A DNA stretch of 40,513 bases from an uncultured Cytophagaceae bacterium (GTDB lineage: Bacteria; Bacteroidota; Bacteroidia; Cytophagales; Spirosomataceae), in contig CAIVPF010000001.1 of NCBI GenBank assembly GCA_903907745.1, forward strand, positions 1-40,513. Reading direction: 5' to 3'. Positions 1 through 40,513 of this stretch are shown here, piece by piece. Below the pieces are notes generated by a model. That model ran no database searches. It was not told where the DNA came from and saw only the letters and a program-made list of their open reading frames with translations. Position numbers and translations under genes: made by a program. Position 1 is the stretch's first letter. Each line of letters begins with the position of its first letter.

Positions 1-373
1 CAATGACAAATTATTCTTCAAAAAGGCAGCTGAGACCAATGCGAATGGAGTTCCCTCCTATTCGTTATTGATTCAAGGCATTTGGGCCATCGCATTATGC
101 TTTTCGGGTTCCTATAGTACACTGTTGGATTTTACAGTATTCGCTATTTTGTTATTTTATTTCTTGACTGTTATTTCAGTTTTCAAGAAACGATTATTAC
201 AAGAATCGCTACCTATTAGCCAAAAAATACTATTCGGCGCCTATTTAACGATTCTCGTTTTAATCGCAGGAAATTTAATGTATGTCAAAACAGTATCTTC
301 CACCATCGGATTATTCCTCGTGCTTTTAGGGATACCATTTTATTACGTAATGAAGCGAAATCAAAGAATATGA
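1..373 (+). CDS. Amino acid permease, APC superfamily (C-terminal part, 5' truncated by window)
   Basis: The reading frame is open from base 2 and runs to TGA at 371-373, so the gene begins before the window. About 123 residues are visible. They contain the family-typical start of a late loop (NDKLFFKKAAETNANGVPS), followed by three or four hydrophobic segments ending in a short basic tail. In APC-superfamily amino acid permeases, the 'LFFKKA..NxxGVPxxxL' segment precedes the last transmembrane helices, and 'LLDFTVFAILLFYFLTV' matches that pattern. It is therefore the C-terminal third of an inner-membrane amino acid transporter; the substrate cannot be judged. Its last 13 bases overlap the 3' end of the oppositely oriented esterase gene. 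The first in-frame TTG at 68 is an internal leucine, not a start. Confidence 0.8.
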   Translation, partial: NDKLFFKKAAETNANGVPSYSLLIQGIWAIALCFSGSYSTLLDFTVFAILLFYFLTVISVFKKRLLQESLPISQKILFGAYLTILVLIAGNLMYVKTVSSTIGLFLVLLGIPFYYVMKRNQRI

Positions 374-1272
374 TTTGTCTTAAACCATTCTGTCAAACGA
401 TCGAACCACAATTCATTTGTGGTTTTATTGTTTAAACCAAAACCATGCCCCCCCTTGGCATACACATGCAAATCTGCAGGAACATTATTCGCAGTTAAAT
501 TTTCCACGTAAATCAATGAATTCTTAATCGGCACAGCTTTATCATCTGCGGCGTGAACTAGAAAAGCTTTAGGCGTATACTCGTTAATTTGTTCTTCATT
601 CGAAAATAAATGCAAATTCTCCTCAGATGGTTTTTTACCAATTAAATTAGTCTTAGATCCTGAATGACCAAAAGGTCGCATCGAAATCACCGGGTATAAT
701 AGAATTTGAAAATCAGGTCTTAGGTTGATGTAATCATTAATCCCCGTATAATCGACATTAAAGTGTGTCGCGGCACTGGCAGCTAAATGACCACCGGCTG
801 AAAAACCGATGATGCCAATTTTTCCTACATCAACTCCCCATTTATTCGCATTTTTACGAGCTAAACGAATGGCTTGTTGGGCATCCTGCAAAGGCGCAAT
901 CCGGCGATCAACCTGACGCGTACTATCTGGCAAACGATAATACAAAACCAAAGCATGAATCCCAATGTCATTTAATTTCTTTGCAATATCCGTTCCTTCA
1001 TGCGTCGAAGCCAAAACACCATATCCTCCACCGGGACAAATAACAACACATGGTTTTTGCCCTTTACCACCCTTGGCTTCATAGAAAGAATAAGTTGGCT
1101 CCGTAACCTTAGAAACACGCATCATACCACCGTTAACTTCCCCTTTTTGAAGATTAGCACCAGGAATAAAATTTGGAATTTGCCCCTCATATAGAGGCTT
1201 ACTATCTTGTGACATGGCCGAGTGAAAGTGAACAAAGAATAAACAAAATGCAATTTTAAGCGCTTTTTTCAT
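361..1272 (-). CDS. Secreted alpha/beta-hydrolase, BD-FAE/acetyl-xylan-esterase-like
   Basis: A 303-residue protein with an N-terminal signal peptide (hydrophobic stretch about residues 5-20, then SQDS), so probably periplasmic or exported. The alpha/beta-hydrolase features are in order: an oxyanion-type PGGGY motif near residues 80-84, the nucleophile elbow GFSAGG with Ser158, an acid in AADDKAVP (probably Asp244), and the histidine in GGHGFG (His276). This layout is that of carbohydrate esterases and lipases often annotated as 'xylanase B' or BD-FAE proteins, which de-esterify plant polysaccharides; the actual substrate is inferred only from the family. The start overlaps the end of the EamA gene by 17 bases, so it is probably the last gene of the rpsP-led transcript. 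ATG at 1272 is the only start that keeps the signal peptide. Confidence 0.85.
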   Translation of the reverse strand: MKKALKIAFCLFFVHFHSAMSQDSKPLYEGQIPNFIPGANLQKGEVNGGMMRVSKVTEPTYSFYEAKGGKGQKPCVVICPGGGYGVLASTHEGTDIAKKLNDIGIHALVLYYRLPDSTRQVDRRIAPLQDAQQAIRLARKNANKWGVDVGKIGIIGFSAGGHLAASAATHFNVDYTGINDYINLRPDFQILLYPVISMRPFGHSGSKTNLIGKKPSEENLHLFSNEEQINEYTPKAFLVHAADDKAVPIKNSLIYVENLTANNVPADLHVYAKGGHGFGLNNKTTNELWFDRLTEWFKTNHIL

Positions 1273-2191
1273 GAGATATATTAGGTTCAGGTTTATCTGT
1301 TGTAATCAAAACAACTGCCAATAGTATGAAAAAACTCGCAAATAATAAAATTCCATGCAAAGGTTCATCTAAAATCAGATTACCCAAAATTAAAGCAATG
1401 ACCGGATTTACATAGGTATACGTCGCGACCAAGGTTGCGTCTAAGACTTTGGATAAATAACCAAATAAAGAATACCCGAGCATCGAACCAATTAAGGCCA
1501 AATAAATAAACACAACATAGCCTTTTATCGGTATCTCAGGAAGATAGACTTGATTTAGGTCACCTTTGAGCCAACTAATACATAACACCAAAAGGCCTCC
1601 TGAAACCATTTGAATCGCACAAACTTGGGTAAAATGGTAGCGATTAGCTCCTTGGAATTGGATTTGAAAAACGGCGATATTCCAACCAATCACGGCTAAC
1701 AACAAAAATCCAATACCCAGAAAAAATTCAGTTTCTTTTCCAGATATGGCCAAGGATTTTTGACTCATCATGATACCTATCCCCACTAAACCCATGCAAG
1801 TACCTACTAATTTCCGAATCGAAGGTTTCCTTCCGGCTACCCAGAAAAAAATGACTAATAATAAAGGACCTAATGCCATAAAAACGGAAGAAAAACCAGA
1901 TGGCACAATCGAACCTGCCAAAGCCATACAGCCATTCCCTAATGAAATCATTAAAAATCCACAAAGAACATGGGTTTTGAAATGACCTTTTTCCATACGA
2001 ACCCAATGTTTTCCAAGAATTGACCAAATTAATAGTAAAGTTCCAGCCACTAAATTCCGGCCAAAGGTGATCATCAATGGCGGAATGTAGGCCAATAAAA
2101 TACGAACACTTAAAAAGGTCGAACCCCAAATTAGATATAAAAAACCTAACGAAATTAATGCCGCTAAAGGGATTTTGACCTGTTTATTCAT
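1256..2191 (-). CDS. EamA family transporter (drug/metabolite transporter superfamily)
   Basis: A 311-residue, strongly hydrophobic protein with about ten predicted membrane helices arranged as two EamA halves. The N-terminal 'GFLYLIWGSTFLSVRI' block is the classic opening of YedA/RhtA-like DMT exporters, and the second half ends with 'NPVIALILGNLILDEPL', also diagnostic. Such proteins export amino acids or other small metabolites across the inner membrane; the substrate is unknown. The start codon lies inside the last codons of trmD (8-base overlap), and its own end overlaps the esterase start, so translation is likely coupled along the transcript. The tail after the last helix is short and polar. 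Confidence 0.9.
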   Translation of the reverse strand: MNKQVKIPLAALISLGFLYLIWGSTFLSVRILLAYIPPLMITFGRNLVAGTLLLIWSILGKHWVRMEKGHFKTHVLCGFLMISLGNGCMALAGSIVPSGFSSVFMALGPLLLVIFFWVAGRKPSIRKLVGTCMGLVGIGIMMSQKSLAISGKETEFFLGIGFLLLAVIGWNIAVFQIQFQGANRYHFTQVCAIQMVSGGLLVLCISWLKGDLNQVYLPEIPIKGYVVFIYLALIGSMLGYSLFGYLSKVLDATLVATYTYVNPVIALILGNLILDEPLHGILLFASFFILLAVVLITTDKPEPNISHEKSA

Positions 2192-2870
2192 GTGAATCTA
2201 ACAAGTCTGGTCGGCGAGTTTGCGTCCTCAATACAGCTTGTTCGTGACGCCAAATATCTATTTTTTTATCATTTCCCGATCGTAAAATCTCCGGAACTTC
2301 CATTCCTTCCCACATCGCAGGTCTCGTATAAACCGGGGGCGCTAATAAACCATCTTGAAATGAATCCGTTAATGCAGACATTTCATCTCCGATCGCTCCA
2401 GGAATCAATCGAATAATGGCATCCGTACAAACAGCTGCCGCTAATTCACCGCCCGATAATACATAGTCCCCTATGGATATTTCCTTCGTCACATACTTTT
2501 CACGAATGCGCTCATCAATTCCCTTATAATGCCCGCAAATGAAAATCATATTGTCACAAAGGCTCAATTGATTCGCCAAACCTTGTTTAAATACCAAGCC
2601 ATCTGGACTAAAAAACACCACCTCATCATATGAACGCTCGGCTAACAAGGAATCTAAACAAGCCGCGAGAGGTTCAACGGCCATGACCATGCCCGCACCA
2701 CCCCCAAAAGGATAATCGTCTACTTGTTTATGCTTTTTTTGAGAATAATCATGTAAATCATGTAAATGTACTTCCACCAAACCTGCTTGAGCCGCACGCT
2801 TGCAAATCGAATGTGCAAAAAAACTTTGCATCAAATCGGGAACCACTGAAAGTATATCAATCCGCATCAT
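2184..2870 (-). CDS. trmD: tRNA (guanine(37)-N1)-methyltransferase TrmD
   Basis: A 228-residue SPOUT methyltransferase that methylates G37 next to the anticodon to prevent +1 frameshifts. The N-terminal MRIDILSVVPD, the DDYPFGGGAGMV loop and the S-adenosylmethionine trefoil-knot segment ISIGDYVLSGGELA are all present, followed by the family C-terminal segment with RPDLL. Two consecutive ATG codons (2870 and 2867) could start it; the first is used here. The start lies 14 bases inside the end of rimM, which suggests translational coupling in the rpsP-rimM-trmD order seen in many bacteria. Unlike many genomes, rplS does not follow; an EamA exporter does. The length is near the usual 230-250 residues. 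Confidence 0.97.
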   Translation of the reverse strand: MMRIDILSVVPDLMQSFFAHSICKRAAQAGLVEVHLHDLHDYSQKKHKQVDDYPFGGGAGMVMAVEPLAACLDSLLAERSYDEVVFFSPDGLVFKQGLANQLSLCDNMIFICGHYKGIDERIREKYVTKEISIGDYVLSGGELAAAVCTDAIIRLIPGAIGDEMSALTDSFQDGLLAPPVYTRPAMWEGMEVPEILRSGNDKKIDIWRHEQAVLRTQTRRPDLLDSHE

Positions 2871-3393
2871 CTTCTAAATAAACCTCTAACAAACCATCTG
2901 GAAAAATACTATGAACTACTTTCGCCTTTTTGTCCACTTTGGGAATAATCTCATCCGTCAAAGGAATTAAAACTTCCCGATTATTATAAATCATAATTAG
3001 GACGTCCTGTGCACCGGTAGAATACACTTCTTTCACCACACCTAAGCTACCAAGATTAGCATCTTCTATCTGGTAATCAATGATTTCATGGTAATAAAAT
3101 TGATCATCTTTGAGCTTTGGCAAAAAAGACACCGGTAAAAATAATTTCTTCCCCACTAATTCCTTCGCTGCATCCAATGTCTCAATCCCCTCTAAAAGCA
3201 TCAAATTTAAATTATCCCGGATTTGCAAATCTTGAATAAAAAAGGGAACCAATTCATTCGCCATTTGTACAAATACAGATTCCAATTCCTCATATTCATA
3301 AGGATCATCTACATCTAAAAAAACGTGAAAAGCGCCTTTTAAACCATGCGGTTTGGAAAGGGTTCCCAATTCAAAGTATTCTGTTTTTGCCAT
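2857..3393 (-). CDS. rimM: Ribosome maturation factor RimM
   Basis: A 178-residue protein with the two RimM parts. The N-terminal beta-barrel starts with 'ELGTLSKPHGLKGAFHVF', the family signature GxxxxPHGLKG. The C-terminal PRC-barrel-like half contains 'LGVVKEVYSTGAQDVLI' and 'VLIPLTDEIIPKVD'. RimM binds S19 and assists maturation of the 30S head domain and 16S rRNA. It sits between rpsP and trmD, the conserved order. A 65-base gap separates it from rpsP and contains an AT-rich terminator-like hairpin, so its expression is probably lower than that of S16. Its end overlaps trmD. Confidence 0.96.
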   Translation of the reverse strand: MAKTEYFELGTLSKPHGLKGAFHVFLDVDDPYEYEELESVFVQMANELVPFFIQDLQIRDNLNLMLLEGIETLDAAKELVGKKLFLPVSFLPKLKDDQFYYHEIIDYQIEDANLGSLGVVKEVYSTGAQDVLIMIYNNREVLIPLTDEIIPKVDKKAKVVHSIFPDGLLEVYLEDDAD

Positions 3394-3399
3394 AGGTAC

Positions 3400-3442
3400 A
3401 AAAAAAAATCATACAAATCTGTTAACAAATTTGTATGATTTT
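3400..3442 (-). terminator. AT-rich intrinsic terminator/attenuator between rpsP and rimM
   Basis: A perfect 14-bp inverted repeat (3405-3418 with 3429-3442, 10-base loop) lies just after the rpsP stop. On the minus strand the second arm runs into nine consecutive T (3408-3400). It is the right shape and orientation for a Rho-independent terminator, but the stem is nearly all A-U, so termination is probably partial and rimM-trmD are reached by read-through. Confidence 0.6.
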
Positions 3443-3458
3443 CAATGAATTAAAAAAT

Positions 3459-4187
3459 TTATTCCGCTGCAGGAGCCTCTTCTTCAGTGGCATCCGCTGC
3501 TGGAGCTTCTTCCACTGCCGCTTCTGCTGCTGGAGCTTCTTCCACTGCCGCTTCTGCTGCTGGTGCTTCTTCCACTGCCGCATCTGCTGCTGGAGCTTCT
3601 TCAGCTGCAACTTCTGCTGCTGGTGCTTCTTCCATGGCAACTTCTGCCGCTGGTGCTTCTATTTCTACTTCTTCCTCATCGCTTTCATTGATAGCTTCTA
3701 CTACGCTTGCTACGATTGCCTCGTCAGCCGCCTTGTTTTTAGCAGCAATGTTTTCAGCTCTATTCGCAGAAACTTTTGATTCAGCTTCTAAACGAGTAGC
3801 TTTTGACTTCGCTTTTGATTGTTGGATCGATGAAGCCTTCGTTTGAATCTTCACTTCTTTCTCTGCTTTCCACGCTTCAAACTTCGCATCTGCTTGTTCT
3901 TGCGTCAAAGCACCTTTCAATACACCTACCTGTAAATGCTTTGCATATAAAATACCTTTGTAAGATAAAATTGCTTTTGCCGTATCTGTTGGCTGAGCAC
4001 CATCCATTACCCATTTGATAGCTTGTTTTTCATTCAAAACAACCGTTGCTGGGTTCGTGTTAGGATTGTAAGTACCGAGTTTCTCGATAAAACGTCCGTC
4101 GCGAGGTGCACGTGCATCTGCTACAACTACGTCAAACATTGCTAACTTCTTGCGTCCACGACGCGATAATCTAATTTTAACAGCCAT
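3459..4187 (-). CDS. rpsP: 30S ribosomal protein S16 with long acidic repeat tail
   Basis: A 242-residue protein. Residues 1 to about 80 are a normal bS16 domain (MAVKIRLSRRGRKKLAMF, then DGRFIEKLGTYNP and AIKWVMDGAQPTDTAKAILS). bS16 is usually 80-100 residues; Bacteroidota often carry an extension, and here it is large. Residues about 85-160 form a charged Lys/Ala/Glu region likely to be helical. Residues 177-242 consist of about 6.6 copies of a 10-residue unit of the type EAPAAEAAVE, very acidic and Ala/Pro-rich, probably disordered. S16 binds 16S rRNA early in 30S assembly. The tail would extend from the ribosome surface; its role is unknown. A promoter and a leader hairpin lie upstream (4203-4269), and rimM and trmD follow. 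Confidence 0.96.
   Translation of the reverse strand: MAVKIRLSRRGRKKLAMFDVVVADARAPRDGRFIEKLGTYNPNTNPATVVLNEKQAIKWVMDGAQPTDTAKAILSYKGILYAKHLQVGVLKGALTQEQADAKFEAWKAEKEVKIQTKASSIQQSKAKSKATRLEAESKVSANRAENIAAKNKAADEAIVASVVEAINESDEEEVEIEAPAAEVAMEEAPAAEVAAEEAPAADAAVEEAPAAEAAVEEAPAAEAAVEEAPAADATEEEAPAAE
3462..3659. repeat. 30-bp tandem repeat encoding the S16 tail
   Basis: About 6.6 head-to-tail copies of a 30-bp unit, each coding for ten residues (consensus EAPAAEAAVE on the minus strand). The middle copies are almost identical at the nucleotide level, including synonymous positions, which points to recent unit duplication. Because the unit is a multiple of three, copy-number changes keep the frame. 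Confidence 0.9.
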
Positions 4188-4202
4188 TATACATGGGTTT
4201 AT

Positions 4203-4219
4203 GAGGGATCTCGTCCCTC
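4203..4219 (-). promoter_or_regulatory. Hairpin in rpsP 5' leader
   Basis: A 6-bp GC-rich stem (GAGGGA/TCCCTC, 5-base loop) lies 16 bases before the rpsP ATG. It is flanked on both sides by the direct repeat ATAAACCC. It lies downstream of the predicted transcription start, so it is in the mRNA leader near the ribosome binding region. It could be a translational control site for S16; this is inference. Confidence 0.45.
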
Positions 4220-4238
4220 GGGTTTATAAAAATGTCTG

Positions 4239-4269
4239 CAAAAATAAGGAATTAATCAATTAGGAGCAA
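4239..4269 (-). promoter_or_regulatory. Bacteroidota-type promoter of rpsP
   Basis: On the minus strand, TTG at 4269-4267, a 20-base spacer, and TATTTTTG at 4246-4239 fit the Bacteroidota sigma consensus TTG-N19..21-TAnnTTTG exactly. It lies about 52 bases before the rpsP ATG and directly after the end of the RNase P RNA gene. Confidence 0.7.
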
Positions 4270-4279
4270 GTGAAAAAAT

Positions 4280-4640
4280 GAGAAAATAAATCGATAAGCC
4301 GAATTCTGTAAGTAGGAAATCCTACCCTCTTATCATTTATCTTGGACAAACATCACTATTTGCCTCTAGCAATCTACCCACTGACATCGGACGAGCCACC
4401 CTTTTGCCTTGCGGCAGCCAGCCTATTTGATCTTGCAACGCGTGAGGTTTACCTATGCCTAATTTGTCACCAAATTAGCGGTGGGCTCTTAATCCACCTT
4501 TTCACCCTTACCCCGAAAGGCGGTTATTTTCTGTGGCACTATCTGTAAAACTCGAAAGTCTCCCTTCCTGTTAGGAAGCACGCCGCTCTATGTTGTTCGG
4601 ACTTTCCTCTTTAAAAAGCGATAAGATGATTTATTTTCTC
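4280..4640 (-). ncRNA. rnpB: RNase P RNA, bacterial class A
   Basis: Read on the minus strand, the segment holds the conserved RNase P RNA blocks in order: GAGGAAAGTCCG (4609-4598), the CACAGAAA P4 strand (near 4535), AGGGTGAAAAGGTG (4508-4495), the GGTAAACC and CAAATAGG blocks, and finally ACAGAATTCGGCTTATCG near the 3' end. The two ends pair perfectly over 13 bp (4280-4292 with 4628-4640), giving helix P1 and fixing the boundaries at about 361 nt, a normal length. The RNA is the catalytic part of RNase P, which trims the 5' ends of tRNAs. A TACCTTTG promoter element lies 5 bases before the 5' end, and a run of six T follows the 3' end (4278-4273), consistent with termination. Confidence 0.96.
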
Positions 4641-4644
4641 GGGA

Positions 4645-4677
4645 CAAAGGTATTTAAATTATTTCATTAATGTCCAA
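4645..4677 (-). promoter_or_regulatory. Promoter of rnpB, inside the end of the DUF4403 gene
   Basis: TTG at 4677-4675, a 22-base spacer and TACCTTTG at 4652-4645 match the Bacteroidota promoter form on the minus strand. The predicted start of transcription coincides with the P1 helix boundary of the RNase P RNA. The -33 element lies within the last codons of the DUF4403 gene. Confidence 0.7.
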
Positions 4678-5942
4678 TGCCCCCCAATCTCGCCCAAGAC
4701 ATAAAAACCTTTCGTATTCCAACGAAAGGTCTCGAGTTTAAATTGCGGATTTACAACAGACATTTGCCCATTCTGCTTAACCCAATTTTCAACCTGACCC
4801 CTCGCATCGAACCTAAATTTTTGCGCGTTTTGCATGATTTTACGTTCTATTTTCTTAGAAAAAATAGCCTTCACACCTTCCAAACCATCCACTTGCGTAT
4901 TTTTTACTTGAATCCCTAAACGTCCATCAGAAAAACGAAGTGGTAAAAAATCGATCTTAAATTCGGCACCATTGCCTTGGAATCCACTAATTTTTGCGGT
5001 CAAAAAACCTTCGCCATTGGCTTGAATCTTTACCTTGGTCGGATGCAAAGGAGATAATCGATCCATCTCCTTTTTCATCAGGTCCTCAAAAAATAGCCAT
5101 GGAAGTTCTGCCCTAAAGGTCAACCTCGATTCCGATTCACGCGTTTCTACAAACCGAGGAAAAAACACAGAAGCCGACGTTCGCATCGGATGAAAATTGA
5201 AATTCGATTGAATCCAGCATTGAGCCGAAATACCCAGCGGATTAATTTGAAAATCCCTCAGCTGCAATCCAAATACATTAAAATGATACATATTCCCTGA
5301 AGCCAAAAATGGTCCTAAGGTCGACTGAAAGATTCCTTCTAGATTACGTTTTTCCAACAAAGCATTTAGGCGTTCCTGCATACCCGATGTAATTAAATCT
5401 TTTTTAGAGGCTAAAAGTTGGTCTACAACCGGCGCCGCATTAATCGGGAAACCTGCCACTTTCACATTTGGTTTTTCAATCCATTGATACGAATATGCCA
5501 AATTAGAAACATTTGCCTTCGAAAAATCACTTAAATTCAAAGCCAAGGACATTTTGACCTGCATCTTTCCATGAATTTTTCCAGCAGAAAAACCTGCTAT
5601 TTGAGGTGTGGCATCGAATACCGTTGGGATATCCAATACCAATTCAGACGATTTACCTGCACTTATTTTCAGAGGACCTTGTTGGGCTATCTCCATCGGA
5701 AATCCTAAAAATGAACCTGATTCAGTGGACTTATACAAGGCCCGATCTGATATACGATTTAGCCAATGATTCAGCGAATCAAAGGAAACACGGACATCCA
5801 CTCGAACAAATGTTGGCTTTACCTCTGGAACATCTTCTTGAAATACAATCGATTCAAAATCACCATCTCGGACCTGACGAGCACATGAGGCTAATCCACA
5901 AAGGAAAATCGCATAAACTATAAATTGTTTCACATTCTTCAT
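4659..5942 (-). CDS. DUF4403 family lipoprotein
   Basis: A 427-residue protein when started at ATG 5942, which overlaps the stop of the preceding gene as ATGA. This start gives a clear lipoprotein signal peptide (MKNVKQFIVYAIFLCG, then lipobox LASC with Cys at about residue 20). The frame is open a further 75 bases upstream, but that would destroy the signal peptide. The mature part is predicted beta-rich, with DUF4403-like sequence: a paired 'SFDSLNHWLNRISDRALY' opening, internal 'RAELPWLFFEDLMKKEM', and an ending with tryptophan- and aromatic-rich strands. DUF4403 proteins are widespread in Bacteroidota, with a fold resembling tandem lipid-binding (TULIP/BPI-like) modules; function is unproven. 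It is probably anchored in the outer or inner membrane facing the periplasm. The gene is coupled to the degenerate-vWA membrane protein. Confidence 0.85.
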   Translation of the reverse strand: MKNVKQFIVYAIFLCGLASCARQVRDGDFESIVFQEDVPEVKPTFVRVDVRVSFDSLNHWLNRISDRALYKSTESGSFLGFPMEIAQQGPLKISAGKSSELVLDIPTVFDATPQIAGFSAGKIHGKMQVKMSLALNLSDFSKANVSNLAYSYQWIEKPNVKVAGFPINAAPVVDQLLASKKDLITSGMQERLNALLEKRNLEGIFQSTLGPFLASGNMYHFNVFGLQLRDFQINPLGISAQCWIQSNFNFHPMRTSASVFFPRFVETRESESRLTFRAELPWLFFEDLMKKEMDRLSPLHPTKVKIQANGEGFLTAKISGFQGNGAEFKIDFLPLRFSDGRLGIQVKNTQVDGLEGVKAIFSKKIERKIMQNAQKFRFDARGQVENWVKQNGQMSVVNPQFKLETFRWNTKGFYVLGEIGGHWTLMK

Positions 5943-7327
5943 ATATACCATTTTCGAATACCCCAGTCGGCTAAAATTAATACCAATAAAACAGCCCAAA
6001 AGTAGGAATATTTCCAAAGAGGTAAACTTTTAAATGCATCCTTTTGAACCATTTTATTTTTATTCATAGAAAAATCAACTTGTTCTTTGCCAACTAAATA
6101 GTGTAATACGTCTTCATTTCGCCCATCCTTTTTATCGACCAAAGGAATAATTAATTCACGATTTGAAAGCGTATCTCCTTGTAAATCACGCAAAAAAGTA
6201 AATGAAAAATACCGTACAAAGACCGAATCAATTTTAAAAAATGAGCTATTTTTTCGGTATTCATCCATTTGAGTTTCCCAAAATCTTACATCCTTAATAT
6301 GCAAACTAGCCGTATTTAATCGGTACTCTTTAGGCAAATCCATGCCTAAATACCAGGCCGAACGATTACTCAAAGAGGTATAATCTGTGGGCAAAACTTC
6401 ATAAAATATCAGTTTTTTCATCGAAGCATCTACCTTTATTTGTTCAGAAAAATGCCAATTTAATTTGATATGATGTTCCTTCGCATATTTATGAATCAAA
6501 CCTAAATTAGGATGCGGCGCTTTGGCGAAAACATCTACGAACGCCTTTTCCTGAATGACCTCCCACTTTAATTCCTTTACATTTCTCGACCCTATATAAA
6601 AATTGAGCGAAAATTTGCCCAATTTATTTCCAGTCAAAGGCAATTCCACATGTTTGTAGAATTCTACAAGATCAAAAGAAATAGACTTTTCAAACAAAAG
6701 CCGTTTACCTTCCCGCATTTGTAGATTAATTATCTGTTTCTTCTTTTGGTCCTTCAACCAGACGTCCACGGGAATTTGTACGTTTTCTCCTATAACCGTT
6801 CTCATTCTAGAAAATGGAATAAAAAGACCTATATCCTCTCGAGGTACCAATGGGCCCATCGGCAAAATATGAATGGGAAACCCTAAATCATTCTCAGAAT
6901 CTAAAGCTGACAAGTTTCCATCTGTCAAAAAAAACACCTCATCAATCTGTTTTCCTTGATTTTCTTTCCGTAATCGATCCAAGGCAGAAGACCAAACCGA
7001 AGTGGACAATGTAAGTACCTCCAAATTCGAATGAGTATCCTTTACTAAGCCAAAAACAGAATCAATTTGTTTTTTTTGAATAAAAGGAGAAGAATCTACC
7101 ATTAAAATAGTTTGATATTTTCCCTTAACTCGCTGCGGAATGTAGACCGGAATAATGAAAGCAATGAGTGCTACGATCATAGACGCTCGAATAAGTCCCA
7201 AAAGAATGCGAATTGGGATAGAACTTCGAGTCTTTAAAAAAGTAAATCCAACAATAAGAAAAAAAACAAACCCCAATCCCACTAAAATGAGGATTGAGGT
7301 TTGTTCGTTAAATCCGATGAATTCCAT
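5939..7327 (-). CDS. Membrane protein with degenerate von Willebrand A-like domain
   Basis: A 462-residue protein when started at ATG 7327, which overlaps the fabG stop as TAATG. Two membrane helices occupy about residues 10-60, and one more lies at the extreme C-terminus (SYFWAVLLVLILADWGI, followed by RKWYI). Between them is a periplasmic or cytoplasmic region that begins like a vWA domain: a strand 'ILMVDSS', helices, then 'VFFLTDGNLS'. The metal-site motif DxSxS is broken (Asp-Ser-Ser-Pro-Phe), whereas the TDG strand is kept. The arrangement resembles BatA/BatB-type or DUF58-associated proteins, but I cannot assign a named family. The gene is embedded between fabG and the DUF4403 lipoprotein with overlapping stop/start codons on both sides, so it is co-translated with them. 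Confidence 0.75.
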   Translation of the reverse strand: MEFIGFNEQTSILILVGLGFVFFLIVGFTFLKTRSSIPIRILLGLIRASMIVALIAFIIPVYIPQRVKGKYQTILMVDSSPFIQKKQIDSVFGLVKDTHSNLEVLTLSTSVWSSALDRLRKENQGKQIDEVFFLTDGNLSALDSENDLGFPIHILPMGPLVPREDIGLFIPFSRMRTVIGENVQIPVDVWLKDQKKKQIINLQMREGKRLLFEKSISFDLVEFYKHVELPLTGNKLGKFSLNFYIGSRNVKELKWEVIQEKAFVDVFAKAPHPNLGLIHKYAKEHHIKLNWHFSEQIKVDASMKKLIFYEVLPTDYTSLSNRSAWYLGMDLPKEYRLNTASLHIKDVRFWETQMDEYRKNSSFFKIDSVFVRYFSFTFLRDLQGDTLSNRELIIPLVDKKDGRNEDVLHYLVGKEQVDFSMNKNKMVQKDAFKSLPLWKYSYFWAVLLVLILADWGIRKWYI

Positions 7328-8076
7328 TAAGTTAAAAGACCGCCATCTACTTGTATCGTTTGACCCGTTACATACGAAGATAAATCCGAGGCTAAAAACA
7401 AACATACTTTTGCCACTTCACTCGGATCACCACCACGACGCAAAGGAATTGATTTTTTCCACTCCTCCACCGTTGCCTCGTTTAATTCACCCGTCATCTC
7501 AGTCTCGATAAAACCAGGTGCGATGGCATTGCAACGAATATTTCTAGATCCTAATTCCAAGGCAACCGATTTAGTGAACCCTATAATTCCAGCCTTGGAT
7601 GCAGCATAATTGGCCTGACCCGCATTTCCTTTAATCCCTACAATCGAGGTTAAATTAATAATTGAACCCGATTTAGCTTTCATCATCGGCTTCGTTGCCG
7701 CTTTAGTTAGATTGAAAACAGATTTCAGATTCACACGCATCACTTCATCCCATTGTTCCTCACTCATGCGCATCAACAAACCATCGCGCGTAATCCCTGC
7801 ATTGTTAATTAATATATCAATCGAACCAAAATCTTCCAGCACCGAATTAACTAAATCCTCCGATTCCTGATAATTGGAAGCATCCGAACGATAACCCTTG
7901 GCCTTGATTCCATAGGAGGATAATTCTTTTTCTAAAGCCTGTCCCTTTTCTACAGAGGACAAATAGGTAAACGCCACTTGCGCACCCGACTCTGCAAACA
8001 AGGTGGCAATCGCCTTACCTATTCCTCGGGAAGCCCCGGTTACTAAAACTACTTTGTTTTCAACAATACCCTTCAT
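7327..8076 (-). CDS. fabG: 3-oxoacyl-[acyl-carrier-protein] reductase FabG
   Basis: A 249-residue classical short-chain dehydrogenase. The NADP(H)-binding glycine motif TGASRGIG is at residues 13-20, NNAG at 91-94, and the catalytic tetrad is complete: Asn116, Ser144, Tyr157 and Lys161 (ANYAASKAG). The C-terminal 'APGFIETEMT' and 'YVTGQTIQVDGG' are typical of FabG, which reduces beta-ketoacyl-ACP in the fatty acid elongation cycle. The start is directly adjacent to the clpC stop (no gap), and its stop overlaps the next gene's start. Other SDR roles cannot be excluded, but the motif set fits FabG closely. Confidence 0.92.
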   Translation of the reverse strand: MKGIVENKVVLVTGASRGIGKAIATLFAESGAQVAFTYLSSVEKGQALEKELSSYGIKAKGYRSDASNYQESEDLVNSVLEDFGSIDILINNAGITRDGLLMRMSEEQWDEVMRVNLKSVFNLTKAATKPMMKAKSGSIINLTSIVGIKGNAGQANYAASKAGIIGFTKSVALELGSRNIRCNAIAPGFIETEMTGELNEATVEEWKKSIPLRRGGDPSEVAKVCLFLASDLSSYVTGQTIQVDGGLLT

Positions 8077-10623
8077 CTATTTTTTCTTTCTAATAACATG
8101 TATCTGTTCGGCATCATCCGCATAATCTGCTTCAATGATCTCGCCTTCAGCCAAAGGCCCTTTTAAAATCTCTTCAGCCAAAATATCCTCTAAATACTTT
8201 TGAATAGCCCGATTCAAAGGTCTCGCACCATATTGAGGATCATAGCCCTTATCTGCGATGAAATCTTTTGCTTTATCCGTTAATAATACTTCGTAACCCA
8301 AATTAGTTAATCGGTTTTTCAACTTGACCAACATCAAATCAATAATCTGATGTAAATCCGATCTTTCAAGCGAATTAAAAATAATGATATCATCCAAACG
8401 ATTAATAAATTCTGGAGCAAAAGCCTTTTTTAAAGCATTTTGAATCGTTGCACGCGCTTGTTCATCGATATTATCCACTTTAGATTTCGTCGAAAATCCA
8501 ATCCCGGAACCAAAATCTTTCAAATCTCGTGCCCCAATATTCGAAGTCATAATGATAATCGTATTCCGGAAATCCACCCGACGACCTAATCCGTCTGTCA
8601 AAATACCATCATCCAATACCTGCAATAACAAATTAAATACATCCGGATGCGCCTTCTCTATTTCGTCTAATAAGATGACGGAATAGGGTTTTCTACGAAC
8701 CTTTTCGGTCAATTGACCCCCTTCTTCATAGCCCACATAGCCCGGAGGCGCGCCGACCAATCGAGATACACTGAATTTCTCCATGTATTCACTCATGTCG
8801 ATACGCACTAAAGCATCTTCTTTATCAAATAAATAGGTCGCCAACACCTTCGCCATCTCTGTTTTTCCAACCCCCGTAGGACCCAAGAAAATAAATGATC
8901 CGATAGGTTTTTGAGGATCTTTAAGACCTACCCTCGTTCTTTGGATCGCTTTAACTAATTTTTTCACTGCATCCGCTTGGCCAATAACGTGCTTAGTCAA
9001 TTCAGATTCCATTAACAGTAATTTCTCGCCTTCCTTAGCCGCTACACGATTTACTGGAATACCTGTCATCTGCGCAATAACCTCGGCCACACTTTCTTCA
9101 TTGACCGTATATTTCTGCTTTTTAGAATCCTCTTCCCAAATCTGCTTTGCCTTTTCTAATTGATCAATTAATTTTTTCTCCCGATCCCTTAATTGAGCCG
9201 CTTCCTCATATTTTTGAGATTTAACGACTTGGTTCTTTTCTTTTTTAACTAGTTCAATTTGATTCTCCAAAGCCACAATATCCGCTGGAACATTAATATT
9301 TGAAATATGCACACGCGCACCTACTTCATCCATGACATCAATCGCCTTGTCGGGTAAGAAACGATCTGAAATATAACGATCTGACAATTTAACCGCCGAA
9401 ATAATGGATTCAGGCGTATAAAGCACATGATGATGCTCTTCGTATTTGTCCTTAATATTATTTAAAATCTCTATAGTCTCCTCCACCGAAGTAGCATCCA
9501 CCATCACCGTTTGAAAACGACGAGCCAAAGCCCCATCTTTTTCAATATATTGGCGATATTCATCCAGCGTTGTAGCTCCTATCACCTGAATGTCTCCACG
9601 GGCCAGGGCTGGCTTAAACATATTCGATGCATCCAATGAACCCGAAGCTCCACCGGCACCCACAATGGTATGTAATTCATCAATAAACAAAATCACGTCC
9701 GTCGACTTCTCTAATTCATTCATCACCGCCTTCATCCGCTCTTCAAACTGACCCCGATACTTCGTACCGGCCACTAAAGATGCGATATCTAAGGTCACAA
9801 CCCTTTTGCCAAACAAAACACGAGAAACTTTCTTCTGAATAATTCGAAGCGCCAAACCTTCCGCAATCGCTGTCTTTCCAACCCCCGGCTCTCCAATTAA
9901 AATCGGATTATTCTTTTTCCTACGTGATAAAATCTGCGCTACTCGCTCGATTTCCTTTTCACGACCCACGATCGGATCTAATTTTCCATTTTCAGCGATC
10001 TTCGTTAAATCTCGACCAAAATTATCCAACACAGGAGTTTTACTTTTTTCTCCACCTTTGGTACTACTCGCAGAAGCACCCGAAGCACCTGCGCCTGATG
10101 AACCACCAGAATACAAACGTGAATCATCATCATTATCGTCCGCATCCGTTGAAGATTTAGGCGAAAGACCTTGATTAGCTCCCGATTGGAATTCCACCAT
10201 TTCTTTGATTAAATCATAGTAGACCTGATGTTTCTCAAGAATTTGAGTCGCTACATTGTCCTCATCCCTTAAAATAGCCATTAACAAATGATCCGTTTCC
10301 ACCAAATTCGTTTTGAAATACTTCGCTTCTAAATACGTTAAGCGAAGCACCTTTTCAGCCTGTTTGGTCAAAGGAATATTTAATAAATTTTGCTTATCAA
10401 AACTAGATTTACTTGTCGAAGAAGTCGAATGCTCAATACTATGGCGTAATTGATCCAAAGAAACCCCCGATTTTAATAACAAATCAATCCCCGGCCCTTC
10501 TCCATCTCGAATCATCCCTAACATCAAATGCTCAGTTCCAATATAATCATGCCCCAATCGCAAAGCCTCTTCACGAGCTAGCGAAATCACTTCTTTTACC
10601 TTATTTGAAAACTTAGCTTCCAT
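8077..10623 (-). CDS. clpC: ATP-dependent Clp protease ATP-binding subunit ClpC
   Basis: An 848-residue HSP100/AAA+ unfoldase. The double Clp-N repeat spans residues 1-145, followed by a low-complexity Ser/Gly/Asp linker (about 150-195). The first AAA+ module has Walker A GEPGVGKT (244-251) and Walker [13 protein letters not shown]-like coiled-coil insert (466-500, [19 protein letters not shown]) is the ClpC hallmark and separates it from ClpA and ClpB. The second AAA+ module has GPTGVGKTE (581-589) and [10 protein letters not shown]. An IGF tripeptide at about 708-710 is the likely ClpP-docking loop. ClpC feeds unfolded proteins to ClpP. The gene lies 48 bases after the WbqC-like gene and abuts fabG. 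Confidence 0.97.
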
Positions 10624-10671
10624 ATGATTTCTATTTTATACAGCGAAAAACAACACAAACCTGTATTTTGT

Positions 10672-11286
10672 TCAATTAATATTCATTTGTTCCAAAATCC
10701 GACCAGATTCTCTTCCATGGTTCATCAAAACATCCAAAATAGATAAATTTGGAACAAAATCAGTCCCAAAACACTGTCTATATGGCACCGAAACCAAGGA
10801 ATTTAAAACCTCCGTATCACGCTTAGCCTGTATTTGATTGTAAAAGCTTAATCCATCGTAAACCAAAAAATCATCTGTCAACGAATAATCAAATCCTTTA
10901 CTTAAAATTTTCATGCTCAATTTTAAAAAATCAATATTTAAATCTACTAAAAATTTATTTTTTTTCGCAAAAATTGCCTGAATAAATGGTTCAAAATGCT
11001 CAAAAAATGGTGCTTTCCCATAAGCGGCTTGTATCGCCCCCATGTGCCTTCGAACCCAGGCTTGACTATAATCGATTTGAATATCTTTCGTAAATGCCTT
11101 TTGGCCAGGCACATGCAAGACAGGAACGCTAAGTACCTCTACTCCATTAGCTCCTAAAATTTGACAACGATTTCGATACGTCTGTTTGGGAAAATGTTCC
11201 ATTATTTCAAACAGATGACTTTCATCTCTCCGAGTTAATAAGGACATATAGGCCAATGAAGGTAAATAGTGAAGTTCAATGTGCAT
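10672..11286 (-). CDS. WbqC family protein
   Basis: Starting at ATG 11286, this gives a 204-residue WbqC-like protein. It opens with 'MHIELHYLPSLAYMSLL', matching the family's N-terminal His...Tyr-Leu-Pro-Ser pattern, and has conserved 'QTYRNRCQILGANGVEVLSV', 'IDYSQAWVRRHMGAIQAAYG' and 'YFG/FFEHFEP'-type segments. Members are found near polysaccharide or envelope genes, but their biochemical role is not settled. The frame is open 93 bases further upstream, but that part would cross into the start of the divergent acyltransferase gene and does not resemble the family. A TATTTTTG box precedes the gene (11317-11310). It probably heads the clpC-fabG transcript. Confidence 0.85.
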   Translation of the reverse strand: MHIELHYLPSLAYMSLLTRRDESHLFEIMEHFPKQTYRNRCQILGANGVEVLSVPVLHVPGQKAFTKDIQIDYSQAWVRRHMGAIQAAYGKAPFFEHFEPFIQAIFAKKNKFLVDLNIDFLKLSMKILSKGFDYSLTDDFLVYDGLSFYNQIQAKRDTEVLNSLVSVPYRQCFGTDFVPNLSILDVLMNHGRESGRILEQMNIN

Positions 11287-11309
11287 TCCAAAAAATAATC
11301 GGATATTTA

Positions 11310-11317
11310 CAAAAATA
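11310..11317 (-). promoter_or_regulatory. -7 element of the WbqC/clpC promoter
   Basis: TATTTTTG on the minus strand, 23 bases before the WbqC start, matches TAnnTTTG. No well-spaced TTG is visible upstream; the expected -33 zone instead lies close to a 15-base palindrome at 11327-11341, so the promoter may depend on a bound factor. Confidence 0.4.
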
Positions 11318-11326
11318 CGATTAATC

Positions 11327-11341
11327 ACTCGAATTTCGAGT
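11327..11341. promoter_or_regulatory. 15-bp palindrome in divergent intergenic region
   Basis: ACTCGAATTTCGAGT is a perfect palindrome apart from its central base. It lies between the divergent WbqC and acyltransferase genes, 12 bases before the acyltransferase ATG and just upstream of the minus-strand -7 box. The position suits an operator for either gene. No binding protein can be named. Confidence 0.4.
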
Positions 11342-11352
11342 AGCACAAAAGC

Positions 11353-12219
11353 ATGTTTTTCTACAAACTCATCGGGCATTTACCGCTTTTCATCCTATAT
11401 CGCGTGGCCACGCTCATGCAATGGATCTTTTTTTATGTCATTTCCTACCGAAAAAAGGTCATACTCGAAAATATTCGTCGATCATTTCCAAACAAAACAG
11501 AAAAAGAAGTTAGTCAGCTCGGATTTGAATTCTACGGTTATTTAACTGATCAATTAGTTGAATTTTTTAGAGGAGCAGCCATGAGCCAAGAAGAATTATT
11601 GAAGCGCATGGTCATGGGAAATGAAGATGTAGTGAAAGCCTATATAAACAAGGGCATACCCGTTGTCTATGTCGCTGGTCATCAAGGAAATTGGGAATGG
11701 GCTGTGCATCGATTGGCCTTATCAGACATCCAACACGACATTGTCTATCAAAAACTAAGCAGCCCAAGCTTCAATGAATTCACGATGTGGGTACGAAAAC
11801 GTTTTGGAAATAATATCCTATTAGAAAAAAGAGAATCCATTCTAGCCAGCCGGGAACGGAAAGACATTCCACGTGCCATTTGTTTAGCAGCGGATCAGTC
11901 CCCTCAAAAACCCGAAAGTGCCTATTGGACTCAATTTCTACATCAAGACACTGGCTTTTTTACCGGCATGGAGCGTTTTGCCAGAGAATACAAATACCCC
12001 GTATTTTTTGTCGAATTAATTCGCACAAAACGCGGATATTATACCATGACTTTTGAAGAAATCGCAAATCCTCCTTATGAAGTTCTAGAAAAAGGTGAAA
12101 TCATCGAACGATTCGCGCGGCGTTTAGAAAAATCGATTGAACAATACCCAGACCAATATTTGTGGTCACACAAACGCTGGAAGCATTCCAAACCCAGCCA
12201 CCTACAAATGAATTGGTAA
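11353..12219 (+). CDS. Lysophospholipid/lipid A acyltransferase family protein (LpxL/HtrB-like)
   Basis: A 288-residue protein with one N-terminal membrane helix (about 12-32) and the HX4E active-site motif of lipid A secondary acyltransferases (His110 to Glu115, AGHQGNWEW). Downstream are the 'QKPESAYWTQFLHQDTGFFTG' substrate-pocket block and 'DQYLWSHKRWK', near the C-terminus; both are typical of the LpxL/HtrB/MsbB family. It adds an acyl chain to lipid A, or in Bacteroidota possibly to other lipids such as ornithine or serine lipids, at the inner membrane. The stop is separated by one base from the stop of the convergent YciO-like gene. The upstream gap holds a palindrome. Confidence 0.9.
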   Translation: MFFYKLIGHLPLFILYRVATLMQWIFFYVISYRKKVILENIRRSFPNKTEKEVSQLGFEFYGYLTDQLVEFFRGAAMSQEELLKRMVMGNEDVVKAYINKGIPVVYVAGHQGNWEWAVHRLALSDIQHDIVYQKLSSPSFNEFTMWVRKRFGNNILLEKRESILASRERKDIPRAICLAADQSPQKPESAYWTQFLHQDTGFFTGMERFAREYKYPVFFVELIRTKRGYYTMTFEEIANPPYEVLEKGEIIERFARRLEKSIEQYPDQYLWSHKRWKHSKPSHLQMNW

Positions 12220-12220
12220 T

Positions 12221-12847
12221 TTATTGAAAATCAGTACAATCTCCTGCCCCTTCTCGAATTACCTCGGGATCATCTTGCGTTAAATCCACGACGCTCGATG
12301 GTAAAATTCCGCCTACGCCACCGTCTAATACCAAATCCACTTGATTTTCATATTGATCAAAAATCAAACTAGGATCCGTATAATCCTCCACCAATAGATC
12401 GATTTGCTTAATCGTCGTGGTCAACAAGGGGTGTCCTAATTCGCTAACTATTTCCAAAATAGGCATATAATCAGGAATCCGAATCCCTACCGTTTTCTTG
12501 CCTTGAATCAAAACCGAGGGCACCTTCGAACTTGCCGGCAAAACAAAGGTATAGGGACCAGGGAGATAATGCTTTAAGATTTTAAAATTGGCATCACTCA
12601 CCTTGGCAAAATTGGAAATAGAACTTAAATCATGACAAATGAAGGAAAAGCGGTTTTTGTTAGCTTTAATTTGCTTAATTTCACAGATGCGATTAATGGC
12701 TTGTTGGGATAAAATCGAACAACCCAGCGCATACATCGTATCTGTTCGATAAATAATTAGACCATTTTTTTGAAGGACCCGCACAATGCTATCGATGATT
12801 TCTTGTGAATTATTTTTATCGTATAGCTTCAGGTATTGAGCTGCCAT
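12221..12847 (-). CDS. Sua5/YciO/YrdC family protein, closest to YciO
   Basis: A 208-residue protein with the YrdC fold: 'GLIIYRTDTMYALGCSI' (nucleotide-binding opening), 'KANKNRFSFICHDLSS', 'LPGPYTFVLPAS', 'KTVGIRIPDYMPI' and a final 'SSVVDLTQDDPEVIREG'. YrdC/Sua5 enzymes make threonylcarbamoyl-AMP for the t6A modification at tRNA position 37. The sequence layout and length, in particular the 'RTDTMYALGC' and 'IREGAGD' parts, resemble E. coli YciO more than TsaC, and the usual KRPxxxPL loop is changed. Whether it is the cell's true TsaC is therefore uncertain. It is the last gene of the five-gene minus-strand run, abutting the BrkB gene. Confidence 0.85.
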   Translation of the reverse strand: MAAQYLKLYDKNNSQEIIDSIVRVLQKNGLIIYRTDTMYALGCSILSQQAINRICEIKQIKANKNRFSFICHDLSSISNFAKVSDANFKILKHYLPGPYTFVLPASSKVPSVLIQGKKTVGIRIPDYMPILEIVSELGHPLLTTTIKQIDLLVEDYTDPSLIFDQYENQVDLVLDGGVGGILPSSVVDLTQDDPEVIREGAGDCTDFQ

Positions 12848-13774
12848 TTAGTTGGTCGTAAAAAAATCATTTGTCATTTCTTCCTCTTCTACCTCTTCCT
12901 TCACTTGATCAATGCTCGCATTAATCTCAAAACCCACAATTAAAATCAAGGATACAAAATACAACCATACCATTAGGGCAATCAATGAGCCAATAGACCC
13001 ATAAACCTTATGATAAGAGGCGAAATTCACAAGATAATACGAAAATAAATTGGTTACTGAAATCGTCAAAATGGAAGCCGTAATCGATCCAGCATTAAAG
13101 AATTTCCATCGTTTATGAATCGCCGGTGCATAATAATAGATAATCGAAATCGTAAAGAAAAAAACTGAAAAAATAATGAGATAGGTCAAAGATTTGGTCA
13201 AATAAAACGTAAAATCATACTGAATTAAATCTTTTTGGGCGAGGGTTTTCACGACAAAGTTTCCTAAAATAAATACCGTAAAAGCGATCAATAAGACAAA
13301 GGTCAATAAGAAATTTAATCCTACTGCAATAAAGCGTTCTTTGAAAAAACCCCGATTTTCATTTGTTTTATAGGTCAAATTAAAGGACCGAATTAAGGCC
13401 ATTATCCCACTAGTAGAAGCAAATAAGGCAAAAATGAAACCAAAGGATAAAACACCTCCACGCTTTTTGTTGACAATTTCCGAGATCAATTCCGTTAAAT
13501 CACCTTGCAAATTCTTAGGCATCGTGCCTTTTAAAAAACCAATCATTTTAAGGTCTAAATGTTCGATGGGCATATAGGGCAACAAAGAAAACAAAAAGAT
13601 GATCGTCGGGAATACCGCTAAGGTGAAATTATAAGCCACAGCGGCGGCGCGTACATCGATGTCAAATTGGAATATCTTTTGATATAAAATTGAAATAATC
13701 CGACAAAGCACATAATGCTCCTCATATTCCGCCCAAATGGCCTTCAATTCCCGAATTAAATTTTTTCGTTTCAT
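12848..13774 (-). CDS. YihY/virulence factor BrkB family membrane protein
   Basis: A 308-residue protein with about six membrane helices. Family signature segments are visible: 'DIDVRAAAVAYNFTLAVFPTIIFLFSLLP' region (A-x-A-x-A-Y-x-x-x-L-A-x-F-P), 'FALFASTSGIMALIRSFN', 'IYYYAPAIHKRWKFFNAGS' and 'YGSIGSLIALMVWLYFVS'. The family was once thought to include RNase BN, but its role is unknown; an envelope or transport function is likely. The C-terminus is acidic (VKEEVEEEEMTND). The start overlaps the end of the thioesterase gene by 4 bases (ATGA), and the stop abuts the next gene. Confidence 0.92.
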   Translation of the reverse strand: MKRKNLIRELKAIWAEYEEHYVLCRIISILYQKIFQFDIDVRAAAVAYNFTLAVFPTIIFLFSLLPYMPIEHLDLKMIGFLKGTMPKNLQGDLTELISEIVNKKRGGVLSFGFIFALFASTSGIMALIRSFNLTYKTNENRGFFKERFIAVGLNFLLTFVLLIAFTVFILGNFVVKTLAQKDLIQYDFTFYLTKSLTYLIIFSVFFFTISIIYYYAPAIHKRWKFFNAGSITASILTISVTNLFSYYLVNFASYHKVYGSIGSLIALMVWLYFVSLILIVGFEINASIDQVKEEVEEEEMTNDFFTTN

Positions 13775-14181
13775 GAATTAAAATAAGGTCTTAAGGCATT
13801 TACAATCCATTCCGGCGCTTTAACCACTTTTTTCTCGCGCATATTCATAAAAACTAAGGTCGTTTTACCCTCATTTATCAAGTCTCCTTCCGCATTTTTA
13901 ATTCGATAGGAAAATTCAATTTTAGCCGTGGGTAATCGGTCAACCTGACAAATCACCGTTAATTTGTCATCATATAATCCCGGCGCTAAAAACGTAGAAC
14001 TATGCTGATAAACGGGTAATCCTATTCCATTATCCTCCAAATCCTTATAAGAAACGCCTAAACTGCGAAGCGTTTCTACACGAGCAATTTCATATAGCCG
14101 AGCATAATTCCCATAATAGACATAGCCCATTTTATCGGTATCAGCATAACAAACTCGGTAAGTTATCGCGTGTGAATACAT
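13771..14181 (-). CDS. Acyl-CoA thioesterase, 4-hydroxybenzoyl-CoA thioesterase (YbgC/FadM-like) family
   Basis: A 136-residue single hot-dog domain. The active-site strand 'YRVCYADTDKMGYVYYGNY' carries the conserved Asp of the YADTD motif, followed by the long helix 'ARLYEIARVETLRSLG' that defines this group. The enzyme hydrolyses acyl-CoA or acyl-ACP thioesters in the cytoplasm; the chain-length preference is unknown. It abuts mltG upstream and overlaps the BrkB gene downstream, so it is part of the same transcript. It is full length for the family (about 130-140 residues). Confidence 0.92.
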   Translation of the reverse strand: MYSHAITYRVCYADTDKMGYVYYGNYARLYEIARVETLRSLGVSYKDLEDNGIGLPVYQHSSTFLAPGLYDDKLTVICQVDRLPTAKIEFSYRIKNAEGDLINEGKTTLVFMNMREKKVVKAPEWIVNALRPYFNS

Positions 14182-15213
14182 TTATTTGATTTGATGTTCG
14201 TCTAAAGCCTTTTGGTACTTAGCTGCATTTTTTAAATGCTCCGAATAGCTTACCGCAAAATTATGAAATCCAGAAAAATCTTCCTTGGCACAAAAATACA
14301 GGTAATCATGTCTTTCCAAATGTAATACTTTATCCATCACCCTTGGGTCCGGAATGGAAATAGGACCTGGTGGCAGACCAATCAAGCGATATGTATTATA
14401 AGGTGAATTAATCGATGTATATCGACCCGTCACACGTTTAATCGTAAAATCTTTCCATGCAAAAACGATGGTAGGATCTGCTTGGAGCGGCATTTTAACC
14501 TGTAAACGATTCCAATATACCCCAGCTATCCTCGCTTGTTCAGCACTTTCCTTACTTTCACCATATACAATCGAAGCCAGAACTCCCACTTCCGCAGGGC
14601 TTAATCCCAATGCCTTGGCTGCTTGGATGCGATCAGAAGTCCAATAACGATCATATGATTTTTTCATTTTCGCCAAAAAATCCTGGAAGGATATCGTCCA
14701 AAAAACCTCATACGTGTCTGGAATAAATAGACAAGGAATGGTTTCTTTGGTAAAACCAAGTGGTTCCACGATGCTCGAAGAATCTAATAAACGATAGATA
14801 GTCGCAGAATCATAGGCCAATTGACGTCCTAATTTCCCTGCTAAATCTTCTTTTAATCGGATGTTTGAAAAGGTGATTTTCAAAGCATCTTGACTTCCAT
14901 TGCGGAGTTTTCGGATTAACTCCCAATTGCCCGTCGTTTCATAAATCAAATAACGCCCCGCTTTGACACGAGCTGGATAATTAAATACTTTGGCTAAAAA
15001 ACGAAAACTCAATTCATCTCGAATTAAGCCGTGTTTTTCCATGGTGTCCAAGACCGATTCATAAGTTGAACCTTTGGGAATCAACAAAGCAAATGGCTTT
15101 TTATCCACTTGGAAATTCGGCGTTTTAAATATCTGCCAGGCATAATAGGAAAACATCGCTGCCAAAAGCGAGAAGACTAAAATGAAAATTTTAAACTTTT
15201 TATTTGAAACCAT
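14182..15213 (-). CDS. mltG: Endolytic murein transglycosylase MltG (YceG-like)
   Basis: A 343-residue protein from ATG 15213, two bases after the Ldh-family stop. A longer frame upstream is only the shadow of the previous gene. One membrane helix lies at residues 7-25, then a LysM-like beta region ('FALLIPKGSTYESVLDTME'). The catalytic domain has 'VLASIVYGESKES', with the conserved Glu at about 219, 'MPLQADPTIVFAW', and 'YNTYRLIGLPPGPISIPD'. MltG cuts nascent glycan strands at the inner membrane and limits their length. The first Glu of the common 'SIVEKET' form is Tyr here, but the second, family-conserved Glu is kept. Confidence 0.94.
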   Translation of the reverse strand: MVSNKKFKIFILVFSLLAAMFSYYAWQIFKTPNFQVDKKPFALLIPKGSTYESVLDTMEKHGLIRDELSFRFLAKVFNYPARVKAGRYLIYETTGNWELIRKLRNGSQDALKITFSNIRLKEDLAGKLGRQLAYDSATIYRLLDSSSIVEPLGFTKETIPCLFIPDTYEVFWTISFQDFLAKMKKSYDRYWTSDRIQAAKALGLSPAEVGVLASIVYGESKESAEQARIAGVYWNRLQVKMPLQADPTIVFAWKDFTIKRVTGRYTSINSPYNTYRLIGLPPGPISIPDPRVMDKVLHLERHDYLYFCAKEDFSGFHNFAVSYSEHLKNAAKYQKALDEHQIK

Positions 15214-15215
15214 TT

Positions 15216-16295
15216 TTATTGGAGTTTGAAATCTAAATGAAAACGAGTGGCCAACCCACGTAAATCTTCCACAACCGGCTCTAATAAAGGAATTCCGGTC
15301 AATTTCCTTTCTGTTTCTAATTCTCTTTCTGGATCTCCTGGAATCAGCACTTGCTTTCCTTCTACGGCTTCTGCCGAACGGAAACGCTTGATCCATATAT
15401 CCATATCTTTTTGAAATTCTTCCGCCGGGCGAAAAGCATCGATCCGCATCGCGCCTAAAAAATGACCCGTACCCTTTCCTACCTTCTCACCCGCCTGCAT
15501 AAAACCTGCCGTCGCAAAGGGAGGAACCCAAGGGCCGAAATTAGAACCCGAAAGAACCCCAGATAATATATCCACAATCGCACCTAATCCATAGCCTTTG
15601 TGACTACCATGTTCCCGATCGCCCCCTAAAGGCAACAAAGCACCGCCATTCTTAATCGCAAATGCATCATTACTCGGGTTACCTAATCGATCTTGCACCC
15701 ATCCATCCGGTGTATCCATTCCTTTACGTTGCAATATTTCCAATTTACCATAAGCCACCGCCGTAGAGGCGAAATCGGCTACAAAAGCTGGTTCGGTTAA
15801 GGCTGGAATCGCCACTGCAATCGGATTGGTACCTAATAATTTTTCTCGAGAAAAAGTAGGCGTAACTAAGGGAGCTGCGTGCGTCATGGCCCATCCAATC
15901 ATTTGTTGCGGCAATGCCTTCATCGCATGATAACCGGCAATTCCAAAATGATTCGAATTTTGTACGGCAACCCAGCCAGTTCCTGCAATAGCCGCTTTTT
16001 GACAAGCAATTTCCATGGCTTTCGGTGCCACAACCAAGCCTAAACCACGATCGCCATCCAACAAAGCCGTCGAAGGACTTTCGTGTAATATTTGTATCTT
16101 GGGACTAGGATTTAATCGACCGTGATCATATAAACGTACATAGCCTGCTAAACGAGCGACTCCATGTGAATCAATGCCCCGAGCGTCTGCCGAAACCAAC
16201 ACATCCGCTGCCAATTGGGCATCTTCCTCAGGACAACCGATCGACTCAAAAACTGAAGAAACAAATTTCTTCAATACCAAATAATCTGCTTGCAT
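15216..16295 (-). CDS. Ldh family oxidoreductase (malate/L-lactate dehydrogenase type)
   Basis: A 359-residue protein from ATG 16295; a TTG four codons upstream is less likely. Family marks are 'ADARGIDSHGVARLAGY', 'VVAPKAMEIACQKA', 'VQNSNHFGIAGYHAMKA' (with the likely catalytic His), 'LLGTNPIAVAIPA' and 'GGDREHGSHKGYGLGAIVDILSGVLSG'. These NAD(P)-dependent enzymes reduce 2-oxoacids (malate, lactate, ureidoglycolate, 2,3-diketogulonate and so on) and are unrelated to classical LDH/MDH; the substrate is unresolved. It is the first gene of a tight run with mltG, the thioesterase, the BrkB-like gene and the YciO-like gene, with a TATCTTTG promoter box 17 bases before the start. Confidence 0.92.
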   Translation of the reverse strand: MQADYLVLKKFVSSVFESIGCPEEDAQLAADVLVSADARGIDSHGVARLAGYVRLYDHGRLNPSPKIQILHESPSTALLDGDRGLGLVVAPKAMEIACQKAAIAGTGWVAVQNSNHFGIAGYHAMKALPQQMIGWAMTHAAPLVTPTFSREKLLGTNPIAVAIPALTEPAFVADFASTAVAYGKLEILQRKGMDTPDGWVQDRLGNPSNDAFAIKNGGALLPLGGDREHGSHKGYGLGAIVDILSGVLSGSNFGPWVPPFATAGFMQAGEKVGKGTGHFLGAMRIDAFRPAEEFQKDMDIWIKRFRSAEAVEGKQVLIPGDPERELETERKLTGIPLLEPVVEDLRGLATRFHLDFKLQ

Positions 16296-16311
16296 CGTTA
16301 TATTCAAAAAA

Positions 16312-16345
16312 CAAAGATAAAATAAGTATTACATTAAACCGACAA
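16312..16345 (-). promoter_or_regulatory. Promoter of the Ldh-mltG gene run
   Basis: TTG at 16345-16343, a 23-base spacer, and TATCTTTG at 16319-16312 on the minus strand. The -7 box is a perfect TAnnTTTG; the spacer is at the long end of the accepted range. Confidence 0.55.
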
Positions 16346-16349
16346 CAAC

Positions 16350-17903
16350 ATGATGAGTTCTATTTGGTTTTGGTTTGCAATCATACTTCTTTTAGTGGCA
16401 TTGCGCGATATTTTCTTTCAAAAAAGCCATTCTATTACCCATAATTTTCCTGTCGTAGGACATATCCGCTATTGGCTGGAACGAATCGGACCTGAAATTA
16501 GGCAATACATTGTGGCCAATAATCGGGAAGAATTACCATTTAATAGACAAGAGCGCAGCTGGATTTATGCATCCTCCAAAAAAGAAAATAATTTACAAGG
16601 TTTTGGTACAGATCAAGATTTCAATTCTCCGGGCTATATTTTCATTAAAAATGCGATGATGGGTTTTAACCCTCCCGAAAACCATATTTCTAAAAAGAAT
16701 TCAAGTTATCTGCCAGCCGCTAAAATCATAGGTGCTTATCACCATCGCAGAAAACCCTTCCGTCCCTATTCCATTGTGAATATCTCAGGCATGAGTTTCG
16801 GTTCGCTTTCCGCTAAAGCCGTGGAATCTTTAAATATCGGCGCTAAATACGCAGGCTGCTATCACAACACAGGCGAAGGTTCCTTATCCCCCTACCATCA
16901 AATGGGTGCCGATATCGTTTTAAATATAGGAACGGCCTATTTTGGTGTACGAGAATTAGATGGTCGTTTTTCAATGGAGAAATTAATGGACAAGGTGAAT
17001 CAAAACCCAAACCTAAAAGCGATCGAACTAAAATTATCTCAAGGAGCAAAACCAGGGAAGGGTGGCATGTTACCGGCCGCAAAAATAAATCAAGAAATCG
17101 CGGACATTCGACATATTCCCATGGGAAAAGACGCCATTTCCCCTGCCTTTCATTCCGAATTTTCTAATGTTCCGGAAATGGTGGATTTTATCGAGCGTAT
17201 GGCAGAAAGTACTGGATTGCCCGTTGGGATCAAATCCGCCATCGGTAAATTAGATCAATGGGAGGAATTAGCCTCCTTCATGAAAAAAACGAATAAAGGT
17301 CCTGATTTTATCACCGTGGATGGTGGTGAAGGGGGAACTGGCGCTGCACCACATGCCTTTGCAGACCATGTGAGTATGCCATTTACCTTTGCCTTTGCTA
17401 AGATTTATCAGATATTTCAAAGGCATGATTTGGCAGATAAAATTTTCTTTATCGCCTCAGGGAAATTAGGCTTCCCGGAAAAGGCCTTAATGGCTTTTGC
17501 GATGGGGGCAGATTCGATCAACATAGCCCGAGAGGCCATGATGTCCATCGGCTGTATTCAAGCCCAAAAATGCCATACGAACCACTGCCCTACAGGTATC
17601 GCGACATCTAATAAATGGCTGCAAGCCGGAATCGACATCACCCTAAAAAGTGAACGATTCTACATGTACCATCAAACTTTGGTCAAAGAAATTGGAGAAA
17701 TTTCCCATGCCTGTGGCTATGAACATCCCTGCCAAATGACCATGGATGACATCGAATTATCCATGGGCGACAATAATCGAACCATGGTCCTGTCCAAAGC
17801 CTTAGGATATTTCAAAACACCAGTCGAATATCATGGATTAGAAAATTTAGCGAAATGTAACTTATTAGGTGGGGAAAACGCACGTAATCGGTTATCTTTG
17901 TAG
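16350..17903 (+). CDS. FMN-binding glutamate synthase family protein, membrane-anchored
   Basis: A 517-residue protein with one N-terminal membrane helix (about residues 4-20) and then a single GltS-type FMN (TIM-barrel) domain: 'NISGMSFGSLSAKAVESLN', 'IELKLSQGAKPGKGGMLP', 'ITVDGGEGGTGAAP' and the iron-sulfur segment 'GCIQAQKCHTNHCPTGIA' with cysteines spaced C-x5-C-x4-C. It lacks the glutaminase domain of true glutamate synthase, so it uses ammonia, another amino donor, or a different substrate. Two ATG codons are adjacent at 16350 and 16353. It is followed after two bases by the ABC-F gene. Confidence 0.9.
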   Translation: MMSSIWFWFAIILLLVALRDIFFQKSHSITHNFPVVGHIRYWLERIGPEIRQYIVANNREELPFNRQERSWIYASSKKENNLQGFGTDQDFNSPGYIFIKNAMMGFNPPENHISKKNSSYLPAAKIIGAYHHRRKPFRPYSIVNISGMSFGSLSAKAVESLNIGAKYAGCYHNTGEGSLSPYHQMGADIVLNIGTAYFGVRELDGRFSMEKLMDKVNQNPNLKAIELKLSQGAKPGKGGMLPAAKINQEIADIRHIPMGKDAISPAFHSEFSNVPEMVDFIERMAESTGLPVGIKSAIGKLDQWEELASFMKKTNKGPDFITVDGGEGGTGAAPHAFADHVSMPFTFAFAKIYQIFQRHDLADKIFFIASGKLGFPEKALMAFAMGADSINIAREAMMSIGCIQAQKCHTNHCPTGIATSNKWLQAGIDITLKSERFYMYHQTLVKEIGEISHACGYEHPCQMTMDDIELSMGDNNRTMVLSKALGYFKTPVEYHGLENLAKCNLLGGENARNRLSL

Positions 17904-17905
17904 CT

Positions 17906-19783
17906 ATGTTGTCAATATCCAATTTAAATTTCTACTTCGGTAGCCGTGCCCTCTACGAAGGTGCTAGCCTTCACATCAAACCCAGAACAAAGATTGGCCT
18001 CATTGGGGCAAATGGAACTGGTAAATCCACCTTATTACGCCTCATTTCAGGAGAATACACGCCAGATGGGGGTACCATATCGAAATCAGGAGAATGTACC
18101 ATCGGTTTTTTAAACCAAGATTTATTGTCCTATCAAACAGATGACAGCATTTTGCATGTGGCGATGCAGGCGTTTGAACGTCAATTGGAATTGCAAATAG
18201 CCATTGACAACGTACTTCATAAAATGGAAACAAATTATGAAGACAAAGACGTGGATTTACTTTCTAAGTTACAAGAGGAATTTGAACGTTTGGATGGATA
18301 TACGATTCAGTCGAAAACGGAGGAAATATTAGAAGGATTAGGCTTCTCAACGGAAGATTTAAGTCGGCCTTTACGCCTATTTTCTGGAGGATGGCGCATG
18401 CGGGTCATGCTAGCCAAATTATTATTACAAAAACCTGCCCTATTATTATTGGATGAGCCGACCAACCACTTGGACTTGCCTTCCATTGAATGGGTTGAAA
18501 AATACATTCACGATTATGAAGGTTCGATCGTCGTCGTTTCCCATGATCGCTATTTCTTAGATCGGACCGTGGATAATATCGCCGAGGTTTCCAATGCCAA
18601 AATCACTTTGTATCCAGGAAATTATTCCTTTTACATCGAGGAAAAAACGTTGCGGAATGAAATCCAAAAAGGCGCATATGAAAACCAACAAGCTCAAATT
18701 CGTCAAACCGAACGATTTATCGAACGATTTAAAGCCAAAGCGAGTAAGGCTCGTCAAGTACAATCTCGCGTTAAAGCTTTAGATCGACTGGATGTGGTAG
18801 ATGAGGTCATTGATGAAAAAGCAAAGGTGAATTTCAAATTCAATTTTGGAACACAACCCGGACGATTCATCTTGTTTTTGGAACATATCACAAAAGCCTA
18901 CGGAGACAAGGTAATTTTAAAAAATACCTCCGCTACGATTAATCGGGGAGATAAAATCGCTTTAATTGGTGCGAATGGAAAAGGAAAATCAACCCTCCTT
19001 CGTATCATTTCGGGCAGCGAAAAAATAATAGGAGAACGTAGAACGGGTCATAATGTCATTGAATCGTTTTTTGCGCAGCATCAATTAGAAAGTCTGCAAG
19101 TTGAAAATAACCTTTTAGAAGAATTAAAAGGGACAGGTACAACGAAGACTGAAATGGAATTAAGAAGCGTATTGGGTTGCTTTTTATTCTCCGGCGAAGA
19201 AGTATTCAAAAAAATTAAGGTCCTGTCAGGAGGCGAAAAATCCCGTGTGGCATTAGCCAAAGTGCTTATATCGGAGGCCAACTTTTTATTATTGGATGAG
19301 CCGACCAACCACTTGGACATGCAATCCGTCAATATTTTAATTCAGGCACTTCAACAATACGAGGGAACATATGTAGTAGTTTCCCATGATCGCTATTTCG
19401 TGTCGAATATTGCCAATAAAATTTGGTATATCGAAGATTATGAGATCAAGGAATATCCTGGAAGTTTTGATGAATATGAGGAATGGCAGTCGACCCGCGG
19501 AAATAGTCCCGCAGCCACTCCCAAAAACGTAAAAGAGAAGCCTAAACCAGAATTAGCTCCTGTCGAAAGTCCTAAAAAAGAAGTGTCGAACGAAAAGCAA
19601 ATTGCTAAATTAGAGGCCCAAATCATGGAATTGGAAAATGCGATTTCAGCCCTTGAAAACCAAATGGCTACATTAGCACAAAAGGGTGAATTTGATGAGC
19701 TTAAAAAAATAGAAATTGATTTAAACCAAAAGAAAGCGGCTTTAGAAGATGTCACGAACGCATGGGAAAGTTTAATTGCGTAA
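17906..19783 (+). CDS. ABC-F family ATP-binding protein (Uup/YdiF-like)
   Basis: A 625-residue soluble protein with two ABC modules. The first has Walker A GANGTGKST, signature 'FSGGWRMRV' and Walker B LLLLDEPTNHLD. The second has GANGKGKST, 'LSGGEKSRV' and LLLDEPTNHLD. The inter-domain linker (about residues 235-310) is charged and helical, as in ABC-F translation factors that act in the ribosomal E site. A C-terminal coiled coil (about 565-625, 'KLEAQIMELENAISALENQ') is Uup-like. There are no membrane segments, so it is not a transporter. It follows the FMN-binding gene by two bases, and its last 22 bases overlap the T9SS plug gene. Confidence 0.94.
   Translation: MLSISNLNFYFGSRALYEGASLHIKPRTKIGLIGANGTGKSTLLRLISGEYTPDGGTISKSGECTIGFLNQDLLSYQTDDSILHVAMQAFERQLELQIAIDNVLHKMETNYEDKDVDLLSKLQEEFERLDGYTIQSKTEEILEGLGFSTEDLSRPLRLFSGGWRMRVMLAKLLLQKPALLLLDEPTNHLDLPSIEWVEKYIHDYEGSIVVVSHDRYFLDRTVDNIAEVSNAKITLYPGNYSFYIEEKTLRNEIQKGAYENQQAQIRQTERFIERFKAKASKARQVQSRVKALDRLDVVDEVIDEKAKVNFKFNFGTQPGRFILFLEHITKAYGDKVILKNTSATINRGDKIALIGANGKGKSTLLRIISGSEKIIGERRTGHNVIESFFAQHQLESLQVENNLLEELKGTGTTKTEMELRSVLGCFLFSGEEVFKKIKVLSGGEKSRVALAKVLISEANFLLLDEPTNHLDMQSVNILIQALQQYEGTYVVVSHDRYFVSNIANKIWYIEDYEIKEYPGSFDEYEEWQSTRGNSPAATPKNVKEKPKPELAPVESPKKEVSNEKQIAKLEAQIMELENAISALENQMATLAQKGEFDELKKIEIDLNQKKAALEDVTNAWESLIA
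18443..18475. repeat. Internal direct repeat in ABC-F gene, copy 1
   Basis: This 33-base stretch around the Walker B/LDEPTNHLD codons of the first ABC module is identical, including synonymous positions, to 19286-19318 in the second module. A second identical 21-base pair follows (18536-18556 and 19379-19399, coding for VSHDRYF). Confidence 0.9.
19286..19318. repeat. Internal direct repeat in ABC-F gene, copy 2
   Basis: The exact copy of 18443-18475, in the second ABC module of the same gene. Confidence 0.9.
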
Positions 19784-21012
19784 TCATTTGTTTAGGTTTA
19801 TGCTTGCTTTCAAACCCATGGTTGAACGGACAAGTCACAAATAAAGTTTTCAAAGAGTCCATTAAAACAGTTTATCTTTCCCAAGGACTAGCCAACGAAT
19901 ACATCACAGAAAATCCCTGTTTCGCTCTCGAAAACCAAGAAAATTGGAACCTGCAATTCGATGATTTAAGCCTTCAATCCGGGAATTACAGCCTTCGTAT
20001 CATCCATTGTCAATCGGATTGGAAACAATCTAATTTAAGTGAAATCGAGTATTTGGAACAATTTAACGACGTTCCTTTACGAAATACGGCTTCATCCATG
20101 GGAACCAAAATTCCTTATCAGCATTATCAAATTACACTTCCTAAAACACGAATCAGCGGTAATTTTATTGCAATGATTTATGCCAATCGCAACAAAAAGG
20201 ATACTATTTGCACGCGGCGCTACTCCATTTATCAGAATGAATTAACGGTGGCCGGAAAAATGAGTTTTGCAAAAACAAACACCCTTCGAAATACGCATCA
20301 AGCTTTAGAAATTAATCTGTTGTACCCAGATAATTATTTGATTAGTTCGGAGGATGCCTTAAAAATTGAAATTCGGAAAAATAGCCAATCAGAAAATCAA
20401 ATTAAGCAATTCCCAAGGCCTATTATCAATTCGATGGAAAGAAAAATCTCCTTTCCGTTTTATAATCAAGAAAATAGTATCGCGGGTGGAAATGAATATC
20501 GCATGATCGATGCGCGAAGTAGCCAACAAAAATTAAGTTATGTAGGCAGCCTTCAAACCGAAAATCGATATACAGAAATCATCACGGCTCCCGAACAAGC
20601 TCAAGGGAATTATTCCTATGTCCAAAGACCTGATTTTAATGGTGCTTACGTCATATCAAATTATGAAAACCCGAACCAAGCACTCATGTGTGATTATGTT
20701 TGGTGCCAGTTTAACCTGAAATCAAACTTCATGCCTAATGAAAAAATCTATGTAGTGGGCGCCTTTAATTCCTATCAAAAAAACTTGGCTAGTGAAATGA
20801 CTTACCAAGCGAACCAAGGTCAGTACATGAATCGGATTTTAATCAAACAAGGAATCTATAATTATCAATTTACAAGTGATTCACCAAGCAACTCCATGTT
20901 AGAGGGGAATCACGCGCAAACTGAAAATTTGTATGAGGTGTTAATCTATTTTCGAAAACCTGGCCAGCGAAATGATTCACTCGTAGGGTATCAAAAAATT
21001 CAATTCCCTTAA
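19762..21012 (+). CDS. Type IX secretion system plug protein (DUF5103)
   Basis: A 416-residue protein with an N-terminal signal peptide (CVIICLGLCLLSNPWLNGQ, about residues 6-24). The mature part begins 'VFKESIKTVYLSQGLANEY' and contains 'LQFDDLSLQSGNYSLRIIHC', 'YQHYQITLPKTRISGNF' and 'YSIYQNELTVAGKMSF'. This fits the DUF5103 / T9SS plug family, whose founding member (the T9SS plug) closes the lateral gate of the SprA translocon pore. It implies a type IX secretion system, used by gliding and polymer-degrading Bacteroidota. The ATG at 19762 lies inside the ABC-F gene end, so the two are probably co-translated. Its stop directly touches the stop of convergent ychF. Confidence 0.88.
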   Translation: MGKFNCVIICLGLCLLSNPWLNGQVTNKVFKESIKTVYLSQGLANEYITENPCFALENQENWNLQFDDLSLQSGNYSLRIIHCQSDWKQSNLSEIEYLEQFNDVPLRNTASSMGTKIPYQHYQITLPKTRISGNFIAMIYANRNKKDTICTRRYSIYQNELTVAGKMSFAKTNTLRNTHQALEINLLYPDNYLISSEDALKIEIRKNSQSENQIKQFPRPIINSMERKISFPFYNQENSIAGGNEYRMIDARSSQQKLSYVGSLQTENRYTEIITAPEQAQGNYSYVQRPDFNGAYVISNYENPNQALMCDYVWCQFNLKSNFMPNEKIYVVGAFNSYQKNLASEMTYQANQGQYMNRILIKQGIYNYQFTSDSPSNSMLEGNHAQTENLYEVLIYFRKPGQRNDSLVGYQKIQFP

Positions 21013-22116
21013 TTATACATTAAAACGGAAATGCATAATGTCGCCATCGTGCACGACGTAATCCTTTCCCTCAACGCCTAATTTACCTGCTTCTTTACAC
21101 GCCGCTTCTGATTTATAGGTCTGATAATCAGCCATTTTTATCACTTCGGCACGAATAAAGCCTCGCTCAAAGTCCGTATGAATGACACCGGCTGCCTGAG
21201 GCGCTTTCCAACCCTTTTGAATCGTCCACGCCCTTACTTCCTGAACTCCCGCGGTGAAATAGGTAATTAGATTCAAAAGTGAATATGAGCTCTTAATCAA
21301 TTTGCTTAAACCCGATTCTTGTAATCCATATTCTTCTAAAAACATGGCACGTTCTTCCAAATCTTCGATTTCGGCAATTTGTGCTTCAATGGCCGCACAA
21401 ACGACAATGACTTCAGCATTTTCAGCGGCTACATTTTGTTTTAATTGATCTACAAAGATATTGCCGCCATCTGCCAAAGATTTTTCGTCGACATTAGCCA
21501 CATAAATAACTGGTTTATCGGTCAATAGACATAATTCACCGATCGACGTTTCGCGTAAATCAGGATCCATTTGGATCGTTCTAGCGGATTTACCTTCTTC
21601 GAGTGTCGATTTAAATAATTGCAATGCACCTAATTCTTGCTTCGCTTTGGCATCACCGGCTTTCGCTGCGCGTTCGATCTTACCTATTTTTTTATCTATG
21701 GATTCCAAATCTTTCAATTGCAATTCCATATCTATAATTTCTTTATCAGAAACGGGATTTACACGGCCTTCGACGTGAATAATATTATCATCCTCGAAAC
21801 AACGAACCACATGAATAATCGCATCCACTTCCCGGATATTAGCCAAGAACTTATTTCCTAATCCCGCACCTTGGGATGCTCCCTTAACCAAACCGGCAAT
21901 ATCAGTAAATTCAATGACGGTTGGTAAAATACGATTCGGCTTCACAAAACCCGCTAAAATATCTAAGCGTTCATCAGGCACAGTGACAATCCCTACATTG
22001 GGTTCAATAGTACAAAATGGATAATTGGCAGCTTCGGCCTTGTTAGACGAAATAGCACTAAATAAAGTGGACTTACCTACATTCGGTAGTCCTACAATTC
22101 CACACGTTAATCCCAT
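21013..22116 (-). CDS. ychF: Redox-regulated ATPase YchF (Ola1/Obg-like)
   Basis: A 367-residue P-loop protein with Walker A GLPNVGKST near the N-terminus, 'FTDIAGLVKGASQGAGLGNKF' (switch region) and 'VIYVANVDEKS'. In place of the GTPase NKxD motif it has NVDE, the change that makes YchF prefer ATP. The coiled coil is in the middle, and the C-terminal TGS domain includes 'TYFTAGVQEVRAWTIQKG' and 'GFIRAEVIKMADY'. It binds ribosomes and is involved in stress and translation control. The length is normal. A TATTTTTG promoter box lies 22 bases before the start. Confidence 0.97.
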   Translation of the reverse strand: MGLTCGIVGLPNVGKSTLFSAISSNKAEAANYPFCTIEPNVGIVTVPDERLDILAGFVKPNRILPTVIEFTDIAGLVKGASQGAGLGNKFLANIREVDAIIHVVRCFEDDNIIHVEGRVNPVSDKEIIDMELQLKDLESIDKKIGKIERAAKAGDAKAKQELGALQLFKSTLEEGKSARTIQMDPDLRETSIGELCLLTDKPVIYVANVDEKSLADGGNIFVDQLKQNVAAENAEVIVVCAAIEAQIAEIEDLEERAMFLEEYGLQESGLSKLIKSSYSLLNLITYFTAGVQEVRAWTIQKGWKAPQAAGVIHTDFERGFIRAEVIKMADYQTYKSEAACKEAGKLGVEGKDYVVHDGDIMHFRFNV

Positions 22117-22137
22117 AGATGATTATTAAAGAAGCCA

Positions 22138-22145
22138 CAAAAATA
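22138..22145 (-). promoter_or_regulatory. -7 element of ychF promoter
   Basis: TATTTTTG on the minus strand, 22 bases before the ychF ATG, fits TAnnTTTG. The -33 zone has only T-rich sequence and no TTG. Confidence 0.45.
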
Positions 22146-22157
22146 CGGCTAAAAATT

Positions 22158-22187
22158 AAAAAGCCCCTGATTTCGCAGAGGCTTTTT
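22158..22187 (-). terminator. Rho-independent terminator after the DUF3276 gene
   Basis: A 12-bp inverted repeat (22158-22169 with 22175-22187) has a GC-rich core GCCTCTG/CAGGGGC, one G-U pair, a 5-base loop and T-runs at both ends. Pairing is best for a minus-strand transcript, i.e. the DUF3276 mRNA that ends at 22204. Symmetric A/T flanks could let it act in both directions. Confidence 0.8.
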
Positions 22188-22203
22188 TAAAAGATTCAGG
22201 AAT

Positions 22204-22521
22204 TTATTCCCATTTGAGGTCTGTTCCACCAAATTCTTCGTCGTCCCGATTAAACTGACTAAAGTCGACATCCGGCATTAATTCTGTCTTCACATGATCA
22301 ATTGCCTCCTTTAAACCATCAGAAAATTTATCAAAATCCTCTTTATATAGGAACATTTTGTGCTTTTCATACACAAAACCGTCTTCTTTTTGATGGCGAC
22401 GACTTTCCGTTATAGTAATGTAATAATCCAATGAACGCGTGGATTTTACATCAAAAAAATAAGTTCTTTTGCCTGCTCTGATTCGTTTTGAAAACAATTC
22501 TTCTCTATCTCGTTCTTCCAC
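22204..22521 (-). CDS. DUF3276 family protein (PUR-alpha-like nucleic-acid binding)
   Basis: A 105-residue acidic protein with the DUF3276 pattern: 'RIRAGKRTYFFDVKSTRSLDYYITITES', then 'KHKMFLYKEDFDKFSDGL' and an acidic C-terminus (DDEEFGGTDLKWE). The fold is that of PUR domains, which bind single-stranded DNA or RNA (the Borrelia PUR protein is the studied example). It is confined mainly to Bacteroidota and a few other phyla. The gene is monocistronic: its own promoter lies upstream and its own terminator directly downstream. Confidence 0.88.
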   Translation of the reverse strand: MEERDREELFSKRIRAGKRTYFFDVKSTRSLDYYITITESRRHQKEDGFVYEKHKMFLYKEDFDKFSDGLKEAIDHVKTELMPDVDFSQFNRDDEEFGGTDLKWE

Positions 22522-22550
22522 TTTGTAATTAATTTTTTTTATAAGATTCG

Positions 22551-22580
22551 TAAATCTACTATTATTTCTGAATCACTCAA
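22551..22580 (-). promoter_or_regulatory. Promoter of the DUF3276 gene
   Basis: TTG at 22580-22578, a 19-base spacer and TAGATTTA at 22558-22551 (7 of 8 match to TAnnTTTG) on the minus strand. It is about 30 bases before the start codon. The surrounding 170-base gap between the two divergent genes is very AT-rich and holds nothing else I recognise. Confidence 0.5.
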
Positions 22581-22636
22581 AAAAAATAAGAAAATTTAAT
22601 GCATTAGTGAATCACAAATACATGAATTAGGCCATT

Positions 22637-22670
22637 TTGAAAAAAAGAAGATATTTTTTACTTAAGTTTG
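22637..22670 (+). promoter_or_regulatory. Promoter of the RlpA-like gene
   Basis: TTG at 22637-22639, a 23-base spacer and a perfect TAAGTTTG at 22663-22670. The leader to the TTG start at 22693 would be about 15-17 bases. Confidence 0.55.
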
Positions 22671-22692
22671 TTTTCACCAGAAAATTCACCAC

Positions 22693-23304
22693 TTGCTAAA
22701 AATTATCTTCATATTACTTATAGCCTGTTCCCCTAGCCTATTTTCGCAAGAACTGGGTGAAGAAAGTTATGGGATTGCTTCATTTTATGCCAATTCCTTT
22801 TACAAACATAAAACAGCTAACCAGGAAATATTAAAAAAAACAGCGCTAACTGCCGCGCATCGGATATACCCATTCAACACCTTAGTTGAGGTCACCAATT
22901 TATCTAACCGAAAAACCGTCATTGTCCGCATTAATGACCGAGGTCCCTATAAGCGAGGGAGAATTATAGATCTTACTGAAATTGGCGCAAAAAAGATCAA
23001 TCTGAGAAGACAGGGTTTAGCCAAAGTGAAAATCAAAATTATTGGTTTTGAGAATGAACAAATGTTGATTCCTTACAATCAATTATCCTTAGAAACTAGT
23101 CCGAAATTTAGTCGAAAATATTATCAAAAGACCCGCTTAAAATACAGAAAAAAATACCGCATCAAGCGAAATATTAAGCATAAGAAATACTTAAAGAAAC
23201 GAAAACCTAAAAAGAAAAAAGCTCCGAAGAAAAAAGGCCCAATCAAAAAAAGAAAAAAAGTACATGAAAAGCCTAAACGAACTATTCGAAAAAAAAGAAA
23301 ATAG
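22693..23304 (+). CDS. RlpA-like double-psi beta-barrel protein with polycationic C-terminal tail
   Basis: A 203-residue protein. No ATG lies in frame upstream, so TTG at 22693 is used; it gives a good signal peptide (LKIIFILLIACSPSLFSQ). Residues about 27-115 form an RlpA/double-psi beta-barrel domain: 'YGIASFYANSFYKHKTAN', 'LTAAHRIYPFNTLVEVTN', 'VRINDRGPYKRGRIIDLT'. This keeps the His and Asp that act in RlpA lytic transglycosylases, which cut peptidoglycan lacking stem peptides. There is no SPOR domain. Instead residues about 135-203 are mostly Lys and Arg (e.g. KRKPKKKKAPKKKGPIKKRK). The DUF58 gene starts 41 bases before its stop in another frame. Confidence 0.82.
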   Translation: MLKIIFILLIACSPSLFSQELGEESYGIASFYANSFYKHKTANQEILKKTALTAAHRIYPFNTLVEVTNLSNRKTVIVRINDRGPYKRGRIIDLTEIGAKKINLRRQGLAKVKIKIIGFENEQMLIPYNQLSLETSPKFSRKYYQKTRLKYRKKYRIKRNIKHKKYLKKRKPKKKKAPKKKGPIKKRKKVHEKPKRTIRKKRK

Positions 23305-24157
23305 ATCCTTAGAAATTATCGCAAAGGAAATATTAGAGGGGCTCTTTCATGGTAAACACAAAAGCCCCTTCCATGGCTTTTCTTCTGAATTCAAAGAATA
23401 CACACATTTTCAAACGGGAGATAATCCACGCCAAATCGATTGGAAACTCTTTGGGAAAACTGAAAAACTATATAAAAAAAGACTTCAAGACGAGCGAAAT
23501 ATTCAAGCGATCTTTGTCTTAGATACTTCCTCTTCCATGTATTTTCCTGTGGAGAATACCTTAAAGATGGAAAAAGCCATCCAATGGATTGCGGTAATGT
23601 GCCATATTTTATATCACCAGCATGATTCTTTTGGCTTGGTACTTATACATGAAAACGCACATATAGAAACTCCCGTATCGAATACGAGGCACCATTTACA
23701 AAGTATCTTAGCACAATTAGAAACATTTAGAACCCTACCCCAAAAAACAGACTCAAGTAAATTCTCATCCATATTTTCGAACCTGATGGAATCCTTGGGA
23801 ACAAGAAAAATGGTTTTTATCCTGAGTGACCTATTATTTCCCCAAGAGGATTATCAAGAATTTGTCAATTCATGTTTATCCTTGGCTTTTCGAAAAAACC
23901 AGTTAACGCTTTTACGCGTATTTCATGAAGGTGAATTACTCATAAAAAACAAGTCGCCTGAAAAAATGATGACATTCATAGATGTAGAAACCAAAGAAAA
24001 TGTTCAAATCTCCACCGATCAATTAAACGACTCCCTCAAGCAACTGAACCTACAAATCGAGGAACAAATCATCTATTCACTTTTGCAGAAAGGCGTAAAA
24101 TCCAAAAGTTTTGATAGCGAAAAACCGATCGTTCAATTAATCAAAGAAACTATTTAA
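23264..24157 (+). CDS. DUF58 domain-containing protein (vWA-like)
   Basis: A 297-residue cytoplasmic-type protein. DUF58 signature 'PFHGFSSEFKEYTHFQTGD' with 'RQIDWKLFGKTEKLYKKR' occupies residues 35-72. It is followed by a vWA-like domain with an intact metal motif Asp87-x-Ser89-x-Ser91 (VLDTSSSM) and 'MVFILSDLLFP'. DUF58 proteins usually occur next to MoxR AAA+ ATPases and Bat proteins and may act with them as chaperone-like complexes; no MoxR is adjacent here. It starts inside the RlpA-like gene, so translation is coupled. Its last 8 bases overlap the end of the convergent thioredoxin-like gene. Confidence 0.88.
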   Translation: MKSLNELFEKKENRSLEIIAKEILEGLFHGKHKSPFHGFSSEFKEYTHFQTGDNPRQIDWKLFGKTEKLYKKRLQDERNIQAIFVLDTSSSMYFPVENTLKMEKAIQWIAVMCHILYHQHDSFGLVLIHENAHIETPVSNTRHHLQSILAQLETFRTLPQKTDSSKFSSIFSNLMESLGTRKMVFILSDLLFPQEDYQEFVNSCLSLAFRKNQLTLLRVFHEGELLIKNKSPEKMMTFIDVETKENVQISTDQLNDSLKQLNLQIEEQIIYSLLQKGVKSKSFDSEKPIVQLIKETI

Positions 24158-25562
24158 TTGGCTTTGATTTCTTTTCCGTAAACTCAATAAATTCTTGAAT
24201 TTTATCCACGGGAATTCGCTTTCCAATGATCTTTTTGTTCTTATCAAGAATATAAACGATTGGCGTAGAATACACATCGAAAGTCTTTCTGAAATCTGTA
24301 AAATACTCCTCTTTCCCAGTTTTTATATTCCGATGAATGTCAATTCCGTTCGTCCAAGATTGGATTTTAAACTCTGCAATGAATTTTTTCCACATATCCA
24401 TATCACGAACAATGGAGGCTGCAAATACCTGAATACCCTTGGATTTAAAATAGGCATTTTGCGCGAGTAATTTAGGGGTTTCTTCCTTGCAATGGCTACA
24501 ATCAGGATCGTATAAGAACATGACCGTATAATTACCACCCGTCGCATGCAAATGAAACAATTTCCCCTGTGGATCCGTTAAGAACATGTCGGGAATCCGC
24601 TTACCGATCAACAAAGGTTTCAGAACCTTAACCCTTTCATCCATTCGTCGGACTGTAGACGTGTCCCAAAGACTCGGTTCACCAAGGTAATATTTTTCTG
24701 CCATGTGTACAAAGGCAGCATCTGTACCCACGACATTATGATTTTCATAGGTACTCGCAATCTTATAAATAACATATTTACGCACATCGGCATTGCGAAT
24801 AGGTTTCAATAATAAATCAGCTTCTTTACTAATTGAATCAGATTCCTGAACAACCAAATCCTCGAAAAACTTTTCTACTTTCCTTTGTAAAAAAGGCGTA
24901 CGAATAAATCGATCATCGTTTAAATCAAGATTATCAAAATAATGCTTTTTGTAATATTGATATTGAAATTGATACAAATCCGAACTATCTTTTTTGGATT
25001 TAACTACCCGCTTGAAAGACGGGATTTCCGGATCAAAAGTGGCTTTAATTAATTTAGACACAAATAAATTCTTATTATTCTGTAACCAAGTATCTTGATA
25101 CTTCTTAATGCTTTGTCTCAATGCTTTGACTTCTGCAGGCGGCAAACTTGGGTTCCTCAAAAGGCCATATTGCTTCATCATTTCACTTTGAAAAGCATAA
25201 AAAGCCTCATTTTCAGGGCTTCCTGTAATTTTCATATGCGCCACTGCATCCAAGGTATCAGAATCAAATGAAAAGCGTGTGTTTCCTAAAATAAAATCTA
25301 AATATTTAGTTTTTTGAAATGAAATCAAATACAATCCCAAGGGTAATTCCTCCGTGCCTTGAAAATGAAAATTTCCTTGCGCATCGACGATTGCCGTGTC
25401 TTTTATGACTTGTTGGGTAGAACCAAAATAATGAGCCAAATAAACTTCTGTATTTGCTAAACCGGCCAAATGCCCTTTGATCGAAAAACCCGATGCATTT
25501 CCCTGACCAAATGATGAAACAGAAACCATTAAAATAAGTACGAAAAAGCCAATATATTTCAT
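24150..25562 (-). CDS. Thioredoxin-like protein with DUF4369-type N-terminal domain (TlpA/AhpC-TSA family)
   Basis: A 470-residue protein with a signal peptide (IGFFVLILMVSVSSFGQ). Residues about 25-120 form a beta-rich domain of the DUF4369 type ('FSIKGHLAGLANTEVYLAHY', 'VDAQGNFHFQGTEELPLGLYLI'). A helical middle region (120-310) follows, then a thioredoxin fold with the redox motif Cys355-x-x-Cys358 (YDPDCSHCKEE) and 'VYSTPIVYILDKNKKI', including the cis-Pro. It acts in the periplasm or on the membrane, probably in disulfide exchange. Bacteroidota carry many such paralogues, and the partner is unknown. It lies head-to-head with the YdcF-like gene. Confidence 0.88.
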   Translation of the reverse strand: MKYIGFFVLILMVSVSSFGQGNASGFSIKGHLAGLANTEVYLAHYFGSTQQVIKDTAIVDAQGNFHFQGTEELPLGLYLISFQKTKYLDFILGNTRFSFDSDTLDAVAHMKITGSPENEAFYAFQSEMMKQYGLLRNPSLPPAEVKALRQSIKKYQDTWLQNNKNLFVSKLIKATFDPEIPSFKRVVKSKKDSSDLYQFQYQYYKKHYFDNLDLNDDRFIRTPFLQRKVEKFFEDLVVQESDSISKEADLLLKPIRNADVRKYVIYKIASTYENHNVVGTDAAFVHMAEKYYLGEPSLWDTSTVRRMDERVKVLKPLLIGKRIPDMFLTDPQGKLFHLHATGGNYTVMFLYDPDCSHCKEETPKLLAQNAYFKSKGIQVFAASIVRDMDMWKKFIAEFKIQSWTNGIDIHRNIKTGKEEYFTDFRKTFDVYSTPIVYILDKNKKIIGKRIPVDKIQEFIEFTEKKSKPIK

Positions 25563-25604
25563 AGAATAAGGATAATTTTACTGAATAACGAAATTAAAAT
25601 TACA

Positions 25605-26381
25605 ATGTTTTTCGCGCTATCTAAAATAATCGACTTCATACTTTTGCCAATTTCTTGGATATTTATTTTAATGCTTTTCGCCTTTTTCAGCAAAAATGCA
25701 AGGCGTCGAAAAATAGCGCTAGGAGCCAACTTCCTCCTTTTACTTATGTTAAGCAATGAATCCTTTGTGAATTATTTTCAAAAAAAATATGAAGCAAAAG
25801 AAGTTCATTTAGCTAAGAATCAAACCTATCCTTGGGCCGTAATTCTCAGCGGTGGCATGGTCAAAGGGGGGCTGCAAAATCAGAATGAAATTCATGTAGG
25901 AGAAACAGCCGATCGATTCATTCAACCCATATTACTCTATAAACAAGGACACATCAAGAAAATCCTTATTTCAGGTGGAAATACAAGTATGGGAAAATTG
26001 AGAATTGACCAAACGGAAGAAACAAAAAAAACAAAAGAATTAATGGTCGCCATGGGGGTGAAAGCGGAGGATATTTTTCTGGAAACCCAAGCGAGAAATA
26101 CCTATGAAAATGCGACGTATTCCGCTCAAAAACTAATCAAATACATGCAAAAGGATAGTGTTTTGTTAATCACTTCCGCCATGCATATGCCACGTTCAGT
26201 CGCTTGTTTTGAAAAGATAGGTTTTAAAGTAAAGGCCTATCCGACCGATTTCAAAAAAAAGGATACCGAACAAGGTATCCTTTCTGTCTTATTTCCTACA
26301 GCTAAAAACTTTGATACCATTTCTAATTTGATCAGAGAAATGGCAGGCTTTGTGATTTACAAAATCGTTGGATACTGTTAG
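25605..26381 (+). CDS. YdcF family protein (DUF218; ElyC/SanA-like)
   Basis: A 258-residue protein with two N-terminal hydrophobic segments (about 8-28 and 40-52), then the DUF218 domain: 'WAVILSGGMVKGG', 'ILISGGNTSMGKL', 'ARNTYENATYSAQKL', 'LLITSAMHMPRSVACFEKIG'. Family members (YdcF, SanA, ElyC) are inner-membrane proteins linked to envelope integrity and peptidoglycan-precursor or enterobacterial-common-antigen metabolism in E. coli. The overlap of its stop with that of pfkA is four bases (TTAG). Its start is 42 bases from the divergent thioredoxin-like gene. Confidence 0.9.
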   Translation: MFFALSKIIDFILLPISWIFILMLFAFFSKNARRRKIALGANFLLLLMLSNESFVNYFQKKYEAKEVHLAKNQTYPWAVILSGGMVKGGLQNQNEIHVGETADRFIQPILLYKQGHIKKILISGGNTSMGKLRIDQTEETKKTKELMVAMGVKAEDIFLETQARNTYENATYSAQKLIKYMQKDSVLLITSAMHMPRSVACFEKIGFKVKAYPTDFKKKDTEQGILSVLFPTAKNFDTISNLIREMAGFVIYKIVGYC

Positions 26382-27355
26382 ATAGATAAAATTTCCACCA
26401 TTCGAATTAAATCCTCCGAAACTGGTTTCTTCTTCGTGATGGTGTCGTGGAAAGGGGTGTAAATCAACTGATTATTCACCACGCCCGCCATCACATTTTT
26501 CTCGCCACGCAATAAACCTTCTAAAGCACCTAAGCCTAAACGAGAGGCCAAAATCCGGTCAAAAGCAGTAGGAATACCCCCTCTTTGGATATGTCCTAAG
26601 GTCGTCACACGTATATCTAAATCTCGATTGATACTCTCTTTGATTTTTTTGGCAATAATTTGCGCATTTCCTTCCTCATCTCCCTCCGCTACAACCACAA
26701 TCGACGAGGATTTCGCTTTCGAAATTCCCTGTTCTAGAATACTCACAATTTCAGAAATAGGGGTTAAATTTTCCGGAATCATCACAGCTTCTGCCCCACC
26801 GGCTATCCCACACTCGATAGCGATATAGCCAGAATCACGCCCCATAACCTCAATAAAAAATACACGATCATGAGAATCCGCTGTATCCCGAATTTTATCT
26901 ATGGCATCCAAAGCCGTATTCACCGCTGTATCATAACCAATGGTATAATCCGTTCCAAATAAATCATTATCGATTGTTCCCGGAGCACCGACCGTAGGAA
27001 TCTTAAACTCATTATAAAAAATCTCTGCGCCGGTAAATGTTCCATTCCCGCCAATTGCCACAAGACCTTCAATACCCTTTTCTTTTAATTGCTGATAGGC
27101 CAACTCCCTCCCCGCCGATGTCATAAACTCTTTGGAACGCGCAGATTTTAGGATGGTGCCGCCACGTTGAATAATATTACTCACGGATTGTGAATTCAAA
27201 GGAATAATATCCCCTTTGATCATCCCATTATAACCCCGAACTATACCATAAACTTCTACTCCATGATAGGTAGCCCCCCGAACAATCGCACGAATACACG
27301 CATTCATTCCTGGCGCATCTCCTCCCGACGTAAATACAGCTATTTTCTTCATCAA
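26378..27355 (-). CDS. pfkA: 6-phosphofructokinase PfkA
   Basis: A 325-residue bacterial PfkA that phosphorylates fructose 6-phosphate in glycolysis. Motifs: 'TSGGDAPGMNACIRAIVRG', 'AIGGNGTFTGAEIF', catalytic 'PGTIDNDLFGTD', 'MGRDSGYIAIECGIAGGA' and 'LGHIQRGGIPTAFDRILA'. Gly in the GGNG loop and Gly before TIDND indicate the ATP-dependent rather than the pyrophosphate-dependent type. One oddity is Asn where E. coli has Asp103 (GGDG), a Mg-ATP ligand. A TATTTTTG box precedes the gene. The stop overlaps that of the YdcF-like gene. Confidence 0.96.
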   Translation of the reverse strand: MMKKIAVFTSGGDAPGMNACIRAIVRGATYHGVEVYGIVRGYNGMIKGDIIPLNSQSVSNIIQRGGTILKSARSKEFMTSAGRELAYQQLKEKGIEGLVAIGGNGTFTGAEIFYNEFKIPTVGAPGTIDNDLFGTDYTIGYDTAVNTALDAIDKIRDTADSHDRVFFIEVMGRDSGYIAIECGIAGGAEAVMIPENLTPISEIVSILEQGISKAKSSSIVVVAEGDEEGNAQIIAKKIKESINRDLDIRVTTLGHIQRGGIPTAFDRILASRLGLGALEGLLRGEKNVMAGVVNNQLIYTPFHDTITKKKPVSEDLIRMVEILSI

Positions 27356-27390
27356 TAATAAAATTTAAATCCCTTAGACCCTAGATTAAC

Positions 27391-27398
27391 CAAAAATA
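27391..27398 (-). promoter_or_regulatory. -7 element of pfkA promoter
   Basis: TATTTTTG on the minus strand, 36 bases before the pfkA ATG, fits TAnnTTTG. No TTG lies at the proper distance. The rest of the 147-base divergent gap (27356-27502) is AT-rich with no other clear signal. Confidence 0.4.
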
Positions 27399-27502
27399 CA
27401 ACCTTTCTTGCTTTATTTAATAATTTCTAGATTAAAAAATTACCCTAAAAATCATTTTTGCTAAAAGCTTTTTAACTTGCATATTCATTTAATATCTCTT
27501 TT

Positions 27503-28573
27503 ATGTCAACGAAGGCTCAGGAATTTTTATACGCATATTTAAATAATGCCTCACCCACTGGTTTCGAAATGTCAGGCCAAAAATTATGGCTAGATTACTT
27601 AAAACCCTACATCGATGATAAAATCATTGATACCTATGGAACCGCTGTAGGTGTTATAAATCCAGGAAAGGATTACAAAGTGGTTATAGAAGCGCATGCG
27701 GATGAAATTTCATGGTTTGTCAATTACATCGATGATAATGGATATCTATTTTTACGCCGTAATGGGGGTTCTGATGCCTTAATCGCACCATCGATGCGAG
27801 CTAATATTCATACCAAAGACAAAGTCGTACGAGGAGTTTTTGGTTGGCCTGCCATCCACGTTCGCGATACGACAAAGGACAAAGCCCCAAGCATCTCGGA
27901 TATTTTCATTGATTGTGGCGCTTCTACTAAAAAAGAAGTTGAAGAAATGGGCATCCATGTTGGAACCGTGGTGACATTTGAGGATGGTTTGATGGAACTG
28001 AATAATAAATATTTAGTCGGCAGAGCCTTAGACAACCGCATCGGTGGCTATATGATTGCTGAGGTGGCCCGGAGAATTAAAGAAAACAAAATCGAATTGC
28101 CTTTTACATTATACATCGTAAATGCTGTGCAAGAGGAAATCGGTTTGCGAGGTGCAGAAATGATTGTACGCCGACTAAAGCCTGATTTAGCTTTTATCAC
28201 CGACGTCACCCATGATACGCAATCGCCGATGTACAACAAAAAAACCCAAGGTGATATAGCCTGCGGAAAGGGTCCCGTGATTTGTTACGGACCAGCAGTA
28301 CAAAATAATGTACGTGATTTCATTATCGAGGTAGCCGACGAACAAAAAATAGCCTTCCAACGCCAGGCCGTCAGCCGTTCCACAGGAACAGACACTGATT
28401 CATTTGCCTACGCAACCGAGGGTGTAGCCTCAGCCTTGATTTCTTTGCCTTTAAAATACATGCATACTACCGTTGAAACTATAGCAAAAGACGATATGGA
28501 AGCTGTTATTGACCTTATTTATCATTCACTTTTGAAGGTGAAAGGAAATGAGGATTGGAGGTATTTCAATTAA
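27503..28573 (+). CDS. M42 family metallopeptidase (aminopeptidase/endoglucanase-like)
   Basis: A 356-residue di-zinc aminopeptidase of the tetrahedral (TET) M42 family. Metal and catalytic residues are visible: His65 and Asp67 (EAHADEISW), bridging Asp177 (GRALDNRIGGY), Glu211/Glu212 (QEEIGLRG), Asp234 (ITDVTHD) and a C-terminal His in 'KYMHTTVE'. It removes N-terminal residues from peptides in the cytoplasm. It has no signal peptide. It stands alone, divergent from pfkA, and ends before a strong terminator shared with the S9 peptidase gene. Confidence 0.95.
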   Translation: MSTKAQEFLYAYLNNASPTGFEMSGQKLWLDYLKPYIDDKIIDTYGTAVGVINPGKDYKVVIEAHADEISWFVNYIDDNGYLFLRRNGGSDALIAPSMRANIHTKDKVVRGVFGWPAIHVRDTTKDKAPSISDIFIDCGASTKKEVEEMGIHVGTVVTFEDGLMELNNKYLVGRALDNRIGGYMIAEVARRIKENKIELPFTLYIVNAVQEEIGLRGAEMIVRRLKPDLAFITDVTHDTQSPMYNKKTQGDIACGKGPVICYGPAVQNNVRDFIIEVADEQKIAFQRQAVSRSTGTDTDSFAYATEGVASALISLPLKYMHTTVETIAKDDMEAVIDLIYHSLLKVKGNEDWRYFN

Positions 28574-28613
28574 CATGTTGGAAATCTATTCAACTACCAA
28601 TTCGAAAAAATCA

Positions 28614-28664
28614 ATCATCAAAAAAAGGGAGCAGTTCATTCACAAGCTCCCTTTTTTGATGATC
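28614..28664. terminator. Bidirectional terminator between M42 and S9 peptidase genes
   Basis: A long inverted repeat (core AAAAAAGGGAGC / GCTCCCTTTTTT, 28621-28632 with 28646-28657, 13-base loop). It extends outward by ATCATC/GATGAT with one bulged A. A-runs and T-runs flank the GC core on both strands, so it can end both converging transcripts. Confidence 0.9.
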
Positions 28665-28673
28665 ATACATCGT

Positions 28674-30785
28674 CTAATTTATTTGTAAATACCTGGCGAA
28701 AAATTCAAAGGTTCGTAACATTTGATCAATCCGTTGCCGATTATTACCTGAACGAGTTAATTCATGTGTTGCCCCAGGATGTCGCACATATTCGACCTCC
28801 CGACCTAATACTTTTAAACTTTTATATAACATCTCACTTTGAATTACCCCCGTTCGCAAATCATTCTCCCCATGAAAAATCAATAAAGGCGTTTTTATAT
28901 TTTGAACGTATGTATAGGGCGATTCACGATCTAAAATAGCCTTCGTAGCTTTTTCCCAAGGATAGCCACCGAAATAATTAGGCACTAGACGCCATGCATT
29001 TCCTTCCCCCATGAAAGTGGATAATTCATAAACACCCCTTTGAGCGCAAGCAACTTTAAAACGATTTGTATGACCAACAATCCAGGAAACAAGATACCCA
29101 GCATAAGAACCACCCGTAACACCTAATTGGGTCGTATCTGCCCATCCCTCGGCTATAGTTAAATCTAAAGCCTTCATCACATCTGCTGTAGGACCAGCTC
29201 CCCAATCTTTTACATTGGCCGCTAAAAAATCAGTCCCATATCCACCTGACCCACGAGGATTTGCATACACAATGCCCATCCCTTTGGCAGCATAATATTG
29301 AAATTCATGCCACATGCTTGCTTCTCCAGTACCCCACATGGCAGAAGGACCTCCATGAATTTCTAACACGAGTGGATATTTCTTACCTACTTGATAATCC
29401 GTTGGTTTCATAACCCAATAATCCACTTTTTGGCCTTTTGAATTTGTAAATGAATGCTTGGAAGGCTTCACGATACTTTTGGATGCTAGCCATTCCACAT
29501 TTAAAGAAGTGAGCTGTTTGACTGATTCTCCTGCTTGTAGATAAAGTTCAGAAGGATTTTCGATACTCGTTTTCGCATAAATGAACCCATTATTTATTAC
29601 ATCAAAACCTAGCACACCATCCGAATGGCTGGACATTTGTTTCACTTGATTAGATGCTACATCATAAGAAAAAATAGGTACTCCACCTTGATCTTGGGCA
29701 GAAAAATAGAGTTTACTTTCATCAGCAGACCATTTAACCTGTGTGATCACACGATCAAAAGGAACCTTTTTGACAATATTGGGCTTTTGTAAGTCAATAA
29801 TTTGCAAAGATGCATTTTGAACGCCTGTTGACTTAGCCTCTTGAAAAACCAACCATTTTTCAGAGGGAGATAAGGTCAAATTAGACATTCGGTAACCCTT
29901 TTTCTCGTAAATAACTTTCTGGCCATTCGTTGTATTCAAACCAATATACGCATCCAACACTTTATCAGGATGCGCTAAAGAGTCAGCTGGAATCACAGCA
30001 TAAATACCTGATTTGCCTATTTCAAAATCAGACCATCGTTGAAAAGGATTATTTATTAAAACAGGTTTCCCTGTTAAATTCGTTTTAAAAATGGCTGGCA
30101 AAGGTAATTCTGACGTGGTGGCACACTCCTCCTGGAAGTTCAGCCGATTAATGACCTTCGCTTTCTTATCTAATTCATTTTGAGTTAAATAAGCTCGAAC
30201 TTCTTCGATGGAACCATTCGGATTAGCCTTTGATTTCTTAGATGAATTCGATGAAATAACTGGTTTTTCAATCGTCCACGAAGGTCTTAAGCTCCGCTTA
30301 TTATAGACGGAATCGATTAAAAAATCTCGATAAGTAAACGTGGATTGAAAGTAAATCTCTTTACCTGAAGCGTCCCAAATAGGATTTGAAACAGAAAAAG
30401 GTAAATTAGTGATGGCCTGTGGTTCTCCACCCGCTAAATCCAACACATATACCTGAGACTTATTCCCCATATCTCGAGCAAACGCGATTTTAGAACCATC
30501 CGGACTCCAAGTTGGGGAAGAAATCGAATATTTACCCGAAGTCAACGCACGTGTTTCACCTGTAGATACGTTCCCTACATATAGATGAGTTTGATAGACA
30601 AAATCTCCTTTTTTATCAGGATCATCGACAATGGCTGCGACCGTAAAAATAAATTGTGAACCATTAGGTGACACGATAGGCTTACCGGCAGTTTTAATTT
30701 TTAATAAATCCGTGACTTGAATTTTTTCTTTTGGAATTTGAGAAAAAACAGAAAATGAAAGGAGTAGAAATAGTAAATGTTTCAT
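28674..30785 (-). CDS. S9 family peptidase (prolyl oligopeptidase/acylaminoacyl-peptidase-like)
   Basis: A 703-residue protein from ATG 30785, which gives a signal peptide (MKHLLFLLLSFSVFSQ); an in-frame ATG 45 bases upstream would bury it. The N-terminal half is a WD40/TolB-like beta-propeller ('WSPDGSKIAFARD', 'WSADESKLYFSAQD'). The C-terminal half is the alpha/beta-hydrolase domain: 'LVLEIHGGPSAMWG', 'ANPRGSGGYG', nucleophile Ser560 in GVTGGSYAGY, Asp in 'HGENDLRTG', His in 'HPGATHEL'. It cleaves short peptides, probably in the periplasm. It follows leuB, but a hairpin lies between them. Confidence 0.94.
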   Translation of the reverse strand: MKHLLFLLLSFSVFSQIPKEKIQVTDLLKIKTAGKPIVSPNGSQFIFTVAAIVDDPDKKGDFVYQTHLYVGNVSTGETRALTSGKYSISSPTWSPDGSKIAFARDMGNKSQVYVLDLAGGEPQAITNLPFSVSNPIWDASGKEIYFQSTFTYRDFLIDSVYNKRSLRPSWTIEKPVISSNSSKKSKANPNGSIEEVRAYLTQNELDKKAKVINRLNFQEECATTSELPLPAIFKTNLTGKPVLINNPFQRWSDFEIGKSGIYAVIPADSLAHPDKVLDAYIGLNTTNGQKVIYEKKGYRMSNLTLSPSEKWLVFQEAKSTGVQNASLQIIDLQKPNIVKKVPFDRVITQVKWSADESKLYFSAQDQGGVPIFSYDVASNQVKQMSSHSDGVLGFDVINNGFIYAKTSIENPSELYLQAGESVKQLTSLNVEWLASKSIVKPSKHSFTNSKGQKVDYWVMKPTDYQVGKKYPLVLEIHGGPSAMWGTGEASMWHEFQYYAAKGMGIVYANPRGSGGYGTDFLAANVKDWGAGPTADVMKALDLTIAEGWADTTQLGVTGGSYAGYLVSWIVGHTNRFKVACAQRGVYELSTFMGEGNAWRLVPNYFGGYPWEKATKAILDRESPYTYVQNIKTPLLIFHGENDLRTGVIQSEMLYKSLKVLGREVEYVRHPGATHELTRSGNNRQRIDQMLRTFEFFARYLQIN

Positions 30786-30803
30786 GGATGAAATGTCTAG
30801 ATA

Positions 30804-30837
30804 TAAAAAATGCTCAGCATCCGAAGACACTGAGCAT
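30804..30837 (-). terminator. Terminator-like hairpin after leuB
   Basis: On the minus strand a 12-bp stem (30837-30826 with 30821-30810) closes a UUCG loop and is followed by six T. It lies 20 bases after the leuB stop and 19 bases before the S9 peptidase start. It most likely ends the leu transcript, but it may also sit in the S9 mRNA leader. Confidence 0.75.
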
Positions 30838-30866
30838 AAAAATACTATATAATTTAATTAAATCAA
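30837..30866 (-). promoter_or_regulatory. Possible promoter of the S9 peptidase gene
   Basis: TTG at 30866-30864, a 19-base spacer, and TATTTTTA at 30844-30837 (7 of 8 to TAnnTTTG). The TTG is within the last codons of leuB, and transcription would begin inside the hairpin described at 30804-30837. Confidence 0.3.
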
Positions 30867-31931
30867 TTTCAAAATTTCCTCTCCAATTGCATCAGTACCT
30901 AAAATCATCGATTTATCTGTGGACGCATCTGCAATATCTCCTGTTCTAAAGCCTTTCTTTAATACTTGATCCACCGCATAAATCACCGCCTCAGATTCTT
31001 CCTTCATACCAAAAGAAATGTCTAATAATAAGGCCGCCGAAAGAACAGAGGCCATTGGATTAGCCAATCCTTTCCCTGTAATATCATGTGCAGAACCATG
31101 AATAGGTTCATAAACGCCTGTTCCATCACCAATCGATGCAGAAGCTAACATTCCCATAGAACCAGCAATTTGCGAAGCCTCATCCGTTAAAATATCTCCA
31201 AATAGATTGGCCGTTACTACTACATCAAACCGCTTTGGATCCTTAATTAATAACATCGCTGTCGCATCCACAAACTGATATTCGACTGTCACATCTGGAT
31301 ATTCTAAAGCCAATTTTTGAATCTCTTCGCGCCATAAACGAGAAGATTCTAAGACATTCGCCTTATCCACTGAGACTAAATGTTTACGACGCGTACGAGC
31401 AGCCTCAAAAGCCTTGCGGCCAATGCGTTCTACTTCATACCGACTATATTCAGCCACATCATAGGCTGTGTCCCCATTATTCTTTCTTCCTTTATCACCG
31501 AAATAAATATCCCCCGTTAATTCACGGAAAAACAAAATATCAGCACCTTTTAAAATTTCAGGCTTAATGCTAGAGGCACTTAATAACTCATCGAATAATT
31601 TGATCGGGCGTAAATTAGCATATAAACCCAATTCCTTCCGCATTTTCAAAAGACCTTGTTCGGGACGAACTTTGGCAGAAGGATCATTATCATATTTTGG
31701 ATGACCCACAGCGCCAAAAAGCACCGCATCCGAATTCCGCATTTTCTCTAAGGTCTCAGCTGGCAAAGGATCACCCGTAGCTTCAATCGCCACATGGCCA
31801 ATTAATGCCTCATCATAAGTGAATTCATGATGAAACCGAGCTGCGATTTTTTGTAATACTTTTTTGCCAACTTCCGTTACTTCTTGGCCAATTCCATCCC
31901 CAGGAACAATTAAAATATGCTTTTTTGCCAT
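30858..31931 (-). CDS. leuB: 3-isopropylmalate dehydrogenase LeuB
   Basis: A 357-residue NAD-dependent beta-decarboxylating dehydrogenase. Motifs: 'LIVPGDGIGQEVT', 'AVGHPKYDNDP', 'GLLKMRKELGLYANLRPI' (LeuB-specific), 'FRELTGDIYFGDKGR', 'VDATAMLLIKDPKRFDVVV', 'NLFGDILTDEA' and 'EPIHGSAHDITGKG'. It oxidises and decarboxylates 3-isopropylmalate in leucine synthesis; the same enzyme type can process 3-methylmalate in the citramalate route to isoleucine. The gene lies 16 bases after the CimA-like gene and is the last of leuC-leuD-cimA-leuB. Confidence 0.97.
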   Translation of the reverse strand: MAKKHILIVPGDGIGQEVTEVGKKVLQKIAARFHHEFTYDEALIGHVAIEATGDPLPAETLEKMRNSDAVLFGAVGHPKYDNDPSAKVRPEQGLLKMRKELGLYANLRPIKLFDELLSASSIKPEILKGADILFFRELTGDIYFGDKGRKNNGDTAYDVAEYSRYEVERIGRKAFEAARTRRKHLVSVDKANVLESSRLWREEIQKLALEYPDVTVEYQFVDATAMLLIKDPKRFDVVVTANLFGDILTDEASQIAGSMGMLASASIGDGTGVYEPIHGSAHDITGKGLANPMASVLSAALLLDISFGMKEESEAVIYAVDQVLKKGFRTGDIADASTDKSMILGTDAIGEEILKLI

Positions 31932-31947
31932 TGTAAAATTTATCTAT

Positions 31948-33462
31948 TTAAATCAAATTCAACATTTTTTGGGTCGCTTTAATCGCCGAAACGGTTTGAT
32001 CCGAATCTAAACCCCTTGTAATTAATTCACGATCGCCCGCCGCCCAAGTAATAATCGTTTCGCACAGGGCATCCGAATCTCCTCCTGGTGGAATGCGAAC
32101 AGCGTAATCTTTTAATATCGGCAATTTTTGCCCGTTTTTTTTGAATATAATGGACAAAGCCTTCATAAAGGCATCATATTGTCCATCTCCTTGTGCATGT
32201 TCTTCGTATATATTTCCGTCGACCGATATCTTTAACGTTACCGATGGTCGCAAATCCTTCGAATGCGTTAACACATAATTCAATACCTGCACTCGTTCTT
32301 CAATAGCGCTACTATCTAACACATCCGAAATAATGTAAGGAAGGTCATTTTGCGTAACCACCTCTTTGCGATCACCTAATTCGATGATTCGTTGAGTTAC
32401 TTTTTTAAGATCTGAATCAGATAATTGAATACCTAATTGAGCCAAATTATTTGCAATATTCGCTTTACCGCTCGTTTTACCCAGGGCATACTTACGCTCC
32501 CGACCGAAACGCTCTGGCATTAAATCATTGTGGTATAAATTATTCTTTTTATCTCCATCTGCATGAATTCCAGCTGTTTGCGTAAATACATTTTCACCCA
32601 CGACCGGTTTATTGGCCGGAATTCGAAATCCAGAAAAAGTTTCTACCAATTTGCTGACACTATATAATGATTTTTCACAAACAGAAATTTGAACGTCCGT
32701 TTGGTAATCATTTAAGACGGCTACTACACTCGCCAAAGGCGCATTTCCAGCGCGTTCCCCCATCCCATTCACCGTTAAATGTAAACCGTGGACACCATTA
32801 CGAACCGCTTCTAAGGCATTAGCCGTTCCTAAATCATAATCATTGTGCGCATGGAAATCGAAATGGGTGTTTGGATATCGTTGAACTAATTCTGAAATAA
32901 AAGAAGCCACCTCAGAGGGGATCAAAACACCTAAAGTGTCCGGTAAAAGAATTCGTTTAACGGGTAATTTTGTTAAAAAATCAAGGTAATCAAGCACATA
33001 GCCCTTCGAATTCCGCATCCCATTGCTCCAATCTTCCAAATACACATTAACTTCCAAACCTTTCGAAATGGCTAGGGAAATAGTTTCTGAAATTTCAGCG
33101 AAATGTTGAGCTGGACTTTTCTTTAATTGATGCTGCAAATGATTTAAGGAACCTTTGGTCAATAAATTCATGACCTTAGCTCCTGCGTCCAACATCCATT
33201 GGACCGAGGTTCCCCCATCCACAAATGTCAGGACTTCCACTTTATCCAAAAAATTATTTTGGGCCGCCCATTGAGTGATTTTTTTCACCGCTTGAAATTC
33301 ACCATCAGAAACACGAGCCGAGGCAATTTCGATGCGATCAACCTTTAATTCAGTTAAAAGCAATTGCGCTATGGTCAATTTCTCAGATGCAGAAAACGAC
33401 ACGCCTGAGGTTTGTTCCCCATCGCGCAATGTCGTATCCATGATTTCAATGTGGCGTTTCAA
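31948..33462 (-). CDS. cimA: 2-isopropylmalate/(R)-citramalate synthase family enzyme, CimA-like
   Basis: A 504-residue HMGL-like acyltransferase: a TIM barrel (1 to about 280; 'MDTTLRDGEQTSGVSF', metal ligand 'FHAHNDYDLG', 'NGMGERAGNAPLASV') plus a C-terminal LeuA regulatory domain (about 385-504; 'GDGQYDAFMKAL', 'IPPGGDSDALCET'). Its overall sequence is strikingly like Leptospira interrogans CimA as I recall it, with a constant offset of three residues. The pocket residues named for pyruvate binding there (Arg16, Asp17, Leu81, Leu104, Tyr144, Glu146) have equivalents Arg13, Asp14, Leu78, Leu101, Tyr141, Glu143. It may therefore make citramalate from pyruvate for isoleucine. Genome pipelines would likely call it 2-isopropylmalate synthase; that alternative stands. 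It is four bases after leuD. Confidence 0.85.
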   Translation of the reverse strand: MKRHIEIMDTTLRDGEQTSGVSFSASEKLTIAQLLLTELKVDRIEIASARVSDGEFQAVKKITQWAAQNNFLDKVEVLTFVDGGTSVQWMLDAGAKVMNLLTKGSLNHLQHQLKKSPAQHFAEISETISLAISKGLEVNVYLEDWSNGMRNSKGYVLDYLDFLTKLPVKRILLPDTLGVLIPSEVASFISELVQRYPNTHFDFHAHNDYDLGTANALEAVRNGVHGLHLTVNGMGERAGNAPLASVVAVLNDYQTDVQISVCEKSLYSVSKLVETFSGFRIPANKPVVGENVFTQTAGIHADGDKKNNLYHNDLMPERFGRERKYALGKTSGKANIANNLAQLGIQLSDSDLKKVTQRIIELGDRKEVVTQNDLPYIISDVLDSSAIEERVQVLNYVLTHSKDLRPSVTLKISVDGNIYEEHAQGDGQYDAFMKALSIIFKKNGQKLPILKDYAVRIPPGGDSDALCETIITWAAGDRELITRGLDSDQTVSAIKATQKMLNLI

Positions 33463-33466
33463 CAGC

Positions 33467-34057
33467 TTATCGATTTACAGAAAAAGTCTTGATCTCATCC
33501 TTCATCGCTTGTAAATAATCGATATCGTCAAAACCATTTAATAAATTATGTTTTTTGTAGCCATTGATATCAAAGGATTCGCTAGCGCCTGTAGCCACAA
33601 TGCTGATCTTTTGCTCTTCCAAATTCACGACTAATTCAGCTTTAGGATCCTTTTCAATCGCCTCAAAGATTTGATGTAAAAATTCAGGACTCACTTGAAC
33701 CGGTAAAATCCCCACATTAATTGCATTCCCACGGAAAATATCCGCAAAAAAGGAAGAAACGACACAACGGAATCCATAATCATAGATGGCCCACGCCGCA
33801 TGTTCACGGGATGATCCAGAACCAAAGTTCTTACCTCCTACTAAAATTTTACCTGAATAAGTCGGATTATTTAACACAAAATCAGCTTTAGGCTGATCAT
33901 TTTTGTCATACCGCCAATCGCGAAATAAATTATCGCCAAATCCTTTACGCTCCGTTGCCTTCAAAAAACGGGCCGGAATAATTTGATCCGTATCCACATT
34001 TTCAATGGGCATCGGTACAGCGGAACTTTTTAAAATACTAAAACTATCGTAAGCCAT
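33467..34057 (-). CDS. leuD: 3-isopropylmalate dehydratase small subunit LeuD
   Basis: A 196-residue swivel-domain subunit from ATG 34057 (a TTG three codons upstream is less likely). Motifs '[18 protein letters not shown]', '[15 protein letters not shown]' and '[17 protein letters not shown]' are diagnostic. With LeuC it isomerises 2-isopropylmalate to 3-isopropylmalate, or citramalate to 3-methylmalate. It lies 20 bases after leuC and 4 bases before the CimA-like gene. Confidence 0.97.
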
Positions 34058-34077
34058 AATGGTCAAATTTAAATCAA

Positions 34078-35481
34078 TTATAAAAAGGTTCTTGGGTCAG
34101 TTACAACACCCGTTATCGCAGCCGCAGCCGCCACTAAAGGACTCGCCAATAAAGTCCGAGAACCCGGTCCTTGACGTCCTTCAAAATTCCGATTTGAGGT
34201 ACTAACTGCATATTTACCTGCTGGAATTTTATCATCATTCATGGCTAAACAAGCTGAACAACCTGGTTGACGCAACGCAAAACCAGCCTCCGTCAAAATA
34301 TCATATATTCCTTCTTCATGAATCTGCGCCTCGACAACGTGCGAACCAGGTACCACCCAAGCCGTCACATGTTCCGCCTTTTTACGTCCTTTTACAATCG
34401 ATGCAAAAGCACGAAAATCCTCGATCCGGCCATTGGTACAAGAACCAATAAACACATAATCCACTTTTTTACCAATCATCGAATCCTCCTCTGAAAAACC
34501 CATGTATTCCAAAGACTTCTCATACGATGAAACCCCACCATCTAAATCAGTTGCTTTTGGGATAAGTTTGGAAATACCCATACCCATACCCGGATTTGTG
34601 CCATACGTAATCATTGGCTCAATATCCGACGCAGCGAAATTAATTTCTTGATCAAATTCGGCACCCTCTTCAGTGAATAAAGTTTTCCAATAGGCCAATT
34701 GACGATCCCAATCCGCACCTTTAGGCGCTAAATCTCTCCCCTCGATATAATCAAAAGTCGTTTGATCTGGGGCAATCATTCCCCCACGAGCTCCCATTTC
34801 GATACTTAAATTACAAACCGTCATCCGGCCTTCCATCGACATATTTCTAAATACATCACCCGCATATTCGACAAAATAACCCGTCGCACCCGAAGTCGAT
34901 AGTTTAGAGATAATATACAGAGCCACATCTTTCGGTGTAACGCCTTTTCCTAATACCCCATTCACATTAATTCGCATTTTCTTAGGCTTAGGCTGCATAA
35001 TACACTGCGAAGACAAAACCATTTCGACTTCCGAGGTACCAATCCCAAAAGCAATGGCCCCAAAAGCTCCGTGTGTCGAGGTGTGTGAATCTCCACAAAC
35101 AATCGTCATGCCAGGCAATGTAATCCCATTTTCAGGCCCTACAACATGGACAATGCCATTTTTGGGATTTCCTAAACCCCAATGAGAAATGCCATATTTG
35201 GCGGTATTTTTTTCTAATTGTAATAATTGATTTGCGGATAATGGATCCTCAACGGGTAAATGTTGATTTATCGTAGGCGTATTGTGATCCGCTGTAGCAA
35301 AGGTTTTTTCAGGGAATAACACCGAGATTCCACGTTCCTCCAAACCTAAAAAGGCTACCGGACTCGTCACCTCATGAATAAAGTGGCGATCAATAAAAAA
35401 AACATCAGGACCGTCCGCAATCTGACGAACCACATGGGAATCCCATACTTTATCAAATAAGGTTTTTGAGGAGTTGCTCAT
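34078..35481 (-). CDS. leuC: 3-isopropylmalate dehydratase large subunit LeuC
   Basis: A 467-residue aconitase-family protein. The [4Fe-4S] cysteines are in '[15 protein letters not shown]' and '[11 protein letters not shown]'. Other marks are '[12 protein letters not shown]', '[19 protein letters not shown]' and the C-terminal '[17 protein letters not shown]'. It forms the isopropylmalate isomerase with LeuD. It is the first gene of the leu cluster, with a good promoter 45 bases upstream and no visible leader peptide or leucine-codon attenuator. Confidence 0.97.
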
Positions 35482-35525
35482 TGTAATATTTTAAATTTTA
35501 ATTCGCTTTTGTTAAAACTAAACCA

Positions 35526-35556
35526 CAAAAATGCGATTTTTTTTACAAGAATGCAA
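35526..35556 (-). promoter_or_regulatory. Promoter of the leuC cluster
   Basis: TTG at 35556-35554, a 20-base spacer and CATTTTTG at 35533-35526 on the minus strand (7 of 8 to TAnnTTTG). It lies in the 85-base gap between the GntR gene and leuC, which shows no terminator. Confidence 0.5.
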
Positions 35557-35566
35557 GACAAAAGCC

Positions 35567-36589
35567 TTACAAAGATGGTCTTTGCGTGAGATAAAATGGA
35601 TTTTCTATCAAATCCTTCGCTCCAGATTTAACTAATTCAGCGGCGGAAATACCTAATTGTTTAAAATCCGTAGACATCGTCGCAATGCCTTGACCAATTA
35701 ATCGCTTAATCGGTGTTTCGTTATAGGAAATCAAACCAATGTCCTTCCCCAATTTTAATTTATTCACTAAAATTTGATCTAAAATATGAATCAAATCATC
35801 CTCCATAACAGAAATAAACAAATCACCTTTTTGAATATTTAATTTTTTAGAATCCGCTAATATTTGATAGTCAAAAGCAAAATCTTGACAAAAATGTTCA
35901 AATCCTCGTACAATCTCCTTCGGGTAATAACTATGTGATGGGAAAATCAAATTAAGCCGACTGTATTTGGCCAAAGATTCATTCACCTGACTCAAGCTTT
36001 GATATATATCATTTTCGAAATTTTCATACACGGTTCCGATTTGACCGATTAATTCGGGAAGCATTTTATCGACCAAGATCAATTTTTCTTTGGGTAGCGA
36101 TTTAATTAACTGATACGCTTTGGCATCATCATCCAAAAAATGGGGAATAATCACGATGTGGGTATAATCTTTATCCCGACGTTCAACGATGCGTTTAAAC
36201 AAATTAAAATCATTGTTGTACACATAAAAATCGATCATCGCGTCATCACCCATCGTCGCCACAAACGCATCATATATAATCTTCTTATGCTCACTTAATT
36301 TATTAAACAAGAGGAAAATTCGGTAGGTCGTAGGGATCGTATCCACATTAATAAAGAAACCTTTTCCCCGAACGGAATCAATAATACCAATTGATTTAAG
36401 ATAATTATATCCCTTTTCTACGGTAATCCGAGAGATGTAAAATTGGAAACTAACTTCATTAATGGAGGGCAGAATATCCCCTTTTTTAATCACCTTTTTT
36501 TGGATTCCTTCAATGATGGAATTCGCTAATTGCCGGTACTTAGGCGTACTTGAAAATTCGTCAATATGAATTAATTTATCGAAACTCAT
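35567..36589 (-). CDS. GntR family transcriptional regulator with sugar-binding-protein-like domain
   Basis: A 340-residue regulator. Residues 1 to about 80 are a GntR winged helix ('TPKYRQLANSIIEGIQK', 'GDILPSINEVSFQFYISRITVEKGYNYLKS', 'GIIDSVRGKGFFI'). The rest resembles a LacI/periplasmic-binding-protein effector domain ('THIVIIPHFLDDD', 'LILVDKMLPELIGQIGTVYENFENDIY', 'IGLISYNETPIKRLIGQGIATMSTDF'). This combination is common in Bacteroidota sugar regulons. Its start overlaps the stop of rhaT (TAATG), so it very likely controls and responds to that transporter's sugar. Rhamnose itself is plausible but unproven. Confidence 0.9.
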   Translation of the reverse strand: MSFDKLIHIDEFSSTPKYRQLANSIIEGIQKKVIKKGDILPSINEVSFQFYISRITVEKGYNYLKSIGIIDSVRGKGFFINVDTIPTTYRIFLLFNKLSEHKKIIYDAFVATMGDDAMIDFYVYNNDFNLFKRIVERRDKDYTHIVIIPHFLDDDAKAYQLIKSLPKEKLILVDKMLPELIGQIGTVYENFENDIYQSLSQVNESLAKYSRLNLIFPSHSYYPKEIVRGFEHFCQDFAFDYQILADSKKLNIQKGDLFISVMEDDLIHILDQILVNKLKLGKDIGLISYNETPIKRLIGQGIATMSTDFKQLGISAAELVKSGAKDLIENPFYLTQRPSL

Positions 36590-37644
36590 TAGGATTCAAA
36601 CGAATTACCGTAGCCAACAATCATCACAGAGATTAAAATAACCAAAATCCCTGCTATCACGGTACGCATGGTCGATTTAGAAACCCCATTCCATTCTTTA
36701 AAATATAAACCCCAGAAATTGGACGTCATAATGATGGTGGCCATGTGTAAAATCCAGGAACTTGCCCCATTTCCTAATTTACTCTCGCCCATTCCATAAA
36801 AGAAAAACTGTAAAAACCAGGTCGTTCCCGCCACCGCGGCGAAGGTATAATTCATGCGCAAAGGAGACTTTGTATTCAGGTAATCGCCAAAGCTTTTATT
36901 TGCAAAATTTAAATACATACACCAAACAAAATTGGTCAAAAAACCACCCCATAGTACCACCACAAAAATGACATTATTTTGAAACAAAGGATTGCAGCCT
37001 TTAATTACAGCCTCATTGGCCATTAATTTTCCCGCCTCAATCCCAAAATTAAAACAAGCGCTTAATAAACCTGAAATCGTCGCCACGATCAAACCTTTGG
37101 TCAAACTGAATTCCTTAATACTTTCCTTTTTTTGCGCATCAGATAATTCATTTTCCTTCATCATCCCCGCTTTTCCACACAAATAAATCCCAAGCACACA
37201 AACTAAAATCCCAAATAAAACCCATCTGCCACCCGTACTCCCGATAATACCTGAAATCGTATCTCCTTGAACATGCGCAAATTCACGGTAAATCGGTGGA
37301 ACCAAGGCACCAAAAATACTGCATAAACTCAACGCAATGGACATCCCCAAAGACATCCCTAAATAACGCATGGCCAAACCAAAGGTCAAACCTCCAATTC
37401 CCCAAAACACCCCAAAACTAAAAGTCCAAAATAAAGTATTGGCATCCATATTCACAATAATGTCCATGAACCCAGGAATGGTCAAATAAGCGGCCAATAA
37501 AGGCACTAAAATCCAGGAAAAAACTCCACCGACGATCCAGGCACTTTCCCAAGACCACACTTGAATTTTCCGATAAGGAATGTAGAAACTACCTGAGGCA
37601 AAGCCTCCTAATGAATGAAAAAATAAACCTAAAATAGAACCCAT
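36589..37644 (-). CDS. rhaT: L-rhamnose/H+ symporter RhaT-like
   Basis: A 351-residue inner-membrane protein with about ten helices. The RhaT family marks are 'GLFFHSLGGFASGSFYIPYR', 'VWSWESAWIVGGVFSWI', 'FWGIGGLTFGLAMRYLGMSLG' and 'NFGIEAGKLMANEA'. The E. coli relative imports L-rhamnose with a proton. It is followed by an overlapping GntR-type regulator. No rhamnose isomerase, kinase or aldolase is in view, so the substrate could be another deoxy-sugar. The PQQ dehydrogenase gene diverges from it across a 70-base gap. Confidence 0.9.
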   Translation of the reverse strand: MGSILGLFFHSLGGFASGSFYIPYRKIQVWSWESAWIVGGVFSWILVPLLAAYLTIPGFMDIIVNMDANTLFWTFSFGVFWGIGGLTFGLAMRYLGMSLGMSIALSLCSIFGALVPPIYREFAHVQGDTISGIIGSTGGRWVLFGILVCVLGIYLCGKAGMMKENELSDAQKKESIKEFSLTKGLIVATISGLLSACFNFGIEAGKLMANEAVIKGCNPLFQNNVIFVVVLWGGFLTNFVWCMYLNFANKSFGDYLNTKSPLRMNYTFAAVAGTTWFLQFFFYGMGESKLGNGASSWILHMATIIMTSNFWGLYFKEWNGVSKSTMRTVIAGILVILISVMIVGYGNSFES

Positions 37645-37714
37645 GGTATCAATTATTAATGATTTCGAGGTAATTTAGAGGAATAATACAAATAAACAAT
37701 CCCTACGTACAACG

Positions 37715-39808
37715 ATGAAAGGAAAAATAGCCATCTTTTTACCCATTTTATTCCTTTTTATTGGAATAAGTGCCTTTATTTCCGAAAGACCAATCGAGGA
37801 TTGGTCCGAATACCTTGGTGGACTCGACCGAAATCATTTTTCGAAACTCAATCAAATAAATCTAAAAAACGCCCATCAATTAAAAATAGCTTGGACCTAT
37901 TCAATGCCTGATTCAGGACAAATGCAATCCAACCCACTCGTCGTGCAGGGTGTCCTGTATGGCATTAGTTCGAACGTTCAAGCCTTTGCCTTAGATGCCG
38001 CGACGGGGAAGGAAATTTGGCGATTTGGCGATCCGTTAAAGCATTGGTCGGCGACAAATCGAGGCGTTAGTTATTGGACAAATGGTCAGGAAAAACGTAT
38101 TTTATTCACCGCAGGTTCTAATTTATGGGCCTTAGATGCAGCCACTGGAAAACCCATTGTTGGTTTCGGGGATCAAGGCAAATTGGATTTACACACAGGA
38201 CTGCCAGCGATCGCGAAAGATAAATTTGTTATTTCAAATACGCCTGGAACCATTTTCGAAAATTTAATCATCATGCCAGTTCGATTATCAGAAGGTGCTG
38301 ACGCGGCCCCAGGTGATATACGTGCATTCGATGTTCGCACAGGAAAATTAGTGTGGTCATTTCATACAATTCCCTATCCAGGCGAATATGGCTATGAAAC
38401 CTGGCCGAAAGATGCTTATAAAAATGAATATGTTGGGGCAGCCAATAACTGGGCGGGCATGGCAGTGGATCCCAAAAGAGGCATTATCTACGTTCCTACA
38501 GGTTCTGCGGGCTATGACTTTTGGGGTGGAAATCGAAAAGGAAAGAATTTATTTGCCAATTGCCTGCTCGCCCTTGATATCCGAAGCGGCAAGCGATTAT
38601 GGCATTTCCAAACCACGCACCATGACTTATGGGATCGTGATTTACCTGCCCCACCTAATTTGATTACCATCACTAGAAATGGTAAAAAAATAGATGCAGT
38701 GGCTCAAATCACGAAACAAGGATATGTCTTTGTCTTTGATCGCGTGACAGGAAAACCACTTTTCCCTATCGTTGAGCGCAAAGTTTCAACCAAAGCACTT
38801 CCGGGAGAGAAGCCATGGAAAACCCAACCCATGCCTCTTTTGCCTGCACCCTATGCACGACAATCAGACCAATTGAAAATTACAGATATTAATCCCTACT
38901 CCAAAAATCCAGCAGAACTTAAAAAAGCCATCCAAGAAATGAAGCGGGCATGGTATTTTCCACCCACCGAAACAGGCACGATGATTCTACCGGGATTTGA
39001 CGGTGGTGGCGAATGGGGAGGCGCGGGTGCAGATCCCGACAAAGGAATTATCTACATTAATTCAAATGAAATGGCTCGCACCCAAATCATGAAAAAGGAA
39101 AAAATAACCCCAAAAAAAGGAGCTTCCGCTACATTTCAGACCTATTGTGCTTCCTGCCATGGCGAAAATTTAGAGGGGAATATTAAAAGTGGTTTTCCAG
39201 CTTTAGCCCAAATATATAAAACGCGAAATAAAGCTTTTATTCTAAATATAATCAACCAAGGCAAAGGAATGATGCCAGGTTTCCCTCAACTAAGTCAAGA
39301 AATTAAAAATCAACTGAGTTCTTTTCTCATGAAAGATGCTCAAGATGAGAAGGATGTTGTAATTGATTTAAGTAAAAACAAAATACCTTATAAAATGACA
39401 GGTTATATAAAGTTTTTGGATTCAACAGGTCTGCCAGGGATTAGCCCACCATGGTCTACCTTGAATGCCATCGATTTAAATAGCGGTAAATATCTTTGGA
39501 AAATCCCTTTTGGAGATGAACCGGACTTGGCTAAAATAGGTATTCACAATACCGGCGCCGAAAATTATGGCGGACCCATCATCACGGAAAATGGCCTATT
39601 GATCATCGGCGCGGCTAAAGATGGAAAAATGCGTATCTATAATCGGCATACCGGTAAATTGATTTTTGAAACCCAATTACCGGCTGCGGCTTTTGCCACG
39701 CCTTCCACTTACCAAGTAGCAGGAAAACAATACATCGTCATCGCTTGTGGGGGAACAAAATTAGGGGTGCCTAAAGGAAATTCCTACGTGGCCTATGCGC
39801 TACCTTAA
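37715..39808 (+). CDS. PQQ-dependent dehydrogenase with internal cytochrome c domain
   Basis: A 697-residue secreted quinoprotein. The N-terminus is a signal peptide or anchor (IAIFLPILFLFIGISAF). An eight-bladed propeller of the PQQ glucose/alcohol dehydrogenase type follows: 'WSEYLGGLDRNHFSKLNQIN', 'AFALDAATGKEIWRFGD', 'HHDLWDRDLPAPPNLI', 'INSNEMART'. A cytochrome c domain (about 460-550) is inserted between late blades, with heme motif Cys478-Ala-Ser-Cys-His482 (and a Met-rich stretch 'GKGMMPGFPQL' for the axial ligand). The propeller then closes with 'GISPPWSTLNAIDLNSGKYLW'. It oxidises a sugar or alcohol in the periplasm and passes electrons to the respiratory chain. No PQQ synthesis genes are in view. 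Confidence 0.92.
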   Translation: MKGKIAIFLPILFLFIGISAFISERPIEDWSEYLGGLDRNHFSKLNQINLKNAHQLKIAWTYSMPDSGQMQSNPLVVQGVLYGISSNVQAFALDAATGKEIWRFGDPLKHWSATNRGVSYWTNGQEKRILFTAGSNLWALDAATGKPIVGFGDQGKLDLHTGLPAIAKDKFVISNTPGTIFENLIIMPVRLSEGADAAPGDIRAFDVRTGKLVWSFHTIPYPGEYGYETWPKDAYKNEYVGAANNWAGMAVDPKRGIIYVPTGSAGYDFWGGNRKGKNLFANCLLALDIRSGKRLWHFQTTHHDLWDRDLPAPPNLITITRNGKKIDAVAQITKQGYVFVFDRVTGKPLFPIVERKVSTKALPGEKPWKTQPMPLLPAPYARQSDQLKITDINPYSKNPAELKKAIQEMKRAWYFPPTETGTMILPGFDGGGEWGGAGADPDKGIIYINSNEMARTQIMKKEKITPKKGASATFQTYCASCHGENLEGNIKSGFPALAQIYKTRNKAFILNIINQGKGMMPGFPQLSQEIKNQLSSFLMKDAQDEKDVVIDLSKNKIPYKMTGYIKFLDSTGLPGISPPWSTLNAIDLNSGKYLWKIPFGDEPDLAKIGIHNTGAENYGGPIITENGLLIIGAAKDGKMRIYNRHTGKLIFETQLPAAAFATPSTYQVAGKQYIVIACGGTKLGVPKGNSYVAYALP

Positions 39809-39818
39809 AACATATTTT

Positions 39819-39850
39819 CATGGTGATGGATTTCCCAATACATCACCATG
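39819..39850. terminator. Hairpin between PQQ dehydrogenase and alpha-galactosidase genes
   Basis: A perfect 10-bp inverted repeat (CATGGTGATG / CATCACCATG, 12-base loop) fills most of the 47-base gap between the convergent genes. There is no long T-run on either side. An alternative pairing, TTCCC with GGGAA, is nested in it. It is probably a shared terminator or 3'-end stabiliser. Confidence 0.55.
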
Positions 39851-39855
39851 GGAAT

Positions 39856-40513
39856 TTATTTGCTTCGAGAATTCGCTTTAATTCTGAAAAACTTAACACC
39901 GTGATGTGGAATTTGACCTGTCCATTGCTGGCCTCTAACAACATCTTTTTGTGACCACACATCATGAAAAATATAGTCTCCTTTTAAACCAATATCAGCC
40001 AAATTAATCGAAAAATCAGCCGGCTTTTCATCCCCCCATCGAAAAAATGTTTCAGGACTATTACCCCAATTAGCCACATTAAATAAACCTAAGCCATAAT
40101 CACCATTCGATAATTTCTTTAGCCAAACCTGAACTCCATTGACCGTTTTTAATTTATCAGCTGGTTTTCCCAAAGGATCCTGATTAATTTCAATCACTTC
40201 GTCATTCGACAATAAGTTTAAGGTGAAATCGTCTAATTGGTCAATCGGGCAACCGATCAACAAAGGTGCGGCCAACAAACTAAATAAACTGATATGGCTA
40301 TATTGTTCATCCGGTGTTAAGCGCGTCGGATGCATATTCGAACCTGTCGTTACATTTCCCACAATCATCATATCCGGATCCGCCCAATGTCCCGGGCCTA
40401 CAAACGGATTCCATCGCTCATTTTCAAAAGCCGAAATATATAAACTCGTCCAAGAATCCCGAATATCAGGCCCTGTCCGATAGGAATTAGTCAAACGAGC
40501 CCAATCCTTCGCA
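39856..40513 (-). CDS. Alpha-galactosidase, glycoside hydrolase family 27 (C-terminal part, 5' truncated by window)
   Basis: About 218 residues are visible, and the frame is open to the window edge; the TTG at 40494 is an internal Leu codon. The visible part contains 'RTGPDIRDSWTSLY', the acid/base region 'GHWADPDMMIVGN', 'LTPDEQYSHISLFSLLAAP' and 'INQDPLGKPADKL', all typical of GH27 alpha-galactosidases and alpha-N-acetylgalactosaminidases. A small C-terminal beta-sandwich follows ('GDYGLGLFNVANWG', 'HHGVKFFRIK'). The nucleophile Asp (usually in a YLKYDNC-type motif) lies beyond the window. The enzyme removes terminal alpha-galactosyl residues from plant galactosides. Confidence 0.93.
   Translation of the reverse strand, partial: AKDWARLTNSYRTGPDIRDSWTSLYISAFENERWNPFVGPGHWADPDMMIVGNVTTGSNMHPTRLTPDEQYSHISLFSLLAAPLLIGCPIDQLDDFTLNLLSNDEVIEINQDPLGKPADKLKTVNGVQVWLKKLSNGDYGLGLFNVANWGNSPETFFRWGDEKPADFSINLADIGLKGDYIFHDVWSQKDVVRGQQWTGQIPHHGVKFFRIKANSRSK

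Follow-up and report, generated by a model that had tools for sequence, protein, structure and literature searches.

An acidic repeat tail of variable length on ribosomal protein bS16 of Aquirufa, with a parallel on bL17

Ribosomal protein bS16 is an essential protein of the small subunit, anchored in the 5' domain of the 16S rRNA. In the stretch of DNA analysed here (the window, 40,513 nucleotides of contig CAIVPF010000001.1 from an uncultured Cytophagaceae bacterium), its gene, rpsP, encodes a protein that ends in a tandem array of short acidic units. This raises the question of whether such a tail is peculiar to one organism, how it arose, and what, if anything, it does on the ribosome.

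The identity of the protein is secure from two profile libraries, Pfam (PF00886, Ribosomal_S16, residues 9-67, E=2.4e-21, 75.9 bits against a curated cut-off of 27) and NCBIfam (NF011094, residues 1-187 on profile positions 1-183 of 186, E=6.2e-69, 231.5 bits, above the cut-off of 209). Together with the reading frame and the array count, these agree with the first-pass annotation, made from the sequence alone, which described an S16 of 242 residues ending in 6.6 units of ten; its coordinates, 3462-4187, omit only the stop codon. The gene is followed by rimM and trmD, both recognised by Pfam (Table 1), the order expected of a bS16 operon; an rpsP-rimM-trmD operon, there also with rplS, has been described (PMC10931766). 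A single rpsP was found in the window genome, an assembly of 2.79 Mb in 165 contigs that is 93% complete. We assign the host to the genus Aquirufa (Cytophagales), since three bS16 sequences of its genus are the same, over the part compared, as those of the named species A. antheringensis, A. ecclesiirivi and A. nivalisilvae (locus pairs L018/L034, L008/L036 and L006/L037, respectively).

Table 1. Features at and around rpsP in the window
Feature	Description	Position	Strand	Evidence
trmD	downstream operon partner	2184..2870	minus	ORF; Pfam tRNA_m1G_MT, E=2.1e-54
rimM	downstream operon partner	2857..3393	minus	ORF; Pfam RimM and PRC_RimM
hairpin	rpsP/rimM gap; near-perfect, A/T-rich, then U-run	3394..3448	minus	-18.7 kcal/mol, z -6.2
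rpsP	bS16, 242 aa, ATG start	3459..4187	minus	ORF, Pfam, NCBIfam
bS16 core	residues 1-82, net charge +8	3942..4187	minus	Pfam match 9-67; AF2 pLDDT 90-98 per ten residues
middle extension	residues 83-168; end of short helix (79-91), most of predicted helix 96-169	3684..3941	minus
acidic tail	residues 169-242, net charge -26, no Lys/Arg, predicted disorder from about 171	3462..3683	minus
tandem array	residues 177-242, 6.6 units of 30 bp / 10 aa, commonest unit EAPAAEAAVE	3462..3659	minus
antisense ORF	across array	3435..3779	plus
antisense ORF	across array	3487..3846	plus
RNase P RNA	class A	4279..4637	minus	Rfam RF00010, 261.7 bits

Two features flank the gene. The U-run of the hairpin between rpsP and rimM stops six bases before the rimM start, and the stem and T-run, together with the sequence GTACC(T/C)ATG, are almost invariant in 30 genus loci, with a loop that varies; it is likely a terminator or attenuator uncoupling rpsP from rimM-trmD. 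A crude rule finds a hairpin with a T-run at most 130 bases after rpsP, of other sequence, in 28 of 123 other loci, a few genomes being counted twice. The gene for RNase P RNA immediately precedes rpsP and shares its strand.

The array itself comprises six full ten-residue units and six further residues, and TRF independently places it at 3496-3660 with a period of 30, 5.5 copies and 89% matches. The first reading of the sequence had remarked on the near identity of the central units at the DNA level, and units 3, 4 and 5 are indeed 93-97% identical to one another, against 63-87% for all other pairs of full units. Where the aligned residues of neighbouring units agree, the same codon is used in 83% of cases, against 64% when the tail codons are permuted within amino acids (5,000 permutations, P=0.0006), a degree of repetition that exceeds both chance and what a constrained peptide alone would give. 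That synonymous codons recur with the units argues that the array grew by duplication of DNA. We take the two antisense frames that cross the array to be by-products of the repeat codons.

The extension of some 160 residues that had been noted beyond the usual bS16 fold is present, but it divides into a conserved helical segment (about residues 83-169) and a disordered acidic tail. AlphaFold2, run on the 78-protein alignment described below, predicts a confident bS16 fold, a helix at 79-91 and a single long helix at 96-169, the confidence of which is high to about residue 150 and falls beyond. From residue 171 on the mean pLDDT per ten residues is only 46-62, a prediction of an unstructured tail that accords with the disorder proposed earlier. 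The model resembles solved bS16 chains, for example 8buu_p (Z 15.5, rmsd 1.2, 86 residues aligned). In the ribosome of Flavobacterium johnsoniae (7jil) bS16 is modelled at residues 2-86 of 188 only, and in two entries for ribosomes of P. gingivalis at 2-119 and 2-99 of 192, so that the middle segment is partly visible in the ribosome of one relative and the tail is modelled in neither. The whole protein from the window carries a net charge of -15; the tail thus over-compensates the basic core.

Neither the expectation that bS16 is normally about 80-100 residues long nor the idea that the extension is special to this organism survives comparison with the class Bacteroidia, where most of the proteins examined have 160-210 residues. 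We aligned 78 hand-picked proteins, made up of that of the window, 9 others of its genus and 68 encoded at further loci; the selection leaves aside the majority of genus members, near-identical sequences, truncated genes, L044 and L057 with the longest tails of all, two families of the same class and the lineages of other classes. The same three parts are found in all 78: a core of 81-82 residues with a charge of +6 to +10, a middle segment (residues 83-156 of the window protein in this alignment) of 71-74 residues with a charge of -1 to +8, and a tail of 4-152 residues with a charge of -2 to -55. Conservation in residues 83-106 comes close to that of the core (0.75 vs 0.77 in mean majority fraction). 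The tail is net negative in every one of the 78 proteins, with neither Lys nor Arg in 52 of the tails and at least one of the two in 26; it is likewise net negative in all 39 proteins added from outside the alignment (20 of the same class, 19 of the genus). A middle segment of one length throughout the class is ruled out by the 20 added same-class proteins, in which it spans 57-80 residues (57 in L168, 75 in L169, 78 in L112, 80 in L130 and 72-74 in the remainder); within the genus it is constant. The long, acidic-tailed bS16 is therefore the form of the class, with residues 83-168 conserved. A long bS16 is ordinary in this group, as the NCBIfam model of 186 positions and the solved Bacteroidota chains of 188 and 192 residues attest. 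The window protein shares the core and middle segment, residues 1-187, with this long type (NF011094 / PRK14521), which we read as the Bacteroidota form of bS16, and is about 55 residues longer than its 186 positions, all of the excess lying in the repeat tail.

Beyond this common plan, the phylum holds a number of variants. In several other classes the C-terminus of bS16 is Lys-rich or mixed instead. Some lineages of these other classes have independently acquired repeats that are acidic or built of Ala, Glu and Pro, among them L151 (with a period of 15), L152 (with a period of 8), L158 and L159, whose EEAPAAEA-like or VEAAPEAA-like units resemble those of Aquirufa; the lineages are distant, and the likeness is apparently one of convergence. 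The longest bS16 among those examined, of 443 residues, is encoded by a Flammeovirgaceae MAG (L057, positions 1501-2832), with a tail of about 287 residues, a net charge of -89 and acidic repeats with a best period of 35. In one family of another class (L145, L146, L147 and L148) bS16 reaches 294-344 residues, and beyond their long acidic tail these proteins have similar C-terminal stretches, each about 40 residues long (AIDHI.N ... R.TV..AWE), which may form a small domain that the acidic linker tethers to the ribosome. At least two of the 392 genomes of the phylum sample, G198 and G081, have two S16 matches each; the frame that contains the best match of G198 is just 70 residues long.

Within Aquirufa, the contrast between a fixed body and a changing tail can be followed closely. 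Of 38 genus genomes searched, 30 gave an rpsP match, and in all 30 the anchor that ends the conserved part falls at residue 168, with tails of 41-139 residues behind it. The first-pass annotation had inferred a continuing change in copy number and had suggested comparing tail length and repeat number across close strains. Between species, with one genome for each, this is borne out: repeat counts are not identical, and gaps in the tail distinguish 15 of 17 chosen, aligned pairs of relatives, every gap being a multiple of three. For the two pairs whose cores are closest, divergence in the tail exceeds that in the flank, with 27 differences in 270 positions plus gaps of 15 and 12 against 16 in 560 downstream (L010/L011), and 25 in 279 against 15 in 560 (L022/L026). 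The opposite holds for L006/L007, in which the tail is the more conserved (5/132, or 3.8%, vs 80/560, or 14.3%, downstream), and for several further pairs, the downstream stretch being mostly rimM. Substitutions in the tail are thus not uniformly fast. Identical codons recur at the best period more often than under permutation in 19 of 29 genus tails (P<0.05; P=0.001 for the window tail), and the repetition is without significance in the other 10; the tail of L014, which contains Ns, was dropped from the counts of composition and codons and from the correlation. For the window tail the best period is 10, for the other significant genus tails 10, 12, 14, 18 or 27, and across 15 tails outside the genus it ranges from 5 to 37; since it varies among tails of the genus, the arrays have been rebuilt more than once. 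An artefact of one assembly was rejected as the sole cause of the tail length, as lengths also differ among high-quality genomes (55, 58, 54, 44, 57 and 50 residues in G001, G012, G014, G002, G005 and G023, with completeness of 96-99% and 1-70 contigs), although individual MAG arrays may have collapsed in assembly.

What remains steady while length and period change is composition, which is shared by tails built from different units. Over the 29 genus tails, with 2,148 residues, Glu and Ala make up 33% each, Val 16% and Pro 8%; Lys occurs once, and Arg and Gln are absent. Single-base mutation of these tail codons, with transitions weighted twofold, would be expected to give 5.7% Lys, 1.0% Arg and 3.3% Gln. 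The scarcity of Lys partly reflects copying, in that units derived from one seed are not independent sites. By direct count, as distinct from the published caller of low-complexity regions (LCRs), Ala and Glu together come to 66% over these 29 C-terminal tails, against a low-complexity criterion of more than 70%. The protein ends in PAAE in 26 of 30 genus proteins and in AAAE in 3, the remaining one being L014 with its Ns.

The tail of bS16 is not alone in its genome. A peptide query of the genome returned only rpsP, as two overlapping rows, and one weak match (E=0.39); the conclusion that the tail is unique to rpsP was nevertheless rejected, as this query had missed bL17. A DNA pattern for EEAPA has 11 matches in the genome, 6 in rpsP, 2 in rplQ and 3 elsewhere, these three falling within unrelated frames, away from any such tail, against 2 for the reversed-pattern control. 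The bL17 of the window genome (L193, contig C162) has a similar acidic C-terminal stretch of Ala, Glu, Val and Pro. The protein was matched in 33 of the 38 genus genomes, and its tail was measured from the RRSRR motif onward in 31 proteins (L193 and L207-L236), G013, without a locus, and G033, with a partial one, being omitted. These tails have 43-116 residues, and their 2,405 residues include 91 K/R against 767 D/E. In the control, uS2, each of the 32 genomes that match it in full has a frame open for 272 or 273 residues, and the uS2 C-terminus is likewise rich in Ala, Glu and Lys; one of the 32 has a second, short uS2 fragment. The C-terminus of bL25 is without such a tail, and bL17, bL25 and uS2 are the only other ribosomal proteins examined in this comparison. 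New here is that bL17 of the same genomes bears a similar acidic tail of variable length, while uS2 stays constant.

The lengths of the two tails are correlated across the 22 genomes with both (rho 0.81, P=4e-6; G017 dropped for Ns). With independent contrasts the correlation is r=0.50 (P=0.021; 21 genomes, 20 contrasts, two of them with a zero); P rises to 0.064 without the most influential contrast and to 0.24 without three, and the signs agree in 12 of 20. After correction for ancestry the correlation is thus fragile and serves as a lead; we do not accept it as proof of co-selection, its significance being lost when one contrast is dropped. A stronger form of the idea, in which the subunits of Aquirufa ribosomes carry matched, repeat-built acidic brushes on bS16 and bL17 whose lengths co-evolve against a background of otherwise constant ribosomal proteins (of which uS2 alone was tested), so that one shared selective pressure would tune a polyanionic layer on the ribosome surface, seems to us rather unlikely as it stands.

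Taking the observed architecture, composition constraint, length differences, DNA-level duplication and bL17 parallel together, what best follows would be selection for a flexible, acidic appendage whose length and sequence matter little, as would suit an electrostatic brush or a solubility tail. The first-pass annotation had suggested that such a tail could act in assembly, in crowding or in the recruitment of RNA or factors. We think it probable that this is an ordinary Bacteroidia bS16, with the universal fold, a conserved helical segment and a disordered acidic C-terminal tail that has grown into an array and is selected for bulk charge, perhaps as a brush; the brush function by itself we put forward only tentatively. 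In-frame duplication of units of about 30 bp, by slippage or unequal exchange, has built the tandem array in the Aquirufa tail, and selection would act on a bulk property, an acidic chain nearly free of positive charge with Ala, Pro and Val as spacers, and hardly on its exact sequence and length. The core would anchor the protein in the 5' domain of the 16S rRNA and the helix would carry the tail away from the ribosome surface. The tail could then serve as an entropic brush of negative charge, balancing the basic core until assembly and making the particle less prone to stick unspecifically to RNA or to other ribosomes, and the bL17 tail may play the same role on the large subunit.

The main rival to the brush is a tail with no positive function, a by-product of slippage tolerated at a free C-terminus under weak purifying selection that purges only basic, sticky or degradable changes. 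We hold this to be unlikely. In its favour, length is free in the genus (41-139), the best periods are specific to lineages (10, 12, 14, 18 and 27 among the 19 significant genus tails, 5 to 37 elsewhere), and codons repeat as slippage would leave them. An acidic sequence of free length is equally what a tolerated, weakly constrained tail would look like, and a charge that runs from -2 to -55 in the 78 proteins, and to -89 in L057, argues against the brush in that no charge balance is held constant. Against mere tolerance stand the persistence of acidity throughout the 78 aligned Bacteroidia proteins and all 39 added ones, the similar tail of bL17 beside a constant uS2, a pattern that pure slippage does not predict, and the cost of synthesising 40-140 extra residues of an abundant protein.

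The tail might instead offer a place for one particular basic partner to dock, such as an assembly factor, a nuclease or another ribosome, with the number of repeats setting avidity. Near-identical repeated units are a common means of multiplying a binding motif, and the recurrent PAAE or AAAE end would suit such a site; no class-wide motif is seen on reading the sequences by eye, as opposed to a motif search, and repeat period and sequence differ even inside the genus, so that we find this explanation improbable. We are as doubtful that the tail is cut off by proteolysis and absent from mature ribosomes. Its absence from the F. johnsoniae and P. gingivalis models would agree with that, but disorder accounts for an unmodelled tail equally and fits the maps as well as removal does, and a conserved acidity is hard to explain for a piece that is discarded, unless it acts before removal.

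Extensions of bS16 have a precedent outside the phylum. In Cutibacterium acnes, an actinobacterium, bS16 has a C-terminal extension whose end is without density and whose visible part binds uS4 and adjoins h17, and compensation for a short h17 has been discussed there (PMC10085706); the C. acnes and Aquirufa proteins are alike in being extended C-terminally, a likeness of position and not a claim of homology. Compensation is a weak candidate for Bacteroidota, as h17 spans 52-55 nt in five rRNAs of the phylum (none from Aquirufa) against 61 in E. coli, a small shortening. A 16S gene was found in 5 of the 25 genomes searched for it, and not in that of the window.

Low-complexity tails on ribosomal proteins have been described before, and our finding is a vivid case of them. 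A survey of 2019 reported Ala/Glu-rich regions of this kind in S16 of more than 100 genera and low-complexity regions in at least 20 orthologs of L17, with the vast majority of those in ribosomal proteins C-terminal; as far as the accessible text goes, it gives counts across genera, without turnover inside a genus, a split between helix and free tail, or the tails of bS16 and bL17 together (PMC6821194). The main text of PMC9976891 does not mention bS16, S16 or rpsP, and among the titles and abstract openings of the open-access literature we found no report on an acidic repeat tail of Bacteroidota bS16. Nor did the open-access literature searched, at that depth, contain the division into helix and free tail, the turnover inside a genus or the parallel on bL17.

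Such tails are widespread and unexplained. In Aquirufa, some of whose named species are in culture, nature supplies a series of tail lengths, from 41 to 139 residues for bS16 and from 43 to 116 for bL17, while the bS16 core does not change in length; if both tails evolve together, the surface charge of the ribosome would itself be the selected trait.
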